Shown here one piece after another: positions 1 through 47,616 of a stretch of 47,616 nt of DNA. The notes under the pieces are model-generated. The model was not told the DNA's origin, searched no databases, and saw nothing but the letters and a program-made list of their open reading frames with translations. The stretch comes from Thermoplasmata archaeon. Its GTDB lineage: Archaea; Thermoplasmatota; E2; DHVEG-1. The stretch lies in assembly GCA_003942085.1 (NCBI GenBank), contig DQIQ01000010.1:1-47616 (forward strand), written 5' to 3'. Every line of letters begins with the position of its first letter. The first letter of the stretch is position 1. The translations under genes were made by a program, and so were the position numbers.

Positions 1-47
1 AAGAAGATCGTTATGACCCGGAACGGATTCATCTCAATAAATGGTAA
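1..47 (+). CDS. possible 3' end of an upstream gene (partial)
   Basis: Frame 3 is open from the window edge and stops with TAA at 45-47, reading EDRYDPERIHLNKW. The composition is protein-like, and a convergent gene ending before pyrK would fit. Another frame is also open across the edge, to about position 69, so the choice is uncertain. Nothing about function can be said from 14 residues. Confidence 0.25.
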   Translation, partial: EDRYDPERIHLNKW

Positions 48-108
48 TGATAACCAAAGACGTTTATGATTTTTTCAGGGTTTCTGAGGATTTTAGAAGC
101 AGTTTCTG

Positions 109-894
109 TTAAAAGAGGATTTTTCGTCCTGCAGCGTCTCGCTGAAACACGCCAAAATCTTCAATCTTTTTTAGTGTTGCCCCATCGAAGATCGGACCGT
201 CGACGCAGATGCGCAGACCTGCTCCAACGCAGCATTGTCCGCAGATGCCAAGAGCACATTTCATGTAACGTTCCAGCGATGCTTGAAACGGAATGGTCTT
301 ACAGGATGATAGGAGAGTCTTCATCATTGGTTCCGGTCCGCAGGTGTAGACTGCGTCGATGCTTCCTTTTTTAAGGATTTCTTTAGCAAGATCAGAGGCA
401 TATCCTTTGTAGCCTGCGGATCCGTCATCGGTTGAGACAAGGACGGTTGCACCGATACGTCGGAGACGATCTTCAAAGAAGAGTTCATTTTTTGTTTTCG
501 CACCGATGATGACCGTTGATTTCAGTTTTTTCTTTGCCGCTTGTTCAACGGCTGGTGCGAGCATCGCAATCCCGGTTCCGCCACCGACGAAGAGAAGGCG
601 TTTTCCCCTGATTGTAAATCCATTGCCGTACGGTCCTCTTACGCCGATTTTATCGCCCTTCCCCAAACCATACAGAGCATCAGTTGCATCTCCGATTTTA
701 CGAAAGGTTATTGCGTTTATGGTTTCAGTAATCAGAGAAACACTCATGGGGATTTCATCAATACCAGGGATCCAGATCATGAAAAATTGACCAGGTAACA
801 CCGCGCCAGGGTATCTGAACGTGATGGTTTTAATGTCTGTTGCTTCAGCGGAGCTTTTCAGGATTGTTGTAATCGCAGGGATGTTCATCGGCAT
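109..894 (-). CDS. pyrK: dihydroorotate dehydrogenase electron-transfer subunit PyrK
   Basis: This is the iron-sulfur flavoprotein subunit that passes electrons from dihydroorotate dehydrogenase to NAD, in the fourth step of UMP synthesis in the cytoplasm. The 261 residues are normal for PyrK. The N-terminal half is a ferredoxin-reductase-like FAD barrel (PMSVS near residue 50, GPYGNGF near 90). An NAD-binding half follows (GGGTGIAMLAP near 105, CGPEPMM near 186). Near residues 213-230 lies the 2Fe-2S cluster motif KCALGICGQCC with a later RIC cysteine. Its start overlaps the end of pyrD by 10 bases on the same strand, so the two form a translationally coupled operon. I judge the assignment secure. 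Confidence 0.95.
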   Translation of the reverse strand: MPMNIPAITTILKSSAEATDIKTITFRYPGAVLPGQFFMIWIPGIDEIPMSVSLITETINAITFRKIGDATDALYGLGKGDKIGVRGPYGNGFTIRGKRLLFVGGGTGIAMLAPAVEQAAKKKLKSTVIIGAKTKNELFFEDRLRRIGATVLVSTDDGSAGYKGYASDLAKEILKKGSIDAVYTCGPEPMMKTLLSSCKTIPFQASLERYMKCALGICGQCCVGAGLRICVDGPIFDGATLKKIEDFGVFQRDAAGRKILF

Positions 895-1793
895 GCCGCT
901 CCTATCAGCTCAGTGATTTTTTTATAGCCATGTTTGTTCATCCAGGATTCGATTTCGTTACAGACCTGTGCAAAGACGTCTGTGCCACGATAATAGACCG
1001 CAGACCCTATCTGGACAGCTGAAGCGCCAGCCATGAAATATTCAATCGCATCCTCACCCGTGGTGATCCCTCCCACGCCGATGATCGGGATGTCGACGTG
1101 TTGTGCGATGTCGTAGACGCAGCGCACCCCGATGGGTTTGATAGCTTTGCCGGAGTACCCACCAATCTTGTTTGCAAGAATGGGGCGGGCGGTTTCAAGG
1201 TCGATTTTCATTCCTTTTACAGTGTTGATCGCAACGATCGCATCCGCTTTTGCTTTTTCAGCGGCCTGGGCGATTTCAACAAGGTTTATGATGTTGGGTG
1301 AGACCTTCACAAATACAGGGAGATGAATGCGTTGTTTGAGTGATGAGACAATATTATATAGTAGGTCGGTATCGCAGCCGACCTCCAGTCCGTAGTGTTT
1401 CGCGTGTGGGCAGCTGACATTAAGCTCAATTGCATGGACTCCGAACCGTTGCATCTTCAAAGCAAGGGTCACGAAATCATCAGTATTTGCTGCGTAGATG
1501 CTACCGATGATTGGTGTGGTGGATTTTTTTAGTTTGATCAGTTCTTGTCCATATTGTTCAATGCCGGGATTGGGAAGGCCCATCGCATTTAAGAGGCCAG
1601 ATTCTAGTTCAATGACGGTTGGGTTTGCGTATCCTTCTCGCGGTTGAATCCCGATTGATTTGGTGACGATAGCACCAGCACCACCAGCAATCATCCGCCG
1701 CATACTTCCCGCATCTTCATCCATGATTCCAGATGCTAGAATTGTCGGGTTTTTTAATCGAAGAGAACCAATGGTTGTGCGAAGGTCGGTCAC
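885..1793 (-). CDS. pyrD: dihydroorotate dehydrogenase, class 1B catalytic subunit PyrD
   Basis: This FMN enzyme oxidises dihydroorotate to orotate in pyrimidine synthesis and works as a heterotetramer with PyrK, the next gene. The 302-residue TIM barrel carries NVSCPH near residue 125, whose cysteine is the catalytic base of class 1 enzymes. It also has the FMN phosphate-binding GVGGI near 240 and the late VQIGSA motif. Translation appears to start at a GTG (1791-1793). A TATA-like GTATAAA on the complementary strand at 1823-1829 would place the transcription start only a few bases upstream, so the message may be nearly leaderless. The divergent neighbour is an XRE-type regulator. Confidence 0.95.
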   Translation of the reverse strand: MTDLRTTIGSLRLKNPTILASGIMDEDAGSMRRMIAGGAGAIVTKSIGIQPREGYANPTVIELESGLLNAMGLPNPGIEQYGQELIKLKKSTTPIIGSIYAANTDDFVTLALKMQRFGVHAIELNVSCPHAKHYGLEVGCDTDLLYNIVSSLKQRIHLPVFVKVSPNIINLVEIAQAAEKAKADAIVAINTVKGMKIDLETARPILANKIGGYSGKAIKPIGVRCVYDIAQHVDIPIIGVGGITTGEDAIEYFMAGASAVQIGSAVYYRGTDVFAQVCNEIESWMNKHGYKKITELIGAACR

Positions 1794-1822
1794 GGTAACA
1801 CCAGAATGTTAAATACAATCTT

Positions 1823-1829
1823 GTATAAA
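1823..1829 (-). promoter_or_regulatory. TATA box of the pyrDK operon
   Basis: Read on the minus strand this is TTTATAC. It lies 30 bp before the GTG start of pyrD, the usual distance for an archaeal TATA box with a short or absent leader. Confidence 0.5.
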
Positions 1830-1873
1830 GTCATTTTCACGACGTAATACAAAAAAAGGATAATATGAATAAT

Positions 1874-1889
1874 ATTAACAATCGTTAAT
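1874..1889. promoter_or_regulatory. inverted repeat between pyrD and the HTH gene (possible operator)
   Basis: ATTAAC and GTTAAT are perfect 6-bp inverted arms around AATC. They abut the TATA box of the HTH gene and lie between the two divergent promoters, where a repressor could affect either. The site is AT-rich, so chance is a real alternative. Confidence 0.35.
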
Positions 1890-1897
1890 TATATATA
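1889..1897 (+). promoter_or_regulatory. TATA box of the XRE-type regulator
   Basis: TTATATATA lies about 26 bp upstream of the ATG at 1919, so the transcript is probably leaderless. Confidence 0.5.
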
Positions 1898-1918
1898 CTG
1901 AAAAGATGATTATAGTCT

Positions 1919-2260
1919 ATGCGGCGAACACCCTGCGAATACATGCTCTGGAACGGGATTCCAACGATACGAAAGGAACTTGCTGAAACCCTGATCAAAC
2001 AATATGGACTCAGTCAGCGACAGGCCGCAGAAAAACTTGGTATCACCCCGTCAGCGGTCTGCCAGTATATTTCAAAAAAACGAGGAAAAACAGATATCTT
2101 TGATGAAACCATCATCCAAGAAATCACGATTTCAGCAGAACGCATCATAAAAAACGGTGATTCACATGTCATCGTTGAAACATGCAGGATCTGCCGGCTC
2201 GTCCAAAAGAACAAACAATTCCTAGATTTATCAGATGACCTTCAGAACGAAAAAGACTGA
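1919..2260 (+). CDS. archaeal XRE-family transcriptional regulator (COG2522-like)
   Basis: This is a 113-residue DNA-binding protein. It opens with MRRTPCEYMLW and has a helix-turn-helix at about residues 28-55 (LSQRQAAEKLGITPSAVCQYI), matching the archaeal COG2522 type of Xre-like regulators as I remember them. A C-terminal stretch contains CRICRLV near residue 94, and together with the N-terminal cysteine this could bind a metal or sense redox state. It is divergent from pyrDK with an inverted repeat between them, so control of pyr expression or of itself is possible but unproven. Confidence 0.8.
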   Translation: MRRTPCEYMLWNGIPTIRKELAETLIKQYGLSQRQAAEKLGITPSAVCQYISKKRGKTDIFDETIIQEITISAERIIKNGDSHVIVETCRICRLVQKNKQFLDLSDDLQNEKD

Positions 2261-2282
2261 AAGGATCCACCCATCTGCTCGT

Positions 2283-2858
2283 TCATGGAGATATTCCATC
2301 GTTCCCATGGATCAGGATGTAGACCTGGTGACTTTTTTGAACGCATTCAAACACTAACGTGATTTTTCCGCCAGAATGTATAATATAGCTTTGCCCCGTT
2401 CCAGCAATCACCCATTTGTTGTCAACAATGGTTCCTTCACGAAATTTACAGGTCTCTTTTGGCAACCACATCACTTTGTTACTGCCGCCTTCTACTTTAT
2501 AAACAATCACAGTCCCGTCCTCGATAAGATCTGGTTGAAACACACCAGTCCCTGAAAAATCAGGGTCCCCGCCAAAGCAAAGATAGACGAGCGAATCAGG
2601 CAGAGAGAATGTTTGTATGCGTTTTGTTCCTTCAGCAGCACCGGTCTCATCTATATCACGTGCCGCACCACTACTGAGCATCGTGCAAAGCGAGGACTCT
2701 AAACTTCGACATTCTTTTTCCACCTGCTGCTCCGCAAGAAGAACGCGCAGATTACTTGAAGCAATCACCACCATGAAAGCGATTGCAGCGACGATAGCAA
2801 TGCTGACGATGAGTCTCACCGGAATCATTTCCGTAGCATCAGAGTTTATTTTCCGCAC
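2283..2858 (-). CDS. pilin-like membrane-anchored secreted protein
   Basis: The 191-residue protein has a short polar N-terminus followed by one hydrophobic helix (about residues 14-37, IPVRLIVSIAIVAAIAFMVV). A soluble exterior domain with four cysteines follows. A single N-terminal helix after a charged leader is the plan of archaeal type IV pilins and related pseudopilins, but I see no clear prepilin peptidase site. It starts 12 bp after the HerA-type ATPase gene on the same strand, next to a divergent secretion ATPase/membrane pair, so a minor pilin or assembly role is reasonable. No specific family is recognised. Confidence 0.55.
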   Translation of the reverse strand: MRKINSDATEMIPVRLIVSIAIVAAIAFMVVIASSNLRVLLAEQQVEKECRSLESSLCTMLSSGAARDIDETGAAEGTKRIQTFSLPDSLVYLCFGGDPDFSGTGVFQPDLIEDGTVIVYKVEGGSNKVMWLPKETCKFREGTIVDNKWVIAGTGQSYIIHSGGKITLVFECVQKSHQVYILIHGNDGISP

Positions 2859-2870
2859 AATACATCACCA

Positions 2871-4151
2871 TTATCCGACCTCTTTGATCACCGGTTCTGC
2901 TCCCCCATGCCAGCTGACACGAGAGCGAACCTGAACGACATGGACCGATTCTGAGGTATCATCCACCAGCAATGCAACCCCTTTTTCAGACCCGATTTTT
3001 TTTATAGATTCACCGATTTCACTGTGCATATACGTCGGGCGAATCAAGCTTAACGCATCGATGTCCTCCTGCGCAGTCAAACGATGACAAATGATGATAT
3101 CGCAGTGGGAGAGCACCTCAGGCTCAACCGCACTTGGTCGTTGTGTAGCCATAATAAGGGAAAGACCTGGTTGACGTCCCTGCCGCATCCATTCCTCGAT
3201 TAACACCTCTTTGCTCAGTGTCTTTTTTTCTTTGGGTACGAATAGCTGGGCTTCATCGATGGCAAGCCACACAAGGGGAATACCTTTTTCCGTGACAGTA
3301 ATCCCCATTTTTTTCTGCTCAAGGATCTTACGTGACTTGACTCGTTCCTCAAAAATTTTTTCACTAAGAAGGGCAACGACAATGTCTTTGAGGACCGGAG
3401 TTTGAAGCACGCTCAGATCAAGGACCGTCAATGTCGCTGGACGAACGATATCTTGTATCGAAAGACCCTCCGAATCAAAAACATCCCATGATTCAGCCAT
3501 GGTAAAATAGTTCTCCACCGCACATTTTACGACCTCTTCGGTTCGGTCATCTTGCTTGATATACAAAAGTATCTCCGCGATGGAAAAATGAGGGATTGTT
3601 TTTTGTAACGCAAGAATGACCCGAGTCAAAGCGATACCCACAGGATCGGTTGCTTTTACATCGAATAACTGGCACCAGTGCATCGGGGAAAGCTCAGAAA
3701 CACTAAGACAAAATCGTTCGACGGTACTATCGTGTTCCGAATACTTCTCCGTGACCTTTGCGGGGACCAGTAGACGGATGGGGAATCCCTTTGGTTTCCG
3801 GCTCCATCGGATAATTTCTTCTCGTCGCTCATTACTTGGAAACTGCGTGGTCCAATAAATCCCCAGGGTATCCAGAACGACAACGGCAAGATTCCGCTTT
3901 ATATCATCTGGAAGATCTGCGATTTCCTCAAGAAACACTCCGATCGTATACGATTTGCCATACCCGCGTTTCCCGCAGATGAAAATCATATGCGGGCGAA
4001 GCGCATCAAGATAGACTGGCGCACCAAGGGACCCATCAAGGGCGTAGTACCGCCCGACATTAAGGATTCCATCACCTGTTTTCTCTCTGCGTCCAAGTAT
4101 ATATTGTTTCTCAACCAGCGATGACCGTCGCTCAGCATGCAAAGACGTCAT
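2871..4151 (-). CDS. HerA/VirB4-type P-loop ATPase
   Basis: A 426-residue ATPase of the HerA-FtsK superfamily (COG0433 type). Walker A is GKRGYGKS at residues 60-67, and Walker B is LAIDEAQLF at about residues 297-305. The MATQRPS sensor motif and a following RLTAQED segment are typical of HerA and VirB4-like proteins. Family members pump DNA or energise secretion. This one lacks a neighbouring nurA but is divergent from a GspE-type ATPase and upstream of a pilin-like protein, which favours a pilus or membrane role. Its ATG overlaps a dispensable upstream ATG of the divergent gene, and a TATA-like AT-rich tract near 4170-4180 suggests a leaderless message. Confidence 0.8.
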   Translation of the reverse strand: MTSLHAERRSSLVEKQYILGRREKTGDGILNVGRYYALDGSLGAPVYLDALRPHMIFICGKRGYGKSYTIGVFLEEIADLPDDIKRNLAVVVLDTLGIYWTTQFPSNERREEIIRWSRKPKGFPIRLLVPAKVTEKYSEHDSTVERFCLSVSELSPMHWCQLFDVKATDPVGIALTRVILALQKTIPHFSIAEILLYIKQDDRTEEVVKCAVENYFTMAESWDVFDSEGLSIQDIVRPATLTVLDLSVLQTPVLKDIVVALLSEKIFEERVKSRKILEQKKMGITVTEKGIPLVWLAIDEAQLFVPKEKKTLSKEVLIEEWMRQGRQPGLSLIMATQRPSAVEPEVLSHCDIIICHRLTAQEDIDALSLIRPTYMHSEIGESIKKIGSEKGVALLVDDTSESVHVVQVRSRVSWHGGAEPVIKEVG

Positions 4152-4203
4152 GTCTTACCTCCCGACTTTTTTTTTAAATGATAAAATATATATGCTAATA
4201 AAT

Positions 4204-4212
4204 ATTATATAC
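4204..4212 (+). promoter_or_regulatory. TATA box of the secretion ATPase operon
   Basis: ATTATATAC lies about 100 bp before the preferred ATG at 4309. This predicts transcription from about 4235, downstream of the earlier in-frame ATG at 4150, and so supports the shorter protein. Confidence 0.4.
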
Positions 4213-4308
4213 TTTTTGTGGGAGGTCGTATTTTCAAAAAAAACCTCTTCACCATCATTTCAAGTGTGTCGTGATAAGACACCAACAAAGGTCTGGGAGA
4301 AAAAGTTC

Positions 4309-6531
4309 ATGGACGAAACACTGTGTCCCTACGAGATAAAAAGAAAAACAGAGAGTAAGACATTAACGATTAACTGTCGAGCATGCACGAATGGCAACTC
4401 AACGCTCTGTGATGAAGAATGCAGACGACGTATCATTCAGATCCTTTCAAAAGAACATGGTGTCGATCGTCTTGTCCTCAACCATGCGATCGTCAAAGTC
4501 TACACAGGGGACGAAATAAGGGTCTTGAACGACATCACTCGGTTTGCAGAAAATTTTGAATCATACAGTCATCTTCGGTTCTGTCAAAAGGATCTGGTCA
4601 ATTGCCAAACATGCACTGAAAAACGACAAAATGAATTCCACATCTATCTAGATAAAGTGAAAACCGACCCGGTCGATGTTTTTTTTCAACTCAACGAACA
4701 CCTACAACATGATCAATTCTGTGAACCACCCTGTTATGATTGCGAAGAAAAATATCGAAACATGCTCCGGGACATGATTGCAAAAGATAATTTGTCCCGA
4801 CGCATCGGTGGAAATATTCTATCAAGTGATGTTTTTTATACAACATATATCAGACCTCACGTACGACCCGGATTCATCGATTCGTATATCTTCCTTGAAC
4901 CACCACCAGATGCGGTGTTCCTGGAGTCGTATGAAGTCGTGCGAAAGGGTAGTCACCCTTTGCATGTCTCATTGTATGTGCTCCGATCACGACCAGAAAA
5001 ACTTTACTTTGCAGTCCCCCCTGAATACGAGCTTCCTCGGGAAGAACTGTATATCCTTGAAGATGTACGTCTGCATCTGTCGCGACATCGACCCAAGGAC
5101 GTCTCGTTTATGGATTCTGAGACTGCGGAAGAATATTTCCAGCATCTCAGTGCACAGGTCATTGCTCGCTATGTCGAGGAAAAACAACTTGACCTTGACG
5201 CAGAACGAGTCCAATATCTCGCTGATCTTTTCTCAAGGTACAGTGCAGGGTTTGGTATCCTTGAAGATCTTTTGTTGGACCCGCACATTCAAGATATCTA
5301 TGTCAACGCACCGGTCATAAACAATCCGCTGCATTTAGTTCTTGACGGAGAGGAATACACATCCAATATTTATTTATCGGACAGTGATATCGACGCGCTC
5401 GCGTCACGTTTCCGTACCCTGAGCGGAAGAGCTTTTTCCGAGGCCTCTCCAGTGTTGGACATGGACCTTGAAAAATACCGCACTCGAGTCACTGCGATAT
5501 CAAATCCGTTGACGCCACGAGGGATTGCGTTTGCGTTACGTAGACATCGGTCGAAACCCTGGACCCTTACACATTTTGTCGCCAATAACATGATATCTGC
5601 TGCTGCCGCTGGGTTTATTAGTTTCTTAATCGATGGACAAGCCTCGCTGTTGGTTGCAGGGAGCCGCGGGTCGGGGAAAACCTCGTTGCTCAGCGCCTGC
5701 ATCTTTGAGATACCCCAGCGATTCCGGATCCTCAGCATCGAAGACACTGCAGAAATACCGATCGATGATTTTCAACGCGCCGGCTATAAGATGCAGTCAC
5801 TAATCACAAAATCGATTACCACCAGTGCGGTTTCTAGCGAGGTGGACCCGACCGACGCACTACGCACCGCATTAAGGTTAGGGGAATCGGTGTTACTGCT
5901 GGGTGAGGTCCGTGGTGTTGAGGCTAAAGTGCTGTTTGAAGCCATGCGGGTGGGTGCAGCAGGAAACCTGATCATGGGGACCATTCATGGGTCAACAACC
6001 CGGGACGTCTATGAACGTGTCGTCTACGATATCGGGGTGCCGGCAACTTCGTTTAAGGCAGTCGATGCAATCGTGATAGCTGCACCGATCCGCTGCGAGG
6101 GGGGGATTGAGCGAAAACGAAGGGTCGTGCAAATCTCAGAGATAACAAAAATCGGGTGGACCACAAACCCTGACCCTGATAAGATCTTCCAGAATGTCAT
6201 GCTTTATGATACCGCAAAAGACGAACTATGTGCAACCGATCTGCTTGATATGGGACAATCCCAGGTCATCCAGTCTATTGCCAAAAAATGGGGAATCACC
6301 GTAGAAAAAGCACTCCAAAACATACAGCTACGCACCGACATCAAAGCAACGATAGTTCAGCACAGCAAATCCCACATTGAATTACTGGAAGCACCAACAA
6401 CCAGGGATGCCAATAACATGTTCTGGATGAGCATCGAAGAAAGCAAGCGACGCCATGGGGTCGTGGACTATGACGAAGTCCGAAATCTTTGGATGAAATG
6501 GTTCACTGATTACATGAGGCGTTTACCATGA
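4309..6531 (+). CDS. type II/IV secretion ATPase (GspE/TadA-like) with cysteine-rich N-terminus
   Basis: This is the hexameric motor ATPase of an archaeal type IV pilus or secretion system, acting at the inner face of the membrane. I place the start at 4309 because the in-frame ATG at 4150 lies upstream of the TATA box and overlaps the divergent start; 4309 follows a GGGAG about 15 bases upstream. The 740 residues have Walker A GSRGSGKTS near 450, an acidic stretch ending LSIEDTAEIP near 475, Walker B LLLGEVRG near 529 and GTIHGST near 555. The first 160 residues are unusual: about a dozen cysteines in clusters (INCRAC, LCDEEC, RFCQ, NCQTC, FCEPPCYDC) suggest zinc or iron-sulfur binding. Its stop overlaps the next start (ATGA). 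Confidence 0.9.
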   Translation: MDETLCPYEIKRKTESKTLTINCRACTNGNSTLCDEECRRRIIQILSKEHGVDRLVLNHAIVKVYTGDEIRVLNDITRFAENFESYSHLRFCQKDLVNCQTCTEKRQNEFHIYLDKVKTDPVDVFFQLNEHLQHDQFCEPPCYDCEEKYRNMLRDMIAKDNLSRRIGGNILSSDVFYTTYIRPHVRPGFIDSYIFLEPPPDAVFLESYEVVRKGSHPLHVSLYVLRSRPEKLYFAVPPEYELPREELYILEDVRLHLSRHRPKDVSFMDSETAEEYFQHLSAQVIARYVEEKQLDLDAERVQYLADLFSRYSAGFGILEDLLLDPHIQDIYVNAPVINNPLHLVLDGEEYTSNIYLSDSDIDALASRFRTLSGRAFSEASPVLDMDLEKYRTRVTAISNPLTPRGIAFALRRHRSKPWTLTHFVANNMISAAAAGFISFLIDGQASLLVAGSRGSGKTSLLSACIFEIPQRFRILSIEDTAEIPIDDFQRAGYKMQSLITKSITTSAVSSEVDPTDALRTALRLGESVLLLGEVRGVEAKVLFEAMRVGAAGNLIMGTIHGSTTRDVYERVVYDIGVPATSFKAVDAIVIAAPIRCEGGIERKRRVVQISEITKIGWTTNPDPDKIFQNVMLYDTAKDELCATDLLDMGQSQVIQSIAKKWGITVEKALQNIQLRTDIKATIVQHSKSHIELLEAPTTRDANNMFWMSIEESKRRHGVVDYDEVRNLWMKWFTDYMRRLP

Positions 6532-8519
6532 GAGCGGATCAGCTGTGGTTTGAACGTGGAGTATGGGGTGCAAAAAAATATTTTTCTTGGTTATTGAAAG
6601 ATTCAGAAAAAACACAGAAAAAACTGAAACGATATTTCCCATCAGAATATGAGGAAATACTAACCTTTTCAGGATTAGACCTTGAACCGTACGATATTCT
6701 CGTATTTGCCTATACCGCTGCGTTCCTTTCATTCCTTTCATTGTTCATTCTAGATCTGTCCATATTTTTTGTGTATAGTTTTTTTTCAACACCTATCGAT
6801 GGAGTAACGATCGTGCTTATGGGAGTTGTGCTTATCAGTGTCCCTGTTATAGTGATGAATCTTGTCGCAAACTACCCAAAGACTCATGCGAGGTACACCC
6901 AGATACATTCCCTAGGGGACATCCCTGAAATATTAAGCTATCTGGTCATGTACCTCAAGCTTGTCCCCAATCTTGAAAACAGTGTGAAGTTCGCTGCTGC
7001 TGAATCTTCGACGGCACTTGCGTGTGACCTTCGAAAGCTTGTGTGGGATATGGAAATCCGTGTATACCACGGCATCAATGATGCTCTTTCAAGTTTTGCG
7101 ACGCAATGGGGGCGATGGAGCGAATATTTCAAACGATCATTGCATCTGATACGCAGCTCCATCCATGAACGAGATGAAGCATCCAGGATAATAACACTGG
7201 ATCGTGCGCTCGACGTTTCTCTTGAGGGAACCAAGGAAACCATGAACCATTTTGCCAATCGCCTGCATCAACCCACCGTGATCCTTTATTCTGTCGGGAT
7301 CATGATCCCTTTATCCCTTGTCGCAATGCTGCCTGCTGCTGGGCTGGTCGGAATGAGGATCACCATTTTTCAGGTGTTTCTCATCTATGATGTTTTATTG
7401 CCGTTGTTTGTCCTGTTGTATACCCGTAAAATTCTCATCTCTCGCCCAGCGGCGTTTAATCCCTCTGCCATACCCTCATATCATCCGGATCTTCTTGCTA
7501 TCAATAAACGACAACGCTTGGTGTTCTCGCTAGTGATCGGCGTCGTCATCTCTTCACCAGGCGCCGTTTTCCTTTTGGTTCCTCTTGCCATCCCCGGGGG
7601 TTCATCAGATGCATTGATCAATTTTATCAGCAATCATCAGGGGTTAAACTCTTTTTTTCCGGTGACATTGTTTTTCATCTGGGGTGCAGCAACAGCTGTG
7701 GCCATCTATTGCTTGAGTGTCTATCGGCCGTATAAAAAATTACGCGATGAGATAAAGCAGATGGAAAAGGAATTCAGTGATGCATTATATATTATAGGGA
7801 AGCGAATCTCCGAGGATAAATCCCCGGAGGAGAGTTTTTTGTATGCAGCAAGGACCATGCAGGGGACACAGATTGCTGAGGTGTTCCGTCATACCTGCTA
7901 TAACCTCACTGCGATGCATACGAACTTCCATGACGCATTGTATAGTAACGAGTTCGGGTCGTTACAACATGTACATTCTGATCGCATAAAGGCAATCCTG
8001 CGTCTGTTCGTCGAAGGCACCCAAAAAAGCCAGCATGCAGTGAGTGCATCGCTCATACGCATCGCTGATCATCTCAAACAGCTTCAGGAGGTTGAATACA
8101 AAATAACAGACATGCTCTATGAGCTGACCTCGACTCTTCGATCAACGGTTACGGTATTTGCCCCACTCATCGCAGGAGTGACCCTGGCGATAACGATGCT
8201 AATCTCCACGATTCTTTCATCTCTGAGTAAGAGTAGCTCAGCAGAGATGATTACGGACCTTCCTGCGTCGCTTCCTGGTGCTTCTGACACATTCATGATG
8301 GAAAATGTACGACCGGAATATTTCGTGCTCGTGATTGGAATTTATCTCATCGAACTGGTGTTCCTGCTCACACGATTCACCAATGGGATTAACGAAGGTG
8401 ATGATAAGGCAACATTTATGTTCAGCCTTGGAAAAATCATGCCGCTGTCTATCATCGTCTTTTCAGTAACGATCATCGTTGGCCAATTCTTCTTTGCTCA
8501 GATAGTACCAGCGGCATAA
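6528..8519 (+). CDS. type II secretion F-family membrane protein (GspF/TadC-like, two domains)
   Basis: This is the membrane platform partner of the preceding ATPase, with which it overlaps by 4 bases. The 663 residues contain several hydrophobic segments (for example about 55-110, 245-295, 325-400, 545-570 and 600-660). Soluble helical stretches separate them at about 115-240 and 410-540. The two soluble regions look like two GspF domains in tandem, as in archaeal FlaJ/TadC-like proteins that are fused or elongated. Ordinary GspF/TadC proteins are nearer 300-400 residues. A T12 run at 8548-8559 probably ends the operon. Confidence 0.85.
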   Translation: MRADQLWFERGVWGAKKYFSWLLKDSEKTQKKLKRYFPSEYEEILTFSGLDLEPYDILVFAYTAAFLSFLSLFILDLSIFFVYSFFSTPIDGVTIVLMGVVLISVPVIVMNLVANYPKTHARYTQIHSLGDIPEILSYLVMYLKLVPNLENSVKFAAAESSTALACDLRKLVWDMEIRVYHGINDALSSFATQWGRWSEYFKRSLHLIRSSIHERDEASRIITLDRALDVSLEGTKETMNHFANRLHQPTVILYSVGIMIPLSLVAMLPAAGLVGMRITIFQVFLIYDVLLPLFVLLYTRKILISRPAAFNPSAIPSYHPDLLAINKRQRLVFSLVIGVVISSPGAVFLLVPLAIPGGSSDALINFISNHQGLNSFFPVTLFFIWGAATAVAIYCLSVYRPYKKLRDEIKQMEKEFSDALYIIGKRISEDKSPEESFLYAARTMQGTQIAEVFRHTCYNLTAMHTNFHDALYSNEFGSLQHVHSDRIKAILRLFVEGTQKSQHAVSASLIRIADHLKQLQEVEYKITDMLYELTSTLRSTVTVFAPLIAGVTLAITMLISTILSSLSKSSSAEMITDLPASLPGASDTFMMENVRPEYFVLVIGIYLIELVFLLTRFTNGINEGDDKATFMFSLGKIMPLSIIVFSVTIIVGQFFFAQIVPAA

Positions 8520-8547
8520 ATACAACGATATTGTTTACGGAACAGTG

Positions 8548-8559
8548 TTTTTTTTTTTT
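8548..8559 (+). terminator. T-run terminator after the secretion operon
   Basis: Twelve consecutive T residues lie 29 bp after the stop of the F-family gene. Oligo-T tracts terminate archaeal RNA polymerase. Confidence 0.6.
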
Positions 8560-8614
8560 GCCAAAAGTTGCATTATTTTCTCTTAATGATCATCTACAGG
8601 GATATGTAAATGAA

Positions 8615-8648
8615 CATGTAGACGGAGACATACCAGATGACCTACATG
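8615..8648. repeat. inverted repeat upstream of the winged-helix gene
   Basis: CATGTAG (8615-8621) and CTACATG (8642-8648) are perfect 7-bp inverted arms 20 bp apart, about 55 bp before the start of the winged-helix gene. They could be an operator or an RNA hairpin. Confidence 0.3.
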
Positions 8649-8701
8649 AGAAAATCGTTTATTAACTCAAATGACCATTGTCTCTCTGAAGGTGGATTGG
8701 G

Positions 8702-9037
8702 ATGCAGGATGAGGAAAAAGAAGCCTCAGTGCTCGAGGAAAAACGTCCGCTTGCGGTTCGAGCACTCAGAAGAAGCAACGTGCGCAAGAAAATAGCGGAA
8801 TATCTTTTTGAAATCAGCCCGAATTATAGTTACACCGCTGAAATAGCTTATCACGTTCGGACGACCCCTACAAATGTGATCGGAGCGATACGGGGGATGG
8901 AAGAACGATACAAAGAAGACGAATCATTACTGAATCTTGATATCGTAGAGGAAAAAAGCGCCGGGAATAACGTCCGTTTATATGGCATTACAGATTTTGG
9001 AAAGGAAATGATACAATCAGTGAAGAATAGATCATAG
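8702..9037 (+). CDS. archaeal winged-helix DNA-binding protein
   Basis: The 111-residue protein follows a GGTGG ribosome site. Residues about 22-100 read as a winged helix: NVRKKIAEYLFEI, then YTAEIAYHVRTTPTNVIGAIRGM as the recognition helix region, and RLYGITDFGKEMI as the wing and last helix. This is a common pattern for small archaeal regulators that recognise their own promoter. It is downstream of the secretion operon on the same strand but behind a strong T-run, so separate transcription is likely. Confidence 0.7.
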   Translation: MQDEEKEASVLEEKRPLAVRALRRSNVRKKIAEYLFEISPNYSYTAEIAYHVRTTPTNVIGAIRGMEERYKEDESLLNLDIVEEKSAGNNVRLYGITDFGKEMIQSVKNRS

Positions 9038-9146
9038 GTGGAAAAGATGTCGGTGGGAAGATATCTCATATCGTTCAATAACGACTGTTGCCTAATGGAT
9101 GAAGAGTTTTTTACCACAGAACAAAAGAAAGATATTCTATAACGTT

Positions 9147-10679
9147 TCAAGAAATGGTCTCAGAAGAACCACACGCCGTGAGAAGCTCTTGTAACACCGC
9201 ACTGTACTCCTGTGGTGTAACGGCAAGGAGTTTTTTTGTGTACTCTTTTAAGAACTCTCCGTAGTCAACTTCTTCTTTTGAATATTTCCATTTTACTTCA
9301 GTTGCTTTTCCCAGAGTAAGTAAGAACGCGTACGCGATTGATTTTGCTTTGGGGGTATCAGGATGTTTCTTAATCTCAGCAAGAGCCTTTTTTTCGCCAA
9401 AGGTCATATACGTCCGGGCAACGTTGTCTGCGAACGCGGCTAGTGGTGGTAGACTGCCGTAGACAGGGAGCTGAGATAGAATCATCCTTCGTTGTTTATA
9501 TTCGTAGGCAAGCTTGATTATATTAGACGGGGTATCATCCAAGCCGAAGAGGGAATCAGCCATCGTTGGGTCATCGAGAATCGATGCGAGAAATTCATTT
9601 CCATAGTCATTCCAATACCGCTCTAGGATTTTACTTGGGGTGATCTTTGATACAATTAATGGTTGTTGGCTTTTGTTCAGAAAGAATTCTAATGCTGTTT
9701 TTTCGTGGGCATCTGGCTTTAACGCCTCAATAAAACCAGTGACATCAGTACCATAGGAGACACCGTCGAGCACAAATATTTTTTCTTCTGCTTGTTTGAC
9801 CTGCGCTTCCTGGCTTTTGGCTATGTGTTTGATAAATTCATAGTCGGTTAACGTTCCAGCAAGATACTCTTGGAGATGAGTATTTTTTTGTTTCTCGGAA
9901 AGGCCACTATGTTTTCCAAAATCGGTCATGACCTCGATAGCAAAATCGTCTGAGAGGTTTTGTTGCAGCATGTATTTCGAGACGGTAAACATGGTGTTTT
10001 TTGTTGACTTTGCGCAGTTCTCACAGACCGCAATAATGGTCTGTGCTGGTGCCCATTCAATCCTGAGATAAGTTAGGCTCAGGTATTCTTTCTTTTTTGC
10101 GATATCCGCAGGGACATGAGGACAGCTGATGACATCTTTTGTGGAGGATAAATCAATTTTTTTTCTGATAAAATCGATAAATTCCATTGGAGGATGTGCT
10201 TCTCTTCCCGTACACACATAACCGTTTTCCCAGGAATAGACATGAAGTTTTTTCTTAAAAACGATATCTTTGATGCCACGAAGTCGGAACACTGGGTCAT
10301 CAAAATGTTGAACAGCAATAAGTTTTTCTTTGTCTGCTTTACCACGTTGCGCATAGGTGATGTCTCCGGTGGGAAAAGTGAGTGCAGCTAGATACGGTGC
10401 TTTTTCTGAAATAGCAAGTAAAAGTGTGCCAGCCAAAGCACCGTCCAGACCTTTTTTATTTGCGAGTTTCTCAAGTTTATCCTCGTTCGTATTATGTCGA
10501 TGTATTTTTGTGAGTTGTTTTCGAAGTTTCTGGAAATATTTTTCACTGCCATCTGTGCATGTTGGAAGGATGAGAAACGGATTTTCTTGTAGTTTTTTTG
10601 CGTTTTCTATGAGGTATTTCTCTTGTGACTTTGGTGCGGTCCGTGCAAAGCTCCTGGTCTTTTGTTGTTTTTGTGCCAT
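9147..10679 (-). CDS. conserved-looking protein of unknown function, 510 residues
   Basis: I do not recognise this protein. It is soluble with no signal peptide, and the N-terminus is basic and rich in K, Q and R. Residues about 185-230 hold a CPH motif and then CENC about 35 residues later, a possible zinc site. Residues 75-160 look beta-rich and the C-terminal half (from about 290) is helical, ending with a TACGSS tail. The gene stands alone between convergent and divergent neighbours, and its base composition matches the chromosome. The regular reading frame and normal codon use argue for a real gene. Confidence 0.7.
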   Translation of the reverse strand: MAQKQQKTRSFARTAPKSQEKYLIENAKKLQENPFLILPTCTDGSEKYFQKLRKQLTKIHRHNTNEDKLEKLANKKGLDGALAGTLLLAISEKAPYLAALTFPTGDITYAQRGKADKEKLIAVQHFDDPVFRLRGIKDIVFKKKLHVYSWENGYVCTGREAHPPMEFIDFIRKKIDLSSTKDVISCPHVPADIAKKKEYLSLTYLRIEWAPAQTIIAVCENCAKSTKNTMFTVSKYMLQQNLSDDFAIEVMTDFGKHSGLSEKQKNTHLQEYLAGTLTDYEFIKHIAKSQEAQVKQAEEKIFVLDGVSYGTDVTGFIEALKPDAHEKTALEFFLNKSQQPLIVSKITPSKILERYWNDYGNEFLASILDDPTMADSLFGLDDTPSNIIKLAYEYKQRRMILSQLPVYGSLPPLAAFADNVARTYMTFGEKKALAEIKKHPDTPKAKSIAYAFLLTLGKATEVKWKYSKEEVDYGEFLKEYTKKLLAVTPQEYSAVLQELLTACGSSETIS

Positions 10680-10832
10680 TTGAGGAAAAGATAAAAGCAG
10701 AGGTATTAAAGTACATTGTGGTAGAAGGAAGCAGGAAGTTACGTCCTACAACAGGAGAGATAAGTGTCTAATGAAAATATTTGATGTCCTATCGTGTAAG
10801 GTTATTTTTTCTGTTTCTATGAACCGCAATCC

Positions 10833-10844
10833 AAATATTTATAT
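10833..10844 (+). promoter_or_regulatory. TATA box of the propeller-like surface protein gene
   Basis: AAATATTTATAT lies about 40 bp upstream of the preferred ATG at 10879. It gives a predicted transcription start near 10867, which excludes the earlier ATG there. Confidence 0.45.
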
Positions 10845-10878
10845 GAAACATCATCTATAGAGAGATATGGGGATATAT

Positions 10879-12513
10879 ATGAAGAAGATTCACAGCATGG
10901 GAAAATACCATTTGTTGCAAAGGAATTTACGGATTATTGATACGATTTTACTCGGTCTCATTCTGAGTGTCCTACCAATTTTTTTCGGGTCAACGTCCGT
11001 GCAGGGGACGGTAGCTCCAAGTTCTCACGAAGCATCATCGCAGCAGGGCGGGTGGGAACAATTACCTAGCGGGGTCACACAGGATCTCCATAGTGTTTCT
11101 TTTATCTGCTTAAACAGGGGCTCCGTGGCAGGAAGCGATGGTGTCATCCTCCGTACTGGTGATGGGGGAGGTACCTGGGCTGCGCAAAATTCAGGTGTTA
11201 CAGAGAATCTCTATGACATATTCTATTATGATTATAGCATCACCTTAGCTGTTGGAGCGAGTGGTACAATCCTTTTAACGAATAATTCTGGAATAAACTG
11301 GACCGTGATTCAAACAGGGATGATGGGGACGTATTTCAATGGACAGATGATTACCGATCTGATTGGAGTTGCAGTGGGGGAAAACGCGATATTCCAACCG
11401 TTCTTTACCAGAACGGACGATGGCTGGGCCACCTGGGAGTCGACGAGTTTTTACATCGAGCATGAAAGCGTAATGTACGAAGGGCGGTTAAGTGACGTCT
11501 TTTTCTTAAACGATTCTATTGGGTTTGCGACAGCAATTGTTGATATGCCTGCTGGCGGTGCCATTGTTCGAACCATGGATGGAGGTAGCTCTTGGGAGAC
11601 CGTTTATTTTGGTAACGAGGAACTCTTTGGCATCGATTTCACCTGGGGGGGTATCGGATATGCAGTGGGGGATCATGGTGTGATTCTGCAGACTTTTGAT
11701 AGTGGAGGAACATGGACCAGCGTAGACAGTGGAGTTACTGATGCGCTTCATGCGATCGATTTTCCTTCGGAGACTAAAGGGACTGCAGTGGGAGACAATG
11801 GGATCATCGTTAGGACTGAAAACAATGGGCTTTCTTGGACAGAACAAACAAGTGGGACGACCCAGGATCTTTTAGCTGTTCGACTCATCTCAGAACAAAT
11901 TGGTTTTGCAACTGGGAGATACGGCGTGATTCTTCGTACAACATCTGGAGGGTACCCTGATGACAGCTTTCCACCAGTGACGAATTGCACATTGATCGGC
12001 ACTTTAGAAGGGCCATTTTATATCAGCAATGTGACGGTCACCCTGTCGGCGACCGATAATATCTCCGGGGTTGGATCCACGACGTACAAACTTGATGATG
12101 GCCTATGGGATACCTATACAGAGCCGTTCGTGGTATCTGGAGATGGGAACCATATTGTTCGTTATTATTCGATAGATAATGCAGGGAATGCCGAAGAGGA
12201 AAAAACCTGCGAATTCATGATACAACATCCACCACCGATTCAGATCACGATCACCGGTGGATTTGGCATCCATGTCAGAATCAAAAATCTTGGATCCGTT
12301 GATTTGATGAACGAATCCTGGAATCTTTCGCTTACTGGTGGAATTATTCTCTTAGGTAAACAAACATCAGGATTCGCCGATATCCAAGCGGGAAACGAAT
12401 TTTTCATTCGACCAATAGTGTTTGGTTTAGGTAAAACAAAGGTGGTCTTAACTTTTACATCCTTAATAAAGTCTGTAGAAGGGAAAGTCTTTTTGTTCTT
12501 CGTTCGGATCTAA
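10879..12513 (+). CDS. secreted BNR/YCF48-like repeat protein with OmpL47-like and shared C-terminal modules
   Basis: The protein is about 544 residues. I prefer the ATG at 10879: GGGGAT lies just upstream, as before two other exported genes here. An N-terminal hydrophobic helix (IIDTILLGLILSVLPIFFG) is a signal or anchor. Residues about 50-365 are beta-propeller-like repeats of the YCF48/BNR kind, with units such as GVILRTGDGG and GVILQTFDSGGTW. Then comes an OmpL47-like Ig fold (about 370-450, VTLSATDNISGVG and YSIDNAGN). A final roughly 85-residue module (ITITGGFGI, IKNLGS, FGLGKTKVV) is related to the ends of the two proteins at 44150-46814. A cell-surface role is likely; the ligand is unknown. 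Confidence 0.75.
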   Translation: MKKIHSMGKYHLLQRNLRIIDTILLGLILSVLPIFFGSTSVQGTVAPSSHEASSQQGGWEQLPSGVTQDLHSVSFICLNRGSVAGSDGVILRTGDGGGTWAAQNSGVTENLYDIFYYDYSITLAVGASGTILLTNNSGINWTVIQTGMMGTYFNGQMITDLIGVAVGENAIFQPFFTRTDDGWATWESTSFYIEHESVMYEGRLSDVFFLNDSIGFATAIVDMPAGGAIVRTMDGGSSWETVYFGNEELFGIDFTWGGIGYAVGDHGVILQTFDSGGTWTSVDSGVTDALHAIDFPSETKGTAVGDNGIIVRTENNGLSWTEQTSGTTQDLLAVRLISEQIGFATGRYGVILRTTSGGYPDDSFPPVTNCTLIGTLEGPFYISNVTVTLSATDNISGVGSTTYKLDDGLWDTYTEPFVVSGDGNHIVRYYSIDNAGNAEEEKTCEFMIQHPPPIQITITGGFGIHVRIKNLGSVDLMNESWNLSLTGGIILLGKQTSGFADIQAGNEFFIRPIVFGLGKTKVVLTFTSLIKSVEGKVFLFFVRI

Positions 12514-12632
12514 CCAAGAACCTATCTGACGAGCGTTCGGATTGTTCTTTTAATAAATAGAGTAATCGTTAGATATTGTGAGGGAATTTACGATAGTTTA
12601 AAAGAATGATTTTCCTTTCTGGTCATGGTGGT

Positions 12633-13208
12633 ATGATGAATGCATACGATATGATACTTTCTCGAAGGACGATTCGTCGGTTTTCCCAAAAACCTCTGGA
12701 TGCTGAGTTACTTAAAAAATTTGTTAATGCCGCCAGGTTAGCACCATCAGCTGCAAACCTGCAGCCACTGGAATATATCATTGTCACGGAAAAAAAGCAA
12801 TGCGCTCAGCTCTTTGAAGCACTAGGCTGGGCAGCCTACATTCAGCCAAAATGGACACCAGATGAGAACGAACGACCCACCGCCTATATCATTGTTATCG
12901 TAAAAGATTCAAAGAATCCGTATTATAAATATGATGTTGGTTTTGCCGCGGAAAATATTGTTCTTGCCGCTGAGGCTGAAGGTCTTGGCTCTTGTATATT
13001 ATGTAATATTCAAAGGGAGACGATTCAACGCATCTTCACCGTACCTTCATCTTTTACAGTGGATATGGTCATCGCTCTTGGACAGAAGGCAGAACAACCG
13101 GTTGTCGAAGACATGAACGATTCCGTGAAATATTGGCGCGATGAATCGGGATCCCTCCATGTCCCAAAACGCAAGTTAAACGATATGATCCACCTGAATA
13201 AGTTTTAA
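12633..13208 (+). CDS. nitroreductase-family flavoprotein
   Basis: This is an FMN-dependent oxidoreductase of the nitroreductase fold; the physiological substrate is unknown. The N-terminal RRTIRRF and the following ARLAPSAANLQP are the FMN-contact motifs. AAENIVLAAEAEGLGSC near residue 110 is the conserved dimer and helix motif. ATGs occur at 12606, 12633 and 12636; homology to MNAYDMILSRR-type starts favours the later ones. At about 190 residues it has the family's usual length. No operon partner is evident. Confidence 0.85.
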   Translation: MMNAYDMILSRRTIRRFSQKPLDAELLKKFVNAARLAPSAANLQPLEYIIVTEKKQCAQLFEALGWAAYIQPKWTPDENERPTAYIIVIVKDSKNPYYKYDVGFAAENIVLAAEAEGLGSCILCNIQRETIQRIFTVPSSFTVDMVIALGQKAEQPVVEDMNDSVKYWRDESGSLHVPKRKLNDMIHLNKF

Positions 13209-13264
13209 TAAAAAAGAGTGTTAAAACAAAAGCTTAAAATCTCTGTTTTTGTATACCCTGCCTC

Positions 13265-13546
13265 ATGAGAGAATACAAGATAAAGCGAGGACATAACCCT
13301 GATCTTAATGCACTTATCTCCAAGTATTTTGGAGCGAAAGGTGACCTCATAAAAGGCATGCAGTTCTCAGTGGAAGGTATTGGGACGGTTACCATGAAGC
13401 ATGAAAAAAGCTCTCTCATGATTGATATCATTCCTCCAAAAACAGTCTGTGGCGATTATAATATCATCAAGAAATGGAACGAGTTTCTCTTTGTGGCAAC
13501 AGGAAAAGATGTGAAGGAACGGAAAAAAGAGTTTGGTAAAATTTAG
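13265..13546 (+). CDS. DUF5611-family small archaeal protein
   Basis: The 93-residue basic protein begins MREYKIKRGH, with alternating beta and helix segments (GIGTVTMKHEKSSLMIDIIPP in the centre). This matches my memory of the archaeal DUF5611 family, whose function is unknown. It starts 56 bp after the nitroreductase stop, with an AT-rich promoter-like stretch between. Confidence 0.6.
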   Translation: MREYKIKRGHNPDLNALISKYFGAKGDLIKGMQFSVEGIGTVTMKHEKSSLMIDIIPPKTVCGDYNIIKKWNEFLFVATGKDVKERKKEFGKI

Positions 13547-13626
13547 GTCCGTTCATTCATCATAATTATCTGGTGAAAATTTCCCTATAGAAAGTTATTT
13601 TAATCTGTGACCGTTGTGTAACGTCT

Positions 13627-13779
13627 ATGAAAGGGAGAAGAAATTCCATAATAAACATGTATCATTGTAAAAATTGTGATATTAATTTTCTCGTACCGAT
13701 GAAATTACCTAGCAGAACCGATCAAATAGAGTTTGTGTGCCCTGAATGCAAAAGCCACGAATGGGGACATATCTGGTAA
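13627..13779 (+). CDS. small zinc-ribbon protein, 50 residues
   Basis: This short open frame begins with ATG at 13627 and ends with TAA at 13777-13779. It encodes two CxxC knuckles: YHCKNCD near residue 13 and VCPECK near residue 38, 21 residues apart. That spacing is typical of a rubredoxin-like zinc ribbon. The aromatic tail HEWGHIW is distinctive. No partner gene suggests its role. Confidence 0.65.
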   Translation: MKGRRNSIINMYHCKNCDINFLVPMKLPSRTDQIEFVCPECKSHEWGHIW

Positions 13780-13882
13780 TCTAAAACCAAACAAGATTTT
13801 TTAAACAATGAACCAACTCCTTATTTTTTTAGAAGATGTGCCGAAAGTAAAAAGACACCATTCTGGTTGTTTAAACAAAACC

Positions 13883-14542
13883 TTATTTTTTTACTTTTTC
13901 CCAATCTTTCAAAAAGCTTTTAATGCCGGCGTCAGTCAAAGGATGTTTCATCATTTTTCTGATCACTTCAGGAGGAATGGTGGCGATGTCTGCACCAAGC
14001 CGTGCCGCCTCGATAACATGAATCGGATGCCTGATACTAGCAACGATGACTTCGGTTTCAATATCATAGTTGCAGAAGATGTCCATGATCTCTTCGATGA
14101 CGTGCATCCCTTCCTGTCCATTGTCATCCAACCGTCCGATGAACGGGCTGACGAAGGTCGCTCCTGCCTTTGCGGCAAGAAGAGCCTGGTTTGCGGAAAA
14201 AATCAACGTGACATTTGTTTTGATTCCATCTTTGCAGAGTGCCTTAACCGCGATGAGTCCTTCCGAGTCCATCGGTATTTTAATGGTGATGTTTTTATGA
14301 TATTTCTGTGGTATCTTTGACACAATTTGTTTTGCTTCGCGCACCATGTCATCTGCTTTTTCGCTGAGCACCTCAAGGTTGATAGGACCATCGACCAGGG
14401 TGAATATTTCATCAATGATATCTTGAAAAGACCGTCCACATTTCGCAAGTAGGGTCGGGTTTGTGGTCACCCCGTCAAGGATGCCCCAGGATGCGATTTC
14501 TTTTATCTCATTTAAATCTGCGGTGTCAATGAATATCTTCAT
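13883..14542 (-). CDS. tal: short-form transaldolase / fructose-6-phosphate aldolase-like
   Basis: This cytoplasmic TIM-barrel aldolase transfers a dihydroxyacetone unit or cleaves fructose 6-phosphate. The 219 residues are the length of the compact FSA/TalC subfamily. Diagnostic motifs are [13 protein letters not shown] at the N-terminus, [12 protein letters not shown] near 24-35, IKIPM near 87-91 with the Schiff-base lysine, and [13 protein letters not shown] near 130. The usual archaeal job is in non-oxidative pentose phosphate interconversion. Transaldolase and FSA activity cannot be told apart from sequence by eye. Confidence 0.9.
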
Positions 14543-14666
14543 AATGCCTCACGTGCAACCCGATAAAGGATAATTATTGATAATGTTTTGGTTGCATTTT
14601 TTAAAAAAAGGAGGAGAATTCAGAAAATTGAGATATGTATATAGATATATTTGAAAAAACCAAAAC

Positions 14667-14677
14667 ATATATATATT
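14667..14677 (+). promoter_or_regulatory. TATA box of the AbrB-like gene
   Basis: An ATATATATATT tract lies about 40 bp upstream of the ATG at 14714, with a clear ribosome site GGAGGGG at 14703-14709 between them. Confidence 0.45.
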
Positions 14678-14713
14678 TAGCTATACATTACCTACTCTTG
14701 CAGGAGGGGATCC

Positions 14714-14869
14714 ATGCCTCTAACAAGGAAAGCACGAGTAGTGGGAAGCAGCCTTGTTATTACCATACCAAGCCAGCTTGCCAAAGCGCACGATATCAAT
14801 GATGGCGATGAGTTAGAGATAATTCCATCAGTAATCGGGGAATTTAAGATTCGTAAAGTGAGAAAATAA
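14714..14869 (+). CDS. AbrB/SpoVT-type swapped-hairpin DNA-binding protein
   Basis: The 51-residue protein follows the strong ribosome site GGAGGGG. Its sequence RKARVVGSSLVITIPSQLAK, then DINDGDELEIIP, is the AbrB/MazE swapped-hairpin fold, which dimerises to bind DNA. Such proteins act as regulators or as antitoxins. No toxin gene is beside it: the next gene is a DUF1805 protein 138 bp away. A solitary transition-state-type regulator is therefore more likely. Confidence 0.75.
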   Translation: MPLTRKARVVGSSLVITIPSQLAKAHDINDGDELEIIPSVIGEFKIRKVRK

Positions 14870-15007
14870 TTGAACGCACTCTTCAATTATTCATTATACC
14901 AGACATAATGGAAATGAGGAAGTTTCCTTTAAAAGAAAAAACTTTTCATAAAAAATCTGATAATATAAAATGAAAGGAGTAACTATGCACGTGCAGGAGA
15001 GGGTAGT

Positions 15008-15295
15008 ATGAAGATGGAAACGATAAAAATTGAAAAAGGGGAGCTAACCGGCTATTGTATCGACCTTGGGAAAGCCCCCCTACTTATTTTACAAGCAAAG
15101 AAAGGCTATGTCATGTGCGGGTATCTCAACATTAGTGCGGCAAACAAAATAGGGGATATCGCCGGCAGAGTGACTGGTGTAAAGACCTTTAATGACATGC
15201 TTGCTGCCGAAGTAATCGAAGTATCGGAAAACGCAAAACAAGCAGGACTGGCCCAAGGGATGCACGCACGGGAATTTCTCAATAAAATCCTGTGA
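15008..15295 (+). CDS. DUF1805 (YunC-like) protein
   Basis: The 95-residue protein is preceded by GGAGAGGG. The core LLILQAKKGYVMCGYLNISAANKIGDIAG matches the DUF1805 family, small alpha/beta proteins of unknown function in archaea and Bacillus YunC. It ends 9 bp before the threonine dehydratase start on the same strand, so the two are probably co-transcribed. Confidence 0.75.
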   Translation: MKMETIKIEKGELTGYCIDLGKAPLLILQAKKGYVMCGYLNISAANKIGDIAGRVTGVKTFNDMLAAEVIEVSENAKQAGLAQGMHAREFLNKIL

Positions 15296-15304
15296 GGAAG
15301 AAAG

Positions 15305-16513
15305 ATGGTGGCATTCAAAGATATCCAGGAAGCATATCAGATCCTCCAACCGGTCGTGAAACGTACTCCATTGGAGCATTCAAAGACATTTTCCCATTTA
15401 ACAAAGGTAAATGTCTATCTCAAAGAAGAAAACCTCCAGACGACTGGGTCCTTTAAGATTCGGGGGGCGTACAACAAGATATATCATTTAACGAACCAAG
15501 AAAGAAAACAGGGTGTCGTCTGTGCTTCTGCTGGAAATCATGCACAGGGTGTTGCCCACGCATCGACATTGATGGGTGCGAAAAGCACTGTCTTTATGCC
15601 GATTTACACCCCACCGATGAAGATTCTCGCGACAAAATCATATGGAGCAACGGTTGTCCTTGAAGGAGCAACCTATGATGATGCGGCAATGGCTGCAAAA
15701 AAATATGCTGAAGAAAAAAAGATGACGTTTGTGCATGCATTTAACGATGACTATGTTATCGCTGGACAAGGCACGATTGGACTTGAGATCTTCGAAGCGC
15801 TGCCAAAGGTTGATGTGGTGTTGGTTCCTATCGGTGGCGGTGGGCTTATCGGCGGTATTGCTCTTGGGCTTAAGACCCTCAAACCAAAAGTAAAAATCAT
15901 AGGGGTTGAAGCAGAGGGTGCACAGTCCATGAAACGCTCGCTTGAGCAGGATAAGATCGTTCCCCTGAAAAGTATTATGACTATCGCAGATGGCATCGCA
16001 GTAAAAACCCCGAAAGAGCTGACTTTTGCACTCGCACAGAAATATGTTGATGATGTGGTGACTGTAAATGATGAGGAAATCGCCAACGCCCTATACCTGC
16101 TGCTGCAAAGAACAAAACTAGTGGTAGAACCTGCAGGAGCGGTCGGTCTTGCTGCTCTGTTAGGGAAAAAGATCTCAGTTCAAGGTAAGAACGTTGTCGT
16201 GATTCTCAGTGGAGGTAATGTGAACCTCTCTCTTCTCACGCAGATCATCGAAAGAGGATTGATGCACTATAAACTCCTGGTGAAAGTTTCTATCACCGCA
16301 CTTGATAAACCAAAAGTGCTCAAAGATATCCTTAGCATTCTTGCAGATGTCGGAGCAAACGTCCAGTCGATAGCACATGACCGATGTACGACCGCAGTCC
16401 CCGTTGGTTATGTTAAAATCGTCATCATGTTTCAGACCTTGGGAAAAGAACAAATTGAGATGATTAAAAATAAATTTGATCAGAAAAAAGTACATTACCA
16501 TATTCTGAGCTGA
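15305..16513 (+). CDS. ilvA: threonine ammonia-lyase (threonine dehydratase) with C-terminal ACT domain
   Basis: This PLP enzyme converts threonine to 2-oxobutanoate and ammonia, either for isoleucine synthesis or for catabolism. The PLP lysine is in GSFKIRGAYNKI near residue 50. SAGNHAQGVA near 78 and the glycine-rich VPIGGGGLIGG near 177 bind the cofactor phosphate. Residues about 325-402 form an ACT domain (VKVSITALDKPKVLKDILSI), a site for amino-acid regulation. The 402-residue length fits the short catabolic/archaeal type rather than the 500-residue E. coli IlvA. It is in an operon with the DUF1805 gene. Confidence 0.92.
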   Translation: MVAFKDIQEAYQILQPVVKRTPLEHSKTFSHLTKVNVYLKEENLQTTGSFKIRGAYNKIYHLTNQERKQGVVCASAGNHAQGVAHASTLMGAKSTVFMPIYTPPMKILATKSYGATVVLEGATYDDAAMAAKKYAEEKKMTFVHAFNDDYVIAGQGTIGLEIFEALPKVDVVLVPIGGGGLIGGIALGLKTLKPKVKIIGVEAEGAQSMKRSLEQDKIVPLKSIMTIADGIAVKTPKELTFALAQKYVDDVVTVNDEEIANALYLLLQRTKLVVEPAGAVGLAALLGKKISVQGKNVVVILSGGNVNLSLLTQIIERGLMHYKLLVKVSITALDKPKVLKDILSILADVGANVQSIAHDRCTTAVPVGYVKIVIMFQTLGKEQIEMIKNKFDQKKVHYHILS

Positions 16514-16581
16514 TATTACGAAAAGAAGTTAGCTCCAATCATCTATTCATGTATCGAAAAAAGCTTTAGAGAGGGAAATTC

Positions 16582-17130
16582 ATCTTAGAAGATCTACTCG
16601 TTCCGCTCGCAGCAGTGGCTGTCGCCGAGCTCGGCGATAAAACGCAGTTATCAATTCTATTATTGTCCTCAAAAACAAAAAAACATTTGTATCTTCTGGT
16701 GGGTGTTGTCCTAGCGTTTCTCATCGTCGATGGTATCGCGATAGCAGCAGGATCATGGGTATCGAGTATTATCCCCCTACGAATGGTGAAGATTCTCTCA
16801 GGTATTATGTTCATCGTTTTTGGTTTGGTCATGCTCATTCGAAAAGAAAAAGAGGATGAACCAAAAAAATTCTACAACAATCCATTTATGACAGGATTCG
16901 TTCTCATCCTCCTGGCAGAATGGGGAGATAAAACACAGATCGCCTCTGCATTGTTTGCGACAAAATATAACCCTGTACTGGTGCTCTTTGGAACATTGAT
17001 CGCACTGACGCTGGTATCTATTATGGCAGTGTATTTCGGGAAATTTATTGCTGAACGGATCAATAAAAAAATATTGACAAAAGTTGCCGCGGTCGTTTTT
17101 ATTATTTTAGGTGTAGTATTCTTTTTCTAA
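16582..17130 (+). CDS. GDT1/TMEM165-family (UPF0016) cation transporter
   Basis: The membrane protein has two copies of the family signature: AELGDKTQLS at the N-terminus and AEWGDKTQIA in the middle, each ahead of hydrophobic helices. Six transmembrane segments are likely. Relatives export or exchange Mn2+ or Ca2+. The start is odd. The only standard start is GTG at 16615, which removes most of helix 1. The frame is open back to 16570 and a GAGAGGG site at 16569-16575 sits 6 bases before an ATC codon at 16582. A non-canonical start or a base error there would restore a normal N-terminus, so I place the start at 16582 tentatively. Confidence 0.8.
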   Translation: MLEDLLVPLAAVAVAELGDKTQLSILLLSSKTKKHLYLLVGVVLAFLIVDGIAIAAGSWVSSIIPLRMVKILSGIMFIVFGLVMLIRKEKEDEPKKFYNNPFMTGFVLILLAEWGDKTQIASALFATKYNPVLVLFGTLIALTLVSIMAVYFGKFIAERINKKILTKVAAVVFIILGVVFFF

Positions 17131-17190
17131 ATGGTATATGTAACATTAAAAAAAGATCTAAAAGAAAATAGAGATATTATCCTGTTTTTC

Positions 17191-17514
17191 TTAAAGAAGT
17201 TTTACTGCTATATGCGACCAAGGTATTTGTGTTAGTTTCCAGGTGTTTCCGGTTGTGGTCACTTGGACAATTTGTGAGTTATCCGGGTTGATGGTTTTTT
17301 TGTCAAGTTTTCTGAGCTGATCGATTGCATCATCTTCTGAAGCAAACAGATATTTTTCCTTTCCGGTATCAAGACAATACAGCATGTTTTCGATCTTAAG
17401 ACCCTTTATTGTCTGCCCAGGGCATTGCTCATCGGTCACAAGTGAATCAGTTTGTATTTTTCTATCAGTTGATGCTTGAGTACGAATAGGTTGATCTGCT
17501 AAAACATTTTTCAA
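17191..17514 (-). CDS. small protein of unknown function with TTG start
   Basis: The 107-residue polar protein shows no signal peptide or membrane helix. A strong GAGGTGA ribosome site lies 8 bases before a TTG start at 17512-17514. Two cysteines (EQCPGQ and LYCLD) flank a central beta-like segment; the C-terminus is VTTTGNTWKLTQIPWSHIAVKLL. I do not recognise a family. It is convergent with the transporter gene. Confidence 0.5.
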   Translation of the reverse strand: MKNVLADQPIRTQASTDRKIQTDSLVTDEQCPGQTIKGLKIENMLYCLDTGKEKYLFASEDDAIDQLRKLDKKTINPDNSQIVQVTTTGNTWKLTQIPWSHIAVKLL

Positions 17515-17624
17515 TATATTTCACCTCACACGAGCAATACATTCGTATCGACGTATAAATATTTATGGTCGTTAATTTTTATTCACCTATCATTTATTGT
17601 CAAAGACAAAGGATTTTCCAAACG

Positions 17625-17636
17625 AATATATTTAAA
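17625..17636 (+). promoter_or_regulatory. TATA box of the MFS gene
   Basis: AATATATTTAAA lies about 35 bp before the ATG at 17666. Confidence 0.4.
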
Positions 17637-17665
17637 GTCACTCTTTTTTACAGTGATGGAATCCT

Positions 17666-18901
17666 ATGCTTGATCGGTTCTATCTTCGCTTGCTTTCGTC
17701 TCTGTATATCTCTACGTTTTTTATCCGTGCAAGTTTTGGAATAATGCTTGCCACTCTGCCCATCTATTTGAATATTACTTCAGGGTTCATCGGGTATGGT
17801 GTTGTTGCCGCAGCCTCCCCGCTTTTTGAGATGGGGACTGTTTTATTTATCGGAGCAGTAGTCGATCGTTATGGACGAAAGATTGTGCTCCTTTCAGGTC
17901 TTCTATCAGCTGCATTGTTCCTCTTTCTTCTATCATCAACAAAAAACATGTTTGTGATCTTTTGCATAAACGCAGGCCATGGGATGGCCGCAGGCGCTAT
18001 CCTTGTCGCATCGTTAGCATTACTGACCGATTACGCACCAGAGAACAGAAGAGGCAGGGAGATGGGTGCCTTTGACGCATTCAACATGCTCGGATGGGTC
18101 GTTGGTTATGCAGTGGGTGCCTTGTTCCTTGAGTTCTTAAAAGGCTCGTTGTGGCAGTCATTTATGATTGCTGGTGCTATGGCGCTGTTCGGGTGTCTTT
18201 ATTGTTTCATCAATATCGCAGAGCCAAAGAAATGCGATGTTCTGTGTAAAAAAATACGTTTTGACACCATCGTAAACGTCCTCAAAAAACGGTCGATCCT
18301 TCTTCTGACGCTCCCCTGGTTCATCGTGTTTATGATCATTGGTGCCGTGATGACGTTTCTAACCGTATCAACCTCTCAGGGGGTTCTGAACATTTCACCG
18401 CTTATGCTCTCTGGCATCATCGGTGGTGCCGGGGTTATTTTGATCCTCACACAGGTTTTTTATGGCCGACTCTCGGACAGGTACGGTCGGCTGCCAATAA
18501 TGGTCGTAGGAACAGTAGGTTTTGTCGGACTCATGACGGTCATCGGGATAGGATATGGTCTTGCTCCGACGACCAGCGGGGAGGATGTGAAAAATAGCAT
18601 TATCCGCCTCTGGCCGCCTCTCGGCATTTTCGGACTCATGGCTCTTGCGTTTGGCCCCTCGGCTTTGTCATCGCTGGCTGACGAGGCTCAAGAGAAATCC
18701 CGTGGGGTGACCATGGCGGTGTACAGTATCGTCATCAGCGCCGGGATGTTTGTCGGCGTCCCTGCGGTTGCCGCAATTTTTGACAGATATGGTGGAGCTG
18801 GTGTCTTGTTCTTTATGACTGGTTGTGCCGTTGCGATGCTCTGTCTGATGATCGCCCGGTATTTCGAGGTGAAACACCGAAAATTAGTAGAAAATACCTG
18901 A
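17666..18901 (+). CDS. major facilitator superfamily permease
   Basis: The 411 residues carry twelve predicted membrane helices in two halves. The MFS signature loop between helices 2 and 3 is DRYGRK near residue 67, and the matching loop of the second half is GRLSDRYGRLP near 268. Another conserved stretch is ENRRGREMGAFDAFNMLG near 127. Substrate cannot be deduced; the general layout is that of drug or sugar efflux permeases. It is convergent with the alcohol dehydrogenase gene. Confidence 0.9.
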   Translation: MLDRFYLRLLSSLYISTFFIRASFGIMLATLPIYLNITSGFIGYGVVAAASPLFEMGTVLFIGAVVDRYGRKIVLLSGLLSAALFLFLLSSTKNMFVIFCINAGHGMAAGAILVASLALLTDYAPENRRGREMGAFDAFNMLGWVVGYAVGALFLEFLKGSLWQSFMIAGAMALFGCLYCFINIAEPKKCDVLCKKIRFDTIVNVLKKRSILLLTLPWFIVFMIIGAVMTFLTVSTSQGVLNISPLMLSGIIGGAGVILILTQVFYGRLSDRYGRLPIMVVGTVGFVGLMTVIGIGYGLAPTTSGEDVKNSIIRLWPPLGIFGLMALAFGPSALSSLADEAQEKSRGVTMAVYSIVISAGMFVGVPAVAAIFDRYGGAGVLFFMTGCAVAMLCLMIARYFEVKHRKLVENT

Positions 18902-18924
18902 TGCCACAGATTTTTTTTTATCAT

Positions 18925-20088
18925 TTAGTAAGCGTTTTTTAAAATTATCAGCGCATCATTTTTACTGAGTTTTTTGAATTTCCCAACATCTCCATGTAGT
19001 ACGGTTTTTTCAGCAAGCGTCTCAAGTGCGTTTTCTTTTACTCCGACCTCCCGTAGTGTTTTTGGCATCCCAAGATCGGTAAAAAACTCCCTTGTTTTTT
19101 GTATCCCTTTTTTTGCTACTGCCAGATCATTTTCACCGGTTACCTGCCATACATTGCGTGCATATTCAACAAATTTATCTGAGGTTTCCTTTGTGAGGAC
19201 ATACTCCATCCAATAAGGTGTCAAAATCGCTAAACCAACTCCATGCGTAACATCATAGGTCGCACTCAGAGCATGTTCCATTCCATGGGTCGCCCAATCA
19301 CTTATCCTCCCGTAGCCAAGCAGCCCGTTGAGTGCCAGGCTGCTGGTCCACATCAACTGTGCCCGTGCTTCGTAGTCGGTAGGTTTAGACAATGCTACAG
19401 GACCATAGACAATACAGGTTTTTAAAAGACTTTCAGCGAGTCTGTTCTGCACAAAAGCTTCTTTGGTTGGACTAAAATATTGCTCAAGGACGTGACTGAA
19501 GATATCGACAGTTCCTGCTGCAGTCTGAGTCTTTGAAACCGTGAATGTATAGGTTGGATCGAGGATGGAAAACCTTGGTCGGAGTGCATCGTGATGGATC
19601 GCAAGTTTTTCTTTGGTTGCCTCGTTTGATATCACGGCGTTTCCGTTCATCTCAGAACCAGTCCCTGCAAACGTCAGGATGACCCCAAGGGGTAACGCCT
19701 TTTTTATTGAGGAATCACCTTGCAGAAACATGTCCCAGGGATCTCCCTCATGATAAACGCCTGTCGCTATCGTTTTCGCGCAGTCAATGACACTGCCGCC
19801 GCCTACGGCAACGACACATTCAATATCATGGTCCCTGCAGATCTTAATCCCTTGTCTTACATGAGATACCCGCGGATTTGGTTGCACCCCGTTAAGCTCC
19901 TGATACACCATGTTATTTTTCGCAAAGATATCAGTGACTGCACCATACAGTCCGGTTTTTTTGACGCTTCCCTGACCATAGACAAAGAGAACTCTTTTTC
20001 CATAGGGTTTCAGTTCTTCACCGAGACGCTCTATCTTATTTTTCCCAAAAAGGATTTTTGTTGAAATCATATAATTAAAATCAAGCAT
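18925..20088 (-). CDS. iron-containing alcohol dehydrogenase (butanol dehydrogenase-like)
   Basis: A 387-residue group III dehydrogenase that interconverts aldehydes or ketones and alcohols with NAD(P)H. It begins with a YMISTKILFGKNKIERL segment. The nucleotide-binding GGGSVIDCAK is near residue 98. The metal ligands lie in DIFSHVLEQY near 195 and in the paired histidines of HGMEHALSATYDVTHGVG near 265. The pattern is that of BdhA/YqhD-type enzymes. No neighbouring fermentation genes fix the substrate. Confidence 0.9.
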   Translation of the reverse strand: MLDFNYMISTKILFGKNKIERLGEELKPYGKRVLFVYGQGSVKKTGLYGAVTDIFAKNNMVYQELNGVQPNPRVSHVRQGIKICRDHDIECVVAVGGGSVIDCAKTIATGVYHEGDPWDMFLQGDSSIKKALPLGVILTFAGTGSEMNGNAVISNEATKEKLAIHHDALRPRFSILDPTYTFTVSKTQTAAGTVDIFSHVLEQYFSPTKEAFVQNRLAESLLKTCIVYGPVALSKPTDYEARAQLMWTSSLALNGLLGYGRISDWATHGMEHALSATYDVTHGVGLAILTPYWMEYVLTKETSDKFVEYARNVWQVTGENDLAVAKKGIQKTREFFTDLGMPKTLREVGVKENALETLAEKTVLHGDVGKFKKLSKNDALIILKNAY

Positions 20089-20165
20089 AGATCCACCTCA
20101 GATCCAAGGTCAATGGTTTTACTGAATTTAAACATTAGCGATCAAACCGCAACCGACCATAAAAA

Positions 20166-21737
20166 TTAATTGACGGTTTTTTGGTTTGAAAACAAGAACC
20201 TGATCGTCAAAAAAGCAAGGGTCGTCCCAAGGAAGATACCGATGAGCGCTGAGATCTTCTCAAAAAAACTCATCGTCGCTGAACCCTGTATCACGTAACC
20301 GCACAGAAGAATAGTTCCAGCCCCGATGACGTATTTGATATACTTGTCTGTTTTTCCCCTTCCGTTCAGAGCATATGAAGGAGTTTTTTTATGTAACTCC
20401 ATATATCCCCGACAGGTGTCACAGTACCATTTGTTGGTAGCTGGATCCAATCGCAGAGCTGTGAAGCATTCTGAGCAATGAGGATGATGATACGATGAAA
20501 GCTTTGTTTTTGTTTTCCCTATTTTTTTCAACAAGGGAGAGCCCATGCTCCTCTTGAGAAGCAAGGGGGTAAGAAAACAACTCGTAAAGATAAGGAATAA
20601 GGTTGCTGTTCGTATTTGATTAGCGAGAATGCCGCCAGGATCGCCAAAAATTTTTCTATCGATTCCTGTTGATACGATAATCAACGCTACCCCCATCACC
20701 GGCATCATACCGATACCGATACTAATCGATTCCTTAGATTTCAATCCAGAAACTCGTGCTCCTATGAAGCTTCCAAGGAAATTTCCAAGCATGGCAAAGA
20801 TGATAAACGCGGCACAGAAAATGAGAAGAGACGATATTTGATTTGATTGAAAGAGCGATAAAAAGTCAAAGCTGGCTCCTACCCACACGAAAAACAAGGG
20901 GACAAAAAACGCATAACCAATGGTTTTGATATATTCTGCTAGAACTCCTGCCTGTGGTGTTTTTTTGATAAAAATACCAGCGATAAATGCTCCAATTATC
21001 GCAGTAAGTCCCATGTTTTCAGCAAACGCAGCAAACAAAAAACAAATACCTAGCCCGCTGGTAAGGACAATAATCGGGGTATGGCGTTTCGTCTCTCTTT
21101 TAAGGGAATATCGCACAAGAAGAAAACCAATGATGATAGTCAGGAGGAAAAAAAGCGAGATCTGCAAAAGAAGAACAAACGAATTACCGACACCAAAGAC
21201 CAGGGCAAAAAACACCATGGCAAGGACGTCGTTTACCACTAATGCGGTACGTAATGTTAAACCGACACGGGATGACAATAGATCCATATCTGACAGGATC
21301 CGAATGGCAATGGTGGTGGATGTCGCTAAAAAAATCGTCCCTATCGCCATGCTTTGAATAAGGGTTAAATGGAATAATTGTCCAATGATACAACCAAAAA
21401 TAAAGGGGATAATAATACCAAAGATACCCACCCCCAGTCCTGCTTTTCTTGTTTTTTTCAAATCACTCAGATTCGTCTCAAGCCCGACAATGAACAAAAG
21501 AAACACCACTCCAATGAAGGCGATTTCTTTAAACTCAGGGGATGTCAGATCAAGCTTAAATTGAAAAAGAGACGTGTTCATAAAAGTAAATGATGAACCA
21601 GACAGCAGCCCAATACAACAGGGACCAAGAATGACTCCTGCGATGATTTCCCCAAGCACCCCCGGCTGCTTGATTTTTTCAAAAAGCGTGCTGAAAATCT
21701 TAGCAAATATAATCGCTACCGTGATTTCAAGCAGCAT
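20166..21737 (-). CDS. Kef/NapA-type cation:proton antiporter with C-terminal zinc ribbon
   Basis: The 523-residue CPA2-family protein has about twelve helices in residues 1-390. Markers are QPGVLGEIIAGVILGP near 24, a VGLETNLSDLKK loop near 83 and the NDVLAMVFFALVFG core helix near 168. Instead of a TrkA-N domain, residues about 405-435 hold HCSECF and WYCDTCRGYM, two CxxC knuckles forming a zinc ribbon. Two more hydrophobic helices follow at about 465-515. Family members exchange K+ or Na+ for H+. A CBS-domain gene is divergent 111 bp away and might supply nucleotide sensing. Confidence 0.88.
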   Translation of the reverse strand: MLLEITVAIIFAKIFSTLFEKIKQPGVLGEIIAGVILGPCCIGLLSGSSFTFMNTSLFQFKLDLTSPEFKEIAFIGVVFLLFIVGLETNLSDLKKTRKAGLGVGIFGIIIPFIFGCIIGQLFHLTLIQSMAIGTIFLATSTTIAIRILSDMDLLSSRVGLTLRTALVVNDVLAMVFFALVFGVGNSFVLLLQISLFFLLTIIIGFLLVRYSLKRETKRHTPIIVLTSGLGICFLFAAFAENMGLTAIIGAFIAGIFIKKTPQAGVLAEYIKTIGYAFFVPLFFVWVGASFDFLSLFQSNQISSLLIFCAAFIIFAMLGNFLGSFIGARVSGLKSKESISIGIGMMPVMGVALIIVSTGIDRKIFGDPGGILANQIRTATLFLIFTSCFLTPLLLKRSMGSPLLKKIGKTKTKLSSYHHPHCSECFTALRLDPATNKWYCDTCRGYMELHKKTPSYALNGRGKTDKYIKYVIGAGTILLCGYVIQGSATMSFFEKISALIGIFLGTTLAFLTIRFLFSNQKTVN

Positions 21738-21848
21738 AGAGCACGCATCCCAATCTTACTACAACGTATGAAAAACGCGTATATAAAAGCTGTTGATTTA
21801 ACACTCAGAGATTTTAAATATTCTAAGATGAATTCACCATGTTAAAAG

Positions 21849-22358
21849 ATGAGTGAGACACAAAAATCCTTACATGAGTTCTACGAAACAAAGGTAAAAG
21901 ACATCATGCAAAGCACGAAATCTGACCTCCCATGTATCGATGAGACAACTGATGTTGCTACCGTCTTTAACACCTTGAATAAAAAGGACCATGTGTGGAT
22001 AGTAGATAGTAAAGAGCCGACACATCTCCTTGGCGTAATAACAGAATCTGATACAATATCGCTTCTTGCCCCCCCACTCACCTCCCTTCAATCCTTTGAC
22101 AAACCAGATATTCGCTCATTACAATATGAAATTTCCCTGACCGCTGACGAAATCATGTCAAAAAAACCGGTTTCCATATCTCCCGATAAAAAAATCAGGG
22201 ATGTTCTGCTGATAATGAAAGAGCAGAAAATCAAGCAAATTGCGGTCGTTGATATCAACGAACGATTTATAGGAGAGATTTCTGTTAGACATCTCATCCA
22301 GGTATATTCAAAGCTCCACACAGAGTTTATAGAGAAGAAAAAAATTGAAGTCTCCTAG
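21849..22358 (+). CDS. two-CBS-domain protein
   Basis: The 169-residue soluble protein has two CBS motifs. The first is at about residues 14-75 (VKDIMQSTKSDLP, then LLGVITESDTISL) and the second at about 97-160 (ADEIMSKKPVSISPD, then FIGEISVRHLIQVY). CBS pairs bind adenine nucleotides and report energy state. It is divergent from the antiporter gene, so regulation of that transporter is a plausible inference. No catalytic domain is attached. Confidence 0.85.
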   Translation: MSETQKSLHEFYETKVKDIMQSTKSDLPCIDETTDVATVFNTLNKKDHVWIVDSKEPTHLLGVITESDTISLLAPPLTSLQSFDKPDIRSLQYEISLTADEIMSKKPVSISPDKKIRDVLLIMKEQKIKQIAVVDINERFIGEISVRHLIQVYSKLHTEFIEKKKIEVS

Positions 22359-22390
22359 AAAAACTGGTTAAATCCTTTTTTTATAGAAAG

Positions 22391-22399
22391 TTTTATATC
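22391..22399 (+). promoter_or_regulatory. TATA box of the carboxypeptidase gene
   Basis: TTTTATATC lies about 32-40 bp before the ATG at 22431, with GGGGAT as a ribosome site 5 bases before the start. Confidence 0.4.
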
Positions 22400-22430
22400 A
22401 GGAGGACCTATATTAACAGCTGGGGATATT

Positions 22431-24455
22431 ATGAAGAACCAGCTCTTAACAGTATTAATTACTGTAATTGTATGTGTAACGCTGTTGTCCACCATTCAAC
22501 CTGTTTCTGCTTATTCAAATAAGATGCAGAAGCAAAGCACCACTTCACAAAACGATCAAATAACACCCGAAGACCGGGGTATTATCGGTCCCAACTGGTA
22601 TAATAAACCAACAAGCTATGCTCAACTCATTAGCTGGTATCAAGCTTTAGAAGCCGCATATCCAGGTTATATCGAAGTCTTCAAAGCAAATGTTCTCTAT
22701 AACACAGGAACCATTCCAAATGGATATGATGATTATTATATCAGGATAACGAACGAATCACTCGGATTACATAAACCAGAGGTACTGTTCCTTGGCGGCC
22801 CTCATGGTGATGAAACCGTCGGAACCATAGGGATGTTCTGGTTTACTGATTGGCTTATGCGTATGGCTTTTACTGATGAGCCAAGTCCAGCTTATTCAAA
22901 AGACTGGCTGCGTTGGATCATCGACAATCGAGAAATCTACATCGAAGCGTCACATAATCCCTATGGATTTGATACTGATCAGCGGTACGATTCCCACGGA
23001 TGGGATTTAAACAGAGAGGCAGATATGGGCTGGGATCCCGGTGAACCAACAGGAGGCATCTGGGCGAGTGTCAACGGAAAAACACTTCACGCTTTTGTTG
23101 ATAATCATACAGTAAGACTCGGTGGTGATTTCCATGGTGGCGCTCGATTGTTGCTTTACCCATGGGGAAACATGCATAGCAGTATTGTTGGAACAAGTCC
23201 GATCACCGGATATTCTTATAATTACGCTCCAGCAGATTTCTACTTCTTTGATTCATCGAGTCTTCGATTAGGCGATTATATGGGCGATTACGGCGGAAAT
23301 CTTGATAAAACTAGTGTAGGGACCATCCCAGATACCGTAGGATATACGGTAGGCGGAGGAATAAGCCCTTGGGCGTATGGCGCTGATGTTGAAAAGAACC
23401 CAGTGGAAGACCCCTATGTCAATGATGAAACGTTTGGTAACTATCCAGGAGCTGGAGTACTATGGCTTTCCCCGGAAATGTCATATACAAAAAATCCTGA
23501 TCAATCGACCTTCGGAAATGACACGGTAGCGCGTTATGGTGCTGAAATTCGTCGTGTTATATTAGCCCAAGCTGATTTAGCCCAACCATACCTTCGATGG
23601 CAAGGAGATTCTGCCCAAAATCAAGATGTTGTCTATACCAACACACTCGTCAACATCACCTGGCAGGTTAACGGCAGCATGGTCGTCGACCATACATACC
23701 TGCAATTCGGGAACAACCCAGATCCTGTTCATACCTGGACATCGACAACAACCGACCATGATGAACACAGTGGTCAATACATCGGGGGAACCGGATGGGA
23801 TAATGCATTAGATGGACATACAGCAGGAACGACCTATAAAGAAACCATAACATTTACCACTCCTGGAGAATATTATTTTGTCGCAAAAGGACAAGTTGAT
23901 CAGGTCTACAAAAACGTGCTCAGGCCAGATGTCTACGGCAGTAATCCGTATCTTCGACTCATCAAAGAACGAACAAATGATTCGTATCATGAAGTCCTGG
24001 AAGGATCAGACGGCACCGAAGAAATCATTGGACAAACCTGGTGGTACAGCCCTGTTCTGCACATCAAGGTCATCTCAGAAAATGAAGCACCGAATAAACC
24101 AGCCAAACCCAGTGGACCTGCATCAGGAAAGCCTGGCTCAACCTACCTCTACCGGACCAGTACAACAGACCCAGAGGGAGACGCATTATATTACATGTGG
24201 GACTGGGGTGACGGAAACCAAAGTGAATGGCTCGGACCGTTTGCATCAGGTGCTCAAGCAAGTGCTCAGAAATCCTGGAGCAGCAAAGGAGATTACAGCA
24301 TTAAAGTAAAAGCTAAAGACGTCTATGGTTCAGAGAGCGATTGGTCAGATCCGTTACCGATCACCATGCCGACAAGCAAGGGTATACAGATACTATCTTT
24401 CCTGTCGCAGTTCTTCCACAATCTGCTGCTCTTCTTGCAGAATCTCTTAAAATAA
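22431..24455 (+). CDS. secreted M14-family zinc carboxypeptidase with PKD-like domain
   Basis: A 674-residue exported peptidase. Residues 1-27 form a signal peptide ending near VSA. The zinc site is PHGDE (H125, E128), with the third ligand in GDFHGG near 235 and the catalytic glutamate in WLSPEMSY near 349. DLNREAD near 190 supplies the substrate arginine. After the catalytic domain come a beta-rich region (about 385-540) and a PKD-like fold (about 565-645, DPEGDALYYMWDWGDG). The end is a hydrophobic amphipathic tail, LSQFFHNLLLFLQNLL, that may associate with the membrane. It likely trims extracellular peptides for uptake. Confidence 0.9.
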   Translation: MKNQLLTVLITVIVCVTLLSTIQPVSAYSNKMQKQSTTSQNDQITPEDRGIIGPNWYNKPTSYAQLISWYQALEAAYPGYIEVFKANVLYNTGTIPNGYDDYYIRITNESLGLHKPEVLFLGGPHGDETVGTIGMFWFTDWLMRMAFTDEPSPAYSKDWLRWIIDNREIYIEASHNPYGFDTDQRYDSHGWDLNREADMGWDPGEPTGGIWASVNGKTLHAFVDNHTVRLGGDFHGGARLLLYPWGNMHSSIVGTSPITGYSYNYAPADFYFFDSSSLRLGDYMGDYGGNLDKTSVGTIPDTVGYTVGGGISPWAYGADVEKNPVEDPYVNDETFGNYPGAGVLWLSPEMSYTKNPDQSTFGNDTVARYGAEIRRVILAQADLAQPYLRWQGDSAQNQDVVYTNTLVNITWQVNGSMVVDHTYLQFGNNPDPVHTWTSTTTDHDEHSGQYIGGTGWDNALDGHTAGTTYKETITFTTPGEYYFVAKGQVDQVYKNVLRPDVYGSNPYLRLIKERTNDSYHEVLEGSDGTEEIIGQTWWYSPVLHIKVISENEAPNKPAKPSGPASGKPGSTYLYRTSTTDPEGDALYYMWDWGDGNQSEWLGPFASGAQASAQKSWSSKGDYSIKVKAKDVYGSESDWSDPLPITMPTSKGIQILSFLSQFFHNLLLFLQNLLK

Positions 24456-24778
24456 AACCTTAAAAGAGATGATGAGACAAACACGGATATAACATAGATC
24501 TAAAAAACAGAGAGTGATCTGTGGGATATCTCTTCTTTCTTTTTTTTATAAAATTTGGAAACGTCGTAATGAGCAGCAGCTTCCTAATGATTCGCTACCA
24601 GAGCCCATTCACAGGGCGATGAATAAGTATTTAAGACACACAACCCCTCCCAGCAAGGGTAAGAAGAAAGAATAAGAATTTCGACCGTGGTGTTTTTAAG
24701 CAACAAAACCTTTGATGTTTTTATTTTTTTTAGACTTGCATACTTCAGACAAGGCTTGTTTGAGGAGGTGTTAGAGAT
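24456..24778. other. gene-free stretch before the microprotein
   Basis: Directly after the peptidase stop there are several T-rich tracts (for example near 24539-24550) that probably terminate its transcript. A short CCCT/AGGG arm pair lies near 24645-24660. I find no tRNA, box C/D or convincing larger fold. Confidence 0.4.
24762..24770 (+). promoter_or_regulatory. strong ribosome binding site GAGGAGGTG
   Basis: This near-perfect Shine-Dalgarno match lies 8 bases before the ATG of a 24-codon frame and is the main reason to accept it as a gene. Confidence 0.6.
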
Positions 24779-24853
24779 ATGGCGACTGATGAATATCGAA
24801 AGGCTCAGAAACTACGCAAGAACAAACTAAAACGAAAGAACGAGAAAGACTAA
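24779..24853 (+). CDS. 24-residue basic microprotein
   Basis: The frame runs from ATG at 24779 to TAA at 24853 and encodes MATDEYRKAQKLRKNKLKRK plus NEKD. The product is highly charged and predicted helical. Support comes from the strong GAGGAGGTG site at the right spacing and a T-rich tract just after the stop. Similar tiny lysine-rich proteins exist in archaea, but I cannot name a family. RNA or ribosome binding is a guess from charge alone. Confidence 0.5.
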   Translation: MATDEYRKAQKLRKNKLKRKNEKD

Positions 24854-24978
24854 AAAAAATCATTCTTTTTCCTTTTTTCATAATTTTTTTTCTTTTCCTG
24901 TGTTCGTTCTGTTCCTTCTTAAAACCATATGATTAAATCTCTGTTTTTGTGCGAATCAATGATCAAAAGAAAAATCTT

Positions 24979-25422
24979 TTACCGCCGGCTTACAATTCGT
25001 ACGATACTGATGATTGCTTCATCGTATGTTGTCGGTGGAACAACATTCCAATCATTATCATTCCACCGGAATTCATAAACTATTGCCTGGTCATGCCCCT
25101 TCAGCTCTTCCACTTGAAATTTCACCCATTTTGGGTTAAAGAGGTAATAATCGTGTCCATCATTAGCAAGAACATAGACAGGAAACTTCGACTTCAGTAT
25201 CTCATGGGTTTGATCTTCTGTAAAGGCAAATCCTTTCTTGTGTACGTTCTCTTTTTCTATAAACCCCTTCTTTCCACCAACAGTTATCATCTTCAATTCA
25301 AGGATAAGCGGATTACTGCCTTCAACCATTAGATCAAAAGTCCCGCTTTTAAAATTCATCACATTAATTCCTTTTGCCTGAAGATCACGAATGACTATAG
25401 TTCTTAGGTCTTCCTCGTTCAT
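24979..25422 (-). CDS. PD-(D/E)XK nuclease-like protein
   Basis: The protein is about 147 residues (a GTG at 25440 would add six). It contains GTFDLMVEGSNPLILELKMI near residues 28-47. An aspartate followed about 11-12 residues later by ExK on neighbouring strands is the core of the PD-(D/E)XK nuclease fold, and an upstream helix (LRTIVIRDLQAKG) supplies the usual first acidic helix. A second conserved-looking part is KFPVYVLANDGHDYYLFNP. It could be a repair or restriction-like nuclease, or an inactive fold member. There is no methyltransferase or helicase nearby. Confidence 0.55.
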   Translation of the reverse strand: MNEEDLRTIVIRDLQAKGINVMNFKSGTFDLMVEGSNPLILELKMITVGGKKGFIEKENVHKKGFAFTEDQTHEILKSKFPVYVLANDGHDYYLFNPKWVKFQVEELKGHDQAIVYEFRWNDNDWNVVPPTTYDEAIISIVRIVSRR

Positions 25423-25571
25423 AATGTCTTTTACCTGCACTCAGTTATTTTGTACCTTTTACTCCTTTAATAACATATCTTTAGAAACCTGTGTTTTTGT
25501 GCGGATTATATGAGAAAAATAATCATAGCTCCCGTTCATTTCTTCTTTTATTTTCCTTTCTTTCGATTTCT

Positions 25572-26798
25572 TTAGGATGTTATTCGTTTTGCTTTAAAGA
25601 AAAGGGCATCGTTTATGGCACTTATCGCCCGCCACTCTGTTTTTGTTGAATGTAGCTCGGAGTCAAGTGCATTTGAAAAGAAGATGACCGCGGTGTTGTC
25701 ATTTGGTTTAATCGTGACAAGGTTTAGGAAGCCGACATAACCACCACTATGCCCATAGGTTTTTTTAAAAGGTTTGTTGGTAACCTCCCATCCTAATCCG
25801 TAGTTATATTTGTCAGTTGGTGAGAAATGTGCGGTATGCATGAGCTCAACAGTGGATTGATTAAGGATTCGTATCCCGTTCCATACTCCACCATTCATAT
25901 GGGCAATGATGAAATGGGAGTATTCTTCAATCGATGTTCGTAAGGTAATTGCAGGATACAAGACATGTATCCCATATTGGGGATGCCTGAAATACTCATC
26001 ATTTTTAAGCTCATAGGGAACTGCACAGTTATTGATGTCAACATCCCGTAAGCGAAAACCTGTCGTATTCATCTGCAGAGGCTGGAAGATATGCTCCTTG
26101 CAGTATTCGTTGAAATCCTGATGTGACAGTAATTCAACAAGATATGCGACAATCGAAAATCCGACGTTAGCATAATAGTATTTTTCACCTGGTTTATCCA
26201 TGGACCATGTAGATGAGCTATAGGCACTACCATCTGGTGTGAGATATTCCTCCAACCAAGGATAAGGAAATCCTTGCACATCTGGGTCTCCAGCGAGGTA
26301 TGAAAGACAGGTCCAGTAGAGATTGTCATCGGCAAGACTTGACCGATGAGATAGTATCATTTCAATGGTTATGGGGATGTCAGGATAATTAGGGTTCCGC
26401 AGAACAAATGGGAGATAATCATTGACATCATCATCAAGGCTAAAGAGTCCTTGTTCATACAGCTGCATCAATGCGGTAGCAGTTACAGTCTTTGATACTG
26501 ATGCCTGTAGATATAACGTCTGTGTTGTTGCCTCCTTTTGATTTTCGATATCGTAATATCCGTACGCATGTGACCAGATTACTTCATCATCATGAATGAT
26601 GCACGTCACAATAGATGGTTTATGGGCAAGACGCATGAGCACCCGTATATAGATATCAAAGAGAAAATCAGAAATTATATGATGATGCTCTTCGGTAGTA
26701 GAAGTGGTTTTGGCAAGGGCTTCATTTATGACAATACCCTGAACAGATAGTCCTAGAAACACTGCTATGATCATGATACTAATAAGTTGCTTCTTCAT
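25572..26798 (-). CDS. exported beta-lactamase-fold serine hydrolase (class C/PBP-like)
   Basis: A signal peptide (KKQLISIMIIAVFLGLSVQG) precedes a roughly 400-residue beta-lactamase/esterase domain. The nucleophile is in ASVSKTVTATALMQLYE (SxxK), YANVGFS gives the YxN motif and GHSGGYVG the third HxG motif. In archaea such proteins are usually esterases or D-amino peptidases acting outside the cell, not antibiotic resistance enzymes. I start at the ATG 26798, after GGTGA, rather than the upstream TTG or GTG. A TATA-like TTTATATAA on the minus strand lies near 26840. Confidence 0.88.
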   Translation of the reverse strand: MKKQLISIMIIAVFLGLSVQGIVINEALAKTTSTTEEHHHIISDFLFDIYIRVLMRLAHKPSIVTCIIHDDEVIWSHAYGYYDIENQKEATTQTLYLQASVSKTVTATALMQLYEQGLFSLDDDVNDYLPFVLRNPNYPDIPITIEMILSHRSSLADDNLYWTCLSYLAGDPDVQGFPYPWLEEYLTPDGSAYSSSTWSMDKPGEKYYYANVGFSIVAYLVELLSHQDFNEYCKEHIFQPLQMNTTGFRLRDVDINNCAVPYELKNDEYFRHPQYGIHVLYPAITLRTSIEEYSHFIIAHMNGGVWNGIRILNQSTVELMHTAHFSPTDKYNYGLGWEVTNKPFKKTYGHSGGYVGFLNLVTIKPNDNTAVIFFSNALDSELHSTKTEWRAISAINDALFFKAKRITS

Positions 26799-27021
26799 AT
26801 GATTCACCAAAGTTTACCCAATAATCATATATTTTTGTTGTTATATAAAAGTAATCCCTACAACGTTTTAATGTTTGTAGTAGATAAAAAGTTTTAACGG
26901 ATCGATTCTAACCTATTTTTCTCTTTGAAAACATAGGTACTATACATTTCAAACCAAACCAACATTAGTTAGAAAAAAAGAATCACACCAGGTTATTAAC
27001 GTCAAAGTGACGTCACAGTAG

Positions 27022-27095
27022 CGCCCGTACTGGGATTCGAACCCAGGTCTGAGGCTCCGCAGGCCTCTAGGATATCCAAGCTACCCCATGCGGGC
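27022..27095 (-). tRNA. tRNA-Arg (anticodon GCG)
   Basis: The cloverleaf is read on the minus strand. The acceptor arm is GCCCGCA with TACGGGC, the D arm GGGT with ATCC. The anticodon stem is GAGGC with GCCTC around loop CTGCGGA (anticodon GCG), and the T arm is CTGGG-TTCGAAT-CCCAG. The discriminator is G and CCA is not encoded. Acceptor pair 6-67 is a C-A mismatch. It lies only 3 bp after the cgi121 stop on the same strand. Confidence 0.93.
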
Positions 27096-27098
27096 AAT

Positions 27099-27623
27099 TT
27101 ATTTGATCACATCAACCATGGCTACTTTCTCAAGGATAAGATCATTGTATTTACTTTCAGGCATGGTTCGTATCTCGTGATCAGTAAGACCGAATCTGCT
27201 GAGAGTATCTCTATCTCCTTCAAGTACCTTGTCATCACGGGTAAGATGAAACTCTTTGAGGAGTTTATCAATAACCGTATCATATGTTTTTCCATCTGCC
27301 TTTCTTTTCAGCTCATCTACGATGACAAACGCGATGTTTTGTTTTCCTTTGCGAATACCGATTTTTTTTATGGCTTTATGTATCTGTCGCTCACCAGCAG
27401 CATACAGCAGGATTTCCAGGGCAAGGGAGTTGGTTGCGTTTGTTTTTTGTTCAAATGCCCTCTGAGCATGCGTCGTTGCTGAAATTAAATGGTCTTTCCC
27501 ATAGATAGCGGCTGCATCAAACGCCTGTAGTACGAGATTTTCTTTTTTAGAAAACAGAAGGAGTTGTTGGACGAACTCATCTATATTTTTGATGGTTCCG
27601 TTCGTGCCGATGATGGTAATCAT
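27099..27623 (-). CDS. cgi121: KEOPS complex subunit Cgi121
   Basis: The 174-residue KEOPS subunit recruits tRNA for the t6A modification made by Kae1. Recognised by its pattern: an N-terminal strand, then LQAFDAAAIYGKDHLISATTHA near residues 33-54, and NSLALEILLYAAGERQIHKAIKKIGI near 66-91. Its ATG overlaps the Hel308 stop (ATGA), and this pairing of hel308 with cgi121 is common in euryarchaea. The other KEOPS genes are not in the window. A tRNA-Arg gene follows directly. Confidence 0.9.
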   Translation of the reverse strand: MITIIGTNGTIKNIDEFVQQLLLFSKKENLVLQAFDAAAIYGKDHLISATTHAQRAFEQKTNATNSLALEILLYAAGERQIHKAIKKIGIRKGKQNIAFVIVDELKRKADGKTYDTVIDKLLKEFHLTRDDKVLEGDRDTLSRFGLTDHEIRTMPESKYNDLILEKVAMVDVIK

Positions 27624-29791
27624 TTTTTTGAGCCTCTGAGTTCTTTATTACCCTGTTTACCGCTTTCCCCGATTTGTTGTTTTATGTTCAGGGCGACAGC
27701 TTTTCCAATCGCCTTTATCTTCGCAATACGTTCTATGGGGACATTGCGTAAATCATTCACGGTTTTAAAACCTTCATGATACAGGGCGCGGGCACGCACC
27801 CGTCCAATTCCTTTTAATGACACAAGGTTCAACAGCTCCTCTTTACATCCGTTTTGCACCCGTGTGAGAAGATTATTGATATCAGTGACACAGGAGAAAT
27901 TGTACATTCGTGCATACTCTCTGGTCGCATGCAGCAGCCACTCTGCGATCTCAACAACCGTATGGACGTCACCAGGCCAGATATTATATTTGAGGACGAG
28001 TGCATCATAGGGTTTTTCTTCGATCCAGTCCTCCAGGAGGAATGCTGTTTTTAGATCACTGAGGAACCATTCATAGTCATCGCTGGTGGTACTGGGGACA
28101 TCTAGGAGAAGAGCGTGCTGTATGCTTTCTGCTTTTTCCTCAACCCACGAATCCGTCCCCCGTAGATACAACGATCGAAGGTCAGGTGTCGAGCATATCG
28201 CATGGAGAAACGACAAGGGTGTTGTTTCCTTACTGTTGGATCGCTCAAGGGCGGTTTTTAGCTGAATCGCTGACAAGGGATCAATGTATAATGATGATGT
28301 CCTTGTGCCAAACAAGGTGGACATATAGCCGGTGGATATTTCTTCGATGAGTTGATTTTCCAGGAGGAACTCAAGAGCGGTGTCGACTTCTTTTTTGATG
28401 GTGTACTCATCGGCCTGATACGCATAAAATGTACTCAAGATGAACTTGTACATCCCTTCAACATCATGGACGAATTGTGTGGCGATTGCCGCAAGAAGAT
28501 GCGTGCGCAAAGCAGATTGGCTCCCAAGCTTCGAATAGATTGGTTCTGTGTCCGCTAATATATAATTGTAAAATATCTGATCGCGTTGATTGGCATCCTT
28601 CGCTATCGTAATAGCGTCCCCTACGGTATCATAGCGTGGTCTGCCTGCACGACCTGCTTGTTGTTTATACTCAAGGATGGGGATAGGGGTCATCCCGAAA
28701 TTCCCGTCATAGCGCCACAGGTCACGGATGATCACACGCCGTGCCGGGATATTGACCCCCGCAGCAAGCGTCGGGGTCGCAACGATACATTTGATCTGGT
28801 GGCCTTTGAATCCTTGCTCGACCAGTCGCCGCTGACTGCTTTCCAGGCCTGCATGATGAAACGCGACACCTTTTTCAACACTGGTGATCAATGACTGCTC
28901 GATGCTCACTGCTTCATCTTGTCCGTGTTTCATCGCAGTGACCAATTTTTTTAGGTCTTTTTTTTCCGCTTCAGTAAGATGACCAGCAACGACACTGGAT
29001 ATTCGGGTGGCAAGTGAGACAGTCGATTTCCGGTTGTTGACAAAGATCAGGGTCTGCCCACCGTCTTTGAGCGATTCTTCTACCAACAACTCTAATGCTT
29101 GTTTTGAATCACCAGCTATTTTTTTTGTCGAGCCGTCATTATATTTTATCACGTTATGGAAAAACACACCTTCTTTCAGGATCACGGGCCGCCAGTCAGA
29201 CTGGATGAGTTTACCGCCCAACCAGTCAGCCAGCTCCACAGCGTTTTTTATAGTCGCAGAAAGCGCAATGAGTTGGGTCGTTGGATTGAGTGCCTTAATC
29301 TGAGCAATGATTACCTCCAGGGTTGGACCCCTGGTCGGATCATGAATCAAATGGACTTCGTCGATCACCAGCACCTTGATTTTATCAAGCCAATGTAGCC
29401 CATGGCGAAGAAGCGAATCAGCTTTTTCAGAAGTGCACACGATGATATCATATTTGGAGAGACGAAGATCGGATTCATCTAAATCCCCGGTGGAGATGCC
29501 GACTTTCAGCCCAAGTCGTTCAAACGCCTTCAAATCCTCGTATTTCTCCCGGGCTAGCGCTCGAAGGGGAACAATGTAAAAAGCTTTACCGCCCTCATTT
29601 TTTAACCGATGCGCTATCGCAAGATACGCAACCAGGCTTTTTCCTGCTGCTGTGGGTATGGACAGCACAAGATGCTCTCCTCGCAAAGCATAGGGAAGAG
29701 CTTCTGCCTGAGGAGGGTATAGCTCGGTGATTCCTTGTTCTTTTAAGATATCCTGAATCTGAGGATCGAGCGCTATTTGATCAGTCGTCAT
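27620..29791 (-). CDS. hel308: Hel308 superfamily 2 DNA helicase
   Basis: The 723-residue 3'-5' helicase acts at stalled replication forks. Motifs in order: Q-like LYPPQAEALP near 20, Walker A PTAAGKS near 46-52, Walker B VIDEVHLIHD near 145, SATIKN near 178, motif V ATPTLAAGVNIP near 340, and motif VI QQAGRAGRPRYD near 380. A winged helix and ratchet domain follow. The C-terminal helix-hairpin-helix part reads SLKGIGRVRARALYHEG, then KIKAIGKAVALNI. It is translationally coupled to cgi121. Confidence 0.95.
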   Translation of the reverse strand: MTTDQIALDPQIQDILKEQGITELYPPQAEALPYALRGEHLVLSIPTAAGKSLVAYLAIAHRLKNEGGKAFYIVPLRALAREKYEDLKAFERLGLKVGISTGDLDESDLRLSKYDIIVCTSEKADSLLRHGLHWLDKIKVLVIDEVHLIHDPTRGPTLEVIIAQIKALNPTTQLIALSATIKNAVELADWLGGKLIQSDWRPVILKEGVFFHNVIKYNDGSTKKIAGDSKQALELLVEESLKDGGQTLIFVNNRKSTVSLATRISSVVAGHLTEAEKKDLKKLVTAMKHGQDEAVSIEQSLITSVEKGVAFHHAGLESSQRRLVEQGFKGHQIKCIVATPTLAAGVNIPARRVIIRDLWRYDGNFGMTPIPILEYKQQAGRAGRPRYDTVGDAITIAKDANQRDQIFYNYILADTEPIYSKLGSQSALRTHLLAAIATQFVHDVEGMYKFILSTFYAYQADEYTIKKEVDTALEFLLENQLIEEISTGYMSTLFGTRTSSLYIDPLSAIQLKTALERSNSKETTPLSFLHAICSTPDLRSLYLRGTDSWVEEKAESIQHALLLDVPSTTSDDYEWFLSDLKTAFLLEDWIEEKPYDALVLKYNIWPGDVHTVVEIAEWLLHATREYARMYNFSCVTDINNLLTRVQNGCKEELLNLVSLKGIGRVRARALYHEGFKTVNDLRNVPIERIAKIKAIGKAVALNIKQQIGESGKQGNKELRGSKK

Positions 29792-29865
29792 ATACGTTCT
29801 TGCAATAGAGAAAGAGCTTAATAAAGAAACATGTTATTCCTTTGTTCAAATATTGTGGTGACTCT

Positions 29866-30174
29866 ATGGGCCGAAGACAAACGATGATGGAAAAATATAA
29901 GATACAAATGAAAGCCTATCGGAAAAAACGGATGAAAAGTGATAGTACTCCTTATTTACCGCCAGATGGCATTGTCTATGTCATTGATACCTTAAATCCT
30001 GGTAAGAAAATACTGGTTCCTGTAGTGAAGACCACGGTAAGAAGCCAGCGAAATGTCATTGAAAGCCTCGCATGTCCTGAATGTAAAAACGAGATGCTCT
30101 GGGATGATAACTGGGAAGCATTTACCTGTACAAAACATGGGAAGAAAGCCATCTATGAACTGGTAGTAAAATAA
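29866..30174 (+). CDS. small zinc-ribbon protein of unknown function
   Basis: The product is about 102 residues from the preferred ATG at 29866 (an earlier ATG at 29842 has no ribosome site). A basic N-terminal helix (MEKYKIQMKAYRKKRMK) is followed by LACPECKNEMLWDDNWEAFTC, a CPEC knuckle with a later cysteine and histidine in CTKHGKK. The C..H pairing could complete a zinc site. It is the first gene of a rightward run leading to aIF5A; no family name is recognised. Confidence 0.6.
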   Translation: MGRRQTMMEKYKIQMKAYRKKRMKSDSTPYLPPDGIVYVIDTLNPGKKILVPVVKTTVRSQRNVIESLACPECKNEMLWDDNWEAFTCTKHGKKAIYELVVK

Positions 30175-30230
30175 GGAGAAAGGTGACAGGTATAAGTATA
30201 CCTTTTCATATGTAGGGGTCGTGAGTATCT

Positions 30231-30500
30231 ATGGTTGAAGAAAAAATCGGAATCGTCGAGCATTTCTTCACAAACATCAATGTCGCTGCCATAAAGATCA
30301 CCGATGGTGAGCTTAAAATAGGGGATATTGTTCATTTCGTGGGTACCAATACCGATTTCACCCAACTTATTGATCGTATGGAGATCAATCGAGTCCCTGT
30401 GGATATCGCAAAAGCAGGCGATGCGATTGGAATAAAGGTAAAAGACAAAGTTCGGGAACATGATAGTGTCTATAAAATGCCAAAAGGTGAAACTGAATGA
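30231..30500 (+). CDS. EF-Tu domain 2-like small protein
   Basis: An 89-residue beta-barrel protein with the segments [32 protein letters not shown] and [19 protein letters not shown]. These match domain 2 of EF-Tu type GTPases without any GTPase domain. Such stand-alone domains are known as translation-factor-like proteins in archaea. Its stop overlaps the aIF5A start by 4 bases (ATGA), strengthening a link with translation. Confidence 0.75.
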
Positions 30501-30883
30501 AGGAAATGGCTGAAGTTCGAGAGTTAAAAGTAGGAAGATATGTACTGATCGATGAAGAACCATGCAAGATCCAGAGTATTTCGACATCAAAACCAGGGAA
30601 GCATGGCGAAGCAAAAGCACGGATTGACGCCGTCGGCATCTTTGATGAACAGAAACGCAGTGTCGTCCATCCCGTAAAACATAAGGTCGGCGTCCCTATC
30701 ATCGACAAACGCAGCGCGCAGATCCTTGCCCTGATGGGCTCTGATGTTGTTCAGCTGATGGATTTGGAGACCTATGAGACCTTTGATATGCCTATCCCTG
30801 AGGACCTCAAAGGGCAGCTTGAGCCAGGAAAAGAAATCCTGTATCTACAGGCGATGGGTAAACGTAAAATCACCAGAGTGTAG
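30497..30883 (+). CDS. eif5a: translation initiation factor aIF5A
   Basis: The hypusine-carrying factor that rescues ribosomes at proline-rich stretches. The hypusination loop is [13 protein letters not shown] near residues 32-44, where the lysine before HG is modified. An SH3-like N-terminal domain and an OB-fold ([15 protein letters not shown]) complete the 128-residue protein. The next gene is agmatinase, which leads to spermidine, the donor for hypusine, a functionally sensible neighbour. Confidence 0.95.
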
Positions 30884-30921
30884 AATCCTTTATTATAGGT
30901 AGGGTACAGGCTTCGGTCATT

Positions 30922-31788
30922 ATGGAGTTTCCTAATTATTTTGCAGACGCAGAATCAAGTTTCAAGCAGGCTTCGTTCATCTTGTTTGGTGTACCTTTTG
31001 AAAAAACCTCATCGTTTCGCCACGGGGCTGATAAAGCACCATTTGAGGTAAGGCAGGCGAGCTGGAATTTTGAGCGCTACGATCTTCGCACAGGCATTAA
31101 CTTTGAGGAAATCCTGGTGCATGATTACGGGGATCTTGATGTTTCGAAGATGAACTCAAAACAAGTGTTTGACGCGACAAAAACGTTTACTGCAACATTG
31201 TTAAAAGAACAGAAAATCCCGTTTGCCATCGGAGGGGATCATTCGATTACCCCAGGCATCGTTTCAGCGTTCCCCAAGGATATCGCGGTAATCTCACTTG
31301 ACGCCCATATGGATTTCCGTCAGGAATATAAAAACGATATCTACAATCACGCTTGTGTAATCCGCAGGGTTGCCGACCACGTTCCCCTTAAAAATATTGC
31401 CGTGTTAGGGATCCGGTCCGGTGAAAAGGAAGAATACGAGCTTGCACAAAAAGAAAACCTTTTTTTCCGTGATGCATTTACGATCAACAAGTTAGGGCTA
31501 AAGAAAATTATCCAGCAGACAAAGACGCTGCTGAAAGGAAAAAAAATCTATCTGACCCTGGATATCGATGTGATTGATCCTGCCTACGCACCAGGGACAA
31601 GCACACCGGAGCCGTTAGGGCTTACTCCGCTGCAGGTCATTGAAATCATAGAAGCATTTTCGCCGCAGCTGATCGGTGGTGACCTCGTGGAGGTCTGCCC
31701 GCCCTACGACCATGGACAGACCGCGGTTCTTGCAGCTAAATTGATTCAGACAAGCATCAGTTGGATATGGAGAAGTTCGCAGGCTTAA
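30922..31788 (+). CDS. speB: agmatinase
   Basis: A 288-residue manganese ureohydrolase converting agmatine to putrescine and urea, the archaeal route to polyamines. Metal ligands are in GGDHSIT near 109, SLDAHMDF near 131 and TLDIDVIDPAYAPGTSTPEP near 212-231. The product feeds spermidine synthesis and hence hypusine on aIF5A, encoded 38 bp upstream. An arginase is less likely given the archaeal context. Confidence 0.92.
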   Translation: MEFPNYFADAESSFKQASFILFGVPFEKTSSFRHGADKAPFEVRQASWNFERYDLRTGINFEEILVHDYGDLDVSKMNSKQVFDATKTFTATLLKEQKIPFAIGGDHSITPGIVSAFPKDIAVISLDAHMDFRQEYKNDIYNHACVIRRVADHVPLKNIAVLGIRSGEKEEYELAQKENLFFRDAFTINKLGLKKIIQQTKTLLKGKKIYLTLDIDVIDPAYAPGTSTPEPLGLTPLQVIEIIEAFSPQLIGGDLVEVCPPYDHGQTAVLAAKLIQTSISWIWRSSQA

Positions 31789-31800
31789 GTTAATATATAT
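31789..31800 (+). promoter_or_regulatory. TATA box of the FKBP gene
   Basis: A TTAATATATAT tract lies about 21-32 bp before the ATG at 31821, predicting a nearly leaderless transcript that begins at the end of speB. Confidence 0.45.
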
Positions 31801-31820
31801 CAACTTCATTCAGCTCGGTC

Positions 31821-32939
31821 ATGCAAAAGGAAAAAATGGCTCTTATCGCGCTAGTAATCGTCGTCGTCGCAGCACTTTCAGTGTTTTTGGTCGCGGTCAA
31901 CACAAACATTTTTGAAAATCTCTTCAAAGAGAAACTGACCATTGCAGAAGGTGACTGCGCTGATGTCAACTACATTGGTCGGTATTCATCAAACAACACG
32001 ATTTTTGATACCTCATATAAATTCGCGGGAAATAAATCCGGCGGCACGCCACTTAAGATATTTGTCAGTTTCGACGCTAACGCAACCTCCCCAAAGACAG
32101 GATATACCCAAGGGATGATCAAAGGATTCATGCAAGGGATAATCGGTATGAATGAGGGACAGACTAAGACCATCGGTCCGATACCACCAGTTGATGCCTA
32201 CGGAGTAAAAAAACTAACCGCTGGAGCAGTTTTTACCACACAATCTGCAGCCTTCGGCATTAATCAAACCGTCGAGGTCATTAACTACACCAGTGAAAAC
32301 CTCACCCTGAAATGGATAAATATGACAGATCATAGTAATATCACGATGCCTCTGTTTGTCATCAATAACCTCCAATCCACGAATCAGACCGATTATATTA
32401 CCTACCTTCCACCAGCCTATCTCTGGCGGAATTCCACGCAGATTGTGAACATCACCGATAATGATGTCACGGTCTACACGACCCCAACAAAAACCACAAA
32501 TATCTCTACTAAAATGGAGCAAGTACAATTTGGGGATATTCTTATGCTCATCTTCCCCAATGCAACCACTGCCTCATGGAACAATACTACAATCACTATT
32601 TCGTGCTTCCCAAAGGTCGGGACAAATTATACACTGCAGACCCAAAGCTACACCGGAATGCTCAATGTAACCATAACCGTTGTGAATGTGACAGGCGACA
32701 GAATCAATGTTTCTGCAATAAACGACCAAAACCCAGAGCCACAATATATCGACTTGTATAAAACACTGACTTTCAACAGAACAATGCACCTCCCACGTTA
32801 CTACCGAAATATCCCAACAATGTATGTTTCGGTCCTGTATGAAAAAGAAATCCAAACCGCAGGATACAGCTTAAACGCACTCGCCGGAGAACCACTGACC
32901 TTTGAAGTCACGGTCGAAAAAGTGTATAAGACGCTTTAA
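31821..32939 (+). CDS. membrane-anchored extracytoplasmic FKBP-type peptidyl-prolyl isomerase
   Basis: After a short basic N-terminus, residues about 7-29 form one membrane anchor. The FKBP core follows: DCADVNYIGRYSSNNTIFDTS, then a SPKTGYTQGMIKGFMQGIIGMNEG segment with the GxxxG-like FKBP turn. A large insert and C-terminal beta domain bring the total to 372 residues, much longer than an ordinary FKBP. More than a dozen NxS/T sequons suggest heavy N-glycosylation. The likely role is folding of exported proteins. Its end overlaps the convergent DHH gene by 4 bp. Confidence 0.8.
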   Translation: MQKEKMALIALVIVVVAALSVFLVAVNTNIFENLFKEKLTIAEGDCADVNYIGRYSSNNTIFDTSYKFAGNKSGGTPLKIFVSFDANATSPKTGYTQGMIKGFMQGIIGMNEGQTKTIGPIPPVDAYGVKKLTAGAVFTTQSAAFGINQTVEVINYTSENLTLKWINMTDHSNITMPLFVINNLQSTNQTDYITYLPPAYLWRNSTQIVNITDNDVTVYTTPTKTTNISTKMEQVQFGDILMLIFPNATTASWNNTTITISCFPKVGTNYTLQTQSYTGMLNVTITVVNVTGDRINVSAINDQNPEPQYIDLYKTLTFNRTMHLPRYYRNIPTMYVSVLYEKEIQTAGYSLNALAGEPLTFEVTVEKVYKTL

Positions 32940-34309
32940 GGGATGATCTGAAGCTTTATCTCACGCTCGACAAGCTGCAAAAACTCTTCTTCTTTTCCTT
33001 TCGGGATGGTCGCACCAGCTGCGATGTTATGGCCGCCTCCTATCCCGTTTAACTCCTTAGCAGCCCTGGTGAGAGCAACAGCAAGGTCCAACCCACGGTC
33101 AACCAGGCTCTGTGCAGCTCGTGCGGAGACCTTGACATCACCATTCTCAGTAAGAGCAAACCCGATCAGAGGCAGCTCTTTATCGACATCTTCAGTGTTG
33201 AGCATCATGTTGGTGACAATCCCGATAATAGTATCGCGGATGCCATCACCAGCGTGGAAAAACTGTAGATAGGTCCGTTTCTGAATCTTTTCTTCTTTGG
33301 CGAACTGAAGGCCTTCGACCAGATTATGACGATGGCCACTGAGCAGATTTAGTGCTTCTTTTAACCATTTTCCACGATCACCGAGACACACCTGGAGTCC
33401 AACCTCATACTCACCATAGCGTGCGGTAGAATTCAGAAGGGTAGCGTATTCTTTAGCCTCATGCAGCTCGGTTCCTTCTTCTTCTTTGTTCAGGAGGTAT
33501 GATTCCCCCAAGACCCTAGCTGCAGCTTGATATCCAAAGCCTTTCGAAAGCAGCATCTGGATGATTCCTGAGATGATCTTCCGCTTCTCCTCTTTACACA
33601 GATCAACCCAGGTCCTCCACGAATCGCCCTCCTTTAGAGGGATCTTTAGTTCCTGCAAAAAAGCAACACAAGCATCTTCACGTCCACTCACCCCAGGGAT
33701 GAGCGGGTCACTCGCATATTGAAGGAGTTTTGCCAGAGGCCGGGTCTCCTTACCAAAATACCTGATGTCTTTGACCGCCTGAAGGACACCAACATCCACC
33801 CCATCCTTAACGATCTCAGCATTCATGCCGCGCAGCTCACAGAATCGCCTATCCTGCAGATCACCGATCGCTCCGACGATCGCAAGACCAGCTAAATCCT
33901 TATTTTTTTGACTGATAGCTATGGAGACCAGATAGGTCGCCCCAGCACCGCTGAGCTCATAAGAGCCATCTCGGCCGAACAGATGAGGATTCAAATGAAA
34001 CGAGGCATCAGAATCAGCGGGACATTCATGATGATCAGTAATAATCTTTCGTATCTCCGGATACTGGGTGCTAATGCCGCTGCCCAGGTCAGTAAACCAC
34101 ACCAGCTCGTGCTGCTCAGTAAGTAACTTATTTATGATTACTTCATCAAGTTGTTTGATGCATTCAATGGTAAATTCCTTTCCGAGCCTTCGGAGGGTCT
34201 CGGAGGCGATCGCCCCGGCAGTGATCCCATCAGCATCGATATGGGTCACAATATGTATCTTAGTTGATTTTTTTATGATATCTGCTAACTCGCTTGCTCG
34301 TTGTAACAA
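32936..34309 (-). CDS. DHH-family phosphoesterase (archaeal RecJ/GAN-like)
   Basis: A 457-residue protein. THIDADGITAGA near residue 20 and ITDHHECP near 90 are the DHH-family metal motifs. The C-terminal DHHA1 domain ends GIGGGHNIAAGATIP. Archaeal members are single-strand-specific exonucleases or nanoRNases, and some act with the replicative CMG helicase. Translation seems to use a TTG start (34307-34309). It is convergent with the FKBP gene, with a 4-bp overlap. Confidence 0.88.
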   Translation of the reverse strand: MLQRASELADIIKKSTKIHIVTHIDADGITAGAIASETLRRLGKEFTIECIKQLDEVIINKLLTEQHELVWFTDLGSGISTQYPEIRKIITDHHECPADSDASFHLNPHLFGRDGSYELSGAGATYLVSIAISQKNKDLAGLAIVGAIGDLQDRRFCELRGMNAEIVKDGVDVGVLQAVKDIRYFGKETRPLAKLLQYASDPLIPGVSGREDACVAFLQELKIPLKEGDSWRTWVDLCKEEKRKIISGIIQMLLSKGFGYQAAARVLGESYLLNKEEEGTELHEAKEYATLLNSTARYGEYEVGLQVCLGDRGKWLKEALNLLSGHRHNLVEGLQFAKEEKIQKRTYLQFFHAGDGIRDTIIGIVTNMMLNTEDVDKELPLIGFALTENGDVKVSARAAQSLVDRGLDLAVALTRAAKELNGIGGGHNIAAGATIPKGKEEEFLQLVEREIKLQIIP

Positions 34310-34485
34310 TAGATAGCCTCGTGCATGAAGACATAGAAAGCAGACTGATTAGTCTTTTGGTTTTCCAGGGGATATTTTTTTATAAAAGAACCTTGATATT
34401 TTTTCACAAGCATCCAAGCAGAAGACAAGAAATCTAAAATAATAGCAGTTGTTACACGATTAACTACAAAAGAGGTAAGATTGTT

Positions 34486-34695
34486 ATGAAGAAAGAATTC
34501 AAAGAAGGGAATATCACCATCACCGTCGACTACGATAAATGCAAAGGCGCTGGTGAATGCGTCACCGCCTGCCCCGTTCAGATCTTTGAGCTGATCGACG
34601 GCAAAGCGGTTGCAAAAAACATCAAAGAATGCATTGAATGCTGCGCTTGCACCAATGCCTGTCCCTACACAGCAATTGAACATACGTCCTGCTAA
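34486..34695 (+). CDS. 2[4Fe-4S] ferredoxin
   Basis: The 69-residue electron carrier has two cluster motifs: CKGAGECVTACPV near residues 17-29 and CIECCACTNACPY near 48-60. The first has one extra residue between the first two cysteines (C-x4-C rather than C-x2-C), as in several archaeal ferredoxins and polyferredoxin domains. No partner oxidoreductase is adjacent. A GAGGTAAG ribosome site precedes the ATG. Confidence 0.9.
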   Translation: MKKEFKEGNITITVDYDKCKGAGECVTACPVQIFELIDGKAVAKNIKECIECCACTNACPYTAIEHTSC

Positions 34696-34720
34696 TTCAT
34701 TACAAACATCTGGATTTTGT

Positions 34721-35146
34721 ATGGAAAAAAAACGAATAGAGATACATCTTGTCAACACATGGTCTGAAGACGAAATCGTCCTCCTCTACAAAGCAGCTGG
34801 CTGGTGGAAAGATACCTATGACGCTACAGGGATCCCTCCATTGATCGCGGGGAGTTTTGCGTTTGCTGTAGCAGTAGAAAAAAAAACCGGTAAAGCAGTA
34901 GGAATGGGCCGGGTTCTGTCTGATGGTATCTCTGACGCCTATATCCAGGACGTCGTGGTTCTGCAACCCTACAGGGGTCAAAGTCTAGGGAAAAAAATTG
35001 TGCAGACCCTCATCGACTATTGTGTCTCAAAGGGGATACAATGGCTAGGATTGATCGCTGAACCCGGAAGCAGCCAGTTCTATACATCCCTTGGTTTCAA
35101 ACCAATGGATCAGTATGTCCCCATGCTGTATGCAAAGGAGAGATAA
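34721..35146 (+). CDS. GNAT-family N-acetyltransferase
   Basis: The 141-residue protein starts at MEKKRIEIH; the longer open frame upstream overlaps the ferredoxin gene and is not protein-like. The acetyl-CoA site is VVLQPYRGQSLGKKIVQTLIDYC near residues 76-98, which matches the Q/RxxGxG/A loop followed by a helix. SSQFYTSLGFKPMD gives the final strand. The substrate is unknown. It lies 3 bp before the DUF2156 gene, so the two are an operon. Confidence 0.85.
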   Translation: MEKKRIEIHLVNTWSEDEIVLLYKAAGWWKDTYDATGIPPLIAGSFAFAVAVEKKTGKAVGMGRVLSDGISDAYIQDVVVLQPYRGQSLGKKIVQTLIDYCVSKGIQWLGLIAEPGSSQFYTSLGFKPMDQYVPMLYAKER

Positions 35147-35149
35147 CCC

Positions 35150-36055
35150 ATGTTATCCCTGGATGACTTTAAAAAAATCGGTTTAGAAGACAAACCTGTT
35201 TTTGATACACACTACAGACAATTTCCCCCCAGCCATAGTGGTGAATTATTTTCCACGATGATCAGCTGGGGAGAGTATGTTGAATATCATTACGTATTGG
35301 TTGATAACAACATCATCATCGTAAGTAAAGATAAAGATGGAGAAGTCCTCCACCATCCATCAGGGAAATTCAACGAAGATCTCCTCAAGCAGGTCATGGC
35401 TCTTTCGATAAAGGAAAACGCAATCTTCGGATTTATAAAAAAAACAGAGAAAAACCTCCTTTCAGCACAATATCCTTCGCTAACGTTTGTGGACGACAGA
35501 GATTATTTTGATTATGTATATTCTGCCTCTGATTTAGCTGAGCTACCGGGAACAAAGTTTGGGAAGATACGAAATCGGCTAAATAAATTTACAAAAAATT
35601 TCGCATACATTACAGAAGAAATCTCAGAGAAGAATATGGAAGAGGTCAATGAGTTTTTAAAGCGATGGTGTCTCTGGAAAGACTGCGGGTCAGATGAATT
35701 GCTGGAAAACGAGCGCAAAGCAATCATCTATTCGATGTCACATTTCTTTGATCTAGGCCTCAAGGGGATTTCCTTACGGATCAATGATGCCATTCAAGCA
35801 ATAGCCGTCTATGAAAAAATGAATGCTGACACCGTGATTGTTCATTTTGAAAAAGGAGCTCCTGACTACGACGGGATCTACAAGGCGATAAACAAGGAAA
35901 CCGCGCAACGACTACGACAGCAGGTCCCCTATATCGACCGTGAAGAAGACCTTGGTATCCCAGGATTACGACAGGCGAAACTATCCTACAATCCTCATCA
36001 TTTTATCGAAATATATCATGTGACAAAAGAAAGTCTACGGACTACAACAGTCTGA
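35150..36055 (+). CDS. DUF2156-family aminoacyl-phosphatidylglycerol synthase-like protein
   Basis: A 301-residue soluble protein of the DUF2156/LPG synthase C-terminal type, a double GNAT fold that in bacteria moves an aminoacyl group from tRNA to lipid. Recognised by FGKIRNRLNKFTKNF near 142, the WCLWKDCG segment, DLGLKGISLRINDAIQAIAVYE near 200 and the closing AKLSYNPHHFIEIY motif. The membrane half of bacterial MprF is missing, as in most archaeal members. Coupled to the GNAT gene upstream. Confidence 0.82.
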   Translation: MLSLDDFKKIGLEDKPVFDTHYRQFPPSHSGELFSTMISWGEYVEYHYVLVDNNIIIVSKDKDGEVLHHPSGKFNEDLLKQVMALSIKENAIFGFIKKTEKNLLSAQYPSLTFVDDRDYFDYVYSASDLAELPGTKFGKIRNRLNKFTKNFAYITEEISEKNMEEVNEFLKRWCLWKDCGSDELLENERKAIIYSMSHFFDLGLKGISLRINDAIQAIAVYEKMNADTVIVHFEKGAPDYDGIYKAINKETAQRLRQQVPYIDREEDLGIPGLRQAKLSYNPHHFIEIYHVTKESLRTTTV

Positions 36056-36088
36056 GTGTTGTAGTCCTGTTGCGAACATTGGTTTTTT

Positions 36089-36814
36089 TTAAGGAGACTG
36101 TATCGGTAACCAGAAGGTAATGATGGTCAACCCTGCGACAGTCACATTCGAATAGACAGCGGTTGAAGTTTTTTGCCCAAACCAGTACCCAAAGAAACCG
36201 AACATAACCCCAACATAATCCCCAGCCGGAACAGAATTTGTGATTAATCCATTTGTCTGGATTCCACTCACTGCATGTCCCTTATGGAAGCTGATGATGT
36301 CAAAACCAATGTAGTTTACGAAGGAATTTAATCCTAATACAATGGTTGTGCCACTGTCCAATGTGTACGTTATTGCGCTTACAACACTGAAAAGTGAATT
36401 ATTGATGAGCGGTGCACTGTGTATCCGTTCTTGTAAGGATCTTATTTTTTCAGTTTTTGTTCGCTCGTTGAATTTATTGAGAAGAGTATCGCTGTTTACA
36501 TCCGTTGACACAAGATGATGCTTTTGAAACACGACGATCTGAGCAGCAAATGTCTCTTTCATTGACCCACCAGCAGCTGATACAGCTTGGAGCTCATTGC
36601 CGATTGAAATCCATTCGGCCTTAGGCATAGTGATTACTTTTTTTACAGAACTTACACCGGTACAGTCCATAAAATCAACGGTCACGGTCTCAAGATTTTT
36701 ACTTGATGATGTGATAAGGTGCCTTGCCTGATTCATGCTTCCTAGCGCTGGTGTAATCATTAGACTTGCTACCAGAAGCACCGCTAAACATACAATTCCG
36801 CCTCGTATTCTCAT
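36089..36814 (-). CDS. secreted protein of unknown function
   Basis: The 241-residue protein starts with a signal peptide (IVCLAVLLVASLMITPALG). The mature part has DFMDCTGVSSVKKVITM, a helical central portion and a beta-rich, glycine-rich C-terminal end (GLNSFVNYIGFDIISFHKGHAV, VMFGFFGYWFGQKTS). No recognised domain. It is the last ordinary gene before the AT-rich island, convergent with the DUF2156 gene. Confidence 0.6.
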   Translation of the reverse strand: MRIRGGIVCLAVLLVASLMITPALGSMNQARHLITSSSKNLETVTVDFMDCTGVSSVKKVITMPKAEWISIGNELQAVSAAGGSMKETFAAQIVVFQKHHLVSTDVNSDTLLNKFNERTKTEKIRSLQERIHSAPLINNSLFSVVSAITYTLDSGTTIVLGLNSFVNYIGFDIISFHKGHAVSGIQTNGLITNSVPAGDYVGVMFGFFGYWFGQKTSTAVYSNVTVAGLTIITFWLPIQSP

Positions 36815-37211
36815 AATAATCGTAATTTATATTGAGGGTCTTGTATTTAGATATTTCGTTAAAAAAGAACAAGATTTTATCTTGTTTCTGATGGTCAAAA
36901 AATTTTTATTTTCGTAGAAGTATTGTTTACGTGTTCATTGTATGACTTTTTTTGTTGTGTTTTCTTTTAAAAATTTATAGGAGTTTTTGAATAATTAAAA
37001 AATAGTTAAATTAATGTTTAAGCATTATTTTATAATGCATGTATCTATTATTAGTTTATTTGTTAATGTTTAAGGTTAACTAGTATTTTTCGTGTTAACA
37101 TTTATCAATATTTTTGTTATCCAATGACATGTAAATCGCTTGATAATTATTAGCAGAAATTATCTTAATACTGATTGAGACAATCTAGCATGGAAAATAT
37201 AAAAAATAGAA
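36815..37211. other. AT-rich gene-free edge of the accessory island
   Basis: This stretch is conspicuously richer in A and T than its neighbours. It contains a direct repeat TTAATGTTTAAG at 37011-37022 and 37063-37074. AGGTTAACTAGT at 37073-37084 is the inverted match of ACTAGTTAACCT at 38802-38813 on the far side of the recombinase. No coding frame is convincing. Confidence 0.4.
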
Positions 37212-37580
37212 TTAAAAAAATTTATTTTTGTATATTTTTATAATATCCAATACTAGTTTGACGTAGAGTTCCATACGGGTGTCTACCATATAATATAAAG
37301 CAGCTTCTTTAAAGGAAGCAAACCGAAGAAAATACTCATGATAGATAAGGAGGAGATCTTCCTTTCGTTTAATATTTGGTGCGATACGATGGCAATTACT
37401 GCATAATAAAGAACTCTTTTTCTATACACAGGGTGCCACCATATACTCTAGGGATAATATGGTGAAATTCTCCTCTGAAATCTTCATTAAATCTATATTG
37501 CAGCGTTCACACCGGTTGTTGGCTCGTTTGATTACTAATTGTTTGACCTTTAGTGGAAAATCCTTTTTCTTGCTTTTCAT
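37212..37580 (-). pseudogene. HNH endonuclease gene broken by compensating frameshifts
   Basis: From an ATG at 37580 (ribosome site GGGAGG at about 37593-37599) the frame reads MKSKKKDFPLKVKQLVIKRA then NNRCERCNIDL, then hits TAG at 37422-37424. A one-base shifted middle frame reads EFHHIIPRVYGG, and the original frame resumes with SLLCSNCHRIAPNIKRKEDL and runs to TAA at 37212-37214. Together RCERC, HHIIPR and CSNCH make a complete HNH zinc/metal site of about 122 residues. The gene overlaps the recombinase 3' end in another frame. Either two compensating indels inactivated it or the sequence has indel errors. Confidence 0.7.
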
Positions 37581-38304
37581 CTTTCCTGTTAACCTCCCTT
37601 ATTAAAATATTTCGAACAGTACTGGCATACCAACTGCATTTATTTCCTTCGCGTTTTAATCGGGTTTGTATTCTATTTTCATTCAAATAATTCGCAATTT
37701 CACTATAACTTTTTTCCTCTGCTTTTAATTGTTTCATAAGGGTTAAGATATTTTGTTCTTCAGCATTTTCAATAAGTCTGGTATTCTTCTTTCTGTTTCC
37801 AACAATGTCAGACAGGATTGTATATCCATACGGCGCCTGTCCAAACCATTCGTTTTTCATTTTCTGTTTTACACCTACACGGATTTTTGAAGCGAGCTGA
37901 CCTCTAAAAAATTCACTAAATGCAGCAAAGTTCGTAAGAATGAATCTTCCCTGTTCACTGTAGATATCAATATGTCTTAGATTGTAAATATGTAATTTGA
38001 TTCCGAAGGTAAGGAGGTCATCCATGACATTGAGCAGATCTTTCGTTGACCGAGAGAAACGGTCGTTATCGAACATACAGATACCATTGAACAACCCATT
38101 CTTTGCATCGGTTAGCATTTCTTGAAAACGAACCCGCTCTGTGTTTTTTCCACTTTCTTCATCTTGATAGGTTTTTACCCAACGCCACCCAGTTTCTTTT
38201 AACCAGTTGTCCAGGGTCGATTTTTGACCGTCTGGACTGTATCCTTTTGCCTGTTCCTCCCGGCTAACCCTTACATAATAGGCTACTTTATAGTCATTTG
38301 ACAT
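37507..38304 (-). CDS. serine recombinase (resolvase/integrase family)
   Basis: A 265-residue site-specific recombinase. Residues about 6-140 are the resolvase domain: YYVRVSREEQAKGYSPDGQ with the catalytic serine near 14, then FDNDRFSRSTKDLLNVMDDL with the conserved arginines. Residues 155-230 (WFGQAPYGYTI, SYSEIANYLNENRIQTR, WYASTVRNILI) are the recombinase domain that binds DNA. Large serine integrases are usually 450-600 residues, so this one is short; its last 25 residues overlap an HNH gene in another frame. It drives the AT-rich island or is a relic of it. Confidence 0.85.
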   Translation of the reverse strand: MSNDYKVAYYVRVSREEQAKGYSPDGQKSTLDNWLKETGWRWVKTYQDEESGKNTERVRFQEMLTDAKNGLFNGICMFDNDRFSRSTKDLLNVMDDLLTFGIKLHIYNLRHIDIYSEQGRFILTNFAAFSEFFRGQLASKIRVGVKQKMKNEWFGQAPYGYTILSDIVGNRKKNTRLIENAEEQNILTLMKQLKAEEKSYSEIANYLNENRIQTRLKREGNKCSWYASTVRNILIREVNRKDEKQEKGFSTKGQTISNQTSQQPV

Positions 38305-38335
38305 ATGGCACTTCTCTGATATTTGACTACAGTCA
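38293..38335. promoter_or_regulatory. paired GTCA/TGAC palindromes at the recombinase start
   Basis: GTCATTTGAC (38293-38302, overlapping the first codons) and TGACTACAGTCA (38324-38335) are two dyads 21 bp apart immediately upstream. They could be recombinase or repressor binding sites. Confidence 0.35.
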
Positions 38336-38849
38336 GGAATCTAACTTATGTCAGTTATAAGATTTCTCTATTTAAATTTTTGTAAAATATCGTCTTTTTT
38401 CTTATGCATGCTATACTTTGTCTAACATTTTATACATAAGTTTATCACTAGACTTGTTAAGAGTGCACAATCGTATATCAGAACACCTCTTTATGAACAT
38501 TATCCAAGAAAATCATCGGTGTGCCTGACATTACTACTGTTTTATTACAATTTACCAGGCTTTGAATACAAAATAAATGGTCTTTGATGGATTTTCCATG
38601 CGATGAAGTGTTTGGTACTTTTTTATTTGTTGATTTTTTTTTTTTGAGCATGTTAATCTATAACACATACATTAACTATGCTAGACTTTCTCTATCGTAA
38701 CTATAAACGATTTTAAGTATGCTAAATATTATCTAGCAATTTTCTCGTCATTTTTCGTGTGTCGTGATAGCACGAATAATTAATGTTAATTAAAAGACTT
38801 AACTAGTTAACCTAATATATTTACAATATTTACTAAATAACTATTTCTA
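38305..38849. other. AT-rich gene-free part of the accessory island
   Basis: The 545 bp upstream of the recombinase are AT-rich with long T tracts (near 38634-38647) and no open frame of note on either strand. The palindrome TTAACTAGTTAA near 38799-38810 is part of a 12-bp inverted match to 37073-37084. Remnants of an element or its att sites may lie here. Confidence 0.4.
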
Positions 38850-39134
38850 TTAAAACTCACCAGTTTCTTGCGGTTCGTCATGCTCGTTTGCAAAATCCTT
38901 CAGATCATACTCATCAGTAATCTTCTTTGTATCACCGATCTTTTTAATGAGTCGGCCACAGACCAAGCATTTTCCGGTCAGCTCGTCAAAGGCACGCCAT
39001 TCCATGCACGTAGGACAAAACTCGTCGACACCGACCGCAATTTTCTGCACCTTTGCACATGTAGCTTCCTTGTCGGCTTTTTTCTTAGGTGCCTTAGGCT
39101 TTTGCGTGAGAGGTTTTTTTCTTTTGCTCTTCAT
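38850..39134 (-). CDS. lysine-rich zinc-ribbon protein
   Basis: About 94 residues from the ATG at 39134 (a TTG at 39146 is possible). A basic lysine/proline-rich N-terminus (residues 1-25) leads to a zinc ribbon: EFCPTCMEW, then GKCLVCGRLI about 18 residues later. An acidic tail closes the protein. The basic arm plus ribbon suggests nucleic-acid binding. No family name is recognised. Confidence 0.65.
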   Translation of the reverse strand: MKSKRKKPLTQKPKAPKKKADKEATCAKVQKIAVGVDEFCPTCMEWRAFDELTGKCLVCGRLIKKIGDTKKITDEYDLKDFANEHDEPQETGEF

Positions 39135-39302
39135 GCTATCTCGCAATAAGATTATAAGAAGAGTATCAAAAAAGATTTATATTGACTTTTCTACGAAACC
39201 TCGCCCCCATAACCATATCTACTGGAAAGGAAAAAAAATAAGATTTATAGACAGGTAAGCGATACTAGTGTTTGGGACCAGCCAAACTAGGAGTAAGAAG
39301 AC

Positions 39303-39884
39303 ATGGATGCGCTTTCATTCTATAACTCAGATCTCTTCAAATGGGCCATTCTGCCCATACTGATTTTCGCTGCACGGCTCATGGATGTAAGCCTTGGGAC
39401 ATTACGTATCATATTTGTGTCTCATGGACTCAAATATGTAGCACCGGTGGTAGGGTTCGTGGAGATCAACATCTGGTTGCTTGCTATTGGACAGATCATG
39501 CAGAACCTGAACAATCTCGCCTGCTCGCTTGCCTATGCCGCTGGGTTTTCGATGGGCGCTTTTTGTGGTATGTTGATAGAGGAGAAACTGTCCATTGGCA
39601 TGGTCATGGTTCGAGTGATCTGCAAACATGATGCATCCGAGCTCATCAAATCACTCAAAGATGCAGACTATGGAGTTACTACCCATGATGCTGAAGGGGT
39701 AAAAGGTCCGGTGAAGATCATCTTTGCCGTGATACGTCGAGAGGACCTGCATGATATTTTAGATCGAATCCATAGGATTCATCCGCATGCCTTTTATTCG
39801 GTTGAGGATGTTCGGTCGGTGGGAGAAGCGATGTTTCCTTATCATCAGCATCGGTTATTGCAATGGCATCGAAAAGGTAAATAA
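39303..39884 (+). CDS. UPF0316/DUF2179-type membrane protein
   Basis: The 193-residue protein has three N-terminal membrane helices (about residues 14-36, 44-66 and 75-95) including RLMDVSLGTLRIIFVSHG and GFVEINIWLLAIGQI, the UPF0316 signature. A soluble DUF2179-like domain (VMVRVICKHDASELIKSLKD, then IIFAVIRREDLHDILDRI) follows, as in YebE/YitT-type proteins. Function is unknown, possibly nucleotide or ion sensing at the membrane. Confidence 0.85.
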   Translation: MDALSFYNSDLFKWAILPILIFAARLMDVSLGTLRIIFVSHGLKYVAPVVGFVEINIWLLAIGQIMQNLNNLACSLAYAAGFSMGAFCGMLIEEKLSIGMVMVRVICKHDASELIKSLKDADYGVTTHDAEGVKGPVKIIFAVIRREDLHDILDRIHRIHPHAFYSVEDVRSVGEAMFPYHQHRLLQWHRKGK

Positions 39885-39911
39885 AAGGAAGAATAATAGA
39901 CCCGGGATTGT

Positions 39912-40640
39912 TTATTCTTTTTCCTCAGCGGCATGTTTTTCCGCTAGTTTCTTTAATATCTCTGACGATAGCTTATAATATCCTTGTTTTTCATCGATGA
40001 CCGCAGCTTCGATCATCTCAGTATCGAATTTCTGTTTGGTTATCTTCTTTAAGGTTTGTAGCCCGAGTTCGAGTGCCTGATTTAAAGTGATATTTGCAGT
40101 GTAACTTTTTGTAAACTGGGTCATTGCGTCGTTACTTTTTTTTCCTTCGCAGACAGCTTTATACCCAAGATAGGCTCCAGATGGGTCTGTGGAAAACAAA
40201 TGCTTCCCTGAATCATCGATGCCGCCGACAAGTAAAACCACGCCGAACGGCCGTACGCCATCGAACCTGGTGTACATATGCTCGTATTCGCAGAGGATGT
40301 TCACCAGCTCTTTGACGGAGATAGGTTCATCGTAGCGAACCTTGTTCCATTGTGCCTCTTCCCGTGCAATCTCAACAAGATGTCGCCCGTCCGCAACCAG
40401 ACCGGTTGCTGCGCAGGCGATATGATCGTCAATTTGATAGATCTTCTCAAGTGAACGAAGGTTGACAAGCCTGCTGGTCTCTGGTTTGTGCGCTAGGAGA
40501 AGGACGCCATCTTTCCATTTGAATCCCATGGTCGTGGTACCTTTTTTTACTGCTTCTCTTGCGTATTCAACCTGATATAATCTACCATCAGGAGAAAAAA
40601 TCGTACTTGCTTCATCGTACTGTTGTCCTGACTGTTCCAT
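39912..40640 (-). CDS. psmA: 20S proteasome alpha subunit
   Basis: The 242-residue outer-ring subunit begins with the alpha-type N-terminal gate helix region: YDEASTIFSPDGRLYQVEYAREAVKKG. GVVLLVGGIDDSGKHLFSTDPSG is the core strand pair. The tail EKHAAEEKE is acidic. Family members assemble into rings that gate entry to the beta-subunit proteolytic chamber. It is downstream of SRP19 and S8e on the same strand with small gaps. Confidence 0.96.
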   Translation of the reverse strand: MEQSGQQYDEASTIFSPDGRLYQVEYAREAVKKGTTTMGFKWKDGVLLLAHKPETSRLVNLRSLEKIYQIDDHIACAATGLVADGRHLVEIAREEAQWNKVRYDEPISVKELVNILCEYEHMYTRFDGVRPFGVVLLVGGIDDSGKHLFSTDPSGAYLGYKAVCEGKKSNDAMTQFTKSYTANITLNQALELGLQTLKKITKQKFDTEMIEAAVIDEKQGYYKLSSEILKKLAEKHAAEEKE

Positions 40641-40700
40641 AACCCAGCTCCAAGAGAGTTGAACCAGAATGCGATGTTCAGATTATATACTTTCTTGCCT

Positions 40701-40976
40701 TTAAAGTCGGTTTGAGAGTTGAAGAAGAAGCTTGGTTTTTGGTCCTTTTTTTTCGATGAGGATCCGACCTTCTTTTCTCCAAGGCGCAGATGAATGAAAA
40801 GCATCTTTTTCCAGGACAGGGTGTAATCCGAGGGATTGTGCTGCTTTTGCGATTTTTTCCAATGTAGGTTTTTCCACTGCGTGTTTCTGTGGGACCTTTC
40901 GTCCTCTCAAACGGGAAACATCACGGTCAAAATAAACAGGGTATATTACGTATTTGTTATCATCCCTTGCTACCAT
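40701..40976 (-). CDS. srp19: signal recognition particle protein SRP19
   Basis: The 91-residue RNA-binding subunit of SRP organises 7S RNA so that SRP54 can bind. I start at ATG 40976 (ribosome site GAGG 5 bases upstream) rather than the TTG at 41003 that overlaps the S8e gene. The family pattern is YVIYPVYFDRDVSRLRGRKVP, then AAQSLGLHP and HSSAPWRKEGRILIEKKG. It lies between rps8e and psmA. Confidence 0.94.
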   Translation of the reverse strand: MVARDDNKYVIYPVYFDRDVSRLRGRKVPQKHAVEKPTLEKIAKAAQSLGLHPVLEKDAFHSSAPWRKEGRILIEKKGPKTKLLLQLSNRL

Positions 40977-40992
40977 CAAAACCTCTATGATT

Positions 40993-41376
40993 TTACTTTG
41001 CAAGTAGCACAGCGTTGATCACGCCGCTTTGCCCTGGTCTAGAGGTTATTCTTGCTTTGCCGATTTTTGTGTTGATGATTGCTCCTTTGTTCATGATGTT
41101 ACGTCGGACATAATGGACATTTGCTGAGTTTTCGACGACGGTGACAATTTCTGTTTTTGTGGTTTTATTGGTTTTGGGGTCGACAACAAATGCGGTGTCT
41201 GCAGTGAGAACCCGAGATTTTTTATTGTTTCCTCTTGTTCTGATCGGTTTTCTTTTCATTGCTCCAATGGTGGTGAGGTGTAGTTCTCGTCCTATCTCGA
41301 ACCGTCTCTTGTTCCGTGCATATCGTATGCGTCGTCCGGTTTTGCTCCTTTTTGAGTTTCCTTGCCATACTGCCAT
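40993..41376 (-). CDS. rps8e: 30S ribosomal protein S8e
   Basis: The 127-residue ribosomal protein is recognised by the N-terminal MAVWQGNSKRSKTGRRIRYA and by the C-terminal IINTKIGKARITSRPGQSG that defines the S8e family. Length fits archaeal S8e. It is upstream of srp19, an arrangement seen in other euryarchaea. Confidence 0.96.
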   Translation of the reverse strand: MAVWQGNSKRSKTGRRIRYARNKRRFEIGRELHLTTIGAMKRKPIRTRGNNKKSRVLTADTAFVVDPKTNKTTKTEIVTVVENSANVHYVRRNIMNKGAIINTKIGKARITSRPGQSGVINAVLLAK

Positions 41377-41592
41377 GAGAATTCCGAATGGAGAAGGAAT
41401 ATTTAAAGGATATGGAAGATGATTTGAGGGCTAGTAAGAGGATTACGGTCTTTGTTTGGAAATCATTAGGGCTGCCTTTACACCGTTTAAAGGCTGTAGA
41501 TAAAAAAAAATTATTTCTTGGCCGATCATTGAAAAAAATCATTGATCCTTTATAAATCAATTAAATAAAGAGAAAAGAGGTAGGTATTTTAC

Positions 41593-43584
41593 CTACTTTG
41601 TATTTGCATTCCAGCCTGAACTTTGATATATCAAACCAAGTAAGATGATTGGTATGATAAGGATTGGATGCAATCTCCATTTAAATACGAGGATTTCGGC
41701 GCTTGCATTGTTCCCTGCGTTATCGTAGGCTGTCACGGTCAATGTATGTTTTCCAGAAATAATTTCTTTCCAGTCATAGGAATATGGCTCTGAGGCATCA
41801 TTTCCCTTCAATACTCCATCAATGAAGAATTCTACCCGCTCTATGCCTGATTCATTGTCTGATGCGCTCGCTTCTATGGTAAACATTTGGACTATAACTG
41901 GCATTTGAAGTGTTTTTAAGGGGAACATTAACTTGTTAAAAATGTAAATACCATAGTTTATTGGTTTTGTTATTTTGATGACCGGAGGTACCGTATCATC
42001 CCCGGTAAACGTGAAATGGGCAGTGATTGTTTTATTTGCGTTCATCGTGATATTTTGAGGATTTTCGTTACCAGTGAGATCTCCACTCCATGAGCTGAAA
42101 ACCCAGTTTGCATCCGCAATTGCAGTTAGTTCAACTATAGTGTTGTATGCATAGGTAGCTTGATCAGGATCTTTTATCACTGTTCCCTGACCATCTATGA
42201 TTATCGTTAATGTGTACGGACTTTGTGTGAAATGAGCAACCACCACCTTATCACCAGTCATCGTCACCGTAACCACCGGATTAGACCCAGAAGCATCACC
42301 ACTCCAATGATCAAAACCATACCCAGGATTCACAGAAGCAGTCAACGTCACCACATCACCATAATGATACGGAGGAGACGGAACCGCACCAACAGAACCA
42401 CCAGCAACAGGATCAACAGAAATCGACAAGGTGTAAACATTCTGCGTGAAATGAGCAACCACCACCTTATCACCAGTCATCGTCACCGTAACCACCGGAT
42501 TAGACCCAGAAGCATCACCACTCCAATGATCAAAACCATACCCAGGATTCACAGAAGCAGTCAACGTCACCACATCACCATAATGATACGGAGGAGACGG
42601 AACCGCACCAACAGAACCACCAGCAACAGGATCAACACTCACCGATAACGTATAGACACAAAGGGTAAAGGTTGCTGTTATTGCTTTATTGCTTGTCATA
42701 GTGATGGTGGACGGATTAGTAGATCCGGAGAGAGCACCACCCCATTGGCTGAAAGACCAACCCGGTTGAGGATTTGCGGTAAGTTGTACAACCTGACTGT
42801 AGGTGTAGAGTGTTTGATTTGGATTTTTTATGACAGACCCCTGGCCGTTAATTGAAATCGAAAGGTTATATGTAGGTACGGTCAGCTCAATTATTGTTCG
42901 TTGAACGGTGGCACCCGCGTCTGCGATGATAGCGATGATTTCTCCGCCACCAGGAACATAGCTTCCGCCGTAAGTTATCGCATTGTTTACCATTGTCCAT
43001 CCATCAGTGTTAAGCCCCTGATTTCCAAAGTTTAGGATATACACAATAGCGTATTGTACCTGATGCCAATCAGTTCCTACTTTATGATTTAAAATATAGT
43101 TTACCTTACTCCAATTCTGATGAGCAAGATGAGGCGGCAGCGATGAATTATAACTGGAATAGAGGGTTATTTGATAAGCCGTGTTCAAATTAATCGTATG
43201 AGCGCTATCGGTGCACCAGCCTGTGTAATTTCCATTGGATACTTCGTAGCCAGAGGGAACATTGGTAAGAAATGTTCTGAAGTAACTTGTCGTTGAGGTA
43301 AATACCTTGAGTGTAACTTGATTTGGTGGAAGATGAACATTTGGAGGGATATTATCTAAGGGGAAGGGATTGTTTGGTTTTGTTATTTTAATGTCAGGTT
43401 CGGTATTTGTCGCCATATCGGCATTTTCAGTCTCTTGTACTGTTTTCTTTGTTGTATCTGGTTGTTGTGACTGAAGAGTTAACTTGTTTCCAAGTTGAGA
43501 GTTGACTGTTGGTAAAAAGACTGCACAGATAAACGATAATGCAGTCATGCAAACCATTATTTTTTTTATACTTTCTTTTCTCAT
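41593..43584 (-). CDS. large surface protein with thioester-like domain and near-identical repeats
   Basis: About 663 residues from ATG 43584 (GGAGG just upstream; a TTG at 43602 is disfavoured). A signal peptide (about 7-29) precedes a domain at about 90-215. There GWCTD (C124) and VQYAIVYIL (Q177) resemble the Cys-Gln pair of thioester adhesin (TQXA) domains. Then come about four roughly 73-residue InlB/Listeria-Bacteroides-type beta repeats (SGDASGSNPVVTVTMTGDK, AHFTQ). The middle two are identical at DNA level over about 190 bp. An Ig-like domain (ASASDNESGIERVEFFIDG) and a C-terminal hydrophobic helix (HPILIIPIILLGLIYQ) anchor it. It is likely an adhesin. Confidence 0.8.
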   Translation of the reverse strand: MRKESIKKIMVCMTALSFICAVFLPTVNSQLGNKLTLQSQQPDTTKKTVQETENADMATNTEPDIKITKPNNPFPLDNIPPNVHLPPNQVTLKVFTSTTSYFRTFLTNVPSGYEVSNGNYTGWCTDSAHTINLNTAYQITLYSSYNSSLPPHLAHQNWSKVNYILNHKVGTDWHQVQYAIVYILNFGNQGLNTDGWTMVNNAITYGGSYVPGGGEIIAIIADAGATVQRTIIELTVPTYNLSISINGQGSVIKNPNQTLYTYSQVVQLTANPQPGWSFSQWGGALSGSTNPSTITMTSNKAITATFTLCVYTLSVSVDPVAGGSVGAVPSPPYHYGDVVTLTASVNPGYGFDHWSGDASGSNPVVTVTMTGDKVVVAHFTQNVYTLSISVDPVAGGSVGAVPSPPYHYGDVVTLTASVNPGYGFDHWSGDASGSNPVVTVTMTGDKVVVAHFTQSPYTLTIIIDGQGTVIKDPDQATYAYNTIVELTAIADANWVFSSWSGDLTGNENPQNITMNANKTITAHFTFTGDDTVPPVIKITKPINYGIYIFNKLMFPLKTLQMPVIVQMFTIEASASDNESGIERVEFFIDGVLKGNDASEPYSYDWKEIISGKHTLTVTAYDNAGNNASAEILVFKWRLHPILIIPIILLGLIYQSSGWNANTK
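42227..42637 (-). repeat. tandem repeat, two copies of a 219-bp unit
   Basis: By eye, 42227-42418 and 42446-42637 are identical (about 192 bp), with a 219-bp period equal to 73 codons. They encode two InlB-type beta repeats. Perfect DNA identity means recent duplication or conversion. Confidence 0.85.
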
Positions 43585-43602
43585 CTTTTTTGCCTCCTTC
43601 AA

Positions 43603-43949
43603 TAAATATAGTTTATACTAATTAATATTCAATTCTAATATAAATATTTTGTATTTAAACATTTCGTAAAATCAGACAGGATAATTGGTTTCCATACTCT
43701 CTCTTTAAAATGAAGATTTTGATATGTTTTTCGCATAATTATATTTATATATAGGTTATAAAGAAATTCAATCAAAGATATGTCGTGATTTCTGCCCTGA
43801 TGGAAATAATAAGATTTTAGATGATGTTATATTTCCCGACGTGTCATCGAAATATTTTTCGATGCTGATACAATCAAAATCTATTTTCCCTAAAACAATT
43901 CGAACACGACAAGCTAAAATAGGGTATGCGGAATTGTGGTTATAAAAAA
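43603..43949. other. intergenic stretch before tRNA-Leu
   Basis: It holds the minus-strand promoter of the surface gene (AT tract near 43640-43660). A plus-strand frame at 43739-43945 (KICRDFCPDGNNKILDDVIF, then VSSKYFSMLIQSK) has no usable start codon. CATCGAAA/TTTCGATG is a perfect 8-bp hairpin with a TATT loop at 43845-43864. The frame may be a gene remnant, but I do not recognise it. Confidence 0.35.
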
Positions 43950-44034
43950 GCAGGGGTAGCCAAGCATGGTCAACGGCGCAAGATTCAGAGTCTTGTCCTG
44001 CAGAGGTCCGCGAGTTCAAATCTCGTCCCCTGCA
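43950..44034 (+). tRNA. tRNA-Leu (anticodon CAG)
   Basis: The 85-base cloverleaf has acceptor arm GCAGGGG with CCCCTGC, anticodon stem CAAGA with TCTTG and loop TTCAGAG (anticodon CAG). A long class II variable arm follows, then a GCGAG-TTCAAAT-CTCGT T arm, with discriminator A73. CCA is not encoded. T8 at 44035-44042 follows directly. Confidence 0.95.
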
Positions 44035-44042
44035 TTTTTTTT
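44035..44042 (+). terminator. T8 terminator after tRNA-Leu
   Basis: Eight T residues start at the base after the discriminator, as expected for archaeal termination. Confidence 0.6.
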
Positions 44043-44149
44043 ATCCATTTCATTCCTTGCTATTCGACCAATATTTGTATGACAAGATTTATATGAAAGA
44101 ACAGCGATATATACGCTAACCATAAAAAAAAATATTGGGAGATACTATT

Positions 44150-45397
44150 ATGAAGAAGAACATAAGCTATATATTAAAGGCAGCTGTAGTAATTGCTATC
44201 GCCCTTGCAATGATAGTTCCTGCAACGGCAATGAGTACAAATACGAAAACAATCTCTGGGAAAAAGTCTGTAAACACCCCAAACCCAATGAATCGGGACA
44301 TTATTTTCTCAGACAGCTTTGAATCCTACGAAGACTTCGTTGTTGATACATTTCTACCATGGACAACATTCGATGGAGATGGTGGCACAACGTGGGGTAT
44401 GCAGGGATATACCTGGCCCAATGCATACTATGTCGGTTCATTCATGATCTTTAATCCATCAATGACGGAACCCGCACTCGATGCTACTTATCCTGCACAT
44501 ACCGGGGCAAAATATGCATCGTGTTGGGATACTGAAACTGCGATGGCTCCCAATGATGATTGGTTGTTCACCCCGCAGTTGAGCGCTACCACGTATGGAG
44601 AAGTAAGTCTATGGGCTCAATCATTAAATGATATGTATGGTCTTGAGGATTTCGAAATCGGTGTTTCCACGACCGATACGACCCCCTCCAGTTTCACCAT
44701 TCTTCAGATAAATAACGATGTGCCGATTACCTGGACCCAGTACACCCTTGATATTTCATCATATTCTGGACAGGCTATCTATATCGGTATCCATGTTTTC
44801 TCAAACGATGTGTTTGCCTTCTTTATGGATGATTTCCAAGTCACCGGTACCGGTGGTGGCTCAGATACTATACCACCCGTGACGACATGCACATTAACAG
44901 GAACAGATGAAGTGACCGTGACCTTAAGTGCAACAGATTCCGGCTCTGGTGTGAACTATACGATGTACAAACTCGACGATGGCACATATACCACCTATAC
45001 CGCACCATTTATTGTGTCTACAACTGGTGACCACACAGTGTTTTTCTACTCTGTTGATTTCGCAGGCAATGTAGAGACGGAAAAAAGCCAGACCTTCACT
45101 ATTGCAACACCCATCACCATAACAATAAAAGGCGGAATGGGCGTGTCAGCAACCATTAAAAACACTGGTGCGACCGAACTGACCAACATCGACTGGACGA
45201 TCACCCTTGACGGGAAACTGATTTTCGTTGGAAAATCAAAGACCGGAACTATAGCAACACTCGCAGCTGGAGCAGAAGTCACGGTGAAAGACTTCGTTGT
45301 CGGCCTGGGTAAAACTGGAATAATCGTCACCGCAGGCACCGAGACAGCAAGTGCATCAGGAACAGCGCTCTTGATCTTGGTGATCGGGGTAAAATAA
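44150..45397 (+). CDS. secreted surface protein with choice-of-anchor/adhesin, OmpL47 and shared C-terminal modules
   Basis: About 415 residues; the start is the second ATG (44150), because GGGAG sits at the right distance. A signal peptide (AAVVIAIALAMIVPATAMS) leads to a lectin-like choice-of-anchor/cleaved-adhesin domain (about 50-235, DSFESYEDFV, CWDTETAMAPNDDWLFTPQL). Next is an OmpL47-like Ig domain (TVTLSATDSGSGVNYTMYKL, YSVDFAGNVE). The last roughly 95 residues (ITIKGGMGVSATIKNTGATE) closely match the next gene and distantly match 10879-12513. It ends with LLILVIGVK, too short to be a full membrane helix. A surface-attached or S-layer-associated role is likely. Confidence 0.8.
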   Translation: MKKNISYILKAAVVIAIALAMIVPATAMSTNTKTISGKKSVNTPNPMNRDIIFSDSFESYEDFVVDTFLPWTTFDGDGGTTWGMQGYTWPNAYYVGSFMIFNPSMTEPALDATYPAHTGAKYASCWDTETAMAPNDDWLFTPQLSATTYGEVSLWAQSLNDMYGLEDFEIGVSTTDTTPSSFTILQINNDVPITWTQYTLDISSYSGQAIYIGIHVFSNDVFAFFMDDFQVTGTGGGSDTIPPVTTCTLTGTDEVTVTLSATDSGSGVNYTMYKLDDGTYTTYTAPFIVSTTGDHTVFFYSVDFAGNVETEKSQTFTIATPITITIKGGMGVSATIKNTGATELTNIDWTITLDGKLIFVGKSKTGTIATLAAGAEVTVKDFVVGLGKTGIIVTAGTETASASGTALLILVIGVK

Positions 45398-45409
45398 TCT
45401 AATCCCCTC

Positions 45410-45418
45410 TTTTTTTTT
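45410..45418 (+). terminator. T9 terminator
   Basis: Nine T residues lie 12 bp after the stop of the first paralog, followed by another T-rich run. Confidence 0.55.
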
Positions 45419-45578
45419 CTTTTTTATATCAATTGAGACATACAATCTTTTCATTATGAACATATTGTTCTATTTCTTAGGGAGATAAAAAGATTAAAAC
45501 ATTCTAAGAATTTTATTCAATTAAGAATACAAAAATTTTATATACTATATGGTATATAATAGAACTTGGGGAAAAAAA

Positions 45579-46814
45579 ATGAAAAGCCAAAAATTTTTAA
45601 AAATAGCTGGTGTTTTGCTACTGTCAGTAGTAATGTTGGTATCGGCATCTACTGCGTTAGCAAATACAACAACGCTCACCACAAGCTACAAAGCAAACGG
45701 ACAACCACTAGGCACTCAAAACACAAACCGAGATGTCCTCTGGGATAATGGTTTCTACACATTAAACGCCCTCTCATCCCAAAACGATTTGGTATATCCG
45801 TTCAATTCGCAAGTTGCGGATGACTTCCAGTTCGGAAGCGGGCAAACAATAACAGAAATCATCTTCTGGGGATTCTGGTGGAACGGTGCAGCACCATGGC
45901 CAGATCCTATTGATTTAAACATCATCTTCTATGCTGATGATGGATCTGGAAACATGCCTACGGGCGCTGGTACAGCTGATCCTACACCCACTGCACTTCT
46001 CGTAGACTTCCACACAGGAGTTTCAGGAGTAGACAATGGAGATGGGTCATTTACCTATGATATCGTCCTGAACACACCATTCGCTGCAGCTGCGAACACG
46101 AAATATTGGGTAGCTTGTCAGTGGGTCGGTGCTTACCCACCTCAATGGGGCTGGTGTGTGAGTGACACGCAGCAACTCCACAGCTGTATGCAAGGATTCC
46201 CCTTATTAGGGACTCCCTACTGGACCGATCCTGGCCAAGGTGACGTCGCATTCCAACTGCTCGGTGGGGCTCCAACAGATACTACGCCACCAGTGACAAC
46301 CTGTGATATAACCGGGACAAACCCAGTGACCATCACCCTCACCGCAACTGATGATATGTCCGGTGTTAACTACACTAAATACAAGATCGACGATGGCGTA
46401 TATGCCGTCTATACCGCCCCAGTTGTCGTCTCTGATGCTGGCGATCACACTGTGTATTTCTACTCCGTTGATTTAGCAGGTAATGTAGAAGTAGAGAAAA
46501 ACGCTACGTTCACCGTAGAGGTACCCACCCTCACCATAACCATAAAAGGCGGACTGGGCGTCTCTGCGACCATTAAGAACACCGGGACAACAGATCTGAC
46601 TGATATCGACTGGACGATCGCCCTTGACGGGAAACTGATTTTCGTTGGAAAATCAAAAACCGGGACCATAGCAGCCTTAGCAGCTGGAGCAGAAGCCACA
46701 GTGAAAGACTTCGTTGTCGGCTTTGGTAAAACCGGGATCGCAGTCACCGCAGGGTCTGCAACAGCAAGCGCATCAGGAACAGCGCTCTTGATCTTGGTGA
46801 TCGGGGTAAAATAA
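45579..46814 (+). CDS. secreted surface protein paralogous to the preceding gene in its C-terminal half
   Basis: About 411 residues; I start at 45579 after a GGGG ribosome site. Signal peptide LLSVVMLVSASTALA. The N-terminal domain (about 45-230, DDFQFGSGQTITEIIFWGFWW) is a different carbohydrate-binding-like beta sandwich from that of the upstream paralog. The OmpL47-like part (TITLTATDDMSGVNYTKYKI) and the final module (ITIKGGLGVSATIKNTGTTD) are very similar. The last 52 bp, through the stop and beyond (46770-46821), are identical to 45353-45404. Modular swapping with conversion is apparent. Confidence 0.8.
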   Translation: MKSQKFLKIAGVLLLSVVMLVSASTALANTTTLTTSYKANGQPLGTQNTNRDVLWDNGFYTLNALSSQNDLVYPFNSQVADDFQFGSGQTITEIIFWGFWWNGAAPWPDPIDLNIIFYADDGSGNMPTGAGTADPTPTALLVDFHTGVSGVDNGDGSFTYDIVLNTPFAAAANTKYWVACQWVGAYPPQWGWCVSDTQQLHSCMQGFPLLGTPYWTDPGQGDVAFQLLGGAPTDTTPPVTTCDITGTNPVTITLTATDDMSGVNYTKYKIDDGVYAVYTAPVVVSDAGDHTVYFYSVDLAGNVEVEKNATFTVEVPTLTITIKGGLGVSATIKNTGTTDLTDIDWTIALDGKLIFVGKSKTGTIAALAAGAEATVKDFVVGFGKTGIAVTAGSATASASGTALLILVIGVK

Positions 46815-46830
46815 TCTAATCACCCCCCCT

Positions 46831-46876
46831 CTTCTATGATAATTCTGTCATGGAAGAGCTTCTTTCTCTTTTTTTT
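46831..46876 (+). terminator. hairpin plus T8 terminator
   Basis: CTTCTATGA (46831-46839) pairs with TCATGGAAG (46848-46856, one G-T) and T8 follows at 46869-46876. It ends the second surface gene and separates it from the transposable element. Confidence 0.6.
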
Positions 46877-46953
46877 CTCATGACATAATTACATCGTGTT
46901 GCACTTTTTTTTACAGTATCTTTATCAATCACCTCTCATTTAATGATATTGCT

Positions 46954-47106
46954 GATGGTGAGGTCGTTTGACGACACTCTTCTATACGGGTACAGATCCA
47001 CCCATCAAGGGGGTGGATTAGCCCACTATGGTGAGTCATTAGCTGCCCACTCTTTTTTACAGGGTACACAGCCCACGAGGAGGGAGGACAGCCGACTCTC
47101 ACCATC
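46954..47106 (-). ncRNA. structured segment beside the IS110 transposase, candidate guide (bridge/seek) RNA
   Basis: On the minus strand this lies just 3' of the transposase. GATGGTGAGGTCG (46954-46966) can pair with CGACTCTCACCATC (47093-47106, one bulge), enclosing 126 bases. Inside, ATCCACCC (46996-47003) pairs with GGGTGGAT (47011-47018). ATGGTGAG occurs twice (46955, 47028) and GGGTACA twice (46988, 47062); GCCCAC occurs three times. IS1111-type IS110 elements are known to encode a guide RNA downstream of the transposase. The fold and location fit, but the assignment is inference. Confidence 0.5.
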
Positions 47107-47128
47107 TTATACATGCATAAGCCTCAAA

Positions 47129-47616
47129 TTAGCAAGTTGAAACATATGGTTTCTTTGTCGTTAGCACCTTATAGATGATATCAACAAGAGTAGAAGCGAC
47201 CGCTATCTTTGCGATCCCGGATTTTTTCTTCTGGTTCTTTTTCCGTCGGTAGTATCGTCCCAGTCGGGTGTTGGTTTTCCCGATGGTGTTTGCTGCTTGG
47301 ACCAGTGCCCAGCGTAACAATGCTTTGCTCGTGGTCTTCGGGATTCTCCCAGGGGATGTAGTGTCACCAGATTCTTTGGAGAGGGGGATGACTCCCGCGT
47401 ACCTGCGGAGTTTCCGGTTTGATAGGAATCGTTCGATCGGATGGACAAAAGCGATGACGTAGCAGGGGAGTAAGACTCCAAATCCTGTGATGCTGCGCAG
47501 AAGATTGTATTCTAATTTCCAGTACGTTTGTGTATATCCGATGATCTCCTGATCCGCCTGTTCGTTTGTTTTCTCCAGATAGACATAGTGATTGTATTCG
47601 TAGCGGAGTTCCATAC
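47129..47616 (-). mobile_element. IS110/IS1111-family transposase, C-terminal part (cut by the window)
   Basis: The frame is open to the window edge, so only the last 161 or so residues are visible. SITGFGVLLPCYVIAFVHPI is the helix-hairpin-helix region at the start of the Transposase_20 domain. RKLRRYAGVIPLSKESG and the following RIPKTTSKALLRWALVQAAN are its signature, including the serine of the SG motif that is thought to be catalytic with the N-terminal DEDD domain. The N-terminal RuvC-like domain must lie beyond the edge. The structured 46954-47106 segment is its downstream flank. The frame looks intact, so the element may be active. Confidence 0.85.

Follow-up and report, generated by a model that had tools for sequence, protein, structure and literature searches.

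A probable guide RNA of IS1111 type beside an IS110-family transposase in an archaeon of the Thermoplasmata

The window analysed in this work, the whole stretch of 47,616 nucleotides, belongs to a contig of a Thermoplasmata MAG which stops within the gene of an IS110-family transposase. What remains of this gene, at 47129-47616 on the minus strand, encodes the C-terminal 161 aa and matches PF02371 only (E=3e-14). The complete protein has about 339 aa in relatives, and the full-length relative P0001 carries both PF01548 (DEDD, N-terminal) and PF02371 (Transposase_20, C-terminal) and scores 190 bits against NF033542 'IS110 family RNA-guided transposase' (cut-off 140), which places the enzyme, by way of this relative, in the broad IS110 family. 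Its best named plasmid relatives are haloarchaeal, with about 31% identity; a search of viral contigs found no relative, and an exact 17-mer match (L083) was discarded as a chance hit located in a phage coding region. The segment of interest, 46954-47128, starts past the transposase stop codon, on the 3' side. On the opposite side lies a surface-protein gene (45549-46814), whose stop is followed on the plus strand by the host flank 46815-46832, reading CCCCCCCTCT, the right half of the target described below. Together with the window gene at 44135-45397 and with genes on contigs C118 and C48 of the same genome, it makes up a set of paralogous genes for surface-type proteins. Their C-terminal ends and 3' flanks are nearly identical, which suggests recent duplication or gene conversion. 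Several copies of the element are located behind genes of this type.

The element extends beyond the interval marked in the first-pass annotation, up to 46833. Contig C48 (L003) is identical to the window over 46623-46833 and continues with CCCTCTTTTTTCTTTTTTATTC, an uninterrupted T-tract, where the window enters the element, so that divergence sets in precisely at the end that had been predicted. L026 and L027, two copies of a single genome, likewise have a common sequence up to the right end and differ thereafter. C48 therefore fixes the right boundary and supplies the target sequence, though it is probably not this locus before insertion but the corresponding position downstream of a paralogue whose 3' end is identical. 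Position 46907, at which homology stops, was rejected as the element end because the repeated copies and C48 lead to 46833.

Read inwards from this boundary, the right end consists of a 3-bp terminal extension (46833-46835), a subterminal inverted repeat with ATGATAATTC on the plus strand (46836-46845), a hairpin (46846-46893) and an inner inverted repeat TCGTGTTGC (46894-46902), which matches TCGTGTTGC at the left end of relatives. The stem of the hairpin is kept in 14 elements, while its sequence is wholly different between the two main types; read from the neighbouring gene, it contains a T8 tract. The left end in relatives, upstream of the transposase, is short, reads AGATGGY ATGATAATTC ... 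TCGTGTTGCAT and is the sole conserved part there, and every copy closes on the right with GAATTATCAT AGA; the left end of the window copy was placed by alignment of relatives only, its transposase being cut by the contig end. The subterminal repeats (ATGATAATTC/GAATTATCAT) thus measure 10 bp both in relatives and at 46836-46845, with extensions of 7 bp on the left (AGATGGY) and 3 bp on the right (AGA), as the IS1111 rule of 7-bp left and 3-bp right extensions prescribes (PMC11187229). Their length lies inside the reported range of 7-17 bp (PMC11208160), slightly under the usual 11-13 bp (PMC11187229). The inner TCGTGTTGC was rejected as the subterminal repeat since the outer ATGATAATTC fits the 7/3 rule. 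As in IS1111 elements there is no target duplication, and some 300 nt of non-coding sequence lie downstream of the transposase gene versus a left end of about 58 bp upstream of it. An upstream position of the guide RNA had been named as the arrangement that would speak against the initial proposal; no comparable conserved long non-coding region was found upstream of the transposase in relatives. At the right end of L029 the terminal 14 bp (GAATTATCATAGAA) occur twice in tandem, as if a second insertion had used the end of the first.

DNA homology spans the transposase through the segment in about 10 related genomes, with the same set obtained from GTDB contigs, and the nearest relatives with the element are Thermoplasmata. 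Eleven elements share the conserved downstream region, which accompanies the transposase across different genomes with different flanks. A covariance model of the segment, R1, found matches in 14 of the 390 genomes of the phylum, adjoining the transposase or as degraded or truncated copies. Beside IS110 transposases of greater divergence, archaeal or bacterial, the same model gave no match, so the RNA family is narrow, and Rfam 15 had no match to 46500-47616 up to E=1. Among the incomplete copies, L020 (G065:C154) and L021 (G011:C64) are solo right ends which retain just the 3' part of module 2 (see below) and the terminal repeats, with nearly identical breakpoints directly after the variable hairpin, while L035 (G017:C3) and L018 (G019:C93) carry internal deletions by which most of the putative guide RNA was lost and the transposase C-terminus and the right end were kept.

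All repeats listed in the first-pass annotation are present in the segment. These are a long-range inverted repeat (46954-46962 with 47098-47106, perfect over 9 bp), an internal hairpin with perfect 8-bp arms (46996-47003 and 47011-47018), ATGGTGAG at 46955 and 47028 with its inverse at 47098, GGGTACA at 46988 and 47062, and three plus-strand copies of GCCCAC (47021, 47044 and 47071). The repeats with a spacing of 73-74 nt represent one duplicated module and not unrelated repeats. The putative guide RNA, at 46954-47106 in the transposase sense (minus strand), accordingly consists of two tandem modules, in each of which GUGGG...CCC precedes a purine guide, and it is supported by conservation in the 11 elements, covariation and model R1. 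Two alternative folds, in which either ATGGTGAG pairs with the inverse copy, are possible as initially proposed; covariation speaks neither for nor against them because the nucleotides of ATGGTGAG barely vary.

In the transposase sense the target, taken from C48, reads ..GAAAAAA|AGAGGGGGGG. Loop sequences within the RNA match both the insertion target and the junction of the element, a comparison proposed in the first-pass annotation. The 5' guide of module 1, RNA UCCCUCCUC (47077-47085, minus strand), is a pyrimidine stretch directly 5' of UGGG and pairs with GAGGGGGGG on the target top strand through seven Watson-Crick and two G-U pairs, starting at +2. The 3' guide of this module, RNA AAAAAAGAG (47050-47058, minus strand), equals the top strand AAAAAAGAG across the insertion point and is hence complementary to the bottom strand. 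The left flanks matched by the 3' guides are A-rich. Guides and targets are low-complexity purine or pyrimidine runs, and about 2% of shuffles also yield nine letters in common with the target. With the same caveat of low complexity, the top-strand match of module 1 lies 5' of the bottom-strand match, the order reported for IS1111 seekRNAs. In module 2 the 3' donor guide, RNA AUAGAAGA (46978-46985, minus strand; repeat D5), equals the circular junction ATAGA|AGA and occupies the same register as the guide of module 1. As 5' donor guide we consider ACCAU (47028-47032, minus strand), a weak candidate of low information. It is complementary to the left-end ATGGT over 4-5 bp in the module 1 register and shares nucleotides with the stem that closes module 1. 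The role of left-end donor guide may instead fall to CACCATC (46954-46959), at the 3' end of the RNA, by 6 bp of pairing with GATGGT. It is in this choice that the two folds could matter, although the letters vary too little to distinguish them.

The number of consecutive pairs formed by the 5' guide is nine in the window (two of them G-U), eleven in L018, seven in L030 and L025, and six in L016. At positions 2-8 of nine elements, 49 of 63 cells are Watson-Crick pairs as against 41.9 in swapped guide-target pairs (p ~0.008), and 57 of 63 against 53.0 with wobble (p ~0.007); the swap test covers these nine elements only, its register was picked after inspection, and its p values (0.007-0.009) are nominal. 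When all 7-nt windows of the non-coding RNA were scanned against 13 target positions, the 5' guide of module 1 at +2..+8 was the most complementary (42/56 Watson-Crick), with a permutation z of 2.3, which is not the highest among 3281 tests in this underpowered scan. Changes in guide and target are matched at positions 2 and 4 (L025, L016, L017). On these comparisons of sequence, guide-target covariation is supportive, not proof.

The insertion sites follow a distinct pattern. In 12 of the 14 distinct insertions with a readable right-hand flank, the element lies 12-87 nt behind the stop codon of a convergent gene, in fixed orientation; the exceptions are L015/L016 (counted once) and L020. The same condition holds for 4% of position-strand combinations in the window (p ~1e-15), and with intergenic positions alone (about 27%, hand-derived from the same numbers) p is still ~1e-5. 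On the coding strand the target reads CTCTTTTTT, hence the element would insert into the T-tract terminators that directly follow genes; this is the best reading of these data. For euryarchaeal polymerases, short stretches of poly-U act as termination signals (PMC7289017), and T7 tracts of the window are concentrated behind genes. The T8 tract which the right end presents to the neighbouring gene may replace the interrupted terminator. We put at roughly even odds the broader proposal of an archaeal lineage of RNA-guided transposons whose guide reads a generic terminator signal, thereby gaining many safe sites in fixed orientation, and whose T-tract right end takes over as terminator.

The same pattern could arise if the RNA were real and the targeting of T-tract terminators were due to protein recognition or to selection against harmful insertions, the guide matches being a coincidence of composition. 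The low complexity of guides and targets and the nominal p values of the swap test speak for this explanation, as does the enrichment of T7 tracts behind genes in the window (24 seen, 5.3 expected). It is opposed by a register identical across nine elements and both modules, by a strand order as reported for IS1111, and by the matched changes at positions 2 and 4, and we regard it as improbable.

Folding of the minus strand gave -65.7 kcal/mol (z -3.4) and of the plus strand -68.1 (z -5.3), both beyond chance relative to shuffles; minimum free energy does not tell which strand is the RNA, but covariation does. On the minus, transposase-sense strand 96.4% of cells are paired versus 91.2% on the plus strand, and 23 G-U cells against 6 A-C cells also favour the minus strand. 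Compensatory changes between homologous elements, anticipated by the first-pass annotation, were found among 11 distinct sequences in 8 of 30 pairs with two-sided changes, comprising 21 such cells; none of 500 shuffles reached the pair or the cell count, and slid controls gave at most 7 cells. Five of the eight pairs come from the variable hairpin which caps module 2 (46996-47018, minus strand; helix 6), where five of six pairs have two-sided changes. The segment thus has a conserved secondary structure with compensatory changes. The inverted repeats and hairpin of the right end, together with good folding of both strands, would also suit a structured element end bound as DNA by the transposase. 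One-strand covariation with G-U pairs, the guide matches to target and junction, and the separate, clearly terminal inverted repeats at 46836-46902 all speak for the role of an RNA, and we hold this alternative for very unlikely. An unrelated plus-strand RNA adjoining the element by chance, for instance an element in the 3'UTR of the surface-protein gene before it, has the lower plus-strand fold energy in its favour and is practically dismissed, since pairing is better on the minus strand and the segment travels with the transposase across genomes and flanks, inside the element ends, at unrelated loci.

Conservation, covariation, the ends, the interrupted and uninterrupted sites, the guide matches and the insertion context together point to the segment being the guide RNA (bridge RNA or seekRNA) of an archaeal element which belongs to the IS110 family and is of IS1111 type, a reading which we give a probability of about 0.87 from sequence evidence. 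The original proposal, which placed a guide RNA of IS1111 type on the downstream side of the transposase, is upheld by the compensatory changes, the lack of a comparable upstream region, the IS1111-type ends and the loop matches to target and junction. Its archaeal setting stands too, but archaeal IS1111 elements are already recognised (PMC11187229). In the proposed mechanism the RNA would be transcribed in the transposase direction and bound by the DEDD transposase. The pyrimidine guide of module 1 would pair with the top strand to the right of the insertion point, and A5-6AGAG with the bottom strand to its left; the homologous module 2 would provide the matching guide or guides for the junction at which right end and left end abut in the excised circle, expected as ...GAATTATCATAGA-AGATGGY.... 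Junction and target would then be joined by the transposase at the common AGA core, leaving no target duplication.

Both the mechanism and the kind of RNA are already known from bacteria (PMC11187229, PMC11208160), and the IS1111 family is described as abundant in bacteria and archaea (PMC11187229). With the seekRNAs of ISEc11, ISKpn4 and ISPa11 (PMC11187229) the present system has in common the non-coding region downstream of tnp, the subterminal inverted repeat extended by 7 bp on the left and 3 bp on the right, the top-strand match placed 5' of the bottom-strand match, and a transposase of about 339 aa acting without target duplication. It differs in the repeat length (10 bp versus usually 11-13), in the inner inverted repeat and sequence-variable hairpin within the right end, and in the targets, which are T-tracts behind archaeal genes as opposed to REP, attC and the ISEc11 site. 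The bridge RNA of IS110/IS621 (PMC11208160) similarly belongs to a DEDD plus Transposase_20 enzyme and is a single RNA in which target loop and donor loop each hold two short guides, with a common core, but it lies upstream of its gene, its core is CT instead of AGA, and the strand order of its guides differs from that of module 1, which is of IS1111 type. Tandem paired guides, one per strand, are also a feature of the tigRNAs of TIGR-Tas (PMC12045711), whereas here there is neither an array nor a Tas protein (NF052498 scores 31 bits versus a cut-off of 100). Bridge RNAs have been likened to two fused tigRNAs, a description which the two tandem modules fit (PMC12045711). New are the member itself, its target class, the resolved anatomy and the unusual right end with its extra inverted repeat and hairpin of conserved shape. 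In this archaeal IS1111-type system the target guides, junction guide, ends and uninterrupted site can all be read side by side, and about 10 elements supply natural guide variants. It suggests that one guide reading terminators may open many harmless sites to an RNA-guided element, and its arrangement in two modules, with target and donor guides resembling duplicates of a single unit, bears on the origin of bridge RNAs.

An inverted repeat, TGTTGCAT ... ATGCAACA, is present just upstream of the transposase start in L029-L034, L017 and L015, where it surrounds the presumed ribosome-binding site and start codon. Its GCAAC motif recurs in the right end, and the repeat is a possible site of self-regulation.
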